Of a DNA stretch of 64,000 nucleotides, positions 1 to 64,000 are shown piece by piece. A program made the position numbers and the translations under genes. How positions within the stretch are numbered: position 1 is the stretch's first letter; every line of letters begins with the position of its first letter. Source of the DNA: Streptomyces sp. NBC_01275 (GTDB taxonomy: Bacteria; Actinomycetota; Actinomycetes; Streptomycetales; Streptomycetaceae). The DNA is taken from assembly GCF_026340655.1 (NCBI RefSeq), contig NZ_JAPEOZ010000001.1, positions 6,634,001-6,698,000 of the forward strand, in the 5' to 3' direction. The notes beneath the pieces were generated by a model. It had not been told where the DNA came from, did no database searches, and saw only the letters and a list, made by a program, of their open reading frames with translations.

Positions 1-215
1 CGGGGACCGGACCGGCCATGGGAGGAGCGCCCGAGAGCGCGTTCCCCGCGGGCGCCGAACCGGCGGGCGAGATCACCGAGAACCCGTACAGCACGGGCCC
101 GGCCCTGACCAAGGAGTCCTCCCACACGGAGGACGCCGACAGGGCGGGCGAGCCGAACGATCTGTCAGGAACGATCCCGGCCACCGGGGCGAACGGGAGG
201 CACAGTGCCGGCTGA
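1..215 (+). CDS. C-terminal tail of a gene running off the left edge
   Basis: The frame is open from the left edge and ends in TGA at 213-215, so it is read as the end of a gene that begins outside the window. An internal ATG at 18 is possible but less likely as the true start. The visible tail is hydrophilic, rich in Ala, Gly, Pro, Glu and Thr, with no recognisable domain. The next gene starts inside it (11-base overlap), which suggests translational coupling. In Streptomyces, a small DUF6114-type membrane protein with such a tail often precedes a Ser-rich secreted protein of this kind. That identity is inferred from remembered gene order, not from the visible residues. Confidence 0.5.
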   Translation, partial: GTGPAMGGAPESAFPAGAEPAGEITENPYSTGPALTKESSHTEDADRAGEPNDLSGTIPATGANGRHSAG

Positions 216-1572
216 CGAGGTGACCACCGGGAGCGGTGTGGACGCTGCCCGTGTGAGAACCGGGCCGCGCCACGCGGCACCCAAGAAGCCGCTGTTCACC
301 AGGTTCCACATGCCGGCCGGCAAGGCGATAGCCCTGGCGGCCATGCCCACCGCGGTGCTGATGGGGATGGGCTTCACGCCGACCCTCGCCACTGCCGAGG
401 ACCAGCCGGCGTCCAAGAGCCTCACCATCGACGAGTACAAGGACTGCGTCGCGGCCCTCGACGAGTCGGACGCCTCCGCGTCGGCCTCGCCGTCGCCGTC
501 CGCGTCCGAGAGCACGAGCGACACCAAGGACGACTCCACGGACGGCTCGACGTCCACGGACGACTCCGAGGACGCGTCGGGCGGCTCTGGCGGTTCCTCT
601 TCGTCGGACTCGGGTTCCGACGGCACGGCCGAGCCCTCGCCGTCGGCGTCCTCCGAGGCCGCCGCGGACAGCTCGACGACGACCTCCCAGTCCTCGTCGA
701 CGTCGTCTGACGACACCGCGACGCCCAGCCCGTCGGCCTCCGAGACGAGCAAGAACGTCCTGGAGACCATCGGCGACGCCATCACGGACCTCTTCGACGG
801 CAGCGACTCCGCCGACACCGCCGACGACTCCGGCACGAGCGCGAGCCCGTCGCCGTCCGCGTCCGCCTCGGCCTCGACCGGCGACGACTCGTCGTCGAGC
901 TCGGGCTCCTCCGGCGGCTCGGACACGAGCGGCTCCGACGAGGGCACCGCCAAGGGCACCAGCGACGCCGTCACCGACACGGTGAAGGACACGGCCAAGG
1001 AAGCCGCCGACGCGGCCGACGACGCCACCCAGGACGCCGAGAAGGCCGCCGACGAGGCGACCGCCTCGCCGTCCGCCAGCGAGAGCGCCACGAGCACCGA
1101 CGACTGCCCCGTCGCCACCCTCGACGAGAGCGGCATCGACAACAAGGTCGCTCTCGCGAACGACCCCTGGTACCTCAACGCCAGTTCGCTGCTGCTCAAG
1201 GGCGCCGACTACCAGGGCGTCGTCGAGGTGAAGACGGCCGACGGGACCAAGAAGAAGGTCCTGAAGTACGTCATCTCCGACGGCACCGACATCGGCGACC
1301 TGCACCAGACGGTGATCGACAAGCAGGCCGGCAAGACCTACCACGTCCAGGCGGGCTCGGGCACGACGTCCACGATCCGCAACGGGCAGACGATCATGTA
1401 CACCGAGAGCATCTCGGGGAACCTGTTCGGCCTGATCCCGGTCACGTTCAGCCCGGACAGCCCGCCCCCGCTGAACATCCCGCTGATCTACTTCACGAAG
1501 GTGAAGGTCGTCCAGGCCGGCCAGTTCGGCGGCGACCTCCACATTCCGGGGATGCACGTCTACAACGACTAG
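205..1572 (+). CDS. Ser/Asp/Ala-rich secreted protein of unknown function
   Basis: A 455-residue protein starting at GTG, with a GGGAGG ribosome site 4 bases upstream. A hydrophobic stretch at about residues 38-58 followed by ATA resembles a signal peptide with a long N-region; an ATG at 310 would give a more ordinary one. Residues about 85-300 are low-complexity Ser, Asp, Ala, Thr and Pro with repeated SASPSPSAS blocks, like an extended wall-spanning linker. The C-terminal 150 residues are of normal composition and probably fold, but I do not recognise the domain. The very low lysine and high acidic content of the linker sets it apart from its neighbours. It overlaps the preceding gene by 11 bases and converges on pyk across a long hairpin. 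Confidence 0.8.
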   Translation: MPADEVTTGSGVDAARVRTGPRHAAPKKPLFTRFHMPAGKAIALAAMPTAVLMGMGFTPTLATAEDQPASKSLTIDEYKDCVAALDESDASASASPSPSASESTSDTKDDSTDGSTSTDDSEDASGGSGGSSSSDSGSDGTAEPSPSASSEAAADSSTTTSQSSSTSSDDTATPSPSASETSKNVLETIGDAITDLFDGSDSADTADDSGTSASPSPSASASASTGDDSSSSSGSSGGSDTSGSDEGTAKGTSDAVTDTVKDTAKEAADAADDATQDAEKAADEATASPSASESATSTDDCPVATLDESGIDNKVALANDPWYLNASSLLLKGADYQGVVEVKTADGTKKKVLKYVISDGTDIGDLHQTVIDKQAGKTYHVQAGSGTTSTIRNGQTIMYTESISGNLFGLIPVTFSPDSPPPLNIPLIYFTKVKVVQAGQFGGDLHIPGMHVYND

Positions 1573-1580
1573 AAACGCCA

Positions 1581-1625
1581 CGACGGTGAGGGCGCCCCCT
1601 GTCACAGGGGGCGCCCTCACCGTCG
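1581..1625. terminator. Bidirectional hairpin terminator
   Basis: A perfect 22-base inverted repeat (1581-1602 and 1604-1625) with a tiny centre lies between two convergent genes. The top-strand 3' side is followed by TTT. It can serve both the secreted-protein gene and pyk. Confidence 0.85.
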
Positions 1626-1669
1626 TTTCAGACCATTTCCCGAAGGAACCGAGTCCCTTGGCGGGAGCG

Positions 1670-3097
1670 TCAGTTGGCGCTCTCGCCGAGGTGGTGGACG
1701 CGGAGCATGTTGGTGGTGCCGGGGACGCCGGGGGGCGAGCCGGCGGTGATGATGACGATCTCGCCCGGGTTGAAGCGGTTGATCTTGGCGATCTCCTGGT
1801 CGACCATGTCGACCATTTCGTCGGTGGTGTTCACGAACGGCACCACGTGCGACTCGACGCCCCAGCTGAGCGCCAGCTGGTTGCGGGTGTTCTCGTCGGT
1901 GGTGAAGGCGATGATCGGCTGGGACGCGCGGTAGCGGGACAGCCGGCGCGCGGTGTCGCCGGACTGGGTGAAGGCCACCAGGCCCCGGCCGCCGAGGAAG
2001 TCGGAGATCTCGCACGCGGCGCGGGCGATCGAACCGCCCTGCGTGCGCGGCTTCTTGCCCGGCACGAGCGGCTGCAGACCCTTGCTGAGCAGCTCCTGCT
2101 CGGCCGCGGTGACGATCTTCGACATCGTCTTCACGGTCTCGATCGGATACGCGCCCACGCTCGACTCGGCGGACAGCATGACCGCGTCCGCGCCGTCCAG
2201 GATCGCGTTGGCCACGTCGGAGGCCTCGGCGCGGGTCGGACGGGAGTTGGTGATCATCGACTCCATCATCTGGGTCGCCACGATCACCGGCTTGGCGTTG
2301 CGCCGGCACAGCTCGATCAGGCGCTTCTGCACCATGGGGACCTTCTCGAGCGGGTACTCGACGGCCAGGTCGCCACGGGCCACCATCACGGCGTCGAACG
2401 CCGCGACGACGTCCTCCATGTTCTCCACCGCCTGCGGCTTCTCCACCTTGGCGATGACGGGGACCCGGCGGCCCTCCTCGTCCATGACCCGGTGGACGTC
2501 GGAGACGTCCTTGGCGTCCCGGACGAAGGACAGGGCGACCAGGTCGCAGCCCATGCGCAGTGCGAAGCGCAGGTCCTCGATGTCCTTCTCGCTCAGCGCG
2601 GGCACGTTGACCGCCGCGCCGGGCAGGTTGATGCCCTTGTGGTCGGAGATGACGCCGCCCTCGATGACGATCGTCTTCACCCGGGGGCCCTCGACGTCCA
2701 GGACCTTCAGCTCGACGTTGCCGTCGTTGATGAGGATCTGGTCGCCGCGCGAGACGTCGCCGGGCAGACCCTTGTACGTCGTGCCGCAGATCGTCTTGTC
2801 GCCGGGGACGTCCTCGGTGGTGATGGTGAAGTCGTCACCGCGCACCAGCTCGACCGGACCCTCGGCGAAGGTCTCGAGGCGGATCTTGGGGCCCTGGAGG
2901 TCGGCGAGGACGCCGATGGCCCGGCCGGTCTCCTTGGCGGCGGCCCGGACCCGGTCGTAGCGGCCCTGGTGCTCGGCGTGCGTGCCGTGGCTGAAGTTGA
3001 AGCGGGCCACGTTCATGCCGGCCTCGATGAGCGACACGAGCATTTCGTGGGAGTCGACCGCGGGGCCGAGAGTACAGACGATTTTCGAACGGCGCAT
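1670..3097 (-). CDS. pyk: Pyruvate kinase
   Basis: Transfers phosphate from phosphoenolpyruvate to ADP, the last step of glycolysis, in the cytosol. The 475-residue length is typical of bacterial homotetrameric enzymes. The N-terminus carries the TLGPA and NVARFNFSHG motifs of the barrel domain; the B-domain follows, then the catalytic-lysine segment PVIAKVEKPQA and the MVARGDLAVE metal-binding motif. The C-terminal domain runs from about residue 345. ATG at 3095-3097 is the family start. ackA lies 116 bases upstream on the same strand. Streptomyces usually has a second copy elsewhere; I cannot tell from sequence which physiological role this one has. Confidence 0.97.
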   Translation of the reverse strand: MRRSKIVCTLGPAVDSHEMLVSLIEAGMNVARFNFSHGTHAEHQGRYDRVRAAAKETGRAIGVLADLQGPKIRLETFAEGPVELVRGDDFTITTEDVPGDKTICGTTYKGLPGDVSRGDQILINDGNVELKVLDVEGPRVKTIVIEGGVISDHKGINLPGAAVNVPALSEKDIEDLRFALRMGCDLVALSFVRDAKDVSDVHRVMDEEGRRVPVIAKVEKPQAVENMEDVVAAFDAVMVARGDLAVEYPLEKVPMVQKRLIELCRRNAKPVIVATQMMESMITNSRPTRAEASDVANAILDGADAVMLSAESSVGAYPIETVKTMSKIVTAAEQELLSKGLQPLVPGKKPRTQGGSIARAACEISDFLGGRGLVAFTQSGDTARRLSRYRASQPIIAFTTDENTRNQLALSWGVESHVVPFVNTTDEMVDMVDQEIAKINRFNPGEIVIITAGSPPGVPGTTNMLRVHHLGESAN

Positions 3098-3213
3098 GGG
3101 GCGATCCTATCGGTTTGTTTCGCTACGGAATATTCCGTCTGGTGGAAGATACAAATGGGCGGGTTCGCGCTCAGTTGCTTTCCTGCTCAGTTGCCACGCG
3201 GCGGAGCCGCATA

Positions 3214-4422
3214 TCAATACCGCCCGACCAATGCGTAGGTCTGTGTGGCGATCTCCAGTTCCTCGTCCGTCGGCACCACGGCGACCGCCACCCGCGCGTC
3301 CGCGGGCGAGATCAGCCGCGGCTCGTCGCCGCGTACGGCGTTGAGCCCGCCGTCCACCGCGAGGCCCAGGCTCTCCAGGTCCGCGACGGCCGCCGCCCGC
3401 ACCTCGGCCGCGTTCTCCCCGACCCCGGCGGTGAACGCGACCGCGTCCACCCGCCCGAGAACGGCGTAATAGGCGCCGATGTACTTCTTCAGACGGTGAA
3501 TGTAGATGTCGAAGGCGAGCTTCGCCTGCGCGTCGCCCTCGTCGATCCGGCGCCGGATCTCCCGCATGTCGTTGTCGCCGCACAGTCCGATGAGCCCGCT
3601 CTTCTTGTTGAGAAGAGTGTCGATTTCATCGATGGACATTTCGCCAACACGTGCCAAATGGAAGATGACGGCCGGGTCGGCGTCTCCGGAGCGGGTGCCC
3701 ATGACGAGGCCCTCGAGCGGGGTCAGCCCCATGGAGGTGTCCACGCACCGGCCGCCGCGCACGGCGGAGGCGGACGCCCCGTTGCCCAGGTGCAGCACGA
3801 TGACGTTCACCTCTTCGGGTGTCCTGCCGAGCAGCTTCGCCGTCGCCCGGGAGACGTACGCGTGCGAGGTCCCGTGGAAGCCGTAGCGCCGGATGCGGTG
3901 CGCGTCGGCGGTCTCGACGTCGATCGCGTAGCGGGCGGCGGACTCCGGCATCGTCGTGTGGAACGCGGTGTCGAAGACGGCGACCTGGGGCAGGTCGGGG
4001 CGCAGGGCCATGGCCGTGCGGATGCCGGTGAGGTTGGCCGGGTTGTGCAGCGGGGCCACCGGGATCAGCCGTTCGATCTCGGCGAGCACGGCCGCGTCGA
4101 TCACCGTCGGCTCGGTGAAGTGCTTGCCGCCGTGCACCACCCGGTGCCCGATGGCGGCCAGTTCGGGCGAGTCCAGCCCGAGCCCGTCCCTCGCCAGCTC
4201 CTCGGACACGGCCTTCAGCGCGGCGTCGTGGTCGGCGATCGGGCCGGTCTGCTCACGGGAGGCGCCGCCGGTGGCCAGGGGCGTGTGCTTGAGCCGGGAG
4301 GACTGCTCGCCGATGCGCTCGACGAGCCCCACCGCCAGCCGGCTGCTGTCGCGCATGTCGAGCAGTTGGTACTTCACCGACGAGGAGCCGGAGTTGAGGA
4401 CGAGGATGCGGGTCGCGCTCAC
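3214..4422 (-). CDS. ackA: Acetate kinase
   Basis: Interconverts acetyl phosphate plus ADP and acetate plus ATP, forming with Pta the acetate overflow and substrate-level phosphorylation route. The 402-residue protein starts at GTG (4420-4422), chosen because ILVLNSGSSSVK, the first family motif, begins 5 codons later. Other family signatures are HRVVHGGKHF, the catalytic VFDTAFH region, YGFHGTSH with the transition-state histidine, the LHLGNGAS phosphate loop, and GVGENA near the end. The start overlaps the pta stop by 4 bases (GTGA), so the two are translationally coupled. The frame is open far upstream, but that extension runs across pta in another frame and is not coding. Confidence 0.97.
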   Translation of the reverse strand: MSATRILVLNSGSSSVKYQLLDMRDSSRLAVGLVERIGEQSSRLKHTPLATGGASREQTGPIADHDAALKAVSEELARDGLGLDSPELAAIGHRVVHGGKHFTEPTVIDAAVLAEIERLIPVAPLHNPANLTGIRTAMALRPDLPQVAVFDTAFHTTMPESAARYAIDVETADAHRIRRYGFHGTSHAYVSRATAKLLGRTPEEVNVIVLHLGNGASASAVRGGRCVDTSMGLTPLEGLVMGTRSGDADPAVIFHLARVGEMSIDEIDTLLNKKSGLIGLCGDNDMREIRRRIDEGDAQAKLAFDIYIHRLKKYIGAYYAVLGRVDAVAFTAGVGENAAEVRAAAVADLESLGLAVDGGLNAVRGDEPRLISPADARVAVAVVPTDEELEIATQTYALVGRY

Positions 4423-6509
4423 TGCTGGGGAACCTTCTCGCTCGAAGTCTGGGCCTGGATCGCCGTGATGGCGACGGTGTTGACGATGTCCTGCACGAGG
4501 GCGCCCCGGGACAGGTCGTTGACCGGCTTGCGCAGGCCCTGGAGCACCGGCCCGACGGCGATCGCGCCGGCCGAACGCTGCACGGCCTTGTAGGTGTTGT
4601 TGCCGGTGTTGAGGTCGGGGAAGATCAACACGCTGGCCTGTCCGGCGACTTCGGACTCGGGCAGCTTGGTGGCGGCGACGGTCGGCTCCACGGCCGCGTC
4701 GTACTGGATCGGCCCCTCGATCTTCAGGTCGGGCCGCCGCGAGCGGGCCAGCTCGGTGGCCTCGCGCACCTTGTCGACGTCGGCGCCCGACCCGGACGTG
4801 CCCGTCGAGTACGACAGCATCGCGATCCGCGGCTCCACGCCGAACTGGGCGGCGGTGACGGCCGACTGGAGGGCGATGTCGGCGAGCTGCTCGGCGTTGG
4901 GGTCGGGGTTCACGGCGCAGTCGCCGTAGACGAGGACCTTGTCGGCGAGGCACATGAAGAAGACGGACGAGACGATGTCGGCGTCCGGCCGGGTCTTGAT
5001 GATCTCGAAGGCGGGCCGGATGGTGGCGGCCGTGGAGTGCACGGCCCCGGAGACCATGCCGTCGGCGAGGCCCTCCTGGACCATCAGGGTCCCGAAGTAG
5101 TTGACGTCGGAGACGACGTCGTAGGCCAGCTCCACGGTCACGCCCTTGTGGGCGCGCAGCCGGGCGTACTTCTCGGCGAAGGAGTCGCGCAGCTCGCTGG
5201 TGGCCGGGTCGATCAGCAGGCAGTCGCCGAGGTCGATGCCGAGGTCGGCGGCCTTCTTGCGGATCTGGTCGACGGGCCCGAGGAGGGTGAGGTCGCAGAC
5301 GCCCCGGCGCAGCAGCACCTCGGCCGCGTGCAGGACGCGTTCCTCCGTGCCCTCGGGCAGGACGACCCGGCGCTTGTCGGAGCGGGCCTGTTCGAGGAGC
5401 TTGTGCTCGAACATCATCGGCGTGACGCGGTCGCTGCTGGGGGCCGAGACCCGCTTCAGCAGGCCGGCCGTGTCGACGTGCCGTTCGAAGAGGCCGAGGG
5501 CGGTCTCCGCCTTGCGCGGGGTGGCCGCGTTCAGCTTGCCCTCCAGGGAGAACAGCTGTTCGGCGGTGGGGAAGCTGAGGCCGGGCACCGAGACGACGGG
5601 GGTGCCGGGGGCGAGCCGGGCGGCGAGGGTGAGGATCTCGTCGGACGGGACCTCGTCGAGCGTGAGCACCACGCCGGCTATCGGCGGGGTGCCGGCGCTG
5701 TGCGCGGCGAGCGAGCCGATGACCAGGTCGGCCCGGTCGCCCGGGGTGACGACCAGGCAGCCCGGGGTCAGGGCGTCGAGGAAGTTCGGCAGCATCGCGC
5801 CGCCGAAGACGAAGCCGAGCGCGTCGCGGGCCAGCCCGGAGTCGTCGCCGAGCAGCACCTTCGCGCCGAGCGCGTGGGCGATCTGCGCAACGGTCGGCGC
5901 GGCGAGGGCGGGCTCGTCGGGCAGGACGTAGCAGGGCGCCGGGAGCCGGTCGGCGAGCCGCTCGGCGATCTTCTCGCGGTCCTCGCGGGCGACCCGGTTG
6001 ACGACCATGGCGAGGACGTCGCAGCCGAGGCCGTCGTAGGCGCGGTAGGCGTTGCGGGTCTCGGCGAGCACGGACCCCGCGGTCTGGCCGCGGCCGCCCA
6101 CGACGGGGATCACGGACGCGCCGAACTCGTTCGCCAGGCGCGCGTTGAGGGCGAGCTCGTCGGGGAACTGGGTGTCGGCGAAGTCGGTGCCCAGGACGAG
6201 GACGACGTCGTAGTCGCGCGCCACGAGGTGGAAGCGGTCGACGAGGGTGGAGAGCAGCTCGTCCGTGCCCTGCTCGGCCTGGAGGGCGGACGCCTCGTGG
6301 TAGTCCATGCCGTAGACGGTCGCGGGGTCCTGCGCCAGCCGGTAGCGCGCACGCAGCAGCTCGAACAGTCGATCGGGCCCGTCGTGGACGAGGGGGCGGA
6401 AGACGCCCACCCGGTCGACCTGCCGGGTCAGCAGCTCCATGACCCCCAGCTCGACGACCTGGCGGCCGTCGCCGCGATCGATACCGGTCACGTACACGCT
6501 GCGCGTCAC
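4419..6509 (-). CDS. pta: Phosphate acetyltransferase, long form
   Basis: Converts acetyl-CoA and phosphate to acetyl phosphate and CoA. At 696 residues it is the long class: an N-terminal dethiobiotin-synthetase-like domain (about 1-200), a DRTGG-type regulatory domain (about 210-330), and the catalytic PTA/PTB domain (about 365-690), which includes the MVSGAVHSTAATIRPA and SYSTGTSGSG regions. It starts at GTG 6507-6509 and overlaps ackA by 4 bases at its end. Its upstream region, shared with divergent pfkA, carries five tandem 14-base repeats that could affect expression. The N-terminal extension is regulatory in long-form enzymes studied elsewhere; that role here is inferred. Confidence 0.96.
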   Translation of the reverse strand: MTRSVYVTGIDRGDGRQVVELGVMELLTRQVDRVGVFRPLVHDGPDRLFELLRARYRLAQDPATVYGMDYHEASALQAEQGTDELLSTLVDRFHLVARDYDVVLVLGTDFADTQFPDELALNARLANEFGASVIPVVGGRGQTAGSVLAETRNAYRAYDGLGCDVLAMVVNRVAREDREKIAERLADRLPAPCYVLPDEPALAAPTVAQIAHALGAKVLLGDDSGLARDALGFVFGGAMLPNFLDALTPGCLVVTPGDRADLVIGSLAAHSAGTPPIAGVVLTLDEVPSDEILTLAARLAPGTPVVSVPGLSFPTAEQLFSLEGKLNAATPRKAETALGLFERHVDTAGLLKRVSAPSSDRVTPMMFEHKLLEQARSDKRRVVLPEGTEERVLHAAEVLLRRGVCDLTLLGPVDQIRKKAADLGIDLGDCLLIDPATSELRDSFAEKYARLRAHKGVTVELAYDVVSDVNYFGTLMVQEGLADGMVSGAVHSTAATIRPAFEIIKTRPDADIVSSVFFMCLADKVLVYGDCAVNPDPNAEQLADIALQSAVTAAQFGVEPRIAMLSYSTGTSGSGADVDKVREATELARSRRPDLKIEGPIQYDAAVEPTVAATKLPESEVAGQASVLIFPDLNTGNNTYKAVQRSAGAIAVGPVLQGLRKPVNDLSRGALVQDIVNTVAITAIQAQTSSEKVPQQ

Positions 6510-6540
6510 GCAAGCACTCCGTCTCTTCCGTCTCTTCTGC

Positions 6541-6610
6541 CGGGCTCTTCGTATCGGGCTCGTCGTATCGAGCTCTTCCTATCGAGCTCTTCTTGTCGAG
6601 CTCTTCTTGT
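6541..6610. repeat. Five tandem 14-bp repeats between pta and pfkA
   Basis: Five head-to-tail 14-base units (starts 6541, 6555, 6569, 6583, 6597) of consensus CGAGCTCTTCTTGT. The last two are identical and the first three differ by a few bases. Each later unit contains the palindrome GAGCTC. The array lies 32 bases upstream of the pta start, so it would be in its leader or promoter. It may be an operator array or a slippage product. Confidence 0.85.
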
Positions 6611-6652
6611 ATGGGGTCATAAAAATCGCCCACCTAGGTGAGCAGATCCCTC

Positions 6653-6680
6653 TTGACAATACCTCTGGGCGTGGATAAGG
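6653..6680 (+). promoter_or_regulatory. Possible pfkA promoter
   Basis: A consensus-like TTGACA sits at 6653-6658, about 110 bases before the pfkA start, with a GGATAAG stretch at 6673-6679 as the only nearby -10-like sequence. The spacing (about 15) is short, so this is weak. Confidence 0.3.
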
Positions 6681-6766
6681 CGCCCGTCAAGAGACAGCCC
6701 GCTCGGCGGCGTGAAACAATCGGACTCGGCTCACCGGCAACGACAGCGAGCAGGAGACACAGCACG

Positions 6767-7792
6767 ATGCGCATCGGAGTTCTCACCGCAGGCGGCGACT
6801 GCCCCGGCCTGAACGCAGTGATCCGGTCGGTGGTGCACCGCGCGGTCGACAACTACGGCGACGAGGTCATCGGCTTCGAGGACGGTTACGCCGGCCTGCT
6901 GGACGGCCGTTACCGCGGCCTCGACCTCAACGCGGTCAGCGGCATCCTCGCCCGCGGCGGCACCATTCTCGGCTCGTCCCGGCTGGAGCGCGACCGGCTG
7001 CGCGAGGCCTGCGAGAGCGCCTCCGACATGATCCACGACTTCGGCATCGACGCGCTGATCCCGATCGGCGGCGAGGGCACGCTGACGGCGGCGCGGATGC
7101 TGTCGGACGCGGGGCTGCCGGTGGTCGGCGTACCGAAGACGATCGACAACGACATCTCGTCGACGGACCGGACGTTCGGCTTCGACACGGCGGTCGGCGT
7201 CGCGACGGAGGCGATGGACCGCCTGAAGACCACCGCCGAGTCCCACCAGCGGGTGATGGTCGTCGAGGTCATGGGCCGGCACGCGGGCTGGATCGCCCTG
7301 GAGTCCGGCATGGCGGCGGGCGCGCACGGCATCTGCCTGCCCGAGCGCCCCTTCGACCCGGCGGACCTGGTCAAGATGGTCGAGGAGCGCTTCTCGCGCG
7401 GCAAGAAGTTCGCGGTGATCTGCGTCGCGGAGGGCGCGCACCCGGCCGAGGGCACCATGGACTACGGCCATGGCGCGATCGACCAGTTCGGCCACGAGCG
7501 CTTCCAGGGCATCGGCACGGCGCTGGCGTACGAGCTGGAGAAGCGGCTCGGCAAGGAGGCCCGCCCGGTCATCCTCGGCCACATCCAGCGCGGCGGCGTG
7601 CCCACGGCCTACGACCGCGTCCTCGCGACCCGCTTCGGCTGGCACGCCGTGGAGGCGGCGCACCGGGGCGAGTTCGGCCGCATGACGGCGCTGAACGGGA
7701 CCGACGTGGTGATGGTGCCGCTGGCACAGGCGGTCACGGAACTGAAGACGGTCCCGAAGGACCGCATGGACGAGGCGGAGTCGGTCTTCTAG
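6767..7792 (+). CDS. pfkA: 6-phosphofructokinase (actinobacterial type)
   Basis: Phosphorylates fructose 6-phosphate at C1, committing carbon to glycolysis. The 341-residue length matches the Streptomyces enzyme. ATG 6767 was chosen because MRIGVLTAGGDCPG is the family N-terminus and CAGGAG lies just upstream; an in-frame GTG at 6638 is upstream noise. Substrate residues are visible: GGEGT at 101-105 and PKTIDND at 123-129, with catalytic Asp127. Gly104 favours ATP, whereas Lys124 is the residue typical of pyrophosphate enzymes. This mixed pair is usual in the actinobacterial group, whose S. coelicolor member is known to use ATP. It is divergent from pta-ackA across 257 bases. Confidence 0.95.
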   Translation: MRIGVLTAGGDCPGLNAVIRSVVHRAVDNYGDEVIGFEDGYAGLLDGRYRGLDLNAVSGILARGGTILGSSRLERDRLREACESASDMIHDFGIDALIPIGGEGTLTAARMLSDAGLPVVGVPKTIDNDISSTDRTFGFDTAVGVATEAMDRLKTTAESHQRVMVVEVMGRHAGWIALESGMAAGAHGICLPERPFDPADLVKMVEERFSRGKKFAVICVAEGAHPAEGTMDYGHGAIDQFGHERFQGIGTALAYELEKRLGKEARPVILGHIQRGGVPTAYDRVLATRFGWHAVEAAHRGEFGRMTALNGTDVVMVPLAQAVTELKTVPKDRMDEAESVF

Positions 7793-7815
7793 GAGGTCTG
7801 CGCAGGCCTACGGAA

Positions 7816-7849
7816 GTCTGCTGAGGTCTGCTGAGGTCTGCTGAGACCT
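7816..7849. repeat. Three perfect 10-bp direct repeats with small hairpin
   Basis: GTCTGCTGAG occurs three times head to tail (7816, 7826, 7836) between the convergent pfkA and HTH genes. The last copy can pair as AGGTCT-GCTG-AGACCT (7834-7849), a weak hairpin overlapping the HTH gene's stop codon. Confidence 0.75.
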
Positions 7850-8540
7850 ACGCGGTCCGCTGCTCGAGGGTCGTCCAGAAGTTGTCGACGATCATGTCGA
7901 GGAAGTCCCGGCCGGCCGCGCCGCCGTCGCCCCAGTTCGGCGTGGCGACCTGCCCCTGGTAGCCCCGGTGCAGCTCTTGGAGGGCCTCCTCCAGGAGCCG
8001 CCGGTCCAGGGGCACGATCCTGCCCACGGCCTTCGCGTACGCCTGCCAGCGCGTGCGCACGGCCGCGCGGAGCAGCTCGGCGAGCCGGGACTCCTCGCCG
8101 GTGACGGCGACCAGATCGGGGAGCGAGAGGTCGAGCAGCTCGGCCAGCGCGGCGGACTGCCGCTCCGTGCCGCGCCACTGCCCGCTCTCCTCCATCCGGA
8201 CGTAGGCCAGGAACTCGTGCCCCACGGCCCGGGCGACGTCCTCGGGGGCGAGGCCTCGGGCGATGCGATGCTCGTGAAGCGTCCGCGGGCGGCCGATCAG
8301 ATCGGCGGGGGAGCACCATAAGACGCCTGCGAGAGCGGCGAGTTCGGGTGCGCTGGGGGCGTCCGTCCCGCGTTCCCAGTCGATCACCAGCTCGGGGGTG
8401 GCGTAGGGGAGGTCGTACGAGGCGCGGAGGCTGTAGGCGACGTGTTCGGGGCTCATCCCGAGGGCGGCACGGATCTTCCGGGCGGCGGGGGAGTCGAAGG
8501 GGGGACCTGGCTGGCGCGTGTGGGCGGGAGGTCTGGGCAC
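7848..8540 (-). CDS. Double helix-turn-helix (XRE-like) protein
   Basis: A 230-residue cytosolic protein. Two XRE-type helix-turn-helix segments can be read: residues about 17-75 (IRAALGMSPEHVAYSLR onward) and about 85-145 (LHEHRIARGLAPEDVARAV onward). An alpha-helical C-terminal half ends in DFLDMIVDNFWTTL. The GTG at 8538-8540 is the best start: the frame runs open far upstream, but only through the next gene in another frame. It lies 32 bases downstream of the nucleosidase-like gene on the same strand, so the two may be co-transcribed. Likely a DNA-binding regulator; the target is unknown. The C-terminal helices could be a dimerisation or ligand region. Confidence 0.8.
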   Translation of the reverse strand: MPRPPAHTRQPGPPFDSPAARKIRAALGMSPEHVAYSLRASYDLPYATPELVIDWERGTDAPSAPELAALAGVLWCSPADLIGRPRTLHEHRIARGLAPEDVARAVGHEFLAYVRMEESGQWRGTERQSAALAELLDLSLPDLVAVTGEESRLAELLRAAVRTRWQAYAKAVGRIVPLDRRLLEEALQELHRGYQGQVATPNWGDGGAAGRDFLDMIVDNFWTTLEQRTA

Positions 8541-8572
8541 GGGGACAACGTAGAGGGTGGGGGGTGGGGTGG

Positions 8573-9421
8573 CTACGGGCGTCCGGTGATTTTCCCGACG
8601 ACCGGTCCGTTGAAGACGCTGTTGCGGAAGTCGAGGTGGTCGCCGCGGTGTCGGGGTTCTTCCGCGGCGCCTTCTCCGGGCTCGGACGAGTGGTCCCGAG
8701 GTCGGAGTCTGCGCAGGATCGCCATCGCCACCGCAGCGGCTTGGGCGGCGGCCCGACCCTGTGATCCCGAAGCGTCGGCCTCGTCCTTGTCCGGGTTCGC
8801 GTGATCGCTGATTCCTCGGACGACCAGGGCGTCCAACTGCCCGTTGAGGTGTGCCGCGTGGGCCGCGCCCGAGCCCTCCATCTCGATGGCGTACGCGTCG
8901 TTGTAGTGCTGCCCGATGTACTCGGCGAACGCGGACCTGTCGTCGGCCAGGACCACGTCTGCGCAGGCGATGGGCTTGCGGTGTCCCCGAACCTCGTTCT
9001 TCATCTCCCGCAGCACGGAACGGGCCGCCTGCACGAGTCGGTGCGAACCGTGCCAGACCTCGGGCCGTGCCTTGAAGCCCTCCGGCGTCAGCTTGCCGCC
9101 CTGCACCGCGTACACCTTGGTGCCGACCACGACGTCGCCGATCTCCACGTCGTCCTTGAGTCCGCCCGCGACTCCGACGAAGAGCAGCGCCTCGGGACGC
9201 AGCCACGCGATGATCTGCGTGGTGAGCGCGGCCGCGTTCACGGCTCCTTCGCCGAGTTCGGCCACCGCCACGGTCCAGGGCGTGCCGGAGAGCCGGCCGG
9301 CCTCGACGATGGTGCCGCCTTCATGGGTGAGTTCCTCGGGATCCTCGATCCAGTCGAGTACCGCCTCGTACTCGAGCGCGAGCGCGGTGAGGATCACGAC
9401 AGTGGGCTGTGTCTTCGGCAC
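8573..9421 (-). CDS. MTA/SAH nucleosidase-like (purine phosphorylase family 1) protein
   Basis: A 282-residue member of the nucleoside phosphorylase/MTAN superfamily, which cleaves the N-glycosidic bond of purine nucleosides. The core spans about residues 7-240. LFVGVAGGL (80-88) is the phosphate/ribose loop; AIEMEGSG (178-185) supplies the ribose-binding Glu182; GISDHAN (203-209) supplies the catalytic Asp206. Glu17 or Glu19 could be the nucleosidase acid. Residues 240-282 are an extra hydrophilic tail ending in FRNSVFNGPVVG (265-276), which is not part of MTAN enzymes. It starts at GTG 9419-9421. I recall similar terminal N-x-F-x-GPV peptides on putative actinobacterial conflict-system proteins. 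It could instead be a housekeeping futalosine or MTA hydrolase, but the tail and the neighbours argue otherwise. Confidence 0.85.
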   Translation of the reverse strand: MPKTQPTVVILTALALEYEAVLDWIEDPEELTHEGGTIVEAGRLSGTPWTVAVAELGEGAVNAAALTTQIIAWLRPEALLFVGVAGGLKDDVEIGDVVVGTKVYAVQGGKLTPEGFKARPEVWHGSHRLVQAARSVLREMKNEVRGHRKPIACADVVLADDRSAFAEYIGQHYNDAYAIEMEGSGAAHAAHLNGQLDALVVRGISDHANPDKDEADASGSQGRAAAQAAAVAMAILRRLRPRDHSSEPGEGAAEEPRHRGDHLDFRNSVFNGPVVGKITGRP

Positions 9422-9430
9422 CCTTTTAAG

Positions 9431-9454
9431 GTACTGCGGTACTGCGGTACTGCC
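9431..9454. repeat. Three 8-bp direct repeats in a divergent promoter
   Basis: GTACTGCG, GTACTGCG and GTACTGCC follow each other in the 59-base gap between the divergent nucleosidase-like and membrane-protein genes. The position suits an operator for both, for example for the adjacent HTH protein. Confidence 0.7.
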
Positions 9455-9480
9455 GGGCTCATCGGGGGAAGGGTTGTGTC

Positions 9481-10056
9481 GTGGCCGAACAGGACGTCGG
9501 GGTCGGGCAGTTGCTGCTCGCCGAGTACCAGACCGTGAAGGACGAGCAGAAGGCCCGCATCGGGTTCCGGGACAACCTGCTGTACGTGACCTTGGCGGTC
9601 GTGGCCGCCGTGATCGCCGCCGCGGCGCAGGCCAGGCAGGCGTCGATGCTGCTGGCGCTGCCGCCGGTGTGCGTGGTGCTGGGGTGGACCTACCTGGTCA
9701 ACGACGAGAAGATCTCGGTGATCGGCCGGTACATCCGGGGCGAGTTGGGGCCTCGGCTGGCCGCGCTCACGGGCTCCGCGGACGTCTTCGGGTGGGAGGC
9801 CTACCACCGGGGCGACTCCCGCCGTAGGACCCGCAAGATCGTGCAGTGCGTGGTCGACCTCCTCGCCTTCTGCGCCGTACCGCTGGCCGCGTTGGGCGTG
9901 TACTGGGGCGGGGGAGCGGTGTCGCCGGGGCTGCTGGCGCTGTCCCTCGTGGAGGCGGGGGCGGTCGTGGGACTCGGCGTGTTCGTGGTGCGGTACACGG
10001 TGCCGTTCGGGGGAGGGAGCGGAGGCGGAGGGGGCGGGGGAAGCGGTTCGGCTTGA
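9481..10056 (+). CDS. Four-helix integral membrane protein of unknown function
   Basis: A 191-residue protein starting at GTG 9481 with GGGGAAGGG about 8 bases upstream. A cytosolic N-terminal segment (LLLAEYQTVKDEQKARIGFRD, residues 11-31, broken here only for description) leads into four predicted membrane helices at about 32-49, 54-73, 119-142 and 148-174. A charged loop lies at 74-118, and the tail is glycine-rich. Similar proteins with an EYxxxKxEQxxRIxxRDN N-terminus are common in actinobacteria and often sit beside predicted signalling or defence genes; this is memory, not a search. It is divergent from the nucleosidase-like gene with only 59 bases between starts, so the pair is probably co-regulated. 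It has no catalytic motif; a membrane effector or anchoring role is inference. Confidence 0.8.
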   Translation: MAEQDVGVGQLLLAEYQTVKDEQKARIGFRDNLLYVTLAVVAAVIAAAAQARQASMLLALPPVCVVLGWTYLVNDEKISVIGRYIRGELGPRLAALTGSADVFGWEAYHRGDSRRRTRKIVQCVVDLLAFCAVPLAALGVYWGGGAVSPGLLALSLVEAGAVVGLGVFVVRYTVPFGGGSGGGGGGGSGSA

Positions 10057-10077
10057 ACGCCGTGAACCCCGCCCGCC

Positions 10078-10842
10078 TCACCGTCCCTTCCCCGCCGCCC
10101 CCCGCACCCACCGATACACCAGCTCCGGCCGCCCCACCTGCCCGTACAGCGGCTTTCGCTCCGCCCTGCCCGCCTCCACCAGGTGCTCCAGATACCGTCG
10201 GGCGGTGATCCGGGAGATGCCGACGGCCTCGGCCACGCCCGCCGCGGTCAGGCCCTCCGTGGCCTGTCGGACGGTCTCGGTGACCCGTTCCAGGGTGGGC
10301 GCGCTCAAGCCCTTGGGGAGGGCCGCGGGGCTGGGCGCGCGCAGGGCGGCGAGGGCGCGGTCGACCTCGTCCTGGCCGCTCGCCTCGCCCGCGGCCCCGC
10401 GGAACTCCGCGTACCGGACCAGCCGGTCGCGGAGGGTCGCGAAGGTGAACGGCTTCAGGACGTACTGCACGACCCCGAGCGACACGCCTTCCCGGACGAC
10501 CGTCAGATCCCGCGCCGACGTCACCGCTATCACGTCCGCGTGATATCCGGCCGCCCTCAGGGACCGGGCCAGCTGCAGGCCGTGGCCGTCGGGGAGGTGC
10601 AGGTCGAGCAGGAGCAGATCCACCGGCGTACGGTCCAGCAGTCGCCGTGCCTCCGCGCCGGTGTGCGCCTTGCCCACCGCAACGAAACCCGGCACCCGGC
10701 CGACGTACAGGACGTGCGCGTCGGCGGCCACCGGGTCGTCCTCGACGACCAGCACCCGAATCGGCTCCTCGCCGGTCACGCCCGTATCGCCCGTCCCACC
10801 TGTCTTGCTGGTCCCACCTGTCCCACCCGTCCCGCCCGTCAT
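10078..10842 (-). CDS. Response regulator, DcuR/DpiA (CitB) family
   Basis: A 254-residue transcription regulator partnered with the kinase just upstream. The receiver domain (about 27-145) has acidic residues in VVEDD, the phospho-acceptor in LLLLDLHLPDGHG and the lysine in VLKPF. The C-terminal part carries a helix-turn-helix (GLTAAGVAEAVGISRITARRYLE region) typical of the CitB/DcuR group. The start ATG overlaps the kinase stop by 4 bases (ATGA), which fixes it despite an odd N-terminus of about 24 residues made almost wholly of Gly, Thr and Val from a short DNA repeat. Known members respond to C4-dicarboxylates or citrate, and the divergent DctA-type transporter gene fits that. Confidence 0.9.
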   Translation of the reverse strand: MTGGTGGTGGTSKTGGTGDTGVTGEEPIRVLVVEDDPVAADAHVLYVGRVPGFVAVGKAHTGAEARRLLDRTPVDLLLLDLHLPDGHGLQLARSLRAAGYHADVIAVTSARDLTVVREGVSLGVVQYVLKPFTFATLRDRLVRYAEFRGAAGEASGQDEVDRALAALRAPSPAALPKGLSAPTLERVTETVRQATEGLTAAGVAEAVGISRITARRYLEHLVEAGRAERKPLYGQVGRPELVYRWVRGAAGKGR

Positions 10843-12512
10843 CCCGCGCCTCCAGACACCGGTCTCGCCACGACGGCCTCCGCGGCCTCCGCCCGCAACG
10901 GCAGCCGCACCACGAACTCCGCCCCGCCTCCCTCGGCCTCCGCCACCGACAGCGTCCCGTCGTGCCGGTGTACGGCCTGGCGGACCAGGGCGAGTCCCAG
11001 GCCCCGTCCGCCCGGGCCCGCCGGCTTGGTGGAGAAGCCCCGTTCGAAGACCTGGGAGGCGTGAGCAGGATCCACCCCCGATCCCGTGTCCGCCACCCGT
11101 AGGACCAGTTCGTCGTCCGCCGCGCCCGTGCCGGGATCCGCGGAAGCCGTCGACGCCGTCACCGTCACCCGCCCCCGCACGCTGCCCTGCGCCGCGTCCA
11201 CCGCGTTGTCGATGAGGTTGCCGAGGATCGTCACCAGGTCCCTGGCCGGCAGGGACCGGGGGAGCAGCCCGTCGTCCAGGTCGCTCTCCTGGGACACCAC
11301 CAGCTCCACGCCCCGCTCGTTCGCCTGGGCCGTCTTGCCCAGCAGCAGGGCCGCAAGGACCGGCTCGCTCACGGCGGCCACCACCTGGTCGGTGAGAGCC
11401 TGCGCCAGTTCCAGCTCCGCCGTGGCGAACTCCACCGCCTCCTCCGCCCTCCCCAGCTCGATCAGCGACACCACCGTGTGCAGCCGGTTGGCGGCCTCGT
11501 GGGCCTGCGAGCGCAGCGCCTGCGTGAAGCCGCGCTCCGAGTCCAACTCGCCCATCAGGGACTGGAGCTCGGTGACGTCACGCAAGGTCACCACGGTGCC
11601 CCGCTGCTCGCCGCCCGACACCGGCGAGGTGTTCACCACGAGTACCCGGTCGGCCGTCAGATGCACCTCGTCGACCCGGGGCTCGGACGAGAGCAGCGCG
11701 CCCGTCAGCGGGGCCGGCAGACCGAGGTCGGCGACCGACAGCCCGACGGCCTCCCCGGACACCCCCAGCAGCTCCCGCCCGCCGTCGTTGATCAACGCCA
11801 CCCTGTACTGCCCGTCCAGCATCAGCAGCCCCTCGCGCACCGCGTGCAGCGCCGCCTGGTGGTAGTCGTGCATCCGGCTGAGCTCGGCCGCGTTCATGCC
11901 GTGGGTGTGCCGGCGCAGGGACGCGTTGATGACGTACGTGCCGATCGCGCCGAGGGCGAGGGCCCCGGCCGCGACCCCGAACAGGGCTGTGACCTGGTCC
12001 TGCACCCGTTTGCTGATCGCCTCGACCTTGATGCCCGCGCTGACCATTCCGATGATCTTCTTGTGGTCGTCCTCGATCGGGGTGACCGCGCGGACGGACG
12101 CGCCGAGGGTGCCGGTGTAGGTCTCGGTGAAGGTCCGGCCCGCGAGGGCGGCCGCGGTGTTGCCGCGGAAGCGCTGGCCGATCTGGTCCTGGTCCGGATG
12201 GGTCCAGCGGATGCCCTCCGGATTCATGATCGTCACGAAGTCGACCTCCGTGTCCCGCATGACCCGCAGGGCGTACGGCTGGAGCTCCGCCGTGGGGTTC
12301 GCGGTGTGGATCGCCGCACGCACCGACGGCGAGTCGGCGACCGAGCGGGCCACCGCGGTGGCCTGGCGGCCCGCGGCCTCCTCGGCCTGGCCGCGGTCGC
12401 TGACGTAGGTGAACAGCGCGTAACCGGCGACGAGCACCGCTATCAGCACCGCCTGCATGGCGAAGAGCTGGCCGGCGAGGCTGCGTGGTCTCGGCAGGTC
12501 GGGGATGCGCAT
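10839..12512 (-). CDS. Sensor histidine kinase, DcuS/DpiB (CitA) family
   Basis: A 557-residue membrane sensor. One helix lies at about residues 15-35 and a second at about 180-200, enclosing an extracytoplasmic PAS-like (CitA-type) sensor that binds small carboxylates in known members. A cytosolic PAS follows (about 220-320). The phospho-acceptor box is SQAHEAANRLHTV, and the ATPase domain has NLIDNAVDAA, DTGSGVDPA and GRGLGLALV. The start is ATG 12510-12512. It is translationally coupled to the response regulator and divergent from the dicarboxylate transporter, with 153 bases between starts. This arrangement is the usual one for transporter induction by substrate; the ligand here is inferred. 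Confidence 0.92.
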   Translation of the reverse strand: MRIPDLPRPRSLAGQLFAMQAVLIAVLVAGYALFTYVSDRGQAEEAAGRQATAVARSVADSPSVRAAIHTANPTAELQPYALRVMRDTEVDFVTIMNPEGIRWTHPDQDQIGQRFRGNTAAALAGRTFTETYTGTLGASVRAVTPIEDDHKKIIGMVSAGIKVEAISKRVQDQVTALFGVAAGALALGAIGTYVINASLRRHTHGMNAAELSRMHDYHQAALHAVREGLLMLDGQYRVALINDGGRELLGVSGEAVGLSVADLGLPAPLTGALLSSEPRVDEVHLTADRVLVVNTSPVSGGEQRGTVVTLRDVTELQSLMGELDSERGFTQALRSQAHEAANRLHTVVSLIELGRAEEAVEFATAELELAQALTDQVVAAVSEPVLAALLLGKTAQANERGVELVVSQESDLDDGLLPRSLPARDLVTILGNLIDNAVDAAQGSVRGRVTVTASTASADPGTGAADDELVLRVADTGSGVDPAHASQVFERGFSTKPAGPGGRGLGLALVRQAVHRHDGTLSVAEAEGGGAEFVVRLPLRAEAAEAVVARPVSGGAG

Positions 12513-12665
12513 GTCGTCAGTGTGCCCCCGGCGTTAAGTGTGAACTAAATGAACGGAAGGGTGACCGCCCTCACAGGGCGGGAGATAGTCACGGCAATCC
12601 CCCATAACCCCCGGACGTGAGCCGCACTCCGGTGGACGCCGACGAAGACGTCAAGGAGGGCAGCC

Positions 12666-14072
12666 GTGGCCGCCAGCAGCACCCCCGATACGGCACCTGC
12701 CGCACCCGCAGTCAAGCGGGACCGCACCCACTATCTGTACATCGCGGTGATCGTCGCGGTCGCCATCGGCATCGCCGTGGGGCTCATCGCCCCCGACTTC
12801 GCCGTCGAGCTGAAGCCCATCGGCACCGGCTTCGTGAACCTGATCAAGATGATGATCTCGCCGATCATCTTCTGCACGATCGTTCTCGGCATCGGATCCG
12901 TACGCAAGGCCGCCAAGGTCGGCGCCGTCGGCGGCATCGCCCTCGGCTACTTCCTGGTCATGTCGCTGGTCGCCCTCGGCATCGGCCTCGTCGTCGGCAA
13001 CATCCTGGAGCCGGGCACCGGCCTCGCGATCACCGACGCCGTGAAGGAGACCGGCCAGGCGCAGGTCTCGCCGGAGGCCAAGGACACCACCGAGTTCCTC
13101 CTCGGCATCATCCCCACCACGATCGTCTCCGCCTTCACCGAGGGCGAGGTCCTCCAGACCCTGCTCATCGCGCTGCTCTGCGGCTTCGCCCTGCAGGCCA
13201 TGGGCAAGGCCGGCCAGCCGGTCCTGCGCGGCGTCGAGCACATCCAGCGCCTCGTCTTCCGTGTCCTGGCGATGGTGATGTGGGCCGCCCCGATCGGCGC
13301 CTTCGGCGCGATGGCCGCGGTCGTCGGCTCGGCGGGCGTGGACGCGCTCAAGAGCCTGGCCGTGCTGATGCTCGGCTTCTACGTCACCTGTTTCCTCTTC
13401 GTCTTCCTGGTGCTCGGCACGCTGCTGCGGATCGTCGCGGGTCTGAACATCCTGACGTTCTTCAAGTACCTCGGCCGCGAGTTCCTGCTGATCCTGTCCA
13501 CCTCCTCCTCCGAGTCCGCGCTGCCGCGACTCATCGCGAAGATGGAGCACCTGGGCGTCAGCAAGCCGGTCGTCGGCATCACCGTCCCGACCGGCTACTC
13601 CTTCAACCTCGACGGCACCATGATCTACATGACCATGGCGTCCCTGTTCATCGCCGACGCCATGGGCACCCCGATGTCGCTCGGCGAGCAGATCCCGCTG
13701 CTGCTCTTCCTGCTGGTCGCCTCCAAGGGCGCGGCCGGCGTCACCGGCGCCGGCATGGCGACCCTGGCCGGCGGTCTGCAGTCGCACAAGCCCGCCCTGG
13801 TGGACGGCATCGGCCTCATCGTCGGCATCGACCGCTTCATGAGCGAGGCCCGCGCCCTCACCAACTTCGCCGGCAACGCGGTCGCCACGGTCCTGATCGG
13901 CACCTGGACCAAGGAGATCGACCGGGAGCGCGTCGACCTCGTGCTCGCCGGCGGGCTGCCCTTCGACGAGAAGACCCTGCTCGACGACTACGAGGGCGAG
14001 GCCGCCGGGGACGCCCCGGCGGACGTGCCCGAGCAGCGCGAGGGCGGCGAGAAGGAACTCGCCAAGGCCTGA
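12666..14072 (+). CDS. dctA: C4-dicarboxylate:cation symporter, DctA family
   Basis: Imports succinate, fumarate or malate with protons or sodium. The 468-residue protein belongs to the dicarboxylate/amino acid:cation symporter family. The diagnostic serine-rich re-entrant loop TSSSESALPRL, the NLDGTMIYM motif in helix 7 and GAAGVTGAGM in the second re-entrant loop are all present, and eight or so hydrophobic helices span residues 25-430. GTG 12666 is preceded by a strong AAGGAGGG at 12653-12659. It is divergent from the DcuSR-like pair. A terminator hairpin follows at 14099. A glutamate transporter is the main alternative within the family; the adjacent CitA-type kinase favours dicarboxylates. 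Confidence 0.92.
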   Translation: MAASSTPDTAPAAPAVKRDRTHYLYIAVIVAVAIGIAVGLIAPDFAVELKPIGTGFVNLIKMMISPIIFCTIVLGIGSVRKAAKVGAVGGIALGYFLVMSLVALGIGLVVGNILEPGTGLAITDAVKETGQAQVSPEAKDTTEFLLGIIPTTIVSAFTEGEVLQTLLIALLCGFALQAMGKAGQPVLRGVEHIQRLVFRVLAMVMWAAPIGAFGAMAAVVGSAGVDALKSLAVLMLGFYVTCFLFVFLVLGTLLRIVAGLNILTFFKYLGREFLLILSTSSSESALPRLIAKMEHLGVSKPVVGITVPTGYSFNLDGTMIYMTMASLFIADAMGTPMSLGEQIPLLLFLLVASKGAAGVTGAGMATLAGGLQSHKPALVDGIGLIVGIDRFMSEARALTNFAGNAVATVLIGTWTKEIDRERVDLVLAGGLPFDEKTLLDDYEGEAAGDAPADVPEQREGGEKELAKA

Positions 14073-14098
14073 CCGTCCGCGCACTCCCCGAACCCCGA

Positions 14099-14131
14099 GT
14101 GTCCGGCCCCGCCTGAACCGGGGCCGGACAC
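14099..14131 (+). terminator. Hairpin terminator after dctA
   Basis: A perfect 12-base stem (14099-14110 with 14120-14131) and a 9-base loop lie 27 bases after the dctA stop. A pyrimidine-rich run follows, without a clean T tract. Confidence 0.75.
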
Positions 14132-14212
14132 CCGGTCACTCTCTCCCCCCCCGCTTTCCCCCGGGCGTTACCCGCCCCACCTGCTCCGGGCGGCTGTGCA
14201 CTCCCCCGTCGT

Positions 14213-14884
14213 TCAGCCGCCCGGTTTCTCCTTCTCCGGGTTCCCTTTCTCCGGGTTCCCTTTCTTCGGTTCACCGGCCCTCGCCACCAGTGCGGCGGCC
14301 AGCGCAGCGGGCACGCCCGCCGAGGTCAGCACCGTGACCGCGGCCGAGCGGCCCGCTTCGCGCGTGCCGAGCAGGCCCTCGTTCACCGCCTCGACCAGCG
14401 CGAACAGAATCTCCTCCTGCACATACGCCAGCGCGGGAGCCGGCAGCGGCGAGGCGAACACCCCCTCGTCCAGCCCACGCTGCAACAGCCGTACGGTGCT
14501 CTCGCGGACCGGGGCCAGCCGCTCCCGGACGCCTCGGTCGGTGACCGTGCGCCGGGCCAGCGTGACCAGCAGGCGATAGCGGTCGGCGACCTCCCAGACC
14601 GCGAGCACCGAGCGGGCCAGCGCGTTCGCCGGATCCACGGCCCCCTCGCGCCCCGCCGCCTGCGCGGCCGCCAGCGCCTCCACCGCCCCGTCCACCAGCG
14701 TCCCGATCAACGCCTCCCGGCTCGGAAAGTGCCCGTACACCGTCCGTCGTACGACGCCCGCGGCCCGTGCGATCCGGTCCATGGACGCGTCCGGGTCCCG
14801 CATCAGCTCGGCGAGGGCCACATCGAGTATCCGGCGGCGGTTCGCGTCGGCGCGGGTGGGGTTACCGGGGGTCATGGCGGCCAT
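14213..14884 (-). CDS. TetR/AcrR family transcription regulator
   Basis: A 223-residue regulator. The N-terminal helix-turn-helix (about residues 17-62) includes RRRILDVALAELM and the recognition segment VVRRTVYGHFPSREAL. The helical C-terminal ligand domain fills the rest. The last 20 residues are a Lys/Gly/Asn/Pro/Glu repeat (KKGNPEKGNPEKEKP) from a 12-base DNA repeat, an unusual tail. The start is ATG 14884 or ATG 14875; neither has a clear ribosome site. It converges on dctA and is divergent from the DUF2127 gene, which is a plausible target. The ligand is unknown. Confidence 0.88.
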   Translation of the reverse strand: MAAMTPGNPTRADANRRRILDVALAELMRDPDASMDRIARAAGVVRRTVYGHFPSREALIGTLVDGAVEALAAAQAAGREGAVDPANALARSVLAVWEVADRYRLLVTLARRTVTDRGVRERLAPVRESTVRLLQRGLDEGVFASPLPAPALAYVQEEILFALVEAVNEGLLGTREAGRSAAVTVLTSAGVPAALAAALVARAGEPKKGNPEKGNPEKEKPGG

Positions 14885-15001
14885 TGTGCCCGCCCCGGGG
14901 GGAGCGGCCCCAAGATCTCGGCCACTCGACGATCCTCACCGACCTCTTACCCGCGTCCACTAGCGTGCCGCGCCGGTCGAACGATGTGGGAGGCACGGGG
15001 G

Positions 15002-15781
15002 ATGAAGATCGACTGGGACCGGCGGACGTGTGCGCGGCGCGGGCATGTGACGTACGCGCCGGACGAGGCGCTGCTACGGGCTCGGCTGCACGCGGAGACC
15101 GCCCTCGGGGACGTCTGGCGCTGTCTGCGCTGCGGCGACTTCGCGCTCGGCGCGCCGCACGGCTCGGGACCGGCGGCCGACGCCCCGCTCGTGCCGCGCG
15201 GCAAGGTGCTGCGGGACCTGTTCATCCTGCGCTTCCTGGCGATCGAGCGGGCGGTGCGCGGGGTGTTCATCGTGCTGGTCGCGGCGGCCGTGTGGAGGTT
15301 CAGCAACTCCCAGGACGCCGTGCGCCGGCTCTTCGACGAGTATCTGGACGTCTTCCGCCCGGTGTTCCGGCACTTCCACTACGACCTCGACCACTCACCG
15401 GTCGTCGGCACCATCCAGAAGACCTTCGGCTACCGGCACTCCACGCTGCTGCTGGTGGCGGTGCTGCTGCTGGCGTACGCGCTGATCGAGCTCGTCGAGG
15501 CGGTGGGCCTCTGGTACGCCAGGCGCTGGGCGGAGTATCTGACGGTCGTCGCCACCGCCGCCTTCCTCCCGCTGGAGATCTACGAACTCACCGAGCACGT
15601 CAGCTGGTTGAAGATCGCCACCCTGGTCCTCAACGTCCTCGCCGTCGTCTACATCCTGCTGGCCAAAAGGCTGTTCGGCCTCCGCGGCGGCCACCGCGCC
15701 TTCGAGGCGGAGCGCCGCGGGGCCTCCCTGCTGGAGGTCGAGGAGTCGGCCGGGGTGACAGAGGCGACGGCGGCGAGCTGA
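15002..15781 (+). CDS. DUF2127 family membrane protein
   Basis: A 259-residue protein. A cysteine-containing N-terminal segment (Cys-A-R-R-G-H and W-R-C-L-R-C-G) looks like a small zinc-ribbon-like module. About four hydrophobic helices follow from about residue 78 to 235, with the family's LYARRWAEYLT-like and EIYEL features (here LWYARRWAEYL and LEIYELTEHV). The ATG at 15002 has GGGAGG 8 bases upstream; the longer open frame upstream is not coding. DUF2127 proteins have no established function. It lies divergent from the TetR gene, 117 bases apart, so regulation by TetR is plausible. Confidence 0.85.
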   Translation: MKIDWDRRTCARRGHVTYAPDEALLRARLHAETALGDVWRCLRCGDFALGAPHGSGPAADAPLVPRGKVLRDLFILRFLAIERAVRGVFIVLVAAAVWRFSNSQDAVRRLFDEYLDVFRPVFRHFHYDLDHSPVVGTIQKTFGYRHSTLLLVAVLLLAYALIELVEAVGLWYARRWAEYLTVVATAAFLPLEIYELTEHVSWLKIATLVLNVLAVVYILLAKRLFGLRGGHRAFEAERRGASLLEVEESAGVTEATAAS

Positions 15782-15839
15782 TCCAGGGGACGTCATCGCC
15801 CCCGCCCCCCGCCCCCCACCGCCCTCTGTCGCCCTCCCC

Positions 15840-16739
15840 TCACCCCTCCCGCTCCAGCGCCCCCGCCAGCCGCGCCCTCTCCTCCTCGTCCAGCACCAGG
15901 TCGGCCGCCCCCGCCGAGTCCCGGATGGTCTGCGGGCGGCTCGCTCCCGGGATCGGGATCACCGTGGAGGAGCGGGTCAGGAGCCAGGCGAGGCCGATCT
16001 GCTGGGGGCTCACCCCGCGCTCGCGGGCGATCTCGTGGAACGCGCCGAAGCGCGGGGCGTCCGCCGGCCGGGACGACGGTCCGTCCAGGGCGCTGCGGGA
16101 GAGGCCGCCCAGGGGGCTCCACGGCAGGAACGCCAGGCCCAGGTCCGCCGCCAGCCGCAGCTCGGGCTCGCTGTCGCGCACCGCGGGCGAGTACCGGTTC
16201 TGCACGGAGACCAGCCGGTCGCCGAGGATCGCGTGGGCCCGGCGGATCTGCTCCGCGTCCGTGTTGGAGACGCCGGCCAGCCGGATCTTGCCCTCGTCGA
16301 GCAGGTCCCGCAGCGCGCCGACCGACTCCTCGAAGGGGACCGCCGGGTCGGGCTTGTGGAGCTGGTAGAGGCCGATCGCCTCGAGGCCGAGCCGGCGCAG
16401 GGAGGCCTCGGCGGCGGCCTTCAGACGGCGGGGGTCGCCGTTCACCGTCCAGTCCGAGCCGGCCGGTCGGCCGCGGCCGCCCTTCGTCGCCACCAGCACG
16501 CCGTCCCGGGAACCGCCGTAGGAGGCCAGGGCGCGGGCCAACAGGCGTTCGTTGTGGCCGGGGTCCTCGCCGGGCAGGTGGTAGGAGTCGGCCGTGTCCA
16601 GCAGGGTCACGCCCGCGTCGAGCGCCGCGTGGACGGTGGCCAGGGCGCGCGCCTCGTCGGGGCGGCCCTCGACGGACAGCGGCATCGCACCGAGCCCTAT
16701 CGCGCTCACCCGCAGGCCGCCCAGGGTGCGGTACCGCAC
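15840..16739 (-). CDS. Aldo/keto reductase
   Basis: A 299-residue NADPH-dependent oxidoreductase with a (beta/alpha)8 barrel. The catalytic tetrad can be seen: Asp in LLDTADSY, Tyr in the same motif, Lys in VLVATKGG and His in LYQLHKPDP. The C-terminal cofactor region contains VIPIPGASRPQTI. GTG 16737-16739 is the start because VRYRTLGGLRVSAIGLG is the family N-terminus. It sits one base after the epimerase stop codon (TGA-C-GTG), so the two genes form a tight operon. The substrate is unknown; these enzymes usually reduce aldehydes or ketones in detoxification or secondary metabolism. Confidence 0.92.
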   Translation of the reverse strand: MRYRTLGGLRVSAIGLGAMPLSVEGRPDEARALATVHAALDAGVTLLDTADSYHLPGEDPGHNERLLARALASYGGSRDGVLVATKGGRGRPAGSDWTVNGDPRRLKAAAEASLRRLGLEAIGLYQLHKPDPAVPFEESVGALRDLLDEGKIRLAGVSNTDAEQIRRAHAILGDRLVSVQNRYSPAVRDSEPELRLAADLGLAFLPWSPLGGLSRSALDGPSSRPADAPRFGAFHEIARERGVSPQQIGLAWLLTRSSTVIPIPGASRPQTIRDSAGAADLVLDEEERARLAGALEREG

Positions 16740-16740
16740 G

Positions 16741-17658
16741 TCAGGCGTCCTTTCCGAGGGTCTCGGCGACGGCTGTCGGCAGCCAGCGCCGGGCGTCGCC
16801 GAAGGCGAAGCCGAGCTTCGTGGCACGGGAGTTGTCCATGCCGTAGGAGCGGAAGAAGGAGAACGGCGAGACCTCGCCCACTTCGACCTCCTGGAAGGAG
16901 ACCGGCTCGCCGCCGGGCACCCGAGCCGCCACCGCCGCCACCAGTTCGTCCGTGGTCAGCGGGCCGTGGGACGCCGCGTTGACCGGGCCCGCGAAGTCCT
17001 CGCCCACCGCCCAGAACAGGAAGTCGGCGATCTCCTCGACATGGATGTACGTCGCCGGGTGGTTCACCGTCGGCACGGTGATCGGCTCGCCGGCGCGGAT
17101 GCGGGAGGCGTAGTGCTCCAGCCGTCCGGTGAAGTCGTCGTCCCCGCCCAGGACATGGGCGACGCGCACGGCGACGTAGGGGAACGCGGGGTCCGCCGCG
17201 AACACGGCCTCCGCCTGCCTCTTGCCCTCGCCGTAGTGGGCATCGAGGAACTCCGGTTCGTCCCAGGGGAGTTCCAGGTCCACGGTCACGCTCAGCGGAT
17301 CGACGTCGGTCTCCCGCACCGGCGCGAGGGAGTCCTCGTGCTCGTACACCTCGACCGTCGACGTCATCACATAGCGGCGGGCGCGGCCGGCGAAGACCCG
17401 GCGGGCGACGGTCGCCTGGCGCGGGGTGTAGCAGACCTGGTCGACGACGACGTCGAAGGTGCGGGAACCGAGGGCCGAGTTCAGCGCCGTCTCGTCGTCG
17501 CGGTCGGCGACCAGGTGGACCGCGCCCGGGGGCGGGGCCGACGAGCCGCGGTTCAGCACCGTCACCCGGTCCCCGGCGGCCAGGAGCCGTGCGATGAGCC
17601 GCTTGCCGAAATAGCGGTTTCCCCCGATGACCAAGACCTCTCGTTTCTCCATGGTCAT
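16741..17658 (-). CDS. NAD-dependent epimerase/reductase family protein
   Basis: A 305-residue atypical short-chain dehydrogenase. The Rossmann motif is VLVIGGNRYFGKRL (about residues 8-21), and the catalytic-type YGEGK motif is near residue 150. The TYIHVEEIADFL segment is typical of extended epimerases. ATG 17656-17658 has GGAAG 5 bases upstream and is preferred to the ATG two codons later. It is transcribed with the aldo/keto reductase, and divergent from the Lrp regulator with only 39 bases between starts, so Lrp may control it. The substrate is unknown, probably a nucleotide sugar or small carbonyl compound. Confidence 0.87.
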   Translation of the reverse strand: MTMEKREVLVIGGNRYFGKRLIARLLAAGDRVTVLNRGSSAPPPGAVHLVADRDDETALNSALGSRTFDVVVDQVCYTPRQATVARRVFAGRARRYVMTSTVEVYEHEDSLAPVRETDVDPLSVTVDLELPWDEPEFLDAHYGEGKRQAEAVFAADPAFPYVAVRVAHVLGGDDDFTGRLEHYASRIRAGEPITVPTVNHPATYIHVEEIADFLFWAVGEDFAGPVNAASHGPLTTDELVAAVAARVPGGEPVSFQEVEVGEVSPFSFFRSYGMDNSRATKLGFAFGDARRWLPTAVAETLGKDA

Positions 17659-17697
17659 AATTCTTCCGGTCCGCATGGGTGTTCTGAAGGGGGAGAC

Positions 17698-18207
17698 ATG
17701 GGAGTTCCGGCCGCCGCACCGAAAGAACCACGGCAGCTGCGAGGCGCAGCCAGGGAAACGTCGGTGGCCTTCGACGGGCTGGACCGGCAGATCCTCCGGC
17801 TTCTGCAGACCGACGGCCGGATCAAGCTCAGCGAGCTGGGGCGACGCGTCCGGCTGAGCCCGGCGGCGGTCACCGAGCGGGTGCGCCGACTGGAGAGCGC
17901 GGGCGTGATCAGCGGCTACGGCGCCCAGGTCGTCCCCGGCCGGCTCGGTTACGGCATCCAGGCGTTCATCCGGGTCAACCCGCACGGCGGCTACAACCTG
18001 AAGCACCCCAGGACCCTGGAGCTGATCGAGCGCCCCGAGATCACCGAGGTGCACCATGTCGTCGGCGAGGACTGCTGGCTCCTGAAGGTCGCCGTCCGGG
18101 ACACGGTCCACCTGGAGGAGGTCCTCGGGGAGATCTCCGCGCTCGGGCGGACCACGACGTCGATCGTGCTGACGTCGCCGGTGCCGCGGAAACCGCTCTT
18201 GCCCTGA
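17698..18207 (+). CDS. Lrp/AsnC family transcription regulator
   Basis: A 169-residue protein. An N-terminal helix-turn-helix (LDRQILRLLQTDGRIKLSEL and AAVTERVRRLESAGVI, about residues 28-72) is followed by the RAM/AsnC ligand and oligomerisation domain (about 80-160), with the EVHHVVGEDCWLLKV core. ATG 17698 has AAGGGGGA just upstream. It is divergent from the epimerase-reductase operon, the usual place for a target of such regulators. Its TGA stop is the first half of a palindrome in the next gene's promoter. The effector, probably an amino acid, is not predictable. Confidence 0.92.
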   Translation: MGVPAAAPKEPRQLRGAARETSVAFDGLDRQILRLLQTDGRIKLSELGRRVRLSPAAVTERVRRLESAGVISGYGAQVVPGRLGYGIQAFIRVNPHGGYNLKHPRTLELIERPEITEVHHVVGEDCWLLKVAVRDTVHLEEVLGEISALGRTTTSIVLTSPVPRKPLLP

Positions 18208-18236
18208 CGTCGACGTCAAGCCTTACGTTCGTAGGC
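18199..18236 (+). promoter_or_regulatory. MerR-type promoter with 19-bp spacer and operator palindrome
   Basis: TTGCCC (18199-18204) and TACGTT (18224-18229) are separated by 19 bases, the over-long spacing typical of MerR-controlled promoters. The spacer holds the perfect 14-base palindrome TGACGTCGACGTCA (18205-18218). The ATG of the MerR gene lies 7 bases after the -10, so the transcript should be leaderless. The promoter overlaps the end of the Lrp gene. Autoregulation is inferred. Confidence 0.7.
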
Positions 18237-18650
18237 ATGCGAATCGGCGAGCTGGCCGCACGGGCCGGGACCACGACGCGGGCTCTGCGGTACTACGAGT
18301 CGCGGGGGCTGCTGCCCGCGCGGCGCGGCGACAACGGGTACCGGACGTACGACGAGGACGATCTGAAGCTGCTGCGGCAGATCAGGACGCTGCAGGACTT
18401 CGGGTTCGACCTGGAGGAGACGCGGCCGTTCGTGGAGTGCCTGCGCGCCGGGCACCCGCAGGGCGACGCCTGCCCCGCCTCGCTCGCGGTCTACCGGCGC
18501 AAGCTGGACGAGCTCGACGCGCTGATCGGCGAGCTGCGGGCGGTGCGGGAGCAGGTCGCCGGGCAGCTCGTGCGCGCCGAGCTGGCCGCCGGCGCGCTGG
18601 TTCCGGGGAGTCCGGAACCCGGGTGCGAACTGGGAGGACAACAGCTGTGA
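18237..18650 (+). CDS. MerR family transcription regulator
   Basis: A 137-residue regulator. The MerR DNA-binding domain (MRIGELAARAGTTTRALRYYE, split here for description, residues 1-70) includes the RYYE and GYRTYDEDD signatures. A dimerisation helix follows, and three cysteines (68, 79 and 130) could bind metal or sense redox state, with CLRAGHPQGDAC as the local motif. The stop overlaps the thioredoxin start by 4 bases (GTGA), so the two are co-translated. The promoter has the 19-base spacer expected of its own family. The signal is unknown; coupling to thioredoxin suggests thiol or disulfide stress. Confidence 0.93.
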   Translation: MRIGELAARAGTTTRALRYYESRGLLPARRGDNGYRTYDEDDLKLLRQIRTLQDFGFDLEETRPFVECLRAGHPQGDACPASLAVYRRKLDELDALIGELRAVREQVAGQLVRAELAAGALVPGSPEPGCELGGQQL

Positions 18651-18979
18651 CCAAGGCGGTCGGAGTGCCCGAGGTGACGGACGCGGACTTCGCGGCGGAG
18701 GTGATCGACGCGGAGCTGCCGGTGCTGGTGGAGTTCACGGCCGACTGGTGTCCGCCGTGCCGGCAGATGGGGCCGGTGCTCAGCGCGCTGGCGGCGGAGG
18801 AGGGCGAGCGGCTGAAGGTGGTGCAACTGGACGTGGACGCCAACCCCGAGACCACGAACGCGTACAAGGTGCTGTCGATGCCGACCTTCATGGTCTTCCA
18901 GGGCGGCGAGCCCGTGAAGGCGATGGTGGGGGCCCGGCCGAAGCGGCGGCTGCTGGAGGAGCTGTCCGACGTGCTGTGA
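18647..18979 (+). CDS. Thioredoxin with WCPPC active site
   Basis: A 110-residue thioredoxin fold protein that reduces protein disulfides in the cytosol. The active site at residues 34-38 is WCPPC rather than WCGPC. The cis-proline loop SMPTFMVF and the conserved FTADW strand are present. There is no signal peptide. GTG 18647 overlaps the MerR stop, with GGGAGGA 9 bases upstream. A strong terminator follows. The CPPC centre usually changes redox potential relative to CGPC; its partner reductase is not in the window. Regulation with MerR suggests a stress-inducible accessory thioredoxin. Confidence 0.95.
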   Translation: MTKAVGVPEVTDADFAAEVIDAELPVLVEFTADWCPPCRQMGPVLSALAAEEGERLKVVQLDVDANPETTNAYKVLSMPTFMVFQGGEPVKAMVGARPKRRLLEELSDVL

Positions 18980-18997
18980 TCCCGGCAGGGAAAGAAG

Positions 18998-19029
18998 AAA
19001 TCCCCCGAGCAATTGCGCTCGGGGGATTT
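18998..19029 (+). terminator. Intrinsic terminator after thioredoxin
   Basis: A perfect 13-base stem (18998-19010 with 19017-19029), a 6-base AATTGC loop and a TTT end lie 18 bases after the stop. This is the clearest intrinsic terminator in the window. Confidence 0.92.
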
Positions 19030-19051
19030 CTCTGCGTATATTCAATGATTC

Positions 19052-19075
19052 GCGACTTCAGGATAATCGAGTCGC
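19052..19075. promoter_or_regulatory. AT-rich leader with inverted repeat before the helicase
   Basis: GCGACT (19052-19057) and AGTCGC (19070-19075) form a 6-base dyad around GATAAT, which is a good -10 match at 19062-19067. The whole 19030-19117 stretch is AT-rich for this genome. A promoter overlapped by an operator is plausible; no -35 is obvious. Confidence 0.4.
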
Positions 19076-19117
19076 AAAGAAGTTCACTGAGCGCAGTATA
19101 TCCGGCCGGGAGCGGAA

Positions 19118-21382
19118 TTGTCAAACACCGACTTTCCAGATAGTGAATTGCGGGATGAGCAGGAATTCATCGACGCCCTGTACACCCGCGTGGACGCCCT
19201 GCGCGGCCACACCGAGGCCGCGGTCACCGACGCGCTCGCCCAGGGCGTCGCGCCCATGCAGGCCCGCCTGGAACGGGACATCCTCGTCGCCGAGCGCTCC
19301 GGGCTGCTGGCCGCGCTGAACGCGGTGGACGGCTCCCTCTGCTTCGGCCGCATCGACCTCACCTCGGGCGCCCGCCACCACATCGGCCGGATCGGCCTGC
19401 GCACCGAGGACGCCGAGCGCACGCCGTTCCTCATCGACTGGCGGGCCGACGTCGCCCGCCCCTTCTACCTGGCCACCGGGCACACCCCGATGGGCCTGCG
19501 CCGCCGCCGGCACCTCACCACCTCCGGCCGCCGGGTCACCGCCCTGCACGACGAGATCCTCGACCTCGGCGACGCCACCCGCACCGGCCACGAGGACCCC
19601 ACCGGCGACGCCGTCCTGCTCGCCGCGCTCGACTCCGCGCGCACCGGCCGGATGAGCGACATCGTGCAGACCATCCAGGCCGAACAGGACGAGATCATCC
19701 GGGCCCCGCACCGCGGGGTGCTGGTCGTCGAGGGCGGCCCGGGCACCGGCAAGACCGCCGTCGCCCTGCACCGCGCCGCCTATCTCCTCTACGAGCACCG
19801 GGAACTGCTCGCCCGGCGCGCCGTCCTCATCGTCGGCCCCAACCCCGCCTTCCTCGGCTACATCGGCGAGGTGCTCCCCTCACTGGGCGAGACCGGCGTG
19901 CTGCTGGCGACGGTCGGCGAGCTCTACCCGGGCGTACGGGCCACGGCGACGGACACCCCCCAGGCGGCCGCGGTGAAGGGCCGCGCCGCGATGGCGGACG
20001 TGCTCGCCGCCGTCGTACGCGACCGGCAGGCGCTGCCCGATCCGGTGCTCGCCATCGAGCACGACCGCGAGGTCCTGATGCTCGACGACGGACTGGTGGG
20101 CATGGCCCGCGAGCGCACCCGGGCCGTCAACCTGCCGCACAACGCGGCCCGCGAGCACTTCGAGGGCCACATCCTCAACACGCTGACGGACATGGTCGCC
20201 GAGCGCATCGGCACGGACCCCTACGACGGCTCGAACATGCTGGACGCCAGCGACATCACCCAGATCCGCGACGAGCTCGCCGAGAACCCCGAAGTATGGT
20301 CCGCCATCGACCGGCTGTGGCCGCGGATCACCCCCCAGCGCCTGGTCGCCGACTTCCTCGCCCACCCCGAGGAGTACGTCGGCGACGAGGACGCCGCCGC
20401 GATCCGCCGGCCGGTGACCCGGGCGTGGACCGTCGCGGACGTGCCGCTGCTCGACGAGGCGGCCGAACTGCTCGGCGAGGACGACCGGGTGGCCCGGGCG
20501 CTGGCGGAGCGGGAGCGCGAGACGCAGGTCGCCTTCGCGCAGGGCGTCCTCGACGTCTCCTACGCCTCCCGCACCTACGAGTTCGAGGACAAGGAGGACG
20601 GCGACCCCGACGGCTCCGAGGTGCTGTCCGCGCACGACATCATCGACGCCGAACGGTTCGCCGAACGGCACGAGGAGGACGACCACCGCAGCGCCGCCGA
20701 GCGCGCGGCGGCCGACCGGACCTGGGCGTTCGGGCACATCATCGTCGACGAGGCGCAGGAGCTGTCGCCGATGGCGTGGCGGCTGCTCATGCGGCGCAGC
20801 CCGACCCGCTCGATGACCCTGGTCGGCGACCCGGCGCAGACCGCGGAGGCGGCCGGCGTCGGCTCCTGGTCGGACATCCTCGCCCCCTATGTCGAGGACC
20901 GCTGGGAGCACACCCGGCTCGGCGTCAACTACCGCACCCCGGCCGAGATCATGGAGGTCGCGGCAGCGGTGGTGCGCGCCCAGGACCCCGGCTTCGAGCC
21001 GCCGAGCTCCGTCCGCTCCACCGGCGTACGGCCCTGGGCGCGCGCCGCCGACGGCGACCTGCCCGGCGCGGTCGCCGAGGCGGTGGCCGAGCTGACCCCC
21101 GCCGAGGGGCGGCTCGCGGTGATCGCGCCGCGCGCCCTGCATCGCGCACTGGCCGCCCGGCTCGACGGGGTGCGCGCGGGTGCGGAGCCGGACCTGACCC
21201 GGACCGTCGTCCTGCTGGACCCCCGCCAGTCCAAGGGCCTGGAGTTCGACTCCGTCCTCGTCGTCGAACCCGCGCGGTACGGAGCCAGCGATCTGTACGT
21301 CGCCCTGACCCGGGCCACCCAGCGGCTCGGGATCGTCCACGGCGAGGAACTGCCGACGGCGCTGGCCAAGGCCCTCGGGTAG
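19118..21382 (+). CDS. HelD-type RNA polymerase recycling helicase
   Basis: A 754-residue superfamily 1 helicase-like ATPase related to HelD. Walker A is GGPGTGKT (206-213), and later motifs are IIVDEAQELSP (Walker B), GDPAQT, GVNYRTPAEI, SKGLEFDSVLVVEP and YVALTRATQRL. The N-terminal region with coiled-coil character (DEQEFIDALYTRVDALR) matches the HelD arm that enters the polymerase. Actinobacterial HelD proteins release RNA polymerase from DNA; some (HelR) protect it from rifamycins. The start is an unusual TTG at 19118, preferred because GGGAG sits 5 bases upstream; no in-frame ATG occurs for 46 codons. No rifamycin-associated element was seen upstream. Confidence 0.93.
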   Translation: MSNTDFPDSELRDEQEFIDALYTRVDALRGHTEAAVTDALAQGVAPMQARLERDILVAERSGLLAALNAVDGSLCFGRIDLTSGARHHIGRIGLRTEDAERTPFLIDWRADVARPFYLATGHTPMGLRRRRHLTTSGRRVTALHDEILDLGDATRTGHEDPTGDAVLLAALDSARTGRMSDIVQTIQAEQDEIIRAPHRGVLVVEGGPGTGKTAVALHRAAYLLYEHRELLARRAVLIVGPNPAFLGYIGEVLPSLGETGVLLATVGELYPGVRATATDTPQAAAVKGRAAMADVLAAVVRDRQALPDPVLAIEHDREVLMLDDGLVGMARERTRAVNLPHNAAREHFEGHILNTLTDMVAERIGTDPYDGSNMLDASDITQIRDELAENPEVWSAIDRLWPRITPQRLVADFLAHPEEYVGDEDAAAIRRPVTRAWTVADVPLLDEAAELLGEDDRVARALAERERETQVAFAQGVLDVSYASRTYEFEDKEDGDPDGSEVLSAHDIIDAERFAERHEEDDHRSAAERAAADRTWAFGHIIVDEAQELSPMAWRLLMRRSPTRSMTLVGDPAQTAEAAGVGSWSDILAPYVEDRWEHTRLGVNYRTPAEIMEVAAAVVRAQDPGFEPPSSVRSTGVRPWARAADGDLPGAVAEAVAELTPAEGRLAVIAPRALHRALAARLDGVRAGAEPDLTRTVVLLDPRQSKGLEFDSVLVVEPARYGASDLYVALTRATQRLGIVHGEELPTALAKALG

Positions 21383-21402
21383 TCCCCGGGCAGTCCCGGG
21401 GA
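21383..21402 (+). terminator. Weak hairpin after the helicase gene
   Basis: TCCCCGGG and CCCGGGGA (8-base stem, CAGT loop) begin directly after the stop codon. There is no T run, so terminator activity is uncertain. Confidence 0.4.
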
Positions 21403-21513
21403 GGAGCTCGGGCGGGCCCGGGGCAGTCCTCGGAGTAACGCAGGATCACCAAGACGTAACAGTTCACGCCGTGATCACTGCGCGTGCACGGCCGGTGCGG
21501 TAAGCGTGGCGGT

Positions 21514-22914
21514 ATGGAAGCGCACCCCCACGCCCTCGCACCGGCCGACAGTCCCGCACTCGGCTCGCTGCCCGTGGAACCCCTGCTCACCGCGGAGTTC
21601 GACGCGGACCCCGGCGCGGTGTACCGGCGGCTGCGGCGTACGTACGGCCCCGTGGCCCCCGTCGGCCTCATGGGCGTACCGGTGTGGCTCGTGCTGGACT
21701 ACCGGGAGGTCCTGGAGGTCCTGCGCAACGAGAGCCTGTGGCGGCGCGACGTCCGTTGCTGGCGCGCCCGGGCGCAGGGCGAACTGCCGCCCGACTGGCC
21801 GCTGCTGGCCGGCTACGAGGTACGGCAGATGATGTTCATGGACGAGGAGGAGCACCGGGCGGCCCGCCGCACCCACCACGCGGCCCTGCGCCCCTTCCAG
21901 GACGCCAGGACCCCCGAGGGCTGGGAGCTGCGCTCCGCCGTGGCCCGGTACGCCGACGAACTCGTCGCCCTGCTGGCCGCCGAGTCGGGCCGTACCGGCT
22001 TCGCCGACCTGAGCGCGCAGTACACCCGGCCGCTGCTGCTGATGGTCACCACCAAGCTGTTCGGCTGCCCGGTCGAGCTGGGCGACGAACTGGTCATGGA
22101 CCTGTGGCGGATGCTCGACGGAGGCCCCGACGCGGGCCCCGCCACGGGGAGGGCGCTGGCCGCCTTCACCCGGCTCGCCGCCCACCGCCGTGCGGTGCCC
22201 GGCGACGACCTCACCTCGTACCTGTTGCTGGCCGATCCCGACCTCAGCGACGAGCAGCTCGGCCGGGAACTGTTCATGAACGCCGTCTACCTCAACGACA
22301 TCACCGGCAACATGGTCCTCAACACCCTGCTGGAGGTGCTGCGCGGCAACGCCACGGTCCGCCGCAGCCTCTCCGCCGGGCAGCTGGGCGAGACCGTGAA
22401 CCGGGCGGCCCTCGCCAACCCGCCGGTCGCCAACATGTGCTTCCGGTTCGCCGCGCGGGACGTGCCGCTGGGCGGGTTCTGGATCCGGGCCGGCGACATC
22501 GTGTCCCCGTCCGCCGCGGCCGCCCACCAGGACCTGCTGGCCATCGGCTCCTCCCACATGGTCGGCTCCACCGTCTCCACCCGCGCCCATCTGGGCTGGG
22601 GCGCGGGCCCGCACCAGTGTCCCAGCGCGGCCCGCGAACTCGGCTCGCTGATCGTCACCACCGCCGTGGGCCGCGTCTTCGACCACTTCACCCAGGCCGA
22701 ACTGACCCTCCCGCACGACCAGTTGCCCTGGCGCTCGGGCCCGGTGGTACGAGGCCTGAAGGTGCTGCCGGTCCGCTACGCACTGAACCCCGCCCTCACC
22801 CCCGCCCACCGGAGCGGCGAACTCGTCCCGGCGGGCGACGCCCCGACGGGCGGCGACCGGCAGGCCAGGGGGCTGCTGGCGGCCCTGCGCAGGCTGATGT
22901 TCGGGGGCGGCTGA
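21514..22914 (+). CDS. Cytochrome P450 lacking the ExxR motif (conservon/CYP157-like)
   Basis: A 466-residue soluble P450. The heme-binding loop LGWGAGPHQCPSA (360-372) keeps the thiolate Cys369. The K-helix, normally ExxR, reads ETVNR (293-297), so Glu and Arg are out of register. The I-helix NDITGNMVLN lacks the usual acid-alcohol pair. The N-terminal region (VYRRLRRTYGPVAPVGL, DYREVLEVLR and RDVRCWRA) resembles conservon-associated P450s. CYP157 is the known family without ExxR, and this may be a relative. ATG 21514 was chosen for position; the ribosome site is weak. No ferredoxin or conservon genes adjoin. The substrate is unknown and catalysis may be altered or lost. Confidence 0.88.
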   Translation: MEAHPHALAPADSPALGSLPVEPLLTAEFDADPGAVYRRLRRTYGPVAPVGLMGVPVWLVLDYREVLEVLRNESLWRRDVRCWRARAQGELPPDWPLLAGYEVRQMMFMDEEEHRAARRTHHAALRPFQDARTPEGWELRSAVARYADELVALLAAESGRTGFADLSAQYTRPLLLMVTTKLFGCPVELGDELVMDLWRMLDGGPDAGPATGRALAAFTRLAAHRRAVPGDDLTSYLLLADPDLSDEQLGRELFMNAVYLNDITGNMVLNTLLEVLRGNATVRRSLSAGQLGETVNRAALANPPVANMCFRFAARDVPLGGFWIRAGDIVSPSAAAAHQDLLAIGSSHMVGSTVSTRAHLGWGAGPHQCPSAARELGSLIVTTAVGRVFDHFTQAELTLPHDQLPWRSGPVVRGLKVLPVRYALNPALTPAHRSGELVPAGDAPTGGDRQARGLLAALRRLMFGGG

Positions 22915-22936
22915 CGTCCGGGGGCGGCGGCGGGGC

Positions 22937-25150
22937 CTAGGCAGGCCGCAGCCACACCGTCGCGAGCGGGGGCAGGGTGAGGCGGAGGCTCGCCGGGCGG
23001 CCGTGCCAGGGCTGGGGCTCGGGCTTGAGCGGGTCGGACCGGGCGACGCCGCTGCCGCCGTACGCCGTCGCGTCCGTGTTGAGGTCCTCGTGCCAGGCGA
23101 GGACGTCGTCGGGGACGCCCAGGCGGTAGTCGTGGCGGACGACGGGGGAGAAGTTGGAGACGGACAGGAGGGGGGAGCCCTCGACGTCGTAGCGGAGGAA
23201 GGCGAAGACGTTGTCCTCGGCCGCGTCGCCGACCACCCACTGGAAGCCGGCCGGGTCGGTGTCCCGCTGCCACAGGGCGGGGGTCCGCCGGTAGCCGGCG
23301 TTGAGGTCGCGCACCAGGTCGCGAACGCCGCGGTGGTCGGCCTCCGCCCCGTAGGCGGGGTCCAGCAGCCACCAGTCGGGGCCGTGCGCCTCGGACCACT
23401 CCGCGCCCTGGGCGAACTCCTGCCCCATGAAGAGGAGCTGCTTGCCCGGATGGGCCCACATGAACGCGAGGTAGGCCCGCAGGTCGGCGCGCTGCTGCCA
23501 CCAGTCGCCCGGCATCTTCGACACCAGGGAGCGCTTGCCGTGCACGACCTCGTCGTGGGAGATCGGCAGGACGTAGTTCTCGCTGTAGGCGTACACCATC
23601 GAGAACGTCATCTCGTGGTGGTGGTATCTGCGGTGCACCGGCTCATGGCTCAGATACGCGAGCGAGTCGTGCATCCAGCCCATGTTCCACTTCAGCCCGA
23701 AACCGAGCCCCCCGAAGCCGCTCGGGCCCGGAAGGTGCGTGGCCCGGGTGACGCCGTCCCAGGCCGTCGACTCCTCCGCGATCGTGACGACGCCCGGACT
23801 GCGCCGGTAGACCGTCGCGTTCATCTCCTGGAGGAACGCCACCGCGTCCAGGTTCTCCCGGCCGCCGTGCTCGTTCGGGGTCCACTGGCCCGGCTCGCGC
23901 GAGTAGTCGAGGTAGAGCATCGAGGCCACGGCGTCCACCCGCAGGCCGTCGATGTGGAACTCCTCGCACCAGTAGGTGGCGTTGGCCACCAGGAAGTTGC
24001 GCACCTCGCGCCGCCCGAAGTCGAACTCCAGCGTCCCCCAGTCGGGATGGGCGGCGCGCAGCGGGTCGGAGTGCTCGTACAGCGGACGCCCGTCGAACTC
24101 GGCCAGCGCCCAGTCGTCGCGCGGGAAGTGCGCCGGCACCCAGTCCATGAGCACCCCGACGCCCGCCTGGTGCAGGGCGTCGACCAGGTACTTGAAGTCG
24201 TCCGGCGTGCCGAGCCGGGCCGTGGGCGCGTAGAACCCGGTGACCTGATACCCCCAGGAGCCGCCGAACGGATGCTCCGCGACCGGCATCAGCTCGACAT
24301 GCGTGAAGCCCAGGTCCTTGACGTACGCCGGGAGCTGATCGGCCAGTTGACGGTACGTCAGTCCCGGTCGCCAGGAGGGGAGATGGACCTCGTATATGGA
24401 GAAGGGCGCTTCGTGTACGGGGAGTTCGGCGCGCCGCGCCAGCCACTCCTCGTCGCCCCACGTGTAGTGCGAGGCCGTCACGATCGACGAGGTGCTCGGG
24501 GGGACCTCCGTGCGCCGGGCCAGCGGATCGGCGCGCAGGGTGTGCGAGCCGTCGGGGCGGGTGATGTCGAACTTGTACAGCTCGCCCTCGCCCAGCCCCG
24601 GCACGAACAGCTCCCACACCCCCGAGGAGCCGAGCGAACGCATCGGATGCCCGGTGCCGTCCCAGAAGTTGAAGGCCCCGGCCAGCCGCACCCCGCGCGC
24701 GTTCGGAGCCCACACCGCGAACCGGGTGCCGCTCACGCCCTCGTGGACCGTCGGGTGCGCGCCGAGCACCGTCCACAGCTCCTCGTGCCGGCCCTCGCCG
24801 AGCAGATGCAGGTCCAGATCGCCCAGCGTGGGCAGGAAGCGGTACGCGTCCGCGAGCTCCACGGCCGCGTCGTCGTACGCCACCAGAAGCCGGTAGTCCG
24901 GGACCTCCGTCAGGGGCGCCAGCGCCGAGAAGAAGCCGTCGCCGTCGTCGTGCAGCTCGGCGCGCAGCTCCCCCGCGACGACGGTGACGGACCGCGCGTA
25001 CGGGCGCAACGCCCGGAAGACGACCCCGCCGGGCGCCGGATGCGCGCCGAGCACGGCGTGCGGGTCGTGATGCGTGCCGGCCAGCAGCCGCTCGCGGTCG
25101 ACAGCTTCGGCTGCTGTCGTGCCTGTCGCCTTCTTCTTCGGGGGAGTCAC
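22937..25150 (-). CDS. glgB: 1,4-alpha-glucan branching enzyme
   Basis: Introduces alpha-1,6 branches into linear alpha-1,4-glucan. The 737-residue protein has an N-terminal glycogen-binding extension (about 25-120), a CBM48 domain (about 125-215), a GH13 barrel (about 240-620) and a C-terminal beta domain. Catalytic segments are [12 protein letters not shown] (nucleophile Asp), TIAEESTAW (acid Glu) and [10 protein letters not shown] (transition-state Asp). It starts at GTG 25148-25150. As the last gene of the glgE-treS-mak-glgB group, it branches the polymer made by GlgE. The gap from mak is 54 bases and holds short repeats. Confidence 0.97.
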
Positions 25151-25159
25151 GTGCGGGTT

Positions 25160-25215
25160 CTCCTCAGTGGCAGGTCAGGACAGGGCCGATCAGGGCAGGG
25201 CCGGTCAGGGCAGGT
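25160..25215. repeat. Degenerate GGTCAGGGCAGG-type repeats between mak and glgB
   Basis: Several imperfect copies of a roughly 14-16-base unit (GTCAGGACAGGGCC, ATCAGGGCAGGGCC, GTCAGGGCAGG) fill the mak-glgB gap and run into the mak stop codon. Confidence 0.6.
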
Positions 25216-26587
25216 CGGGGGCGGCGAGGCGGTGGATCGCGGACAGCGGTACGGCGAGCCAGTCGGGGCGGTGACGGGCTTCGTAGACGGCTTCGTAGAC
25301 CGCCTTGTCCGTCTCGTAGGCCCGCAGGAGCACGGGATCGGTGCGCGGGTCGCGGCCGGCGACCTCGGCGTATCCGGAGCAGTAGGCCGCCCGGCAGGCG
25401 GACGCCCAGCCGGGGGCCGGCGGGTCGGACGAGTGGGCCGCGTAGTCGAAGGACCGCAGCATCCCCGCCACGTCCCGCACGGCCGGCTGCGCCATCCGCC
25501 GCTCGGCCAGCGGCCGGGCCGGCTCGCCCTCGAAGTCGATCAGCGACCACCGGCCGGTCGGCGCGCGCAGGCACTGCCCGAGGTGCAGATCGCCGTGGAC
25601 GCGCTGGGCGGTCCAGGTGCAGCCCTCGGCCGCGAGATCGGCCAGCGCCGTGAAGGCGGTGCGCAGCGCGGGCGCGTACGGGCGCAGCGCCGGCACCGCC
25701 TGGGCTGCCGCGTCCAGCCGTGCGGCCATGCCGTCCGCCAGCGGCCGTATCTGGGAGGCGCCCAGGGTCGCCGTGGGCAGCGCCCGGGCCAGCGCCCCGT
25801 GCACCTCGGCGGTGGCCCGCCCCAGCGCCCGCGCCTCCGCGCCGAAGTCCTCGCCCTTGGCCAGCTCCCGCAGCGCCAGCTCCCAGCCGTCCGAGGCCCC
25901 TTGCAGATACGGCTGGAGCACGGCCAGCACGGACGACTCCCCCGGGCCCTCCGGGTCCAGGTCCGCGTGCATCCACGCCGTGGGCGCGGGCACCCGGGGG
26001 CAGCCCTCGCGGGCCAGCGCCAGCGGCAGCTCCAGATCGGGGTTGACGCCCGGCACGACCTTGCGCAACAGCTTCAGGATGAACGTATCTCCATAGACGA
26101 CGGACGAGTTCGACTGTTCGCCGGTCATCAGGCGGGGCACCAGCCCCGGGCGGATCTCCTGGGCCGGGTCGCGGTCGCAGCGCAGGGCGCCGATCCTGGC
26201 CCGGGTGCGCAGCGCCTCCAGGAGCACCTCGGCGGGCCGGGCGTCGTACAGCGCGTCGTACACGGTCCGGCCGGTCAGCGGACCGTCCGTGACGTGTCCG
26301 ATCAGCGCGGGGGCCAGCCGGGGCGGCAGGGCCGCGCGGGCGCCGACGAGGAGCTGGTAGCAGTCGCCCGGGGTGTCCGGCTGGTGGGCGCGGACCAGCA
26401 GATGGAAGAGGCCGAGCCGGGAGGCGGCCGGCAGCAGCTCGGTGCCCGCCGCCAGCGAGAACCCGGTGACCGGACGCCCCTTGCCGGCGAACCAGCGCTG
26501 CCGTGGCAGCCACTCCCGCAGCAGGGGGTCGAGTGACGCGAGGAGGCCGGGGCTTGTCGTGCCGGAGAGTGTGACCGTGTCCGCCAT
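25205..26587 (-). CDS. mak: Maltokinase (maltose 1-phosphate forming)
   Basis: Phosphorylates maltose with ATP to alpha-maltose 1-phosphate, the donor used by GlgE. The 460-residue protein has the aminoglycoside-phosphotransferase fold. The N-terminal RQRWFAGKGR motif is characteristic of maltokinases (also called Pep2). The catalytic RVHGDLHLGQ loop and the metal-binding DFEGEPARPL follow near residue 330. ATG 26585-26587 is the start. It is separate from treS (111-base gap with a possible hairpin), unlike in species where TreS and maltokinase are fused. It belongs to the minus-strand glgE cluster. Confidence 0.95.
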   Translation of the reverse strand: MADTVTLSGTTSPGLLASLDPLLREWLPRQRWFAGKGRPVTGFSLAAGTELLPAASRLGLFHLLVRAHQPDTPGDCYQLLVGARAALPPRLAPALIGHVTDGPLTGRTVYDALYDARPAEVLLEALRTRARIGALRCDRDPAQEIRPGLVPRLMTGEQSNSSVVYGDTFILKLLRKVVPGVNPDLELPLALAREGCPRVPAPTAWMHADLDPEGPGESSVLAVLQPYLQGASDGWELALRELAKGEDFGAEARALGRATAEVHGALARALPTATLGASQIRPLADGMAARLDAAAQAVPALRPYAPALRTAFTALADLAAEGCTWTAQRVHGDLHLGQCLRAPTGRWSLIDFEGEPARPLAERRMAQPAVRDVAGMLRSFDYAAHSSDPPAPGWASACRAAYCSGYAEVAGRDPRTDPVLLRAYETDKAVYEAVYEARHRPDWLAVPLSAIHRLAAPDLP

Positions 26588-26660
26588 GGCGTCACATTCC
26601 TTTCCCCGGGGGGTCGGGGTGTTACTGATGGGTGCCCCGGGCGAGGCAGCGGAAACCGCC

Positions 26661-26684
26661 CCGCCGTCGGGTTCTCTACGGCGG
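26661..26684 (-). terminator. Possible hairpin between treS and mak
   Basis: CCGCCGT (26661-26667) pairs with ACGGCGG (26678-26684) around a 10-base loop in the treS-mak gap. It could attenuate transcription or protect the treS 3' end; there is no T run. Confidence 0.35.
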
Positions 26685-26698
26685 TTCTCCCGGTGGTT

Positions 26699-28410
<1,712 letters not shown>

Positions 28411-28414
<4 letters not shown>

Positions 28415-30513
28415 CGTGTGGGTGACCCTCCGATCTGCGGGTTGGACGGTCGCAGGACGGTGAGTACGTGCGCGGGCCGGGTGCCCGGTTCGAGGCGCAC
28501 GTAGTTGGCCCTGCCCCAGTAGTAGGTCTCGCCGGTGAGCTCGTCGCGCACCGGTGCCGACTCGTGCCATTCCAGGCCGAGTTGCGGCATGTCCAACGAG
28601 ACCGTGGCCTCCTGGGTGTGGTGGGGGTCGAGGTTGACGACCACCAGAACCGTGTTCGAACCGCTCCTCTTCGAGTAGACGATCACCGCTTCCCGGTCGG
28701 CGTGATGGAAGTGCAGATCGCGCAGCTGGTGCAGCGCCGGGTTCGCCCGTCGGATGTCGTTGAGCTGGGTGACGAGGGGGGCGAGGGTGCGGCCCTCGCG
28801 TTCGGCGGCTGCCCAGTCGCGTGGCCTGAGCTGGTATTTCTCGGAGTCGAGGTATTCCTCGCCGCCGGTTTTGAGGGGGGTGTTCTCGTAGAGTTCGTAG
28901 CCGCTGTAGAGGCCCCAGGTGGGGGAGAGGGTGGCGGCGAGGACGGCGCGGATGGCGAAGGCGGGCGGGCCGCCGTGCTGGAGGTATGCGTGGAGGATGT
29001 CGGGGGTGTTGGCGAAGAGGTTGGGCCGCATGGAGGCGGCCGACTCGCCGGAGAGCTCGGTGAAGTAGTCGGTGAGCTCCTGTTTGGTGTTGCGCCAGGT
29101 GAAGTAGGTGTAGGACTGCTGGAAGCCGATCTCGGCGAGGGTGCGCATCATGGCGGGGCGGGTGAAGGCCTCGGCGAGGAAGACGACGTCGGGGTCGGCG
29201 GCGTTGATCTCGGCGATGACGCGTTCCCAGAAGACGACGGGTTTGGTGTGGGGGTTGTCGACGCGGAAGATCCGTACCCCGTAGGACATCCAGTGGCGCA
29301 GGACGCGGAGGGTCTCGGCGACGAGGCCGTCGAGGTCGGCGTCGAAGGCGACGGGGTAGATGTCCTGGTACTTCTTGGGCGGGTTCTCGGCGTGGGCGAT
29401 GGTGCCGTCGGGGCGGTGGTGGAACCACTCGGGGTGCTTCTCCACCCAGGGGTGGTCGGGGGAGCACTGGAGGGCGAAGTCGAGGGCGATCTCGAGGCCG
29501 AGGTCCTGGGCTTGCTGTACGAACCAGGCGAAGTCGTCGAGGGTGCCGAGGTCGGGGTGGACGGCGTCGTGTCCGCCTTCGGGGGAGCCGATGGCCCAGG
29601 GGACGCCGACGTCGTCGGGGGTGGCGTCGAGGGTGTTGTTGCGGCCCTTGCGGCAGGTGGCGCCGATGGGGTGGATGGGCGGGAGGTAGACGACGTCGAA
29701 GCCCATGGCGGCGATCGCGGGGAGTCTGCGGGCGGCGGTGCGGAAGGTGCCGTGCGGGCGCTCGGGGGTGCCCTCGGAACGCGGGAAGAACTCGTACCAC
29801 GCGCCGTAGAGGGCGCGTTCGCGCTCGACGAGGAGGGGCAGCGGGTCGGAGGCGGTGACCAGCTCCCGCAGCGGGTGGCGGGCGAGGACGGCGTCCACCT
29901 CAGGCGTCGACGCCGCCGCGAGCCGGGAGACCGGCGGGCGGGCGTCGTCGCGCAGGGCGTCGACCGCGGCGAGGAGCACGGCCCGTTTCCGCTTCGCGCC
30001 GGGCTTGGACACGCCGGTGGCCGCCCGCTCGTAGAGGCGTGCGCCTTCCTCGAGGACCAACTCCGTGTCCATCCCCGCCGGGATCTTGATCCGGGCGTGG
30101 CGCCGCCAGGTGGCGACCGGATCGCTCCAGGCCTCGACCGTGTACGTCCACCGGCCCGGCGCGTCCGGCGTGACGTCCGCGCCCCACCGGTCGGTGCCGG
30201 GGGCGAGTTCACGCATCGGGGTCCAGGGACCCGGGCGGCCTTCGGGGTCGTACAGCACGGCGTTGGCGGCGACCGCGTCGTGTCCTTCGCGGAACACGGT
30301 GGCCGAGATCTCGAACGTCTCACCGGTGACCGCCTTGGCGGGCCTGCGCCCGTGCTGGACGATCGGGCGGACGTCGAGGACGGGGATGCGCCCGACGGCC
30401 GTGCCGACTGTGCCGACTGTGCCGGCTGTGCCGGCCATGTCGGCCGGGTCGGCTGTCCGGGCTGCTTCGGTGTGCTTCGTCGGGGGTGTTGACGAGTGGC
30501 GCCTGGCTGGCAT
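28411..30513 (-). CDS. glgE: Alpha-1,4-glucan:maltose-1-phosphate maltosyltransferase
   Basis: Transfers maltosyl units from maltose 1-phosphate to alpha-1,4-glucans, making glycogen-like polymer. The 700-residue GH13_3 enzyme has an N-terminal beta domain, the catalytic barrel and a C-terminal domain. The nucleophile is the Asp of [10 protein letters not shown] (about residue 419) and the acid/base is the Glu of FLAEAFTRP (about 447); this 28-29-residue spacing matches the family. ATG 30511-30513 has AGGAG 6 bases upstream, so it is preferred to ATGs 7 codons further up. Residues about 25-45 are a Gly/Thr/Val repeat from 9-base DNA repeats. It is first of the cluster with treS, mak and glgB. 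Confidence 0.97.
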
Positions 30514-30570
30514 GACCGCTCCTGTCCGCATCAACGGGGGGTGGGCGGATGGATGTGGGGAGGTGGGTCC

Positions 30571-30620
30571 TGCTGGGAAGTGCTGGGAAGTGCTGAGGAA
30601 TGCCGGGGGGTGCTGAGGGG
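30571..30620. repeat. Five tandem 10-bp repeats in the glgE leader
   Basis: Five 10-base units starting TGC (30571, 30581, 30591, 30601, 30611), two of them identical TGCTGGGAAG, lie 58 bases upstream of the glgE start, probably within the promoter or untranslated leader. The rest of the 30514-30793 gap shows only an AT-rich patch at about 30700-30720. Confidence 0.7.
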
Positions 30621-30780
30621 TGTGCCGGGGGCGTACGGGGGTCGTGTACCCCGGGCGTACCGGAGGAGCCTTCCCACCCTATTCGGGTGAGCAATCCGGC
30701 ACTTTGTTAACTACTCACGCGTATGTCCGCGCACGGGACCGGCCCCGCTCAGGAGGAATGGAGCCGGTTGCGACGTCCCG

Positions 30781-30805
30781 CCGCCGTTGCCGCCTAGAAC
30801 GGCGG
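30781..30805 (-). terminator. Hairpin at the end of the subtilase gene
   Basis: CCGCCGTT (30781-30788) pairs with AACGGCGG (30798-30805), 8 bases with a 9-base loop, spanning the subtilase stop codon. No T run follows, so confidence is limited. Confidence 0.4.
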
Positions 30806-32053
30806 CACCTGCAGGAGTTTGTTCGGCGAACCGGGGCCCCGGCCGGAGACCTTGCCGTTCGCCGCTCCCGCGACCAGCGCCCTGGCGACCTGAGCGGGGG
30901 TGGCCGTCGGGTGGTCGGCCAGATAGAGCGCGGCCGCGCCCGCCGCGTGCGGCGCCGCCGTCGACGTACCGGAGTAGGTCGCCCGGCCGGTGTCGCTCGG
31001 GTACGACGCGGAGGTGATCGACACGCCCGGGGCGAACAGGTCGAGCGCCGAGCCGTGGTTGGAGTAGCCGACCCTGGCGTCCTGGCGGTCGGTGGCTCCG
31101 ACGGTGACGGCCTCGCGTACGTCGGCGGGGGAGTACAGAGCGGCCGCCCGGCCCTCGTTGCCGGCGGCGACGGTGTAGGTGACGCCGGACCGGATGGAGG
31201 CGCGGACGGCGGCGTCCAGTTGGACGTTGTAGGAGCCGCCCAGGCTGAGGTTGGCGACGGCGGGCCGGTGCGCGTGCCGGGTGACCCAGTCGATGCCCGC
31301 GATGGCCTGCGCGGTGGTGCCCGCGCCGGTGTCGTCCAGGACCCGTACGGCGACCACCCTGGCCTTCTTGGCGACGCCGACGTGGGCGCCCGCGACGGTG
31401 CCGGCGACATGGGTGCCGTGGCCGTTGCCGTCGGCGGCGGTGCGGTCCCCGCCGACGAAGTCCCAGCCGTAGCTCGCCCGGCCGCCGAACTCCTGGTGCG
31501 TGACGCGGACGCCGGTGTCGATGACGTACACCGTCACCCCTGCCCCCGCGGACGCCGGCGAGGTGTAGCGGTCGTCGAGCGGCAGGGACGGCTGGTCGAC
31601 GCGGTCCAGCCCCCAGGACGGCGGGTTCCTCCCCACGGCCTTCCCCGCGACCTCCCTCCCCGTGCCCCCCTTCCCCACGACCCCCTTCCCTGCGGAGTCC
31701 AGGGTCACCCGGGTGTCCTGGACGACCGAGGCGACGTGCGGGTCGGCGGCGAGCCGCCGGGCCTGTCTCGCGTCGGCCGCCACGGCGAAGCCGTTGAGGA
31801 CCGTGCCGTAGGTGTGGCTGATTCTCGCTCCGTACGCCCTGACGAGGCGTCGCCCGGCCGCGGAGGACGCCTGTGTGCCCCCTTTCAGCGTCACCAGGTA
31901 GCTTCCGCCGACGGAGCCGGGCAGACCGGCGCCGACTATCTTCCCCTCCGGTGCGGCGTGCGCGGGCAGGGTGCCGGCCGACAGGACCACGGTCGTGACG
32001 ACCGCGGTCAGGCCCCCTGCCCCGCGCAGACGCCGGGTACGCGTCCGTGCCAT
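30794..32053 (-). CDS. Secreted subtilisin-like serine protease (S8)
   Basis: A 419-residue exported endopeptidase. The signal peptide (residues 1-34) ends at AHA-AP. An I9 propeptide/inhibitor domain follows (about 45-125), then the S8 catalytic domain (about 150-410). The triad is Asp in YVIDTGVRV, His in NGHGTHVAGT and Ser in GTSTAAPHAAG, with the oxyanion Asn in AAGNEG. The protein stops right after the catalytic domain, with no binding module. The ATG at 32051-32053 has GGAGGGG 10 bases upstream. It is divergent from glgP (223 bases) and lies upstream of glgE on the same strand. Probably a nutrient-scavenging or developmental protease. Confidence 0.95.
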   Translation of the reverse strand: MARTRTRRLRGAGGLTAVVTTVVLSAGTLPAHAAPEGKIVGAGLPGSVGGSYLVTLKGGTQASSAAGRRLVRAYGARISHTYGTVLNGFAVAADARQARRLAADPHVASVVQDTRVTLDSAGKGVVGKGGTGREVAGKAVGRNPPSWGLDRVDQPSLPLDDRYTSPASAGAGVTVYVIDTGVRVTHQEFGGRASYGWDFVGGDRTAADGNGHGTHVAGTVAGAHVGVAKKARVVAVRVLDDTGAGTTAQAIAGIDWVTRHAHRPAVANLSLGGSYNVQLDAAVRASIRSGVTYTVAAGNEGRAAALYSPADVREAVTVGATDRQDARVGYSNHGSALDLFAPGVSITSASYPSDTGRATYSGTSTAAPHAAGAAALYLADHPTATPAQVARALVAGAANGKVSGRGPGSPNKLLQVPPF

Positions 32054-32276
32054 GGTTCGAGTTCCCCTCCTCGACTCAAGAGGCAGCCTCTCGTGCGGGG
32101 TGAAGTGCCACAAGGTGGCCTGTGTGAGTGGAATCAGCCATATCGCTGGAATGCGTGATTCGGTCCCTTCGGGGAAAGCCTCCCCCAGGTGTCGGGGCAA
32201 CACCGGTACGGTTCTGAGTCACCGGGCGTACAGAGCCGTGCGTCCATCCAGCGAACGCGCCACGCCGAGGTGGAAT

Positions 32277-34901
32277 GTGAAGGCGATCCGTCGATTCACC
32301 GTCCGACCCCTCCTCCCCGAACCCCTCCGGCCGCTCAGCGATCTGGCCCGGAATCTGCGGTGGTCCTGGCACGCGGAAACCCGTGACCTGTTCCAGTCCG
32401 TCGATCCCGAACGCTGGGCCGCCTACGACGGCGACCCGGTGCGACTGCTCGGCGGGGTCCGCCCCGCACGGCTCGCCGAGCTCGCCCAGGACCGCCGCTT
32501 CCTGCGCCGGCTGACCGCCGCCGTCGACGACCTGCACGACTACGTGACCGGCGACCGCTGGTACCAGGCGCACGCCGGGACGGCCGAGCTTCCCGCCGCC
32601 GTCGCCTACTTCTCCCCCGAGTTCGGCGTCACGGCCGCCCTGCCCCAGTACTCCGGCGGCCTCGGCATCCTCGCCGGCGACCATCTGAAGGCGGCCAGCG
32701 ACCTGGGCGTCCCGCTGATCGGCGTCGGGCTGCTCTACCGGCACGGCTACTTCCGGCAGTCGCTGTCCCGGGACGGCTGGCAGCAGGAGCACTACCCCGT
32801 GCTGGACCCCAACGAGCTGCCGGTGACCCTGCTGAGGGAGGCCGACGGCAGCCCCGCCCGGGTCTCCCTCGCCCTCCCCGCCGGCAAGCAGCTGCACGCC
32901 CGGATCTGGCTCGCCCAGGTCGGCCGCGTGCCCCTCCTCATGCTCGACTCGGACGTCGAGGAGAACGACCTCGGCGAACGCGGGGTGACCGACCGGCTCT
33001 ACGGCGGCGGCAGCGAGCACCGGCTGCTCCAGGAGATGCTCCTGGGCATAGGAGGTGTCCGGGCCGTACGGACGTACTGCCGTCTGACCGGTCACGCGCC
33101 GCCCGAGGTCTTCCACACCAACGAGGGGCACGCCGGGTTCCTCGGTCTGGAGCGGATCGCCGAACTCGCCGACACCGGGCTGGACTTCGACTCCGCGCTG
33201 GAGGCGGTCCGGGCCGGCACCGTCTTCACCACCCACACGCCGGTCCCGGCCGGCATCGACCGCTTCGACCGCGAGCTGGTCGCCCGCCACTTCGGCCCCG
33301 ACGCCGAACTTCCGCGCATCGACGTCGACCGCGTCCTGCGGCTGGGCATGGAGACCTACCCCGGCGGCGAGCCGAACCTCTTCAACATGGCCGTGATGGG
33401 GCTGCGCCTGGCCCAGCGGGCCAACGGGGTGTCGTTGCTGCACGGCCAGGTCAGCCGCGAGATGTTCGCCGGTCTCTGGCCCGGCTTCGACCCCGAGGAG
33501 GTGCCGATCACCTCCGTCACCAACGGGGTGCACGCCCCGACCTGGGTGGCCCCGGAGGTGCTGCGCCTCGGCGCCCGCCAGATCGGCGCCGAGCGCACCG
33601 AGGACGCGCTGAGCGTCGGCGGCACGGACCGCTGGGACGCGGTCGCGGAGATCGGCGACCAGGACGTCTGGGAGCTGCGCCGGACCCTGCGCGAACAGCT
33701 GGTCGTGGAGGTGCGCGAGCGGCTGCGCGCCTCCTGGCGTCAACGAGGCGCGGGAACGGCCGAGTTGGGCTGGATCGACGGCGTGCTGGACCCCGACGTC
33801 CTCACCATCGGATTCGCCCGCCGCGTCCCGTCGTACAAGCGGCTGACGTTGATGCTGCGCGACCGCGACCGGCTGATGGAGCTGCTCCTGCATCCGGAGC
33901 ATCCGATCCAGATCGTCGTCGCGGGCAAGGCGCATCCGGCGGACGACGGCGGAAAGCGGCTGGTCCAGGAGCTGGTCCGGTTCGCCGACGACCCGCGCGT
34001 GCGCCACCGCATCGTCTTCCTCCCCGACTACGGCATGGCCATGGCGCAGAAGCTGTACCCGGGCTGCGACATCTGGCTGAACAACCCGCTCCGCCCGCTG
34101 GAGGCCTGCGGCACGTCCGGCATGAAGGCGGCGCTGAACGGCTGTCTCAACCTCTCCGTCCTGGACGGCTGGTGGGACGAGTGGTTCCAGCCCGACTTCG
34201 GCTGGGCGATCCCGACCGCCGACGGCGTCGGCACCGACCCCGACCACCGGGACGACGTCGAGGCGGCGGCGCTCTACGACCTCCTGGAGCAGCGCATCAC
34301 CCCCCGCTTCTACGAGCGCGGCCGGGCGGGTCTGCCCGACCGCTGGATCCAGATGGTCCGCCAGACCCTCACCCTGCTCGGCCCGAAGGTGCTGGCCGGC
34401 CGGATGGTCCGCGAGTACGTCGAGCGCCTCTACGCCCCCGCCGCCCACGCCCACCGGGCGCTGACCCCCGACACCGCCCGTGAACTGGCCGTCTGGAAGA
34501 CGCGGGTGCGCTCCGCCTGGCACGCGGTGACGGTCGACCACGTCGAGACGTCCATCGCCACGACCACGGCCGAACTCGGCACCACCCTCGCGCTGCGGGT
34601 CCGCGTCGGCCTCGGCGACCTGGCCCCCGACGACGTCGAGGTCCAGGCGGTCTCCGGCCGCGTCGACGAGGAGGACCGCCTCACCGACGCGACGACGGTC
34701 CCCCTGAAACCGGCGGGCGGCCCCGACCTGGAGGGCAGGTGGCTGTACGAGGGCCCGCTGTCACTGGACCGCACGGGCCCGTTCGGCTACACGGTCCGCA
34801 TCCTGCCGACGCACCGACTGCTGGCGTCGGGCGCGGAGTTGGGGCTGGTGACGGTGCCTTCGGAGGATGCGGTGGAGGGGGCGGGGGTGTTGTTGCGGTG
34901 A
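32277..34901 (+). CDS. glgP: Glycogen/maltodextrin phosphorylase
   Basis: Phosphorolyses alpha-1,4-glucans from the non-reducing end to glucose 1-phosphate. The 874-residue protein is of the actinobacterial alpha-glucan phosphorylase type, beginning with the RFTVRPLLPEPLRPLSDLA segment. Catalytic regions include YFSPEFGV, the HTNEGHAGF and FTTHTPVPAG segments, and the pyridoxal-phosphate lysine in GTSGMKAALNG. The C-terminal 150 residues form an extra beta-rich domain. GTG 32277 has GAGGTGGA just upstream; the longer open frame is not coding. It is divergent from the subtilase and next to the GlgE cluster, so synthesis and breakdown genes are adjacent but oppositely oriented. Confidence 0.96.
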   Translation: MKAIRRFTVRPLLPEPLRPLSDLARNLRWSWHAETRDLFQSVDPERWAAYDGDPVRLLGGVRPARLAELAQDRRFLRRLTAAVDDLHDYVTGDRWYQAHAGTAELPAAVAYFSPEFGVTAALPQYSGGLGILAGDHLKAASDLGVPLIGVGLLYRHGYFRQSLSRDGWQQEHYPVLDPNELPVTLLREADGSPARVSLALPAGKQLHARIWLAQVGRVPLLMLDSDVEENDLGERGVTDRLYGGGSEHRLLQEMLLGIGGVRAVRTYCRLTGHAPPEVFHTNEGHAGFLGLERIAELADTGLDFDSALEAVRAGTVFTTHTPVPAGIDRFDRELVARHFGPDAELPRIDVDRVLRLGMETYPGGEPNLFNMAVMGLRLAQRANGVSLLHGQVSREMFAGLWPGFDPEEVPITSVTNGVHAPTWVAPEVLRLGARQIGAERTEDALSVGGTDRWDAVAEIGDQDVWELRRTLREQLVVEVRERLRASWRQRGAGTAELGWIDGVLDPDVLTIGFARRVPSYKRLTLMLRDRDRLMELLLHPEHPIQIVVAGKAHPADDGGKRLVQELVRFADDPRVRHRIVFLPDYGMAMAQKLYPGCDIWLNNPLRPLEACGTSGMKAALNGCLNLSVLDGWWDEWFQPDFGWAIPTADGVGTDPDHRDDVEAAALYDLLEQRITPRFYERGRAGLPDRWIQMVRQTLTLLGPKVLAGRMVREYVERLYAPAAHAHRALTPDTARELAVWKTRVRSAWHAVTVDHVETSIATTTAELGTTLALRVRVGLGDLAPDDVEVQAVSGRVDEEDRLTDATTVPLKPAGGPDLEGRWLYEGPLSLDRTGPFGYTVRILPTHRLLASGAELGLVTVPSEDAVEGAGVLLR

Positions 34902-34925
34902 GCCCACCGCAGCGGTGAGCCCTCC

Positions 34926-34979
34926 CGAGTGGTGAACCCCCGAGTGGTGAACCCCCGAGTGGTGAACCCCCGAGTGGTG
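34926..34979. repeat. 15-bp tandem repeats between convergent glgP and the STAND gene
   Basis: CGAGTGGTGAACCCC is repeated perfectly three times (34926, 34941, 34956) with a partial fourth (34971-34979) ending at the stop codon of the STAND gene. It fills most of the gap after glgP. No hairpin terminator is seen here. Confidence 0.9.
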
Positions 34980-37900
34980 TCAGGCCGGCCAGGTGAAGGG
35001 CGTGCTGTCCTGCGCCGGTTGGGCGTCTCCTTCGTATGCCAGCGGCTGCAGCGGTTCCAGCAGCCGCTCCAGCTCGGGGTTGAGCTCCAGCGCCCAGGCG
35101 AGACCGGGGGGCGCCGGGGCCGGGGGCTCGTCCGGATCGGCGCCGGGAGGCGGCCTGAGCACGTCCCCGACGGTGAGGAGTTCCTGGAACGCCTGCTGAT
35201 CGCGGGCCTGTTCGTCCACGGTCGGGATCTGGCGGACCCCCGGGACCGTCAGATCCAGCCGGAAGCGGGGCACCTTCGGGGCCGGCAGCGCGTTCGGCCG
35301 GACCTTGCGGGCCACCCGCAGCCGGATCCCCGTCACCTGGCGCAGCCTCGCCAGCAGACGGGGCCAACGGGTCTCCCGCAACCGCTCCAGCCGGACGCGC
35401 CTGCGGCGCCGGGCGGCGAGGTCGTTCGCCTCCCGGAGCAGCTCCCTCCACCGGAGGGCTCCGGAGTAGCTGTCCCAGGTCTCGAACGCGTCCCAGGCCA
35501 CCCACGCGGCCTGCCGCAGCGTCGCCTCGACGGTCTCGTCGAACTCGGCGGGCCGTTCCCGCGCCAGCTCGCGATAGAGCAACAGCGACCGGAAGACCGT
35601 CCGGGTCGCCTCGATGCCCCCGCCGGACTTGTTCAGCACCCCGGCCCGGATCCGCAGCACCCGGGCGACCATCGGGCGGTAGATGACCGGCTGGTCCTGC
35701 ACGAGCTGCAAGGTCACCCGCAGGCATTCGTCGACCACCTTCCCGGCCGCCGAGTACCGGCCCAGCGCCGCCAGCTCCAGCGCCTGGTTGTGCAACGACT
35801 CCATCAGGCCGGGCAGATACATGTCCGGATGGACCTGGGCGAGTCTGCGCCGGATCAGCACGGCGTGCGTGACCGTCTCCAGTGCGCTCTGGCCGGGGGA
35901 TCGGCGGTTGGCGAGGTTGTGCAGCGCCCCCGCGAGCAGCGCCAGATGCCGGCGGGTGGGGCGTTCCTTGACCAGCTGCTCCAGGATCTCCACGGCCTCC
36001 TCTCCGGCGGTGAGCGCCTCGCGCCGCATGTCCCGCGCGGCCAGCACCACCGACAGGTGGTTCAGCGCCTGGGCGAGCCGGGCCCGGTGCGGCATCAGCT
36101 CGGCCCGGGAGTGCGCACCCGACTCGCCCGCCACGAGACGCCGGTTGACGCGCACCGCCTCCGCGCAGTCCGCGAGCGCCTCCTGGTACTGCCCGAGCTC
36201 GGACAGCGCGGCCCAGCGCACCCCCAGGGACTCGGCGAGCAGCGGCAGGTATTCGTCGGGGCGGGCGCGGGCCAGCCCCCGGTAGAGCTGCACCGCCCGT
36301 CCGCTCGACTCCATGGCATCCGCCCAACGCCGTACGGAGCTGAACCGGACCGCCAGATTGTGCTCGGCGCGCGCCAGCTCGGCCCGTGCCTGCGCCGGGG
36401 CGAGCGCGCCGCCCGAGAGGCGGGCCCGGCGACGGCGTACGCGGGCGAGCCGCTCGGCGATGTCCAGCGCCTGCTCGCCCAGCAGCCGACTGCGCTCGGG
36501 CACCGCCGTGTGCAGGTGCTCCAGCAGTTCCAGCGGCAGGTCGGGGCGCTCGGCCAGGCGGCGCAGCGCGTCCAGCAGGAAGCCGGGGTTCTCCGAGCGC
36601 CCCGCGACCACGACCGCGGGGACGGCGAGCACACCGGGATGGCCGACGATCAGCTCCGCCACCTGAGCGGCCAGGTCCGGGTGCGGGCAGGTGGGCTGGG
36701 CCGCCGCTCGGGCCAGCACGGTCAGCGCCCGTTCGGCCTCCCGGCCCTGCAGTCGCGGCAGCACCCGGGCGAGGAGCTCCTGGCTGTCGCGGGCGCGCAG
36801 CGCCACGTGGTATTCGCCGAGCAGATCCGGTTCCAGGGCGCCCCAGTGCGAGCCCTCGACCGGCGGGTACAGCAGACGCAGCCAGTCCGCCGCCGCGGCG
36901 CTCCGGCCGTCCCCGGCCAGGTCCGGCAGCAGCGTCAGCAGTTCGGCGGCGCGGCCCGGATCCGCGGCGCGGGTCAGCGTCGCCACCGCCACCGCGTCGG
37001 CCAGGGCGTCGTGACCGAGCCCGTCCAGCTCGGACCAGGAGCCGGCGGTGCGCTTCCAGTACCGCCGCTCATGGGCGAGGAGCTCCGCCTGGACGTCCGG
37101 CTCCCGGCGGCGGGCGGCGGGCTGCTCCTCGGAGACTTCCTCACGATGTCCGTGACGGGCTTCGTGACGGGTTTCGCGAGGGGGTTCGGGAGTGGTTTCG
37201 TGACGGGTTTCGCGAGGGGCGTCCCCGCGGCTCGCTCCGGCCTGTCCGGCCTGTCCGGCCTGTTTGACCTGTCTGCCGTGCCCGGTGTGCCGATCGGCCG
37301 CCGTCAGCAGGTCCAGCAGCGCCCGCATGTGCAGATGCAGCGCCGAGCCGTGGCCGTAGTCCCGGTACGGCTTCGCCAGCACCGACCGGGTGACCGAGGC
37401 CCAGTCGATCCGGGTGTACTCCGGCAGCTCCCGCAGCGCGGGCAGCCGCCGGGACAGGGCCTCCACCGCCGTCCGGTACATGCCTTCCCGCTCCGCCGAC
37501 GTCGAGGCGATCTCGCGCAGTTCGACCGTGCGGGCCCCGCTGAGCACCCCGGCGCTGCGCGGTGTGGCCCCGGGCAACTGCTCCCACCACTCGCCCGCGC
37601 TCCGGGCGATGAGCACCATGCGCACCGGATGGTGGCCGCCGCGTGCCTCCAGCGTCTCCAGCACGCTGCCCACCAGCTCGGGGCTGGTCTCGGCGTAGTC
37701 CATGACCAGCAGCATCCGGTGGTCGACCGCGGTCAGCGCCTCCAACGACCGGACCAGCTCGGCCCGTTCCGCGTCCGACTCGCGCAGTTGGGCCGTCACC
37801 CACCCCTGGGTCGCCAGGGTCACCGACAGCTCCCGCGCGAACCGCGACTTGCCCTGCCCGCCGGGTCCCGTGATCAGCCGGGTGGCGAGACCGCCGCCGT

Positions 37901-38714
37901 CGCCGCACCAGTCCCCGAACTCGCGCAGCTCCCGGTCCCGGCCGGCGAACGGCACCGCCTCGGCCTGCGGGCGCAGCAACTCCGAGGGCAGCCTCGGCGC
38001 ACGGCTGGGCACCGCGGGTTCGCACAGGGCCTCCAGCTCGACGGCCTCGGCGACCGGAACGTACCCCAACTCCCGGGTGAGCAAGGACCGCAGCCCCTCC
38101 TCGCGCAGCAGCCGGTGCGCCGGTACGGCCTGGAGCTTGCCATGGCGCCAGTGCGCCAGGTCGACGGCGACCACCCCGCACAGGAGCCGCCCGCTCCACA
38201 GGGCCGCCCCGGACATCCCGCTCCACGGCGACTCGTCGAGGCCGGCCGGCGCCCGGTCCACGGAGAGCTCCCAGTGCGCGCCGAGCATCCCGTCCCCGGG
38301 GCTGACCGTGCCGGACGCCTGGGCGGTCTCCAGACCGTCCGCCCGCCGGGCGCCCTGCACGCGCGCGAAGCCGAGGGCGTCGGCGGGCTGACCCGCCCGC
38401 AGCGTCACGAACCTCCCGAACCGTACGGGCGGTTCGGCGGCGTCCTGCGGCCAGTGCTCCGGGGCGACCTGGAGCACGGCGGCGTCGAGTCCCGCCGCAC
38501 GTCCGTCCCAGACGAGGCGGGCGGGCACGAGCCGACCGACGGCGAACAGCTGCACATGCACCTGCACATGGGCGGCCGACATCGCCGCGCCCTGCGGCTG
38601 CAGCGCATGCCCGGCGGTCAGCACCAGCCGCGGCGCGATCACGCACCCCGAACTCACCCGAGGACGCTTGCCCTTGACGCTCGCCCGAACGGCGACCAGC
38701 CGGTTTCTGTTCAT
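34980..38714 (-). CDS. Trypsin-like/STAND ATPase/TPR conflict protein
   Basis: A 1244-residue multidomain protein. Residues about 5-200 form a trypsin-like fold with His36 (LTAGHAL), Asp77 (LDAAV) and Ser168 in GMSGAA. Residues about 255-500 are a P-loop STAND/NACHT-like ATPase: Walker A GPGGQGKS (283-290), Walker B LLVMDYAE (335-342), and the YRDYGHGSALHLHMRALL region. A Gly/Gln then Arg/Glu/His/Pro linker (about 480-545) comes from DNA repeats. From about 550 the protein is all-helical, with TPR-like repeats (for example HNLAVRFSSVRRWADAMESS). There is no signal peptide or membrane helix. The Trypco2-type gene ends 4 bases upstream. Such proteins are predicted NTP-dependent immune sensors; activation and target are unknown. 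Confidence 0.9.
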   Translation of the reverse strand: MNRNRLVAVRASVKGKRPRVSSGCVIAPRLVLTAGHALQPQGAAMSAAHVQVHVQLFAVGRLVPARLVWDGRAAGLDAAVLQVAPEHWPQDAAEPPVRFGRFVTLRAGQPADALGFARVQGARRADGLETAQASGTVSPGDGMLGAHWELSVDRAPAGLDESPWSGMSGAALWSGRLLCGVVAVDLAHWRHGKLQAVPAHRLLREEGLRSLLTRELGYVPVAEAVELEALCEPAVPSRAPRLPSELLRPQAEAVPFAGRDRELREFGDWCGDGGGLATRLITGPGGQGKSRFARELSVTLATQGWVTAQLRESDAERAELVRSLEALTAVDHRMLLVMDYAETSPELVGSVLETLEARGGHHPVRMVLIARSAGEWWEQLPGATPRSAGVLSGARTVELREIASTSAEREGMYRTAVEALSRRLPALRELPEYTRIDWASVTRSVLAKPYRDYGHGSALHLHMRALLDLLTAADRHTGHGRQVKQAGQAGQAGASRGDAPRETRHETTPEPPRETRHEARHGHREEVSEEQPAARRREPDVQAELLAHERRYWKRTAGSWSELDGLGHDALADAVAVATLTRAADPGRAAELLTLLPDLAGDGRSAAAADWLRLLYPPVEGSHWGALEPDLLGEYHVALRARDSQELLARVLPRLQGREAERALTVLARAAAQPTCPHPDLAAQVAELIVGHPGVLAVPAVVVAGRSENPGFLLDALRRLAERPDLPLELLEHLHTAVPERSRLLGEQALDIAERLARVRRRRARLSGGALAPAQARAELARAEHNLAVRFSSVRRWADAMESSGRAVQLYRGLARARPDEYLPLLAESLGVRWAALSELGQYQEALADCAEAVRVNRRLVAGESGAHSRAELMPHRARLAQALNHLSVVLAARDMRREALTAGEEAVEILEQLVKERPTRRHLALLAGALHNLANRRSPGQSALETVTHAVLIRRRLAQVHPDMYLPGLMESLHNQALELAALGRYSAAGKVVDECLRVTLQLVQDQPVIYRPMVARVLRIRAGVLNKSGGGIEATRTVFRSLLLYRELARERPAEFDETVEATLRQAAWVAWDAFETWDSYSGALRWRELLREANDLAARRRRRVRLERLRETRWPRLLARLRQVTGIRLRVARKVRPNALPAPKVPRFRLDLTVPGVRQIPTVDEQARDQQAFQELLTVGDVLRPPPGADPDEPPAPAPPGLAWALELNPELERLLEPLQPLAYEGDAQPAQDSTPFTWPA

Positions 38715-38718
38715 GTGC

Positions 38719-39081
38719 TCACGCGGGCTCGGGCGGCACGAACAGCACCGCTTCGTCCCCGTCTCCGTCCCCGTCTCCGTCAGGGTCCCCGGCCATGTCC
38801 TGGGAGATCTCCACCGACGTGCCGTCCGCCCGCTTGGGCGTGAGGCTCAGGGAGACCTTGTGGGTCCGGGTCCGGCCGCCCTTCCCCTCGACGTCGCCCG
38901 AGACGACCCATGCCCTGAAACCGGTCTTCACGGTGACGTCCCGCCGCAGCTCGACGGTGAACTCCATCCCGATCGGCCCCACTTCGAACCGCAGATCCTC
39001 GTCGGCGGCAGCGGCCGAGGCCCGCAGCAACTCGTCCCGCACGAGTTGCACGGCGTCGGCCAGTTCAAGTTCATCGGGCAT
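38719..39081 (-). CDS. Trypco2-type small protein, partner of the STAND protease
   Basis: A 120-residue protein that I recognise as the trypsin-co-occurring domain 2 type: LELADAVQLVRDELLRAS at the N-terminus, then a beta-rich FEVGPIGMEFTVEL and a KVSLSLTP strand. The tail is a DPDGDGDGDGDE acidic run encoded by 6-base repeats, then VLFVPPEP. ATG 39079-39081 has GGGGGA 3 bases upstream; longer frames upstream are less likely. It ends 4 bases before the STAND gene, so the two are translationally linked. In published comparative work the domain occurs with trypsin-STAND conflict proteins; its role as regulator or effector is unproven. It is divergent from the membrane protein gene at 39239. Confidence 0.85.
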   Translation of the reverse strand: MPDELELADAVQLVRDELLRASAAAADEDLRFEVGPIGMEFTVELRRDVTVKTGFRAWVVSGDVEGKGGRTRTHKVSLSLTPKRADGTSVEISQDMAGDPDGDGDGDGDEAVLFVPPEPA

Positions 39082-39238
39082 ACGTCCCCCAGTGCCGACG
39101 CGGAGTGGAATGGCGCGCGCAGCGGTCCAAGAGGGACAGCGTGCCAGAGCGGCGGGTTCCGGAGCCCGGCTTCCGCCGTTTGTCACTCCCTGCTGGCACT
39201 ATGCCCGAACACCCAACTGACAGAAAGGCCGACGACGA

Positions 39239-40384
39239 GTGTCTGACAGACCGTTCGAAGAAAGCGGTTCCGGGTCCTCCCTGTCCGATGAGGAGTTGCG
39301 GAAGTTCCTCCAGGACAGCGAACGCGAGATACCGGCCTCCGCGCCGAAGGAGCCGTCCGCGCGGGCCCGTATGGTCACCGAGCGGCTGCGGCAGCAGGAC
39401 GCGCGGGGTGAGGTGTCAGAGGGCTGGCGGGCCGGTCCGACTGTGCAGGACGGGGAGAGGCGAGCGGCCCGCAAGCGGCGGCGGTGGGCGCTCCTCGGCG
39501 TGCCCGTCGTCATCGTTCTGGCCGTCGTGGCGATGCGGCCGTCGCTGCTGCCCGGCGACCCCTTCGGCGCCGGGGGGTCGGAGGCCGCCTCCGCGTCACC
39601 GCTGCCGGCGGAGACCGCGGCCCCGACCGGCGCGCCCGCGTCGGTGGACCCCGAAGTCCCCACGGTGGCACGGCCGTTCGCGGGTTCCCCGGCCCTGGAG
39701 TGGGCCGACGGCGCGGCCGGCATCGTGCTGCCGAAGGCGGCTGCGGTCGGGTCGCTGTCCAAGGCTCAGGTGGAGCAGGCGCTGCAGCAGACCAGGAAGC
39801 TCCTGATCGACGCGAACCTCGACCCCGCCACCCTGCGCGGCGAACGCCCCGAGACCGCGCTCGCCCTGATCGAGCCCCGACAGACGGACCTGCTCCGCCT
39901 GTTGAACACCGCGCTGAGCAAGCCGGACAAGGACCACGACCCGCTGTGGCTGTTCAGCCGGTTCGATCCCCACGAACTGCGGCTGGCCGGTGACGTGGTC
40001 AAGACCCGGGGACGGATGACGTTCAAGGCCGGCGAGCAGGCCTCGGTCGTCGTGCACGCCGACTACACCTTCGTCTACCCGCTGGCCCACACCGGCCAGG
40101 GCTCCACCGAGGTGGCCCGGACCATCGTCCGTCGCGTCCTCGACGTCGAGCTCTCCGATCCCGCCAAGTACATCGTCACCCCGGGAAAGATCTCCCTTCG
40201 GAAGTACGACCAGGAGATCGGCAACTCCGCCTGCGACGTCTACGACGGCTTCCTGCACCCCCAGTTCTCGACGGCCGAGCCCACGGGCACGCCCCCGACC
40301 GGGCCGACGACGGATCCGTACGACCGCAGCGGGGACATCGCCGCGGACCGTGACGAGGGCTGCGGCGTCGTGTCCCGCACCTGA
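39239..40384 (+). CDS. Single-pass membrane protein of unknown function
   Basis: A 381-residue protein starting at GTG 39239, with AAAGG about 10 bases upstream. A cytosolic hydrophilic N-terminus (1-82) leads to one membrane helix (about 83-99, LLGVPVVIVLAVVAM), followed by an Ala/Pro/Ser/Thr linker and an external domain (about 140-380). That domain contains LEWADGAAGIVLPKA and a mixed alpha/beta pattern, with two cysteines near the end (NSACDVYDG and DEGCG). Similar proteins occur across Streptomyces without a known function. It is divergent from the Trypco2 gene (157 bases), so a shared regulator or functional link is possible but unproven. Confidence 0.8.
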   Translation: MSDRPFEESGSGSSLSDEELRKFLQDSEREIPASAPKEPSARARMVTERLRQQDARGEVSEGWRAGPTVQDGERRAARKRRRWALLGVPVVIVLAVVAMRPSLLPGDPFGAGGSEAASASPLPAETAAPTGAPASVDPEVPTVARPFAGSPALEWADGAAGIVLPKAAAVGSLSKAQVEQALQQTRKLLIDANLDPATLRGERPETALALIEPRQTDLLRLLNTALSKPDKDHDPLWLFSRFDPHELRLAGDVVKTRGRMTFKAGEQASVVVHADYTFVYPLAHTGQGSTEVARTIVRRVLDVELSDPAKYIVTPGKISLRKYDQEIGNSACDVYDGFLHPQFSTAEPTGTPPTGPTTDPYDRSGDIAADRDEGCGVVSRT

Positions 40385-40514
40385 CCGGTCGGGGGCGGGA
40401 CCGGGGGCGGGGGCGGGTCGCCGCGGACGACGTACGCGAGTGCGGCGGCGGGGTGCCCTCGCCGCCGTGGTCGTCGAACCGGATCAGCGGTGGGCGCCGT
40501 TCCAGCTGACCTGG

Positions 40515-41039
40515 TCAGATGCCGAGGTCCTCGATGGTCTCCCTCATCTGGCGGGTCACCGGCGGGCCCCACCGTGCGGGCAACGGCGCCAGCCGGGCGA
40601 CAGCCGTGCCCAGCCACACGGGGTCGCCGAGGAGGTGCGGCGCCTTCGCGGCGGACACCTTTCGGAACAGGGCTTCCACCATGGTGACGTGGGCGGCCGT
40701 GTACCTGCGCCTGTGGTGGGTGTAGTTCACCGACCAGTCCTCGTACGGATGGCGAAGGAGACCCCCCACGGAACAGCCGCTCCGGCCGGCGCCGATCGAG
40801 CTGTTGCCCAGCACGTCCAGTACGCCCGCGGTGCGGGTGGACTCCCACGCGTAGTGCGTGGCACTCACCCCCACACCCACGAACCTGGTCCACGGGACGA
40901 CTGCCTGAGGCTCCGGCACTCCGCGTCGGTGATGCTCCATGCCGTCGGCGGCGAGCACCAGGCACAAGCCGTCCTTGCGCGTGGGATCTCCGATGACCCA
41001 GCGGTTCTCGATCAGCTCCAGCGGCCCCAGGTACTTCAC
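40515..41039 (-). CDS. Hypothetical protein, no recognised family
   Basis: A 174-residue cytosolic protein starting at GTG 41037-41039, with GAGGGGAAG 6 bases upstream. It is Trp- and His-rich for its size (VVPWTRFVGVGVSATHYAW, YEDWSVNYTHHRRRY) and ends in an Arg/Pro-rich segment. The first 75 residues look beta-rich, and could be a PH-like fold; that is a guess. It converges on the membrane protein gene, and the 130-base gap between them is only G-rich sequence. It may be an accessory gene of the STAND neighbourhood. Function unknown. Confidence 0.6.
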   Translation of the reverse strand: MKYLGPLELIENRWVIGDPTRKDGLCLVLAADGMEHHRRGVPEPQAVVPWTRFVGVGVSATHYAWESTRTAGVLDVLGNSSIGAGRSGCSVGGLLRHPYEDWSVNYTHHRRRYTAAHVTMVEALFRKVSAAKAPHLLGDPVWLGTAVARLAPLPARWGPPVTRQMRETIEDLGI

Positions 41040-41187
41040 ACCGCTTCCCCTCGTCGATCATGCGTTTGCCCGGGCTGAAACCCTAGGCGGAGACATCGGG
41101 CAGATCGAGCGGTTTCGGGGCGGCCCTTGATGCTCGTCGGTTGCGCGGAGTTCCTGCCAGAGGTCGGACGCGGTGCTCGTCGCCTGG

Positions 41188-41718
41188 TCAGGCCTCCTCG
41201 GGGTTCGTCACCGAGAGCTGGCGCAACACCACCCCGCAGCGGCGGGCGTACGCCTGTTGGAAGCCTCGGGTCGCCGGGCCGCCCATGCGGGCGTACCACT
41301 TCGCGGCGCGGCTGAACGCCGACACCGTCAGCCACACCGTGCCGTCGCCGGTGCGGTGGACGACGAAGGACTCCTCGCCGGACTCGGGGTGGCCGGAAAG
41401 CGTTCCATAGGCCCAGCCGGCGCGGCGGTGTTCCTCCGCCGTCCAGACGATGCGGCAGGGGGCCTTGATCAGGCCGGCCAGGGTGACGGTGACATCGACG
41501 TCGGGGGCCGCCCGGTCGGCGGTGGCGGTTATGCCTATGCCGAGCGCGCGGTGCATCTCCCAGGTGAGGACGGCCTCGGCGGCCCGGCGGAAGACCCGTT
41601 CGCCCTCGCCGAGACGGGTGCGTACGTGCAGGGGGTGGAAGCCGGGCGGGCAGAAACCGGGTTCGCGGGTCGCGCCGACGTCGTCGTACGTGAAGTCCTT
41701 GGAAGACTTGGAAGACAT
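41188..41718 (-). CDS. DUF1990 family protein
   Basis: A 176-residue protein with the DUF1990 pattern: an N-terminal FTYDDVGATR motif, GFHPLHVRTRLGEGERVFRRA, and a beta-rich START-like body with CRIVWTAEE, WAYGTLSGHPESGEE and VWLTVSAFSR. It ends shortly after LRQL. The start is ATG 41716-41718; a TTG three codons upstream is an alternative. Such proteins have no fixed role and are thought to bind lipid-like ligands. It lies downstream of the M4 protease terminator on the same strand, so it probably has its own promoter. Confidence 0.85.
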   Translation of the reverse strand: MSSKSSKDFTYDDVGATREPGFCPPGFHPLHVRTRLGEGERVFRRAAEAVLTWEMHRALGIGITATADRAAPDVDVTVTLAGLIKAPCRIVWTAEEHRRAGWAYGTLSGHPESGEESFVVHRTGDGTVWLTVSAFSRAAKWYARMGGPATRGFQQAYARRCGVVLRQLSVTNPEEA

Positions 41719-41732
41719 GGGGCCCAAGAGTA

Positions 41733-41771
41733 GGGCGGTACCCGGGGATGCCTTCGTCCCGGGTACCGCCC
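41733..41771 (-). terminator. Hairpin terminator after the first M4 protease
   Basis: A perfect 14-base stem (41733-41746 with 41758-41771) and an 11-base loop lie 32 bases downstream of the protease stop and just before the DUF1990 gene. Confidence 0.8.
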
Positions 41772-41803
41772 CAGCTCACCTACGGATCACGCCTGCCGAT
41801 ACG

Positions 41804-43468
41804 TCACGTGACGTTGACGGCCGTCCAGGCCGCCGCCACCGCGTTGTACTCGGTGCTGCCGGAGCCGTACAGGGCGGTCGCCGCGCTCAGCGTGCCGGTG
41901 CGGGCCGACTTGTAGTTGGTCGTCGACGTGAAGTACGTCGTCAGCGCCTTGTACCAGATCTGCAGCGCCTTGGCGCGGCCGATGCCGGTGACCGTGGTGC
42001 CGCTGTACGTCGGGGAGTTGTAGCTCACCCCGTTGATCGTCTTCGAGCCGCTGCCCTCGGACAGCAGGTAGAAGAAGTGGTTCGCGACGCCGGACGAGTA
42101 GTGCACGTCCTTGCTGCCGACGCTGGAGGACCAGTAGTCCGACGAGCCGCCGTCCTTGCTGGGCTTGTCCATGTAGCGCAGCGGGGAGCCGTCGCCGTTG
42201 ATGTCGATCTCTTCGCCGATGAGGTAGTCGCCGACGTCGTTGGAGTTGGCCGCGTAGAACTCCACGCCCGTGCCGAAGATGTCGGAGGTCGCCTCGTTCA
42301 GGCCGCCGGACTCGCCCGAGTAGTTCAGGCCCGCCGTGTTCGAGGTGACGCCGTGGCTCATCTCGTGGCCGGCCACGTCCAGCGAGGTCAGCGGGTGGGT
42401 GTTCCCGTCGCCGTCGCCGTACGTCATGCAGAAGCAGCTGTCGTCCCAGAACGCGTTGACGTACGCGTTGCCGTAGTGGACGCGGGAGTAGGCCGCGACG
42501 CCGTTGTTCTTGATGCCGCTGCGGCCGAACGTCGACTTGTAGAAGTCCCACGTCGTCTGCGCGCCGTAGGCGGCGTCGACGGCGGCGGTCTGGTCGGTGG
42601 TGGAGCTGGAGGCCACACCGGTGCCCCAGGTGTCGTCGGCGTCGGTGAACAGGGTGCCCGCCGAGGACGTCGTGGTGTGGGACTTGTTGTACGTCTTGTG
42701 GCTGCCGCGGGTTCCGTCGGTCAGCTGGTACGTCGAGCCCGACAGGGTCGTGTTGAGGCTGACGGTGCCCGAGTACAGGCTCTTGCCGGTGCCGGTCTCG
42801 ATGCCCTGGTACTCGTAGAGCTTCTTGCCGGTGGTCGCGTCGGTGATGACGTGCAGCTGGTTCGGGGTGCCGTCGTCCTGCAGGCCGCCGACGACCGTCT
42901 CGTAGGCGAGGGTCGGCGTGCCGTTGCCGGCCCAGATCACCTTGCGGGGGGCCTGGTCGGCGGTGGTGGACTCCGAGCCAGCGGCCTTGGCGGCGGTCAG
43001 CGCCTGCTTCTCGACCTTGGCGGTGGCGACCTGCGGGGTCGTCGTCGGGACCTTGATGGTCGCCTTGACGGCCTTGGTCACACTCTTGGTCGCGCCGGTG
43101 GCGGACTCGTGGACGACCAGGTCGCCGCCGAGGACCGGGAGGCCCGCGTAGGTGCGCTCGTAGCGGGTGTGGACCGTGCCGTCGGCGTCCTTCACGACGT
43201 CCTTGACGACCAGCTTCTCCTTGGCGCCGAGGCCTATCGCCTGGGCGGTCTCGGGCGCGTCGGTCTGCTGCTGCTTGATCAGCGTGGTGCGGGCGGCGGC
43301 CGACAGCTGGACGGGCGCGCCCTGCGAGATCGCCTTGCCGGTGGACTCCGCCGGAGTCTGGGCGGCGGCGGAACCGGCGGTCAGACCGGTGGTGACCAGC
43401 GCTCCGGCCGCGACGGCGGTGGCGATGGCCAGCGTGGTGCGCTTGTGACGCGCGTAGAGGGGAGTCAC
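41804..43468 (-). CDS. Secreted M4 neutral zinc metalloprotease
   Basis: A 554-residue thermolysin-family preproenzyme. A signal peptide (about 1-36, ending SAAAQ) is followed by an FTP/PepSY propeptide (about 55-220) and the catalytic domain (about 240-554). Zinc ligands are in GHEMSH (near residue 368) and GLNEATSD; the catalytic His region is SKDVHYSSGVANHFFY. Two cysteines in DDSCFCM suggest a disulfide. GTG 43466-43468 has AAGGAG 6 bases upstream. The protein ends at the catalytic domain, unlike the adjacent paralogue, which adds a P domain. The upstream gap carries an operator-like dyad. Acts outside the cell in protein breakdown. Confidence 0.96.
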   Translation of the reverse strand: MTPLYARHKRTTLAIATAVAAGALVTTGLTAGSAAAQTPAESTGKAISQGAPVQLSAAARTTLIKQQQTDAPETAQAIGLGAKEKLVVKDVVKDADGTVHTRYERTYAGLPVLGGDLVVHESATGATKSVTKAVKATIKVPTTTPQVATAKVEKQALTAAKAAGSESTTADQAPRKVIWAGNGTPTLAYETVVGGLQDDGTPNQLHVITDATTGKKLYEYQGIETGTGKSLYSGTVSLNTTLSGSTYQLTDGTRGSHKTYNKSHTTTSSAGTLFTDADDTWGTGVASSSTTDQTAAVDAAYGAQTTWDFYKSTFGRSGIKNNGVAAYSRVHYGNAYVNAFWDDSCFCMTYGDGDGNTHPLTSLDVAGHEMSHGVTSNTAGLNYSGESGGLNEATSDIFGTGVEFYAANSNDVGDYLIGEEIDINGDGSPLRYMDKPSKDGGSSDYWSSSVGSKDVHYSSGVANHFFYLLSEGSGSKTINGVSYNSPTYSGTTVTGIGRAKALQIWYKALTTYFTSTTNYKSARTGTLSAATALYGSGSTEYNAVAAAWTAVNVT

Positions 43469-43799
43469 ACAAGCTCCTTGAGTGTGGGGGTGCCCGGGCA
43501 GCGTGGGGCGACTGCTCGTGGCGGCTGTGAAGTTGTGCGGCGGGTGACAGGAAGACTGACATCAAGGGCGCGTACATGTCAGGACCCCCAAGTGATGTTG
43601 GCTGAAAATCGACTGATGAATGAACATTGCGGGAATGTAAACGGATCTGACCTGGGTAAAAGGCCAACAGGACGTAGGTAAGCGGCTGGCAAAAAGAGGG
43701 CGCCGCCCCGGGGGGATTCGAGCCCCCGGGGCGGCGTTCTGTGGAGTGCCTGGTCATGCGCTGTGCACGGGCCGTGCGGGGCCTGTGCGGGCGCGTGGG
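43469..43799. promoter_or_regulatory. 331-bp gap between the two M4 proteases, with a dyad operator
   Basis: This gap holds the promoter of the first M4 gene and the terminator of the second. A 7-base dyad, CTGACAT (43556-43562) and ATGTCAG (43576-43582), lies about 90 bases upstream of the first M4 start, and an AT-rich tract at 43600-43680 may hold the promoter. A related CTGAC-N-CTGACAG arrangement lies at 45928-45944 upstream of the second M4 gene. No other gene is seen here. Confidence 0.55.
43691..43736 (-). terminator. Intrinsic terminator after the second M4 protease
   Basis: Reading the minus strand, a perfect 14-base GC stem (43723-43736 with 43701-43714) and an 8-base loop are followed by CCC and a T run (43691-43695). 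This is a classic terminator for the gene ending at 43800. Confidence 0.9.
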
Positions 43800-45854
43800 C
43801 TACGGGAAGGTGATCTTCCAGCTGTTGATGTAGCCGGTGTCCTGGGCCGCGTTGTCCTGGACCCTCAACTGCCAGACGCCGTTGGCGACTTCGGAGGACG
43901 CGTTCACGGTGTACGTGGTGTTGATGTTGTCCGTGCTTCCACCGGTGCCGTACGCCTTCAGCGTGTACGCCGTGCCGTCGGGGGCGACCAGCTGCACCTG
44001 AAGGTCGCCGATGTAGGTGTGGACTATGTTGACCGCCACCGCGAGGTTCGAGGGCGCGTTGCCGGTCCGCCCGGAGACGGTGACCGACGAGGTGACCGCC
44101 GCCCCGTTGTCCGGAATCGATACGTCGGCGGTGTTCTCGAAGGAGGTGCCACCGCCGCCGCCACCGCCGTCGGAACGCGCGCCGACCGCGACGCCCGCCC
44201 AGGCGTCCTGGACCGCCTTGTACTCGGCGGACGTCGTGCCGTACAGCTCACCGGCCGCCGCCAGCGTGCCGGTGCGGGCCGCCGCGTAGTTGGTGGTCGT
44301 GGTGAACTTCGTGGTCAGCGCACGGAACCAGATCTTCTCCGCCTTGTCGCGGCCGATGCCGGTGACCGGCAGACCGTCCGCGGTCGCCGAGTTGTAGCTG
44401 ACGCCGTTGATGACCTTGGCGCCGCTGCCCTCGCTCAGCAGGTAGAAGAAGTGGTTCGCCGGGCCCGAGGAGTAGTGGACGTCGACCGACCCGATCCCCG
44501 AGTACCAACTGTCCTTCGACGAGCCGTCCTTGCTCGGCTTGTCCATGTAACGCAACGGCGTGCCGTCGCCGTTGATGTCGATCTCCTCGCCGATGAGGTA
44601 GTCGCCGACGTCCGAGGAGTTCTGGGCGTAGAACTCGACCGAGGTGCCGAAGATGTCCGAGGTCGCCTCGTTGAGGCCGCCGGACTCGCCGCTGTAGTTG
44701 AGGCCCGCGGTGTTGGCGGTGACGCCGTGCGTCATCTCGTGGCCGGCCACGTCGATGGCGGTGAGCGGGTGGGTGTTGCCCGAGCCGTCGCCGTACGTCA
44801 TGCAGAAGCAGCTGTCCTGCCAGAACGCGTTGACGTAGTTGCTGCCGTAGTGGACCCGGGAGTACGCGCCGACGCCGTCGCCCCTGATGCCCGAGCGGCC
44901 GTGCACGTTCTTGTAGTAGTCCCAGGTCAGGGCCGCGCCGTAGTGCGCGTCGGCGGCCGCGGTCTCCAGGTTGGAGGCGGCGCCGGTGCCCCAGACGTCG
45001 TCCGCCCCGGAGAAGAGCGTGCCGGTGCCGGAGGTGCCCCGGTTGAGGTTGTACGTCTTGTGCCCGCCGCGCGCGCCGTCGGTGAGGTTGTACGTCGAGC
45101 CCGACTGCGTGGTGCCCAGGGTGACCTGGCCGCTGTACATCGTGTTGCCGGTGCCGGTCTCGACGCCCTGGTACTCGTAGAGCTTCGCGCCGGTGGCCGC
45201 GTCGGTGACGACGTGCAGCTCGTTCGGGGTGCCGTCCTCCTGGAGGCCGCCGACGACCGTCTCGTACGCCAGGACGGGCGTGCCGTTCGCCGCCCAGATC
45301 ACCTTGCGCGGCGCCCGGTCGGCGGCGGCCTTCTCGGCGCCGTCGGCCTTCGCCAGGGTCAGAGCCTGCTTCTCCGCCTTGGCGGCGGCGAGCGTGGGCG
45401 TGAGCGAGGCGACCTTGATGGCGGCCCGGGTGGCCTTGGTGACGCCCTCGGTGGCGCCGGACTTCGCGGTCTCGACGACCAGGTCGCCGCCGAGGACCGG
45501 GAGGCCGGCGTAGGTGCGCTCGTAGCGGGTGTGGAGGGTGCCGTCCGCGTCCTTGACGACGTCACGGACGACGAGCGCCTCCTTGGCGCCCAGGCCCAGT
45601 TCCTTGGCGGTGGCGGCCTTGCCCGCGTCGGCCTCGCGGATCAGCGCGGTGCGCTGGGCGGGGGTGAGGCGCAGCGACTCGGCGCCCGGGTTCGCTCCGC
45701 TCGACGCCGACGGCGCCTGCTCCGGGGCGGCGGACGCGGCGCCGGACTGCACGGCGGCGGCGATCAGCGCGGAGACGCCGACGAGGGCGACGGCCGCGGC
45801 GCGACGGGGGGTGGTGTGGGAGGTGCGTCTGCGAGAGAAACTGCTGCTCAACAC
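43800..45854 (-). CDS. Secreted M4 metalloprotease with C-terminal P domain
   Basis: A 684-residue paralogue of the preceding protease. Signal peptide about 1-43, propeptide (FTP/PepSY) about 65-235, catalytic domain to about 565 with GHEMTH near residue 370 and GLNEATSD, then a Gly-rich linker (SDGGGGGGG). A proprotein-convertase P domain (about 575-684) closes it, with NIVHTYIGDLQVQLVAPDG and WQLRVQDNA. The GTG at 45852-45854 has GAGGAG 3 bases upstream. P domains in secreted bacterial proteases help folding or substrate binding. High identity in the catalytic core with its neighbour indicates a tandem duplication with later gain or loss of the P domain. Confidence 0.96.
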   Translation of the reverse strand: MLSSSFSRRRTSHTTPRRAAAVALVGVSALIAAAVQSGAASAAPEQAPSASSGANPGAESLRLTPAQRTALIREADAGKAATAKELGLGAKEALVVRDVVKDADGTLHTRYERTYAGLPVLGGDLVVETAKSGATEGVTKATRAAIKVASLTPTLAAAKAEKQALTLAKADGAEKAAADRAPRKVIWAANGTPVLAYETVVGGLQEDGTPNELHVVTDAATGAKLYEYQGVETGTGNTMYSGQVTLGTTQSGSTYNLTDGARGGHKTYNLNRGTSGTGTLFSGADDVWGTGAASNLETAAADAHYGAALTWDYYKNVHGRSGIRGDGVGAYSRVHYGSNYVNAFWQDSCFCMTYGDGSGNTHPLTAIDVAGHEMTHGVTANTAGLNYSGESGGLNEATSDIFGTSVEFYAQNSSDVGDYLIGEEIDINGDGTPLRYMDKPSKDGSSKDSWYSGIGSVDVHYSSGPANHFFYLLSEGSGAKVINGVSYNSATADGLPVTGIGRDKAEKIWFRALTTKFTTTTNYAAARTGTLAAAGELYGTTSAEYKAVQDAWAGVAVGARSDGGGGGGGTSFENTADVSIPDNGAAVTSSVTVSGRTGNAPSNLAVAVNIVHTYIGDLQVQLVAPDGTAYTLKAYGTGGSTDNINTTYTVNASSEVANGVWQLRVQDNAAQDTGYINSWKITFP

Positions 45855-45988
45855 TGACTCCTCAGAACATGAAGCTGTGGGGTTGCTGTGAGGTAGCAGT
45901 GGGAAGAGTGGCAGGGGATTGCGCTATCTGTCAGGAGCGCGTCAGAAAGTTGGCCGGAAACGGTTCGTTGTCCGGGAGTTCATGTTCG

Positions 45989-47755
45989 TTATGCGGACGT
46001 ACCGTGCCAGGTCCGCCACAGCGCCGCGTACGCGCCCTCCGCCGCCACCAGTTCCTCGTGCGTGCCCAGTTCGGTCAGCAGGCCGTCCTCCATCACCGCC
46101 ACCCGGTCCGCGTCGTGCGCGGTGTGCAGCCGGTGCGCGATGGCGATGACCGTACGGCCGCGCAGTACGGCGGCCAGGGCGCGCTCGGTGTGCCGGGCCG
46201 TCGCCGGGTCCAGCAGGGCCGTCGCCTCGTCCAGGATCAGCGTGTGCGGGTCGGCCAGCACCACGCGGGCCAGGGCGAGCTGTTGGGCCTGCGAGCCGTC
46301 CGTACGGCCCCGGTCCGAGCCGACCTCCGCGGCCAGGGCGCCGGGCAGCTCCCGGACCCAGTCGGCCGCGCCCACCGCCGCCAGCGCGGCCCACAACTCC
46401 TCGTCGGACGCGGCCGGTTCGGCGATCAGCAGGTTGTCGCGGACCGTGCCCAGGAACACGTGGTGCTCCTGGGTGACCAGCACCACCTGCCGGCGCAGCG
46501 TCTCGGGCGCCAGCTCGGCGACCGGGGCCCCGCCCACCGTCACCGTGCCCGCGCTCGGCGCGTCCACTCCCGCCAGCAGCCTGCTCAACGTCGACTTGCC
46601 CGCACCCGAGGGGCCCACCACCGCCAGCCGCTCCCCGGGCCGCACCGTCAGATCGACCCCGCGCAGCACCTCGCCGCCCCGCTCATAGGCGTACCGCACG
46701 CCCGTCACGTCGATCCGGTCGTCCGCCGGAGTCGGCGCGTCGCCGTCCGGCCCGGACCGCGGCGCCCGGGCCAGCCCCTCCACCCGGGCGAACGAGGCCC
46801 CACTGCTCTGCAGTTGCTCCACCCGCACCAGGATCTGGTCGAGCGGCTCGGTGAACTGCCGCAGATACAGCGCCGCCGCCACCACCGTCCCCAGACTCAT
46901 CGCACCCCGCGCGTGCAGCGCGCCGCCCAGCAGCAGGACGCCCGCGACGGGCAGCGCGTACGACACCTCGATCACCGGGAAGAACACGGACCGCAGATAC
47001 AGGGTGTGCAACCGGGTGCGCCGCGAGACCCCCAGCGCGTCCCCGCTCGCCGCGGTCCGCCGCTCCGCCAGCCGGAACGCCTCGACCGTGCGCGCCCCGG
47101 CCGCCGTCGAGGCGACGATCTCGGCGACCTCGGAGTCCGCCGCGCCCTGGTCGAGGTAGCCGGAGCGGGCCCGCCGCAGATACCAGCGCAGCGCGCACCA
47201 GATCGGGGTCAGCCCCACCACCCCGACCGCGCCGAGCAGCGGGTCGATCAGGCACACCGCCGCGAGCGTGAACAGCGCCTGCACCGCGCAGACCAGCAGC
47301 TCGGGCCCGGCGTCCCGCAGCGTCGTGCCGACGGCCGCCACATCGGCGGTGCCGCGCGTGGTCAGGTCCCCGACGCCGGCCCGCTCCACGACCGACGCGG
47401 GCAGCGCCAGCGTCCGCTCCACGAACTCCTCCCGCACCCGCGCCAGCGTGCGCTCACCGAAGCGGTGGCCCGCGTACCGCGCCCAGCGCGCCAGCAGCAA
47501 CTGCGCCGCCGCGCACACCAGGATCCCGGACGCCAGCCGGTCCACGGCCCCGACCCCGTGCCCGGCCCGCACCTCGTCGATGATCCGCCCGAGCAGCCAC
47601 GGACCGGCGAGGCCCGCCCCGGCGGCGAGGACGTTCAGCGCCAGCACCCGGACGAAGGCCCGCCCGTCGGCCCGCACCAGCCGCACCGCGGCCCGGCGCA
47701 CCTCGGCGGCCCCGGCGACCGGCAACCGCCCCGAGCTCCCCTCGACCACGCTCAC
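45989..47755 (-). CDS. ABC exporter half-transporter, degenerate signature motif
   Basis: A 588-residue fusion of six membrane helices (about 25-300) and an ATPase domain (about 350-588). Walker A is intact (GPSGAGKST, about 385-393) and Walker B with catalytic Glu is intact (LILDEAT), as is the Q-loop (VTQEHH). The LSGGQ signature is replaced by TDGSQAQQ (about residue 485). GTG 47753-47755 overlaps the stop of the next half-transporter by 4 bases (GTGA). It is predicted to pair with that protein, whose defects are complementary. The substrate is unknown, probably a drug, lipid or peptide. Confidence 0.93.
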   Translation of the reverse strand: MSVVEGSSGRLPVAGAAEVRRAAVRLVRADGRAFVRVLALNVLAAGAGLAGPWLLGRIIDEVRAGHGVGAVDRLASGILVCAAAQLLLARWARYAGHRFGERTLARVREEFVERTLALPASVVERAGVGDLTTRGTADVAAVGTTLRDAGPELLVCAVQALFTLAAVCLIDPLLGAVGVVGLTPIWCALRWYLRRARSGYLDQGAADSEVAEIVASTAAGARTVEAFRLAERRTAASGDALGVSRRTRLHTLYLRSVFFPVIEVSYALPVAGVLLLGGALHARGAMSLGTVVAAALYLRQFTEPLDQILVRVEQLQSSGASFARVEGLARAPRSGPDGDAPTPADDRIDVTGVRYAYERGGEVLRGVDLTVRPGERLAVVGPSGAGKSTLSRLLAGVDAPSAGTVTVGGAPVAELAPETLRRQVVLVTQEHHVFLGTVRDNLLIAEPAASDEELWAALAAVGAADWVRELPGALAAEVGSDRGRTDGSQAQQLALARVVLADPHTLILDEATALLDPATARHTERALAAVLRGRTVIAIAHRLHTAHDADRVAVMEDGLLTELGTHEELVAAEGAYAALWRTWHGTSA

Positions 47756-49458
47756 CCCACGCTCTCCTCTGCGTCCCGGGCCACCAACGCCCGGTATCCC
47801 GGCTCGCGTTCCAGCAGGTCGCGGTGGTGGCCGGTGGCCGCGACCTTGCCGTCGACCAGGTAGTGGACGGTCTCCGCGTGGTCGAGGACCAGCGGGGAGG
47901 AGGTGGTGACGACCGTCGTACGGCCCGCCCGTGCCGCCCTCAGCCGCCGTGCCACCGCCGCCTCCGTGTGCGCGTCGAGCGCCGACGTCGGCTCCACGGC
48001 CAGCAGCACCTCGGGGTCGGCGAGCAGCGCCCGGACCAGCCGGACGCGCTGGCGCTGGCCCCCGGAGAGACTCCGGCCCTGCGCGGCCACCGGCGTGTCC
48101 AGGCCCTCCGCCAGCCCCTGCACGACGTCGTCGGCGGCGGCCGCCCGCACCGCCCCCGCGATCGCCGCCGCGTCCCGCTCACGTCGTCCGCCCACCACCG
48201 CGCGCAGGCTGCCGGCGAACAGGTCGGCCTCGTTGTCGGCGACCAGGATCCCGGCCCGGACCTGGGCCACGGACATCGCGTCCAGCCGTACCCCGCCCCA
48301 GGTCGCGTCCGAGGGACCGTACCGGCCGAGCCGGTCCACGACGGCGCTCACCTCGGCCGGCCGCGCCCCGACCAGCGCGGTCAGCCGTCCCGGCGCCACC
48401 CGCACGCCCGACGCGGGGTCGAACAGCACCGCCGGCTCGGCGGGCGCGTCGGCCGTGCCGGTGTCCGGGTCGGGCTCCAGCCGCAGCAGCTCCACGACCC
48501 GGCGGGCGGCGACGACGCCCCGGCTGAGCTGGTAGCCCATGTCGACGAGGAACGCCACCGGGCCGACCAGGACGGCGACATAGCCGTACACCGACACCAA
48601 CTCGCCCACCGTCAGCTCCCCTTGAGCGGCGAGCCGGGCCGCCAGCCAGGTCACCAGGGCGAGGAACAGCGTCGGCAGACCCATACCGAGGGCCTGCAGC
48701 CAGCTGGCGACCGCGCCCACCTGGTAGCCCTGCTCCCGCAGCCGTTGCGAGTCCCGTCGGAAGGCGTCCGCGAACAGCCCTTTGCCACCCAGGCCGTTGA
48801 GCACCCGCAGCCCGCCCGCCAGATCGCCGATCCGCGTGGTGAGCACCCCCTGCCGTTCCCGGTACTCCGCCTCCGCGCCCTGGAGCCGCGCCATCAGCGG
48901 CCCGACGAGCACGGCGACCACCGGCAGCCCCAGCAGGACGACGGCCGCCAGCAGCGGCGAGACGGACAGCAGCAGCCCGGCCACGAAGACGTAGACGACG
49001 ACCGAGCCGACGCCGGGCCCGATCACGGTCAGCGCGTTCGCGATGGTCTGCACGTCGCCCACGCCGATCGTGACGACCTCGCCGGCCCCCACCCGGCGCG
49101 GCAGCGCGTCGCCGAGCCGCACCGTCTGCCGGACCACGACCTTGATCGTCCGGAAGTAGGCGTCCATGCGCAGCCGGGTCATCGTGCGGTGCCGCATGAT
49201 GCTCACCCAGGCGTTGAACGCCCCCACGACGGACAGCGCGACCGTCCAGCCGACCAGCGCGCCCGTGTCCCCGGGCTCCAGCCCGTCGTCCACCGCCCTG
49301 GCCAGCAGATACGGCGCCATCGCCAGCAGCACCATCCAGGCGCTGGCCAGCACCGCCCCGGCCGCCGCCCGCCACGGCTGGCGGCGCACCAGCCACGCCA
49401 GGTACCACCAGCCGCCGCGCCGGTCGGGCGTGCCGGGATCCTCGTACACGTCGATCAC
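47752..49458 (-). CDS. ABC exporter half-transporter, degenerate Walker A
   Basis: A 568-residue half-transporter with six membrane helices in about residues 20-300. In the ATPase domain, the Walker A site reads LVGARPAEVSAV (about 360-372), without GKS/T; Walker B has Val instead of Asp (LLAVEPTSALD). The signature LSGGQRQR is intact. It therefore cannot bind ATP normally at its own site but can complete its partner's. GTG 49456-49458 has GGGGGA 3 bases upstream; the open frame upstream is not coding. The gene overlaps the next by 4 bases, and the upstream exporter pair ends 26 bases away, so all four may be one operon. Confidence 0.93.
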   Translation of the reverse strand: MIDVYEDPGTPDRRGGWWYLAWLVRRQPWRAAAGAVLASAWMVLLAMAPYLLARAVDDGLEPGDTGALVGWTVALSVVGAFNAWVSIMRHRTMTRLRMDAYFRTIKVVVRQTVRLGDALPRRVGAGEVVTIGVGDVQTIANALTVIGPGVGSVVVYVFVAGLLLSVSPLLAAVVLLGLPVVAVLVGPLMARLQGAEAEYRERQGVLTTRIGDLAGGLRVLNGLGGKGLFADAFRRDSQRLREQGYQVGAVASWLQALGMGLPTLFLALVTWLAARLAAQGELTVGELVSVYGYVAVLVGPVAFLVDMGYQLSRGVVAARRVVELLRLEPDPDTGTADAPAEPAVLFDPASGVRVAPGRLTALVGARPAEVSAVVDRLGRYGPSDATWGGVRLDAMSVAQVRAGILVADNEADLFAGSLRAVVGGRRERDAAAIAGAVRAAAADDVVQGLAEGLDTPVAAQGRSLSGGQRQRVRLVRALLADPEVLLAVEPTSALDAHTEAAVARRLRAARAGRTTVVTTSSPLVLDHAETVHYLVDGKVAATGHHRDLLEREPGYRALVARDAEESVG

Positions 49459-49484
49459 ACGTCCCCCGAAGGTCCTGGGCAGGG

Positions 49485-51401
49485 TCAGGCGAGGCTGTCG
49501 CGCCAGGCCCGGTGCAGGTCCGCGAACCGGCCGGTGCCGGCGATGAGTTCGGCAGGGCTGCCGTCCTCGACGATCCGCCCGTGCTCCATGACGAGCACCC
49601 GGTCGGCGATCTCCACGGTCGACAGCCGGTGCGCGATCACCACCGCCGTACGGCCCTTCAACACCGTCGCCATCGCCGCCTGCACGGCCCGCTCGCCGGG
49701 GACGTCGAGCGAGCTGGTCGCCTCGTCGAGGATCAGCACCGCCGGATCGGCCAGCAACGCCCGTGCGAACGCCACGAGTTGACGCTGGCCCGCGGAGATA
49801 CGGCCGCCCCGCTTGCGTACGTCCGTGTCGTAGCCGTCGGGCAGGGCGGCGATGAACTCGTGCGCGCCGATCGCCTTCGCCGCCCGCTCGATCTCCTCCC
49901 GGCTCGCGTCCGGCCGCCCGATGGCGATGTTCTCGGCGACCGTGCCGGAGAACAGGAACGCCTCCTGCGTCACCATGACCACCCCGCGCCGCAGTTCGGG
50001 CACGCCCAGCTCGCGCAGGTCGACGCCGTCGAGCAGCACCCGTCCCGCGGAGGGGTCGTAGAAGCGGGCCAGCAGCTTGGCCAGCGTGGACTTGCCGGCG
50101 CCGGTGGAGCCGACCACGGCGACCGTCTGCCCGGCGGGCAGGGTGAGGTCGAAGCGGGGCAGGACCTCGCCGCCGGTGCGGTAGCCGAAGGCGACCTGGT
50201 CGAAGACGACCTCGCGGCCGGGCAGGTCGCCGCGGTGCGCCGGGAGTTCGCGGGGCGCGGCCGGCTCGGGCACGGACGGCGTCTGGGCGAGCAGCCCCGC
50301 GATCTTCTCCAGCGAGGCGGCCGCCGACTGGTAGGAGTTGAGGAACATGCCGAGCCGGTCGATGGGGTCGTACAGCCGCCGCAGATAGAGCACCGCCGCC
50401 GCCAGCACGCCCAGCGCCAGCGAGTCGTCCGCCACCCGGAAGGCGCCCCACAGCACGATCGCCGCGACCGCGGTGTTGGCGACCAGCCGCGACCCGACGA
50501 CATACCGGGCCATCTCGAGGATGGAGTCGCCGTTGACCCGCTCGTGCCGCTGGTTCAGGGCCCCGAAGTCGGCGTCGTTGACGGCCTCGCGGCGGAACGC
50601 GCGCACCGGCCGGATGCCGTTCATCGTCTCCACGAACTTCACGATCACGCTCGCGATCGCCGTGGACCGCACCTGGAACACCCGCCCGGCCCGCCGCTGG
50701 TACAGGCGTACGAGCAGGTACAGCGGCACGAACGAGACCACCGCGACCGCCCCGAGGCCCAGATCCAGCCAGAGCAGCATCGACGAGATGTAGACGAAGG
50801 ACAGGATGACCGTCACCAGCTCCTGCAGGCCCTCGCTGAGCAGTTCGCGCAGCGACTCCACGTCCGTGGTCGAGCGGGAGATGAGCCGGCCCGAGGTGTA
50901 GCGCTCGTGGAAGTCGACGCTGAGCGCCTGGGCGTGCCGGAAGATCCGGCCGCGCAGATCCAGCAGCACGTCCTGGTTGACGCGCGCGGAGGCGATCAGG
51001 AACGCGTACTGCAGCGCGCCGGAGACCAGCGCGCACAGCAGATAGCCGACGCCCACCGCGATCAGCGGCCCGTGGTCGTCGGCCCGGAAGGCGGGCACGG
51101 CACGGTCGATGGCGTACGCCACCAGCAGCGGGCCCGTCTGCACCGCCGCCTGCTGGAGCAGCAGCAGGACGGTGGTGAGGGCGACGCGCGCCTTCATGGG
51201 AGCGAGCAGCGAGCGCAGCAGGGCGGCGGTGGCGCCGGGCGGGCTGGGCAGGACGTCACGGTCGAACACGTCGTCGGCGGTTCCGGGGGCGCCCGGGGCG
51301 CCGGAGGTTCCGGTGGCCTCGGGGGCGTCGGTGGCTTCGCCGTGGAGAAGGTCCCGTTCGTCGTCGTCGGCGGTGGGGGAGGACGTGGCGGGGGCGGTCA
51401 T
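49485..51401 (-). CDS. ABC exporter half-transporter, canonical ATPase site
   Basis: A 638-residue half-transporter. An acidic, Gly/Ala-rich N-terminal extension (1-55) precedes six membrane helices (about 70-345). The ATPase domain has Walker A GSTGAGKST (about 430), signature ISAGQRQL and Walker B LILDEATSSLD, with the switch His in VIAHRLSTV. ATG 51399-51401 overlaps the stop of the gene upstream by 4 bases (ATGA). It should form a heterodimer with that upstream half-transporter. This and its partner look like the BmrCD/TM287-288 group of multidrug exporters; the substrate is unknown. Confidence 0.94.
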   Translation of the reverse strand: MTAPATSSPTADDDERDLLHGEATDAPEATGTSGAPGAPGTADDVFDRDVLPSPPGATAALLRSLLAPMKARVALTTVLLLLQQAAVQTGPLLVAYAIDRAVPAFRADDHGPLIAVGVGYLLCALVSGALQYAFLIASARVNQDVLLDLRGRIFRHAQALSVDFHERYTSGRLISRSTTDVESLRELLSEGLQELVTVILSFVYISSMLLWLDLGLGAVAVVSFVPLYLLVRLYQRRAGRVFQVRSTAIASVIVKFVETMNGIRPVRAFRREAVNDADFGALNQRHERVNGDSILEMARYVVGSRLVANTAVAAIVLWGAFRVADDSLALGVLAAAVLYLRRLYDPIDRLGMFLNSYQSAAASLEKIAGLLAQTPSVPEPAAPRELPAHRGDLPGREVVFDQVAFGYRTGGEVLPRFDLTLPAGQTVAVVGSTGAGKSTLAKLLARFYDPSAGRVLLDGVDLRELGVPELRRGVVMVTQEAFLFSGTVAENIAIGRPDASREEIERAAKAIGAHEFIAALPDGYDTDVRKRGGRISAGQRQLVAFARALLADPAVLILDEATSSLDVPGERAVQAAMATVLKGRTAVVIAHRLSTVEIADRVLVMEHGRIVEDGSPAELIAGTGRFADLHRAWRDSLA

Positions 51402-53218
51402 CGGTCGTCCTCCTGGCGGCCGGATCCTGACATGAGGTGGGCGTACTCGGCGTTGGTGCGCAGCAGTTCGTGATGGGCGCCCACGGCCGTGATCCGGCCG
51501 CCGGACAGCAGGGCGACCCGGTCGGCGAGGAGCACGGTGGACGGGCGGTGGGCCACGATCAGCGCGGTGGTGTCGGCGAGGACCCGGCGCAGCGCGGCCT
51601 CCACGGCGGCCTCCGTGTGCACGTCGAGCGCGGACAGCGGATCGTCCAGCACCAGGAACCGGGGGCGGCCGACCACGGCTCTGGCCAGCGCCAGCCGCTG
51701 CCGCTGCCCGCCGGAGAGACTGAGCCCCTGCTCGCCGACCTGCGTGTCCGTGCCCTGCGGCAGCGCGTGCACGAACGCGGCCTGCGCCACGCCGAGCGCC
51801 CGCTCCAGCTCTTCGGCGCCGGCCTGGTCGTCGGCGCCCATCAGCACGTTCTCGCCGACGGTCGCGGAGAAGAGGGTGGGCTCCTCGAAGGCGACGGCCA
51901 CCTTCTCGCGCAGTTCCTCGCGGGGCATGGCGGTGACGTCCGCGCCGTCGAGGGTGATGCGTCCGGCGGTCGCCTCGTGCAGCCGGGGGACGAGCGCGGT
52001 CAGCGTGGTCTTGCCGCTCCCGGTGGCCCCGACGAGGGCCATCGACTCGCCCGGCCGGATGTGCAGGTCGACGCCGTCGAGGATGGGCGCGGAGTCGGGG
52101 GAGGCGTCGGGATAGCGGAAGACGACACCGTCGAACCGCAGGCCGCCGTCGGCGGAACCCCCCTGAGCCCCCTGTTCCTCAGCCCCCTGTTCCTCCGGCT
52201 CCCCCTGTTCCTCCGGCCGCTCGTCCATCACCTCGAAGTACCGCTCCGTCGCCGTGGCCGCCTCCTGGCTCATCGCCAGGAGGAAGCCGATGGAGTCGAC
52301 CGGCCAGCGCAGGGCGAGGGCCGTGGAGAGGAAGGCGACCAGGGTGCCCGCGGACAGCTCCCCGTCCGCCACCTGTACGGCGCCCAGCACCAGCGCCGCT
52401 CCGATCGCCACCTCCGGGAGCGTCACGATGACGGCCCAGATGGTGGCCAGCAGCCGCGCCTTGCGCAGCTCCGTGCCGCGCAGGGTCTGGGACAGCCTGC
52501 GGAACGCCCGCGCCTGGCTGCGGTGCCGGCCGAACCCCTTGACGATCCTGATGCCGAGCACGCTCTCCTCGACGACCGTGGTCAGGTCCCCGACCTGGTC
52601 CTGAGCGCGCCGCGCCACCAGCGCGTACCGGTTCTCGAAGATCACGCACATCACGACGACGGGCAGGGCGGGCCCCAGGATCACCAGCCCCAGCGTCCAG
52701 TCCTGAAGCAGCATGATGATCACGCCGATGAGGATCGTCACCCCGTTGACCAGCAGGAACGTCAACGGGAAGGCGAGGAACATACGCACCAGCATCAGAT
52801 CGGTGGTGGCCCGGGACAGCAGCTGCCCCGAAGCCCACCGGTCGTGGAACGCCACCGGCAGCCGCTGCAGATGCCGGTACAGATCGGCCCGCATCTCCGC
52901 CTCGACATGCGCCAGCGGGCGCGCCACCAGCACGCGCCGCATCCCGAACAGGCCCGCCTCCGCGACGCCGAGGAGCAGCAGACACAGCCCGCCCAGCCAG
53001 ACCCCCGCCGTGTCCCGGTCGGCGACCGGCCCGTCCACCATCCACTTCAGGACGAGCGGGATCACCAGCCCCGTACAGGAGGCGACGACGGCGACGACCG
53101 CGGCGGTGAACAGCCGCACCCGCACGGGCCGCACATACGGCCACAGCCGCAGCAGGGTGCGCAGGGCGGAACGGTCGGAACGGTCCTGGGGGGCGCTGGT
53201 CGCGGGTGTCGTGGGCAT
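51398..53218 (-). CDS. ABC exporter half-transporter with non-canonical catalytic site
   Basis: A 606-residue half-transporter. The N-terminal 30 residues are cytosolic, followed by six helices to about 340, an acidic Glu/Gln-rich linker (EEQGEPEEQGAEEQGAQGG, about 365-385) and the ATPase domain. Walker A GATGSGKTT and signature LSLSGGQRQR are intact, but Walker B is LVLDDPLSALD, with Asp in place of the catalytic Glu, as in degenerate half-sites of heterodimeric exporters. ATG 53216-53218 was chosen for the transporter N-terminus; an upstream frame exists but lacks support. First gene of the four-gene minus-strand set. Confidence 0.93.
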   Translation of the reverse strand: MPTTPATSAPQDRSDRSALRTLLRLWPYVRPVRVRLFTAAVVAVVASCTGLVIPLVLKWMVDGPVADRDTAGVWLGGLCLLLLGVAEAGLFGMRRVLVARPLAHVEAEMRADLYRHLQRLPVAFHDRWASGQLLSRATTDLMLVRMFLAFPLTFLLVNGVTILIGVIIMLLQDWTLGLVILGPALPVVVMCVIFENRYALVARRAQDQVGDLTTVVEESVLGIRIVKGFGRHRSQARAFRRLSQTLRGTELRKARLLATIWAVIVTLPEVAIGAALVLGAVQVADGELSAGTLVAFLSTALALRWPVDSIGFLLAMSQEAATATERYFEVMDERPEEQGEPEEQGAEEQGAQGGSADGGLRFDGVVFRYPDASPDSAPILDGVDLHIRPGESMALVGATGSGKTTLTALVPRLHEATAGRITLDGADVTAMPREELREKVAVAFEEPTLFSATVGENVLMGADDQAGAEELERALGVAQAAFVHALPQGTDTQVGEQGLSLSGGQRQRLALARAVVGRPRFLVLDDPLSALDVHTEAAVEAALRRVLADTTALIVAHRPSTVLLADRVALLSGGRITAVGAHHELLRTNAEYAHLMSGSGRQEDDR

Positions 53219-53433
53219 CACCGCGAGCCTACGGACCGGCACTGACAACGCCCACCGAGTTTTGGCCGGACCCGGCTCGGCCGCTGGTCCTACGACCTGC
53301 GTGTTCGAGGAGTCGGCCGAGAATCCGCCGAGGTTCTGCCGAGGGTCGTAGCGCCGCATCCACCGATCGGCTGATGCCCGTTCGAGCGAGGTGGTCGATG
53401 TGCGGACCCGGCCCTCCCCGCAACGCTGGTGCC

Positions 53434-54332
<899 letters not shown>

Positions 54333-54336
<4 letters not shown>

Positions 54337-55067
54337 ACACCGCCGTCCTGCGCACCGAGTTGCACCTCTTCCGCCGCGAACCGGGCGCCCTCTTCTGGAT
54401 CCTGGCGTTCCCCACCCTGCTCCTGGTGATCCTGGGCTCCATCCCGTCCTTCCGCCACCACCAGGCAGACCTGGGCGGCCTGCGCACGATCGACGTGTAC
54501 GTCCCGGTGGCCGTGCTCCTCGGCATGATCGTCGGCGCGTTGCAGTCGATGCCGCAGAACATCACCGGCTATCGCGAGCGCGGCATCCTGCGCCGTATGT
54601 CCACCACTCCGGTACGCCCGTCCGCCCTGCTGTCCGCGCAGATGCTGGTCCACGGCGCGGCGGCCCTGGCCTCCGCCCTGTCCGCCCTCGTGGTGGGCCG
54701 CCTCGCCTTCGCCGTACGACTGCCGAAGCAGCCCTACGGCTATCTCCTCGCCCTGCTCCTCGCGATCCTGGCCGCGCTCGCGCTGGGCGCGGTGGTCTCC
54801 GCGCTCTCCCGCACGACGAAGATCGCGGGCGCGATCGGGACGGCGGTGTTCTTCCCGATGATGTTCTGCGCGGGCGTGTGGATCCCGGTGCAGTCGATGC
54901 CGGATCTGCTCGCCCGGATCGTCGGCTGCACCCCGTTCGGCGCCGCCGCGCAGGCCCTGAACCGGGCGGCGGCGGGCGACTGGCCGGGCTGGGCGCACCT
55001 GGGGGCGCTGGTGGCCTGGACGGTGCTGCTCACGGCCGGCGCCTCGCGCTGGTTCCGCTGGGAGTAG
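54333..55067 (+). CDS. ABC-2 type permease
   Basis: A 244-residue integral membrane partner of the ATPase just upstream. Six helices can be read: about 21-39, 56-73, 103-125, 135-157, 164-184 and 222-238. The loops carry ABC-2 features such as ERGILRRMSTTPVRP after helix 2. It starts at the ATG overlapping the ATPase stop (translational coupling). The kinase gene starts 10 bases after the TAG. Function and substrate are unknown; the kinase/regulator partnership suggests response to a membrane-active antibiotic, by analogy with lipid-antibiotic exporters. Confidence 0.92.
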
Positions 55068-55077
55068 GGGACGGGCC

Positions 55078-56358
55078 GTGCAGACTGGGGACATGAACGC
55101 GGCGGACAGGCAGATCGAGCGGCGCTGGGAGCAGGTGCACAACTGGGGGCCGTACGGACTGCTCGGCGTCAGCGTCGTCCTCGGGGCCGTCAGCAGCGGC
55201 CAGATGGACGGCCCCCTCGAGTGGGAGGTGGACGCGGGCCTGGTCGCCGCCGCGATCGTGCTCCAGCTGTGGTGGAACGGCACCCGCAACCGTCGGACCG
55301 GCCGCGGCCGGGTCCCGTCCCGGGCCGGGACGGCGTACTACGTCGTCCGCTGGGCGATCGCCTTCACGCTCACCTGGAGCAACCCGTTCTTCGCGTTCTA
55401 CGCGGCCACCGGCTACATGGACGCCGACGAGCTGATCCCGGGCATGTGGCGGCGGCTCGGGCTGTTCGCCAGCGCCGTCACCGTGGCCGGCGCGCAGTGC
55501 GGCGGGCTGCCGCCGAAGAGCGCGACCCAGTGGATCGCGTTCGGCGGGCTCCTGGTCGCCAACTCCGGCCTGCAGACGGTGGTCGCCCACCTCACCGAGC
55601 AGGAGGAACGGCGTTCCCGCGAGCGGGCCGAGACCATCTCGGAACTCGAACGCACCAACACGGCGCTCCAGCAGGCCCTGGACGAGAACGCCGCCCTTCA
55701 CGCCCAACTCCTCGTCCAGGCGCGGGAGGCGGGTGTCGCCGACGAGCGCAGACGGCTGGCAGGCGAGATCCACGACACCATCGCCCAGGGCTTGACCGGC
55801 GTCATCGCCCAGCTGCAAGTCGTGGCGAACGCACCGGACTTGACGATCGCCCGCATGCACCTCGACCGTGCCTCCGCGCTCGCCCGGCACAGCCTCGGCG
55901 AGGCCCGCCGCTCGGTGCACAACCTCGCCCCCGTCGCGCTGGCCGACGACGGTCTGTCCGAGGCGCTGAAGAAGACGGTCGCCGAATGGGCCGAACGAAC
56001 CGGCGTACGCGGCGAGTTCACCGTGACCGGAACGGCCGAGCAGCTCCACGACGAGGTCGCGGCGACCCTCCTGCGCATCGTCCAGGAGGCCCTGTCCAAC
56101 GCCTCCCGCCACGCGCAGGCCGCCCGGGTCGGCGTCACCCTCTCCTTCCTGGGCGACGAGGTCATCCTCGACGTCCGCGACGACGGCCGCGGCTTCGAGC
56201 CGGACGCCGTCCCCGAACGCACCCGCGCCGGCGGCTTCGGCCTCGACGGCATGCGGGCCCGCGCCGAACGCATCGCCGGCACCCTCGCCGTCGAGGCCGA
56301 GCCGGGTCACGGCACGGCGGTCTCGGCTCGCGTACCGTTGATCCGCGATGACCGATGA
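55078..56358 (+). CDS. Sensor histidine kinase, NarL-partner (HisKA_3) type
   Basis: A 426-residue kinase. About five hydrophobic helices lie within residues 15-175, a short coiled coil (TISELERTNTALQQALDENA, 20 residues) follows, then the dimerisation box ERRRLAGEIHDTIAQGL with the phospho-His (about residue 232). The ATPase domain has LLRIVQEALSNASRHA and VRDDGRGFEP. There is no large external sensor domain, as in intramembrane-sensing kinases. GTG 55078 has GGGGAC 5-6 bases upstream; an ATG at 55093 is an alternative but has poor spacing. It overlaps the regulator gene by 11 bases. Confidence 0.93.
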   Translation: MQTGDMNAADRQIERRWEQVHNWGPYGLLGVSVVLGAVSSGQMDGPLEWEVDAGLVAAAIVLQLWWNGTRNRRTGRGRVPSRAGTAYYVVRWAIAFTLTWSNPFFAFYAATGYMDADELIPGMWRRLGLFASAVTVAGAQCGGLPPKSATQWIAFGGLLVANSGLQTVVAHLTEQEERRSRERAETISELERTNTALQQALDENAALHAQLLVQAREAGVADERRRLAGEIHDTIAQGLTGVIAQLQVVANAPDLTIARMHLDRASALARHSLGEARRSVHNLAPVALADDGLSEALKKTVAEWAERTGVRGEFTVTGTAEQLHDEVAATLLRIVQEALSNASRHAQAARVGVTLSFLGDEVILDVRDDGRGFEPDAVPERTRAGGFGLDGMRARAERIAGTLAVEAEPGHGTAVSARVPLIRDDR

Positions 56359-57028
56359 CGTGACCGACGACGTGACCGACGACGATGTGATCACCCTGCT
56401 GATCGTCGACGACCACCCCGTCGTACGGGACGGTCTGCGCGGCATGTTCGAGTCCGCCCCCGGCTTCACGGTCGTGGGCGAGGCGGCGAACGGGGTGGAG
56501 GCGCTCGCGCGGGCCGAGGTCCTGGACCCGGACGTGGTCCTGATGGACCTGCGGATGCCGGGCGGGGGAGGCGTGGACGCCATCCGGGAGCTGACCCGCC
56601 GGGCCGCCCGCGCGAAGGTCCTCGTCCTGACCACGTACGACACGGACTCCGACACCCTCCCCGCGATCGAGGCGGGGGCGACGGGCTATCTGCTGAAGGA
56701 CGCCCCACGCGACGAACTGTTCACCGCGGTCCGCGCGGCCGCCGAGGGCCGTACCGTCCTCTCCCCGGCCGTCGCCTCCCGCCTGGTCTCCGCGGTCCGC
56801 ACCCCGCGCACACCCGCCGGCGAGCCCCTCTCCGCCCGCGAGCGCGAGGTCCTGACCCTGGTCGCCCGGGGCACGTCGAACCGCGAGATCGCCCGCGACC
56901 TGTTCATCAGCGAGGCCACCGTGAAGACCCATCTCACCCATCTGTACGCGAAGTTGGGCGTCAACGACCGCGCGGCGGCGGTCGCGGCGGCGTACGAGCG
57001 CGGGATCCTCGGGCGGGGCGAGGCATGA
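56348..57028 (+). CDS. NarL/LuxR-type response regulator
   Basis: A 226-residue regulator. The receiver domain (about 15-130) has IVDDHPVV, the phospho-acceptor in VVLMDLRMPGGGG and the lysine in YLLKDAP. The LuxR-type helix-turn-helix (about 155-215) has LSAREREVLTLVARG, NREIARDLF and ATVKTHL. The first 12 residues repeat TDDV, from a 12-base DNA repeat. It overlaps the kinase by 11 bases and the next gene by 4 (ATGA). The likely target is the ABC-2 transporter genes just upstream; this is inferred from linkage. Confidence 0.95.
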   Translation: MTDDVTDDVTDDDVITLLIVDDHPVVRDGLRGMFESAPGFTVVGEAANGVEALARAEVLDPDVVLMDLRMPGGGGVDAIRELTRRAARAKVLVLTTYDTDSDTLPAIEAGATGYLLKDAPRDELFTAVRAAAEGRTVLSPAVASRLVSAVRTPRTPAGEPLSAREREVLTLVARGTSNREIARDLFISEATVKTHLTHLYAKLGVNDRAAAVAAAYERGILGRGEA

Positions 57029-57795
57029 GCGAGACAGCCCTGCGCTGGCTGGCCGAGCGCGGTGTCGTACGTGCGGGAGACGGCTGGGCCGAAGTCGAAG
57101 CCGACGGGAAAGCCGACGCAGTTGCCGAAGTCGACGAACCGCACCGCCTGTTGACCGCGAACGAGGTCGCGCACGGCTGGGTGGCCGAGGTGTTCGCCGA
57201 CGACGAGCTGACCCCCGCCGACCAGGTCCGCCTCGCCTTCGGGCTGCTGGACCTCCTCGACGACTACTGGGTGATGTGCGAGATCCGCTTCGAGGACCGG
57301 GGCCCGGACGGGCCCCTGCCGGCCGATGTGCTCTGGGACGGCTGCCGTCGGCGGCTGGAGGCGGAGCGGGACGCCGAGCCCGTCGCCCACGCGCTGTGGG
57401 CCGACTGGTTCGAGGACCGCCAGACCTCCGCGACCGCGTTCGCGGAGGTGCTCGGCCGTGACATCGACGGCCTCCTCACGGATTCGTCGGAGGCCCTGCT
57501 GCGCCGGGCCCGCCGGGTCCTGGCCTGCTCCGGCCCGGTGCCCTGGCCGGCGAAGGCGGCGGCCTACGACACGGCGGCCCGCCTCCCCGCCCTCCGACAG
57601 GCCCTCTTCCAAGGCCTGTTGGCCTGCTATCACGACGTCTACGGCGACCTGGACCCAGCCGCCGCCCTGGTCCTCCTCGCCCGGCTGGACCTCCCCCCGG
57701 ACACCCCGCACCTCGCCGCACTCCACGCCGTGCTCACCGGGGGGCACACGAACCACCACCGCAGTCCGCACGCCTGGGCCGCTCAGCTGTCGTAG
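57025..57795 (+). CDS. Hypothetical helical protein coupled to the NarL-type system
   Basis: A 256-residue cytosolic protein of unknown family. The sequence is mostly helical and rich in Ala, Leu and Asp. Its features are an N-terminal ALRWLAERGVVRAGDGW motif, a central DDYWVMCEIRFEDRGPDG stretch, and Trp/Asp-rich WADWFEDRQTS. It ends HTNHHRSPHAWAAQLS. It starts at the ATG overlapping the regulator stop (ATGA), so it is translationally tied to the transporter and two-component genes. It overlaps the convergent sulfatase by 13 bases at its end. A regulatory or accessory role in the module is a guess. Confidence 0.75.
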   Translation: MSETALRWLAERGVVRAGDGWAEVEADGKADAVAEVDEPHRLLTANEVAHGWVAEVFADDELTPADQVRLAFGLLDLLDDYWVMCEIRFEDRGPDGPLPADVLWDGCRRRLEAERDAEPVAHALWADWFEDRQTSATAFAEVLGRDIDGLLTDSSEALLRRARRVLACSGPVPWPAKAAAYDTAARLPALRQALFQGLLACYHDVYGDLDPAAALVLLARLDLPPDTPHLAALHAVLTGGHTNHHRSPHAWAAQLS

Positions 57796-59189
57796 GGCAG
57801 CAGCCCGCTCGCGATCCGCTCCCACGCCGACCTCAACTCGGCGAGCAGCTCCGGGCGGTCCGGGGCGAGGTCGGCCTGTTCGCGCAGGTCGGCCCCGAGG
57901 TCGTAGAGGTGGTCGTCGCCTTCGGAGTCCTGGTAGTACTTCCAGTCGCCGCGCCTGAGGGCCCGGTTGGCCCGCACCCGCCAGAACAGGTCCCGCTCGG
58001 GCGGCTTCTCGCCCTTCAGCAGATAGCCCGCGAGACTGGCGCCGTCCAGGGGATACGCCGGGTCGGGCCGGGCCCCGGCCAGCTCCAGCAGGGTCGCGGT
58101 CCAGTCGGGGGAGATGTTCGGCGCGTGACTGACCTGGCCGCCGTCGATGCGGTGCGGCCAGCGCACGATGGTGGGCACCCGGATGCCGCCCTCCTGGAGC
58201 ACGAACTTCTCGCCGCTCAGCGGCCAGAGGTACGACCAGCGCTCGCCGCCGTTGTCGCTGGCGAAGTACACCACCGTGTTCTCCTCCTGCCCGGACCGGC
58301 GCAGCGCCGCCAGCACCTCGCCGACCGACGCGTCGAGGCTCTCCACCATCTGCGTGTACTTCGCGACCGAGCCGCCGTCGTAGTGGTTGAGGGCGTTGGA
58401 GACCTCCGCCTGGCTCTTCGCGGCGCGGATCTTCGCGGCGATCTCGGCGCCGGTCTCGGCGTCCTCCTCGCTCAGCCACGGCCAGTGCGGGGTGGTGAAG
58501 TTGAGGTTCAGCAGCCAGGGCTTGTCGTGCCTGCGGCCGACGTACTCCACCGCCCGCTCGGTCAGGACCTGTGTGTAGTAGCGCAGGTCCTGGTAGGTCG
58601 CGTCGCCCTCGTAGAGGTCGTAGTCGCCGAGCTGGCCGAGCTTGGAGAAGTACTCCAGCACACCCCCGTGGTTGCCGAAGAACTCGTCCCAACCCGACTT
58701 CGTGGGGCTGTAGTCGGGCAGCCAGCCGCAGTGCCACTTGCCGATCAGGGCGGTCGAGTAGCCCGCCTTCCTGAGGAGGGAGGCGAGGGTGGGGTGGCTG
58801 GGGTCCAACCCCTGGCTCCTGTTGGCGACGGGCTCGGCCAACCCGCCCTTCGTACGACCCGGATAGCGCCCGGTGTACAGGCTGAACCGGGTCGGGGAGC
58901 AGGTCGCCGACCCCGAGTACGCGTCGGTGAACCGCACCCCCTGCCGGGCCAGCCGGTCCAGGTTCGGCGTCTTGATGTGCGGGGCGCCGTAGGAGGAGAG
59001 GTCGGCCCAGCCGAGGTCGTCGCCCAGGATGACCAGGAAGTTGGGGCGACCGGCGGCGGAGGAGGCCGTACGGGCCTGGAAGGGGCGCTCGGCGGGAGCG
59101 GCCTCGGCGGCAGCGGTCGTAGCGGCGACGGCGGTGACGGCGCCGCCGCCGACGAGACCACCGAAGGCACGACGGGATATTTCGGGCAT
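57783..59189 (-). CDS. Tat-exported sulfatase
   Basis: A 468-residue sulfatase hydrolysing sulfate esters outside the membrane. The twin-arginine signal SRRAFGG (5-11) with Ala-rich h-region runs to about residue 33. The formylglycine motif CSPTR begins at Cys97, so an activating enzyme is needed. Metal ligands are in ILGDDLGWAD (about 54-63), and ASDNGGE near residue 311. Further catalytic segments are ALIGKWHCG and TTPHWPW. ATG 59187-59189 has AAGGA 6 bases upstream; the longer frame is not used. It lies downstream of glgX on the same strand, separated by a hairpin. The substrate is unknown; no maturase gene is in the window. Confidence 0.93.
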   Translation of the reverse strand: MPEISRRAFGGLVGGGAVTAVAATTAAAEAAPAERPFQARTASSAAGRPNFLVILGDDLGWADLSSYGAPHIKTPNLDRLARQGVRFTDAYSGSATCSPTRFSLYTGRYPGRTKGGLAEPVANRSQGLDPSHPTLASLLRKAGYSTALIGKWHCGWLPDYSPTKSGWDEFFGNHGGVLEYFSKLGQLGDYDLYEGDATYQDLRYYTQVLTERAVEYVGRRHDKPWLLNLNFTTPHWPWLSEEDAETGAEIAAKIRAAKSQAEVSNALNHYDGGSVAKYTQMVESLDASVGEVLAALRRSGQEENTVVYFASDNGGERWSYLWPLSGEKFVLQEGGIRVPTIVRWPHRIDGGQVSHAPNISPDWTATLLELAGARPDPAYPLDGASLAGYLLKGEKPPERDLFWRVRANRALRRGDWKYYQDSEGDDHLYDLGADLREQADLAPDRPELLAELRSAWERIASGLLPYDS

Positions 59190-59263
59190 ACGAGGTCCTT
59201 GCGCGGAAGGCGACGGAAGTCGGCGGACGGCATGGGGGGAGCGCGTGACCTCAGTGTGATCAA

Positions 59264-59295
59264 CCGGCCGGACGCCTGCCCAGGCATCCGGCCGG
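59264..59295 (-). terminator. Hairpin between glgX and the sulfatase
   Basis: Two 15-base arms (59264-59278 and 59281-59295) pair with one mismatch around CC, downstream of the glgX stop on the minus strand and upstream of the sulfatase start. Probably the glgX terminator. Confidence 0.55.
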
Positions 59296-59364
59296 AGTTC
59301 ACGCGCCTGAAACATCGCCCCGGTCGCCCCCTCGGTGTGCTCCCGGCCGACCCTCAACGAGCCC

Positions 59365-61596
59365 TCAGCCGATCCTCAGCAACAACACCGCCCGCGCCGG
59401 CACCGTGATCGCCTCCCCCGCCCGGTGCACCGCCTCCGGCGCCTCCTCCTGTTCCTCGCGGGACGTGTCGACGACCACCTCGTACCGCTGCGCCCAGGGC
59501 GGCCCCGGCAGGACGAAGCTCACCGGACGGTCGCCCGCGTGCAGCAGGGCGAGGAAGCTGTCGTCGGTGATCGGGGCCCCGCGTTCGTCCCGGCCCGGGA
59601 TGTCCCGGCCGGAGAGGTACATGCCGAGCGTGGCGGCGGGGGCGTACCAGTCCCGTTCCGTCATCTCGGTGCCCCGCGCCGTGAACCAGGCCAGGTCCCG
59701 CAGGCCGTCCGCCGAGTGCGCCCGCCCGGAGAAGAAGGCGCGGCGGCGCAGGACCGGGTGGCGGTGGCGCAGGGCGATCAGCCGCGAGGTCAGGTCGTAC
59801 AGCGCCCGCCAGCCGGGGTCCTCCAGCAGCCCCCAGTCCACCCAGCTGATCTCGCTGTCCTGGCAGTAGGCGTTGTTGTTGCCCCGCTGGGTGCGTCCGA
59901 ACTCGTCGCCCGCGACCAGCATCGGCACGCCCGTCGACAGCAGCAATGTCGTGAGCAGGTTGCGCAGCTGGCGTCGGCGCAGGGCCGTCACCTGCTCGTC
60001 GTCCGTCTCCCCTTCGGTCCCGCAGTTCCAGGCGCGGTTGTCGTCGGTGCCGTCCCGGTTGCCCTCGCCGTTGGCCTCGTTGTGCTTGCGTTCGTAGGAC
60101 ACCAGGTCGCGCAGGGTGAAGCCGTCGTGGGCCGTGACGAAGTTGACGGAGGCGTACGGCCGTCGCCCGCCCCACGCGTACAGGTCGCTCGACCCCGACA
60201 GCCGGTAGCCCATCTCCCGGACGTCCGGCAGCGCGTGCCGCCAGAAGTCGCGCACGGCGTTGCGGTAGCGGTCGTTCCACTCCGTCCACAGGGGCGGGAA
60301 GGCTCCCACCTGGTAGCCGCCGGAGCCCACGTCCCACGGCTCGGCGATCAGCTTCACCCGGCGCAGCACCGGGTCCTGCGCGATCACCGCGAGGAACGGC
60401 GACAGCATGTCGACGTCGTGCATGGAGCGGGCCAGCGCCGCCGCCAGGTCGAAGCGGAAGCCGTCGACGCCCATCTCCGTCACCCAGTAGCGCAGCGAGT
60501 CGGTGATCAGGCGGAGGACATGCGGCTGCACGACGTGCAGGGTGTTGCCGCAGCCCGTGTAGTCCGCGTATCTGCGGGCGTCCGACTGGAGGCGGTAGTA
60601 GCCCTTGTTGTCGATGCCCTTCAGCGACAGCGTCGGGCCCAGCTCGCCCGCCTCCGCCGTGTGGTTGTACACCACGTCGAGGATGACCTCGATCCCGGCC
60701 GCGTGCAGTGCGCGCACCATCCGCTTGAACTCGCCGACCTGCTGTCCCGTCGTGCCGGAGGAGGCGTAGCCGGCGTGCGGGGCGAAGTAGCCGATGGAGT
60801 TGTAGCCCCAGTAGTTCTTCAGCCCTCGGCGCAGCAGATGGTCCTCGTGCGCGAACTGGTGGACCGGCAGCAGCTCCACCGCCGTCACGCCGAGGCCCAC
60901 CAGGTGCTCGACCGCCGCCGGGTGCGCGAGGCCCGCGTAGGTGCCGCGGAGCTCCTGCGGGATGCCCGGGTGCAGTCGGGTGAAGCCCTTGACGTGCAGC
61001 TCGTAGATGACCGAGTCCGCCCACGGCGTCTTCGGGCGGCGGTCGTCGGCCCAGTCGTCGTCATCGTGGACGACGACCCCCTTGGGGACGTACGGCGCCG
61101 AGTCCCGTTCGTCGCGCACGGTGTCCGCGACCTGCTGCTGCGGCCAGTCGCGGACATGCCCGTACACCTCGGGCGGCAGCCCGAACTCGCCGTCGACGGC
61201 CCGCGCGTACGGGTCCAGGAGCAGCTTCGCGGGGTTCCAGCGGCCCCCGGTCCACGGGTCCCAGCGGCCGTGCACCCGGAAGCCGTAGCGCTGGCCCGGC
61301 ATGACCCCCGGCACGAAGCCGTGCCAGATCTCGTGGGTGAGCTCGGTCAGCGGGGCCCGGGTCTCGCGGCCCGACTCGTCGAACAGGCACAGCTCGACCG
61401 CCTCCGCGCCGCCTGCCCACAGCGCGAAGTTGGTCCCCGCGACCCCGTCGGGGCCGACCCGGAAGCGGGCCCCCAGCGGCATCGGAGCGCCCGGCCACAC
61501 GGGCACACCGGGCACCTTGTGGGACACCCCGTTCACGGCGGTGTCCGGCGTGGCGCGCTCCTGGGCCACCGCCTTCTGCTCGGCTGCGCTGGACAC
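59365..61596 (-). CDS. glgX: Glycogen debranching enzyme GlgX (isoamylase type)
   Basis: Hydrolyses alpha-1,6 branches of phosphorylase-limited glycogen. The 743-residue GH13_11 protein has an N-terminal CBM48 (about 40-135), the catalytic barrel (about 180-590) and a C-terminal beta domain. Catalytic regions are DGFRFDLAAALA (nucleophile), KLIAEPWDVG (acid) and VTAHDGFTLRDL (third Asp), and the RGNNNAYCQDSEI segment is typical of GlgX. The GTG at 61594-61596 has GGGAGG 7 bases upstream; a longer frame is not supported. It lies 25 kb from the glgE-glgP block but complements GlgP in glycogen breakdown. It is divergent from an L,D-transpeptidase (153 bases). Confidence 0.95.
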   Translation of the reverse strand: MSSAAEQKAVAQERATPDTAVNGVSHKVPGVPVWPGAPMPLGARFRVGPDGVAGTNFALWAGGAEAVELCLFDESGRETRAPLTELTHEIWHGFVPGVMPGQRYGFRVHGRWDPWTGGRWNPAKLLLDPYARAVDGEFGLPPEVYGHVRDWPQQQVADTVRDERDSAPYVPKGVVVHDDDDWADDRRPKTPWADSVIYELHVKGFTRLHPGIPQELRGTYAGLAHPAAVEHLVGLGVTAVELLPVHQFAHEDHLLRRGLKNYWGYNSIGYFAPHAGYASSGTTGQQVGEFKRMVRALHAAGIEVILDVVYNHTAEAGELGPTLSLKGIDNKGYYRLQSDARRYADYTGCGNTLHVVQPHVLRLITDSLRYWVTEMGVDGFRFDLAAALARSMHDVDMLSPFLAVIAQDPVLRRVKLIAEPWDVGSGGYQVGAFPPLWTEWNDRYRNAVRDFWRHALPDVREMGYRLSGSSDLYAWGGRRPYASVNFVTAHDGFTLRDLVSYERKHNEANGEGNRDGTDDNRAWNCGTEGETDDEQVTALRRRQLRNLLTTLLLSTGVPMLVAGDEFGRTQRGNNNAYCQDSEISWVDWGLLEDPGWRALYDLTSRLIALRHRHPVLRRRAFFSGRAHSADGLRDLAWFTARGTEMTERDWYAPAATLGMYLSGRDIPGRDERGAPITDDSFLALLHAGDRPVSFVLPGPPWAQRYEVVVDTSREEQEEAPEAVHRAGEAITVPARAVLLLRIG

Positions 61597-61749
61597 CGTT
61601 CCGCCTCCCGCGGCTCGTGGAACGACGTGGGAGAAGAGCGTACGGCGTCCCGGCCGCCGCCCTCCGTCGTGTCGTCCTCCCCCCAGTTCTGCCCATCGCG
61701 TGCCTCGCACTCACGTTTCCCCCGAGCGGGCCCGATCGTTGGACACCTC

Positions 61750-63030
61750 GTGAGGCATGGGCAGAGGCATGAACAGAGGTTCGGGCGGACGCAGGGGCCG
61801 GGGCGCGCGCGGCGCGCGGGGGTCGCACTGGCCGCCGTACTGGCATGGGCGGGGCTGCTGGCGGGGGCCGCCGGCTGCACGGCTGAGGGCGGCGGCGGGC
61901 TCGACCGGATGCTCGGCGGGCCTCCGGCCGCCGAGGACGTCATCCGCATCGCCCCGGAGGACGGCGCCAAGGGCGTGCGCCCCGAGGACGCGCTGCGGGT
62001 GCGGGTGCCGGACGGGCGGCTGGAGTCGGTGAAGGTGGTGAAGTCCCAGGACGCCCAGGAGTCGCCGGTCGCCGGCCGCGTCTCCGCCGACGGGCTGAGC
62101 TGGCGGCCGGACGGCGAACGGCTCGCGCTCGCCGCCCGCTACACGGTCGACGTCGTCGCGGTCGACGGCGACGGCCGCCGCTCCGCCCGGCACGCGGCCT
62201 TCACCACCTACGTCCCCGACCAGCGCTTCATCGGCTACGTCGCCCCGGAGAACCGCTCCACCGTCGGCGCCGGGATGATCGTCTCCCTGGACTTCAACCA
62301 GGAGATCGCCGACCGGGCGGCCGTGGAGCGCGCCGTCCAGGTGACCGCCGACCCGCCCGTCGAGATCCGCCCCCACTGGTTCGGCACCGCACGCCTCGAC
62401 TTCCGCCCCCGGCGCTACTGGAAGCCCGGCACCCGGGTCACCGTCGCCCTCAAGCTGCGGGACGTGGAGGGCGCGCCCGGCGTCTACGGGCTCCAGTACA
62501 AGACGTTCTCCTTCACCGTCGGCCGCAGCCAGGTCTCCCTCGTCGACGCGGCCCGGCACACCATGCAGGTCCGGCGCGACGGAGCGCTGCTGGCCACCGT
62601 GCCCATCACGGCCGGGTCGCCGAAGAACACGACGTACAACGGCAAGATGGTGGTCAGCGAGATGTTCGAGCTGACCCGGATGAACGGCGCGACGGTCGGC
62701 TTCAAGAAGAAGAACGGAAAGGGCGAGTACGACATCCCGGACGTACCGCACGCCATGCGCCTGACCGACTCCGGCACCTTCCTGCACGGCAACTACTGGG
62801 CCGACGACGACGTCTTCGGCGCGTCCAACGTCAGCCACGGCTGCGTGGGTCTCAGGGACGTCAAGGGCGGCGGTTCGGGCACGCCCGCGGGCTGGTTCTT
62901 CGACCGCTCGCTCGTCGGCGACGTCGTCGAGGTCGTCCACAGCAAGGACAAGACGGTCGCCCCCGACAACGGGCTCGGCGGCTGGAACATGAGCTGGAGG
63001 GAGTGGACCGCGGGCGGCGCCGCGAAATGA
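61750..63030 (+). CDS. L,D-transpeptidase lipoprotein with Ig-like domains
   Basis: A 426-residue peptidoglycan cross-linking enzyme. The N-terminus is Arg-rich; a hydrophobic stretch (23-42) ends in GAAGC, a lipobox with Cys43. Two bacterial Ig-like domains follow (about 60-175 and 175-265), then the YkuD domain (about 275-405). The catalytic motif is HGNYW with SHGCVGLRD about 20 residues later, the nucleophile Cys being near residue 365. It ends in a Trp-rich WNMSWREWTAG tail. GTG 61750 is the only reasonable start in frame; its ribosome site is weak. The next gene is a paralogue. These proteins make 3-3 cross-links and resist most beta-lactams. Confidence 0.92.
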   Translation: MRHGQRHEQRFGRTQGPGRARRAGVALAAVLAWAGLLAGAAGCTAEGGGGLDRMLGGPPAAEDVIRIAPEDGAKGVRPEDALRVRVPDGRLESVKVVKSQDAQESPVAGRVSADGLSWRPDGERLALAARYTVDVVAVDGDGRRSARHAAFTTYVPDQRFIGYVAPENRSTVGAGMIVSLDFNQEIADRAAVERAVQVTADPPVEIRPHWFGTARLDFRPRRYWKPGTRVTVALKLRDVEGAPGVYGLQYKTFSFTVGRSQVSLVDAARHTMQVRRDGALLATVPITAGSPKNTTYNGKMVVSEMFELTRMNGATVGFKKKNGKGEYDIPDVPHAMRLTDSGTFLHGNYWADDDVFGASNVSHGCVGLRDVKGGGSGTPAGWFFDRSLVGDVVEVVHSKDKTVAPDNGLGGWNMSWREWTAGGAAK

Positions 63031-63099
63031 TCCCTCTCGCCGAGGCAACCATCCCCGCGATCACATAGTCCTAGTTGCGACAGAACGGTGACATTCACC

Positions 63100-63131
63100 T
63101 GACACGGTACTCAAATCCGTGCGGTTAATAT
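63100..63131 (+). promoter_or_regulatory. Possible promoter of the second L,D-transpeptidase
   Basis: TGACAC (63100-63105) and GTTAAT (63124-63129) are 18 bases apart in an AT-rich patch, about 70 bases before the start codon. This is a weak housekeeping-type match. Confidence 0.35.
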
Positions 63132-63197
63132 GCGCCAGTGATCGCGCGGCGGGCGCGGGGGTGGGGGCCTGACCAGGCCCTGCGAGGGGAGAACGAC

Positions 63198-64000
63198 GTG
63201 AACGTGCGACCGATATCGGGGGCGGCCGACCGGCGCCCGAGTGGCCGCAACAAGGGCATGGCCGTGATCGTCGGGGGGCTGCTGCTCGCCGTCACGGCAT
63301 GCGGCGGGGGCGGCGGTTCGGACTCCGGTTCGGACGCCAAGGACAAGGCCAAGGACAGCACGACGGCCGCCCAGAGCAAGCAGTCGGTGGCGACCGTCAC
63401 CATCGCGCCCAAGGCCGGCGCGACCGACGTCGACACCAGCGGCGCCCTGAAGGTCACCGCGGCCAAGGGCAAGCTGACCGAGGTGGTCGTCAAGGACGAC
63501 AAGGGCACGACCGTCTCGGGGGCGATCTCCGCGGACGGCGCGGGCTGGACGCCCGCCACGCACCTGGCCGCCTCGACCAAGTACCAGGTGCACGCGGTCG
63601 CCAAGGACTCCGAGGGCCGTACGGCCGCCGAGGACTCCACCTTCACCACGCTCAGCCCGCAGAACACCTTCATCGGCAACTTCACGCCGGAGGACGGTTC
63701 CAAGGTCGGCGTCGGCATGCCGTTCTCGGTGCGCTTCACCCGGGGCATCACCAAGCCCGAGGACGTCGAGAAGGCCATCGAGATCAAGACCGAGCCGGCC
63801 GTCGACGTCGAGGGGCACTGGTTCGGCAACGACCGCCTCGACTTCCGGCCCGAGAAGTACTGGAAGGCCGGCACCAAGGTCACGGTGAAGCTGAACCTCG
63901 ACGGCGTCGAGGGCCGCAAGGGCGTCTACGGCAAGCAGTCCAAGACCGTCTCCTTCACCATCGGCCGCGACCAGGTGTCCGTCGTGGACGCCAAGAAGCA
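63198..64000 (+). CDS. L,D-transpeptidase lipoprotein, 3' truncated by the window edge
   Basis: The open frame from GTG 63198 runs to the window end (267 codons). GAGGGGAG lies 7 bases upstream. A hydrophobic signal ends in VTAC, a lipobox with Cys35, followed by a Gly/Ser/Asp/Lys-rich linker. Two Ig-like domains parallel those of the preceding gene: TFIGNFTPEDGSKVGVGM matches RFIGYVAPENRSTVGAGM, and HWFGNDRLDFRPEKYWK matches HWFGTARLDFRPRRYWK. The YkuD catalytic domain is expected beyond the edge and is not visible. It is an adjacent paralogue, so a tandem duplication is likely. Confidence 0.9.
   Translation, partial: MNVRPISGAADRRPSGRNKGMAVIVGGLLLAVTACGGGGGSDSGSDAKDKAKDSTTAAQSKQSVATVTIAPKAGATDVDTSGALKVTAAKGKLTEVVVKDDKGTTVSGAISADGAGWTPATHLAASTKYQVHAVAKDSEGRTAAEDSTFTTLSPQNTFIGNFTPEDGSKVGVGMPFSVRFTRGITKPEDVEKAIEIKTEPAVDVEGHWFGNDRLDFRPEKYWKAGTKVTVKLNLDGVEGRKGVYGKQSKTVSFTIGRDQVSVVDAKK

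Follow-up and report, generated by a model that had tools for sequence, protein, structure and literature searches.

Trypsin-like proteases recur in several NLR-like or otherwise ATPase-linked systems. Kaur et al. (2020, PMC7159879) describe Trypco2-trypsin pairs within predicted VMAP (MoxR-vWA) ternary systems. In AVAST type 1, as presented in PMC12799240, an upstream partner, Avs1a, is paired with a trypsin-STAND protein, Avs1b; Avs1a is an MBL pro-nuclease that is cut by the Avs1b trypsin, and the proteases of that account cut after Ile. CARD-NLR systems with trypsin-like proteases appear in PMC13236601, and the BASS/BELL amyloid NLR signalosomes of filamentous bacteria in PMC7889193 and PMC12261475, the former treating BELL, an upstream small protein, as the presumed killer. 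Of 199 Streptomyces genomes sampled, 127 carry Trypco2 genes, yet only two papers in the literature searched use the name. In the accessible portions of that literature we found no experimental test of the role of Trypco2, nor any reported trigger, activity or phage phenotype for its pairing with such proteins, in keeping with the original prediction, which knew of no experimental mechanism.

Here we analyze one such pair in Streptomyces sp. NBC_01275, within a window comprising the whole 64,000-nucleotide stretch of DNA. We read the pair as a likely accessory conflict system of the NLR-like kind, with Trypco2 most likely serving as the restraint or the cognate substrate of the protease.

The pair and its insertion site

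The features discussed below are as follows (window coordinates, strand).

31971..34901 (+): left flank, alpha-glucan phosphorylase (glgP); Pfam
34902..41187 (.): inserted segment bounded by glgP and the DUF1990 gene, carrying the pair and other small genes; comparison with other Streptomyces
34980..38714 (-): trypsin-STAND-TPR gene, 1244 aa, P0001; profile search and model
34983..35474 (-): fast-changing C-terminal region, residues 1081-1244; conservation
35475..36494 (-): TPR superhelix, residues 741-1080, presumed sensor
36495..37094 (-): all-helical region, residues 541-740; model
37095..37277 (-): low-complexity variable insert, residues 480-540; conservation and model
37305..37964 (-): STAND P-loop ATPase, residues 251-470, nSTAND_NTPase5-like; Pfam below cut-off, motifs and Foldseek
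37689-37712 (-): Walker B, within the STAND ATPase
37845-37868 (-): Walker A, within the STAND ATPase
38070..38714 (-): trypsin-like domain (Deg/HtrA-like fold), residues 1-215; His36, Asp77, Ser168
38719..39081 (-): Trypco2 gene, 120 aa, first of the pair; PF19631 match
38722..38835 (-): Trypco2 C-terminal tail, a variable acidic linker and then the LF end; identity and model confidence
38836..39066 (-): Trypco2 folded core, residues 6-82; Pfam match span and conservation
41188..41727 (-): right flank, DUF1990 gene, with two M4 metallopeptidase genes after it

The Trypco2 gene is separated from the trypsin-STAND-TPR gene by 4 bases. Its product had been proposed to be a 120-residue partner of the Trypco2 type, and the match to PF19631 is well over the curated cut-off (E=1.8e-26; 92.6 bits vs 24.2). 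Conservation is concentrated in the core, with a mean pairwise identity of 0.77 over residues 4-82 among 12 close copies; in the tail of the same copies the linker (residues 92-108) falls to 0.38 vs 0.58 for residues 110-118, and 9 of the 12 end in LFxPP. The AlphaFold2 model, a helix and three strands, is of moderate confidence (pLDDT 74.6), low in the C-terminal tail, and this only moderate model matched no fold among solved structures.

P0001 is modeled with a pLDDT of 88.5, its catalytic triad and Walker motifs intact. The trypsin-like domain that had been read from His36, Asp77 and Ser168 holds up as a Deg/HtrA-like fold. The ATPase scores 28.4 bits against nSTAND_NTPase5 (PF25199; curated cut-off 34), precomputed annotation lists PF25199 for P0001, and the top Foldseek match is 6mfv, a STAND-TPR protein (E 5.8e-8, TM 0.23 of query). 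Degeneration of the ATPase in homologues had been named as a point against the prediction; K289 of the P-loop and D339 of Walker B are invariant across 56 aligned rows, and the domain is thus not degenerate in these relatives. Variation falls in the insert at residues 480-540 and in residues 1061-1244 (identity 0.39 for each among 11 close copies), and pLDDT drops below 50 at residues 495-525. The model and fold matches contain both the N-terminal protease and the C-terminal repeats, so the protease, ATP switch and repeat layout of NLR-like proteins is borne out, and we infer that the N-terminal part acts as effector and the repeats as sensor. The phage records searched held no relative of P0001.

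The surroundings of the pair suggest an insertion. glgP is present in 56 of the 61 genomes searched. No close copy of the pair occurs in the 60 other genomes, six of which carry distant relatives with at most 43% identity. We examined 20 Streptomyces glgP stretches drawn from the 55 other glgP genomes, chosen mainly among the first listed and with L148 and L154 shortened by a contig end: none holds the pair, and 10 of them have 10-274 bases between the glgP and DUF1990 alignments. In S. fulvoviolaceus the pair occupies the same site, with about 0.3 kb between its Trypco2 side and its DUF1990 side. These comparisons support a patchy insertion over a universally conserved core locus, the alternative that had been posed at the outset. 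Relatives of the pair are carried on plasmids, and Tn3-family transposase and recombinase genes flank two related pairs, in one of which (L092) the large gene is annotated only in pieces. Among the 20 neighbor frames scanned in the window, several of them spurious, we found no mobile-element gene or other defense gene.

Trypco2 and the protease module

An alignment-based scan of genome contigs recovered relatives where a single-protein query found none; the homologue search scored the best 7991 candidates by shared words. From 395 relatives we kept 80 loci, 77 of them trypsin-bearing, and left out three of these (L032, L060 and L070) because the contig ends upstream. Trypco2 lies directly 5' in 70 of the resulting 74 loci, with a gap to the trypsin domain of at most 155 bases. 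The other four (L047, L063, L069 and L076) have the triad and no Trypco2 in the DNA examined, and Trypco2 is therefore not required everywhere. Trypco2 is likewise directly 5' of the trypsin gene at all seven places in six related genomes. The best 60 of 67 plasmid rows comprise 37 that bear trypsin, eight with STAND and no trypsin, and 15 with the TPR part only (H102-H116, unclassed); Trypco2 adjoins the trypsin gene in all 35 records checked of the 37 listed (H118 and H119 are not included), many of these rows being near-copies on which Fisher tests are not independent. It is beside none of the three trypsin-less genome loci among the 80, and none of the eight trypsin-less plasmid relatives among the matches listed. 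The expectation that Trypco2 accompanies such proteins is thus confirmed as a systematic pairing.

The association can also be approached from the other side. At 27 of the 30 best Streptomyces Trypco2 loci a trypsin-like gene adjoins, downstream in 22 and divergent in five (four of these five calls rest on weak scores and motifs), and at three the surrounding 1.5 kb shows no trypsin. Two further protein types have Trypco2 as a companion: a trypsin-VMAP protein adjoining MoxR, and a trypsin-ATPase-TPR protein in which the ATPase is not matched by the STAND profile used here. In L103 the ATPase hits, to AAA_22, AAA_16 and NACHT, all fall under their cut-offs. Across 69 loci, which include the window's own copy and exclude L075 and L081 because they lack the helical part, Trypco2 distances correlate with those of trypsin at r 0.79, of STAND at 0.69 and of the helical part at 0.60 (partial r 0.57 for trypsin vs 0.20 for STAND; bootstrap difference 0.06-0.16). 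By comparison across loci, these data support Trypco2 as the protease module's dedicated partner, its gene lying immediately ahead of the trypsin gene, and tie it to the protease and not to the ATPase.

Only Trypco2 recurs widely in neighbor clustering of the 80 loci, a search for a third operon gene that used frames of at least 130 codons and misses shorter ones. Within those frames no effector substrate besides Trypco2 recurs, and the other clusters, of at most nine loci, were rejected as shadow frames, common families or near-identical strains. A downstream DUF4913 gene is common to one subfamily and has no match among the window neighbors. Trypco2 and protease genes share a frame at 33 of 70 loci (binomial p 0.016), a pattern we dropped because it is weak and the rows are related.

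In relatives, the trypsin position can be taken by a TIR-like domain (TIR_2 in P0074 scores 26.5, just under the cut-off of 28) or by amyloid-like motifs. At six of the 11 trypsin-less loci (L067, L078, L087, L088, L099 and L100, the last two near-copies), the amyloid-like motif recurs, by eye, in a small upstream protein; it was not seen or not sought in L071, L097, L098, L101 and L104. The amyloid-like, BASS and BELL labels for these relatives are given by resemblance only, and L098 may have a transglutaminase, likewise read by resemblance. Labels change three times on a fast STAND tree of 119 rows and twice on a tree of 44 rows, and the AU test does not reject a single trypsin-less clade (p 0.74); we therefore claim replacement, and repeated module swapping was not upheld. 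A single STAND family can thus have a protease, a TIR-like domain or an amyloid motif at its front end.

Possible roles of Trypco2 and of the pair

The most likely reading is of a STAND-gated protease for which Trypco2 would be the restraint or the substrate. From the anatomy of P0001, the TPR superhelix would sense a trigger, probably a protein of an invader, whereupon the STAND domain would exchange or hydrolyze ATP and assemble, and assembly would set loose the HtrA-like protease at the N-terminus, harming or arresting the cell from within. Trypco2 most likely binds and restrains the protease, its flexible C-terminal peptide perhaps serving as a docking or pseudosubstrate segment; alternatively, it could be the cognate substrate that is cut upon activation. 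The two roles would be compatible if cleavage of the tail lifts the Trypco2 brake. A broader and unlikely version would make Trypco2 a portable protease gate, a small folded domain whose subtype-specific C-terminal peptide occupies the active site of the matching HtrA-like protease; the Trypco2 and trypsin cassette would have been put on several NTP switches (nSTAND-TPR, another ATPase-TPR and VMAP-MoxR), and activation would free or cut the peptide. This would resemble the pro-nuclease/trypsin pair installed on Hachiman, AVAST and Lamassu. With a concrete Trypco2 peptide in hand, the role of Trypco2 becomes directly testable.

It is also conceivable, if somewhat doubtful, that Trypco2 is both substrate and executioner, with the activated trypsin cutting it, as Avs1b cuts Avs1a, and a fragment then acting on the cell. 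The gene order is that of Avs1, with the partner directly upstream of the trypsin-STAND gene (PMC12799240), and some amyloid-type relatives hold a small protein with a matching motif upstream, where BELL sits (PMC7889193). Moreover, I, L or V stands 1-3 places from the end in 24 of 71 Trypco2 tails by regular expression (25 if GPG is included), and is Ile in 20 of the 24 by hand count, a post hoc tally over related rows of a motif first spotted by eye; cleavage after Ile is what PMC12799240 describes. However, the window-type tail ends in LFxPP without Ile, profile searches and the model give Trypco2 no membrane helix and no known toxic or nuclease domain, and its core is kept as well as the protease (identity 0.77 vs 0.74), as expected of a binding partner. 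That same core is not fast-evolving, which also speaks against Trypco2 being, instead of a partner of the protease, a sensor or adaptor through which the trigger reaches the complex. Although PMC10907252 presents Trypco2 as an adapter found next to diversified sensors, Trypco2 stays with trypsin when the remainder of the protein is VMAP or another ATPase, and none of the 11 trypsin-less STAND loci checked has it alongside, making this role improbable.

The pair might instead be a regulatory protease system, for example in development or stress, and not an immune one. STAND-TPR proteins such as AfsR do serve as Streptomyces regulators (PMC10936776), and no killing effector is known for the pair. 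We nevertheless regard a regulatory function as rather unlikely given the patchy insertion with few close copies, the carriage of relatives on plasmids and with Tn3, and the replacement of the N-terminal module by TIR-like or amyloid-like parts. The conflict-system reading of the pair is a prediction, and one that the genomic comparisons support.

Comparison with described systems

Like the VMAP ternary systems, which are also predicted to act in conflict, the locus has a small Trypco2 gene adjoining one for a trypsin-like peptidase. Unlike those systems, the window peptidase is part of a single protein with TPRs and a STAND ATPase whose motifs are intact; VMAP-C is absent from P0001, and MoxR, vWA and VMAP have no match in P0001 or in the 20 neighbor frames. 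The CARD-NLR systems likewise combine a trypsin-like protease with an ATPase in an NLR-like protein, but no CARD precedes the window protease, whose fold starts at the first residues, and gasdermin has no match in the window neighbor frames scanned. A layout like that described for BASS/BELL, with the motif at the N-terminus of the NLR and at the C-terminus of the upstream small protein, is visible by eye in six of the 11 trypsin-less relatives, whereas the N-terminal module in the window is a protease with Trypco2 upstream. In PADLOC, P0001 matches no Avs model at E<=1 and only mads_8 (E=0.056). Even so, AVAST type 1 offers two likenesses: a partner gene lies directly upstream of a trypsin-STAND gene, and proteolysis is switched on by the STAND ATPase in AVAST, as we predict for the window protein. 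The upstream partner in the window is, however, Trypco2 and not an MBL-fold pro-nuclease.

Trypco2 and its protease

That Trypco2 proteins accompany trypsin-STAND-TPR proteins, as the original prediction had it, is borne out among relatives of the pair. From 395 relatives we kept 80 loci, searched with Trypco2, trypsin and STAND profiles. The trypsin domain is present in 77, and in 70 of the 74 trypsin-bearing loci with upstream DNA Trypco2 sits immediately 5' in the same orientation, with no more than 155 bases between its stop and the trypsin domain; at L047, L063, L069 and L076 no Trypco2 is directly 5'. None stands beside the three trypsin-less loci of the genome set (L067, L071 and L078). 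Plasmids form a second, partly redundant sample, in which Trypco2 adjoins the trypsin gene in 35 of 35 checked records (from 37 trypsin-bearing ones, among 60 listed of 67); it is beside the STAND gene in none of the eight trypsin-less STAND records. It is likewise found at all seven places in six related genomes. PF19631 occurs in 127 of 199 Streptomyces genomes, and at the best 30 Trypco2 loci of the genus a trypsin-like gene lies downstream in 22 and is a divergent neighbor in five, four of these five being called from scores of 13-18 bits together with His and Ser motifs; in three, no trypsin-like gene was found within 1.5 kb. At the Streptomyces loci L118, L119, L120, L124 and L125, Trypco2 and the trypsin-like gene are divergent neighbors, not an operon.

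Trypco2 also accompanies trypsin-like proteins whose remaining domains are different. At L102 it accompanies a trypsin-VMAP protein (VMAP-C, 102.6 bits) adjoining an annotated MoxR gene, and at L103 a trypsin-ATPase-TPR protein, whose ATPase has AAA_22, AAA_16 and NACHT matches all below cut-off and is unmatched by the STAND profile used here. Across 69 loci, among them that of the window, pairwise distances between Trypco2 proteins correlate with those of the trypsin domain (r 0.79), STAND (0.69) and the helical part (0.60), and the bootstrap interval for the trypsin-STAND difference in r is 0.06-0.16. The partial r is 0.57 for Trypco2 and trypsin given STAND and 0.20 for Trypco2 and STAND given trypsin, neither of which was reached in any of 2000 permutations. 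Because trypsin and STAND sit in one polypeptide, shared descent is largely controlled. A role for Trypco2 as dedicated partner of the protease is supported by these sequence comparisons.

The Trypco2 model, of moderate confidence, comprises one helix and three strands and has no PDB match. Past this core the tail varies by subtype. In 12 close copies a variable acidic linker (identity 0.38) precedes an LF end (0.58; core 0.77), which takes the form LFxPP in nine, and in a wider set 24 of 71 tails finish in a short peptide, often SG[RH]I, in which I, L or V falls one to three positions from the end. Since Hachiman and AVAST trypsin-like proteases are described as cleaving after Ile (PMC12799240), we would guess that the tail could be a docking, pseudosubstrate or cleavage peptide.

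Genomic site and patchy occurrence

The pair and its surroundings in the window are as follows.

beyond glgP, left side: subtilase gene and glgE (Pfam)
left of the pair: glgP (Pfam)
34924-34979: perfect 15-base tandem repeat, 3.7 copies, directly past the large-gene stop, where the insertion borders glgP
34980-38714, minus strand: trypsin-STAND-TPR gene, 1244 aa
38719-39081, minus strand: Trypco2 gene, 120 aa
39239-41061: frames with no Pfam match, lying between the pair and DUF1990
right of the pair, after genes without Pfam matches: DUF1990 gene and two M4 metallopeptidase genes

A search of 61 genus genomes, including the window's own, found glgP in 56, and the stretch behind it was taken from 20 of the other 55. 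The pair is absent from all 20 (tblastn, 1e-10). The DUF1990 match starts 10-274 bases past the glgP match in ten; the interval holds other material or a rearrangement in five (L147, L153, L160, L161 and L162), and the DUF1990 gene was not found in five (L148, L154, L164, L165 and L166), of which L148 and L154 end with the contig. The large protein is matched at 1e-40 in 7 of 61 genomes, own included; its best non-own match there has 43% identity over residues 21-472, and of the 80 loci retained from the species-genome scan only L007 and L009 exceed 60%. Given this site comparison and the rarity of close matches, the pair is a patchy insertion rather than a core gene, and the predicted patchy occurrence, as against universal conservation, stands. 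The window's own genome yielded a single Trypco2; a second open frame there (G000:C1:2837828-2840830, 1953 aa) matches the helical and TPR part of the large protein.

In S. fulvoviolaceus the pair occupies the identical site, yet there is just ~0.3 kb where the window has the frames at 39239-41061; these frames therefore seem to have been added separately. Behind the pair of Streptomyces sp. ODS25, 9 kb lack similarity to the window, so that copy of the pair lies at a different place. Another Streptomyces genome carries ~5 kb of unlike material separating glgP from DUF1990 (L147, 201-5212), and the site may thus be a small insertion hotspot.

Plasmid relatives and exchanged domains

The large protein is matched in 67 plasmid records (by the TPR part alone in 15 of the 60 listed) and Trypco2 in 43; the large protein has no match among 50,697 phage records. 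On two plasmids, L091 and L092, the pair is flanked by a Tn3-family transposase gene on one side and a recombinase gene on the other; in L092 the large gene is annotated in pieces only. A third, L088, carries a Tn3-family transposase, a small gene, a trypsin-less STAND-TPR gene and a recombinase gene. The TPR-coding DNA of L091 and L088 is ~82% identical, aligning in many registers ~138 bases apart, and their STAND and N-terminal parts give no blastn alignment. This multi-register alignment despite unlike front ends suggests that repeats in the presumed sensor of these relatives have turned over recently.

The trypsin domain is present in 73 of 83 homologous proteins (among the matches listed, the window's own included). 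Of the ten without it, P0074 gives a TIR-like match slightly under its cut-off, and in several the N-terminus is short and bears a motif that looks amyloid-like by eye. Among 11 trypsin-less loci (three genome, eight plasmid), the STAND N-terminal motif resembles, by eye, the C-terminal motif of the small protein encoded directly upstream in six (L067, L078, L087, L088, L099 and L100); in the other five this was not seen or not looked at. Such a motif layout is described for bacterial amyloid signalosomes with BELL-type effectors (PMC7889193), and that of the six relatives appears the same, judged by eye. As the trypsin-less proteins may be one clade, we do not claim repeated swaps of the protease. 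One trypsin-less STAND relative (L098, 848-7605) has an N-terminus that looks transglutaminase-like by eye, with an alpha/beta-hydrolase gene upstream (LCAT/PGAP1 matches).

Proposed mechanism and known systems

In the NLR-like scheme that we propose, the TPR part would sense a trigger, the STAND domain would then assemble, and assembly would unleash the protease, which Trypco2 might restrain, serve as substrate, or both. Among frames of at least 130 codons neighboring the kept loci, no third gene is widely recurrent. One subfamily of the pair (L061, 13152-13601, and kin) has a DUF4913 gene directly downstream, the Pfam match coming from L061 alone.

Trypco2 is named for its position beside trypsin-like peptidases in VMAP systems, as described in PMC7159879; unlike those systems, the window has no VMAP, MoxR or vWA matches in the large protein and neighboring frames scanned. 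Public records carry the name 'trypco2 family protein', so the parts are already annotated. What may be new here is the pairing rule with STAND-TPR proteins together with its exceptions, which could possibly be listed already in papers' supplementary files. The closest system in working would be Avs1, which likewise has a partner gene upstream of a trypsin-STAND gene, and from which the window pair differs by profile and by partner.
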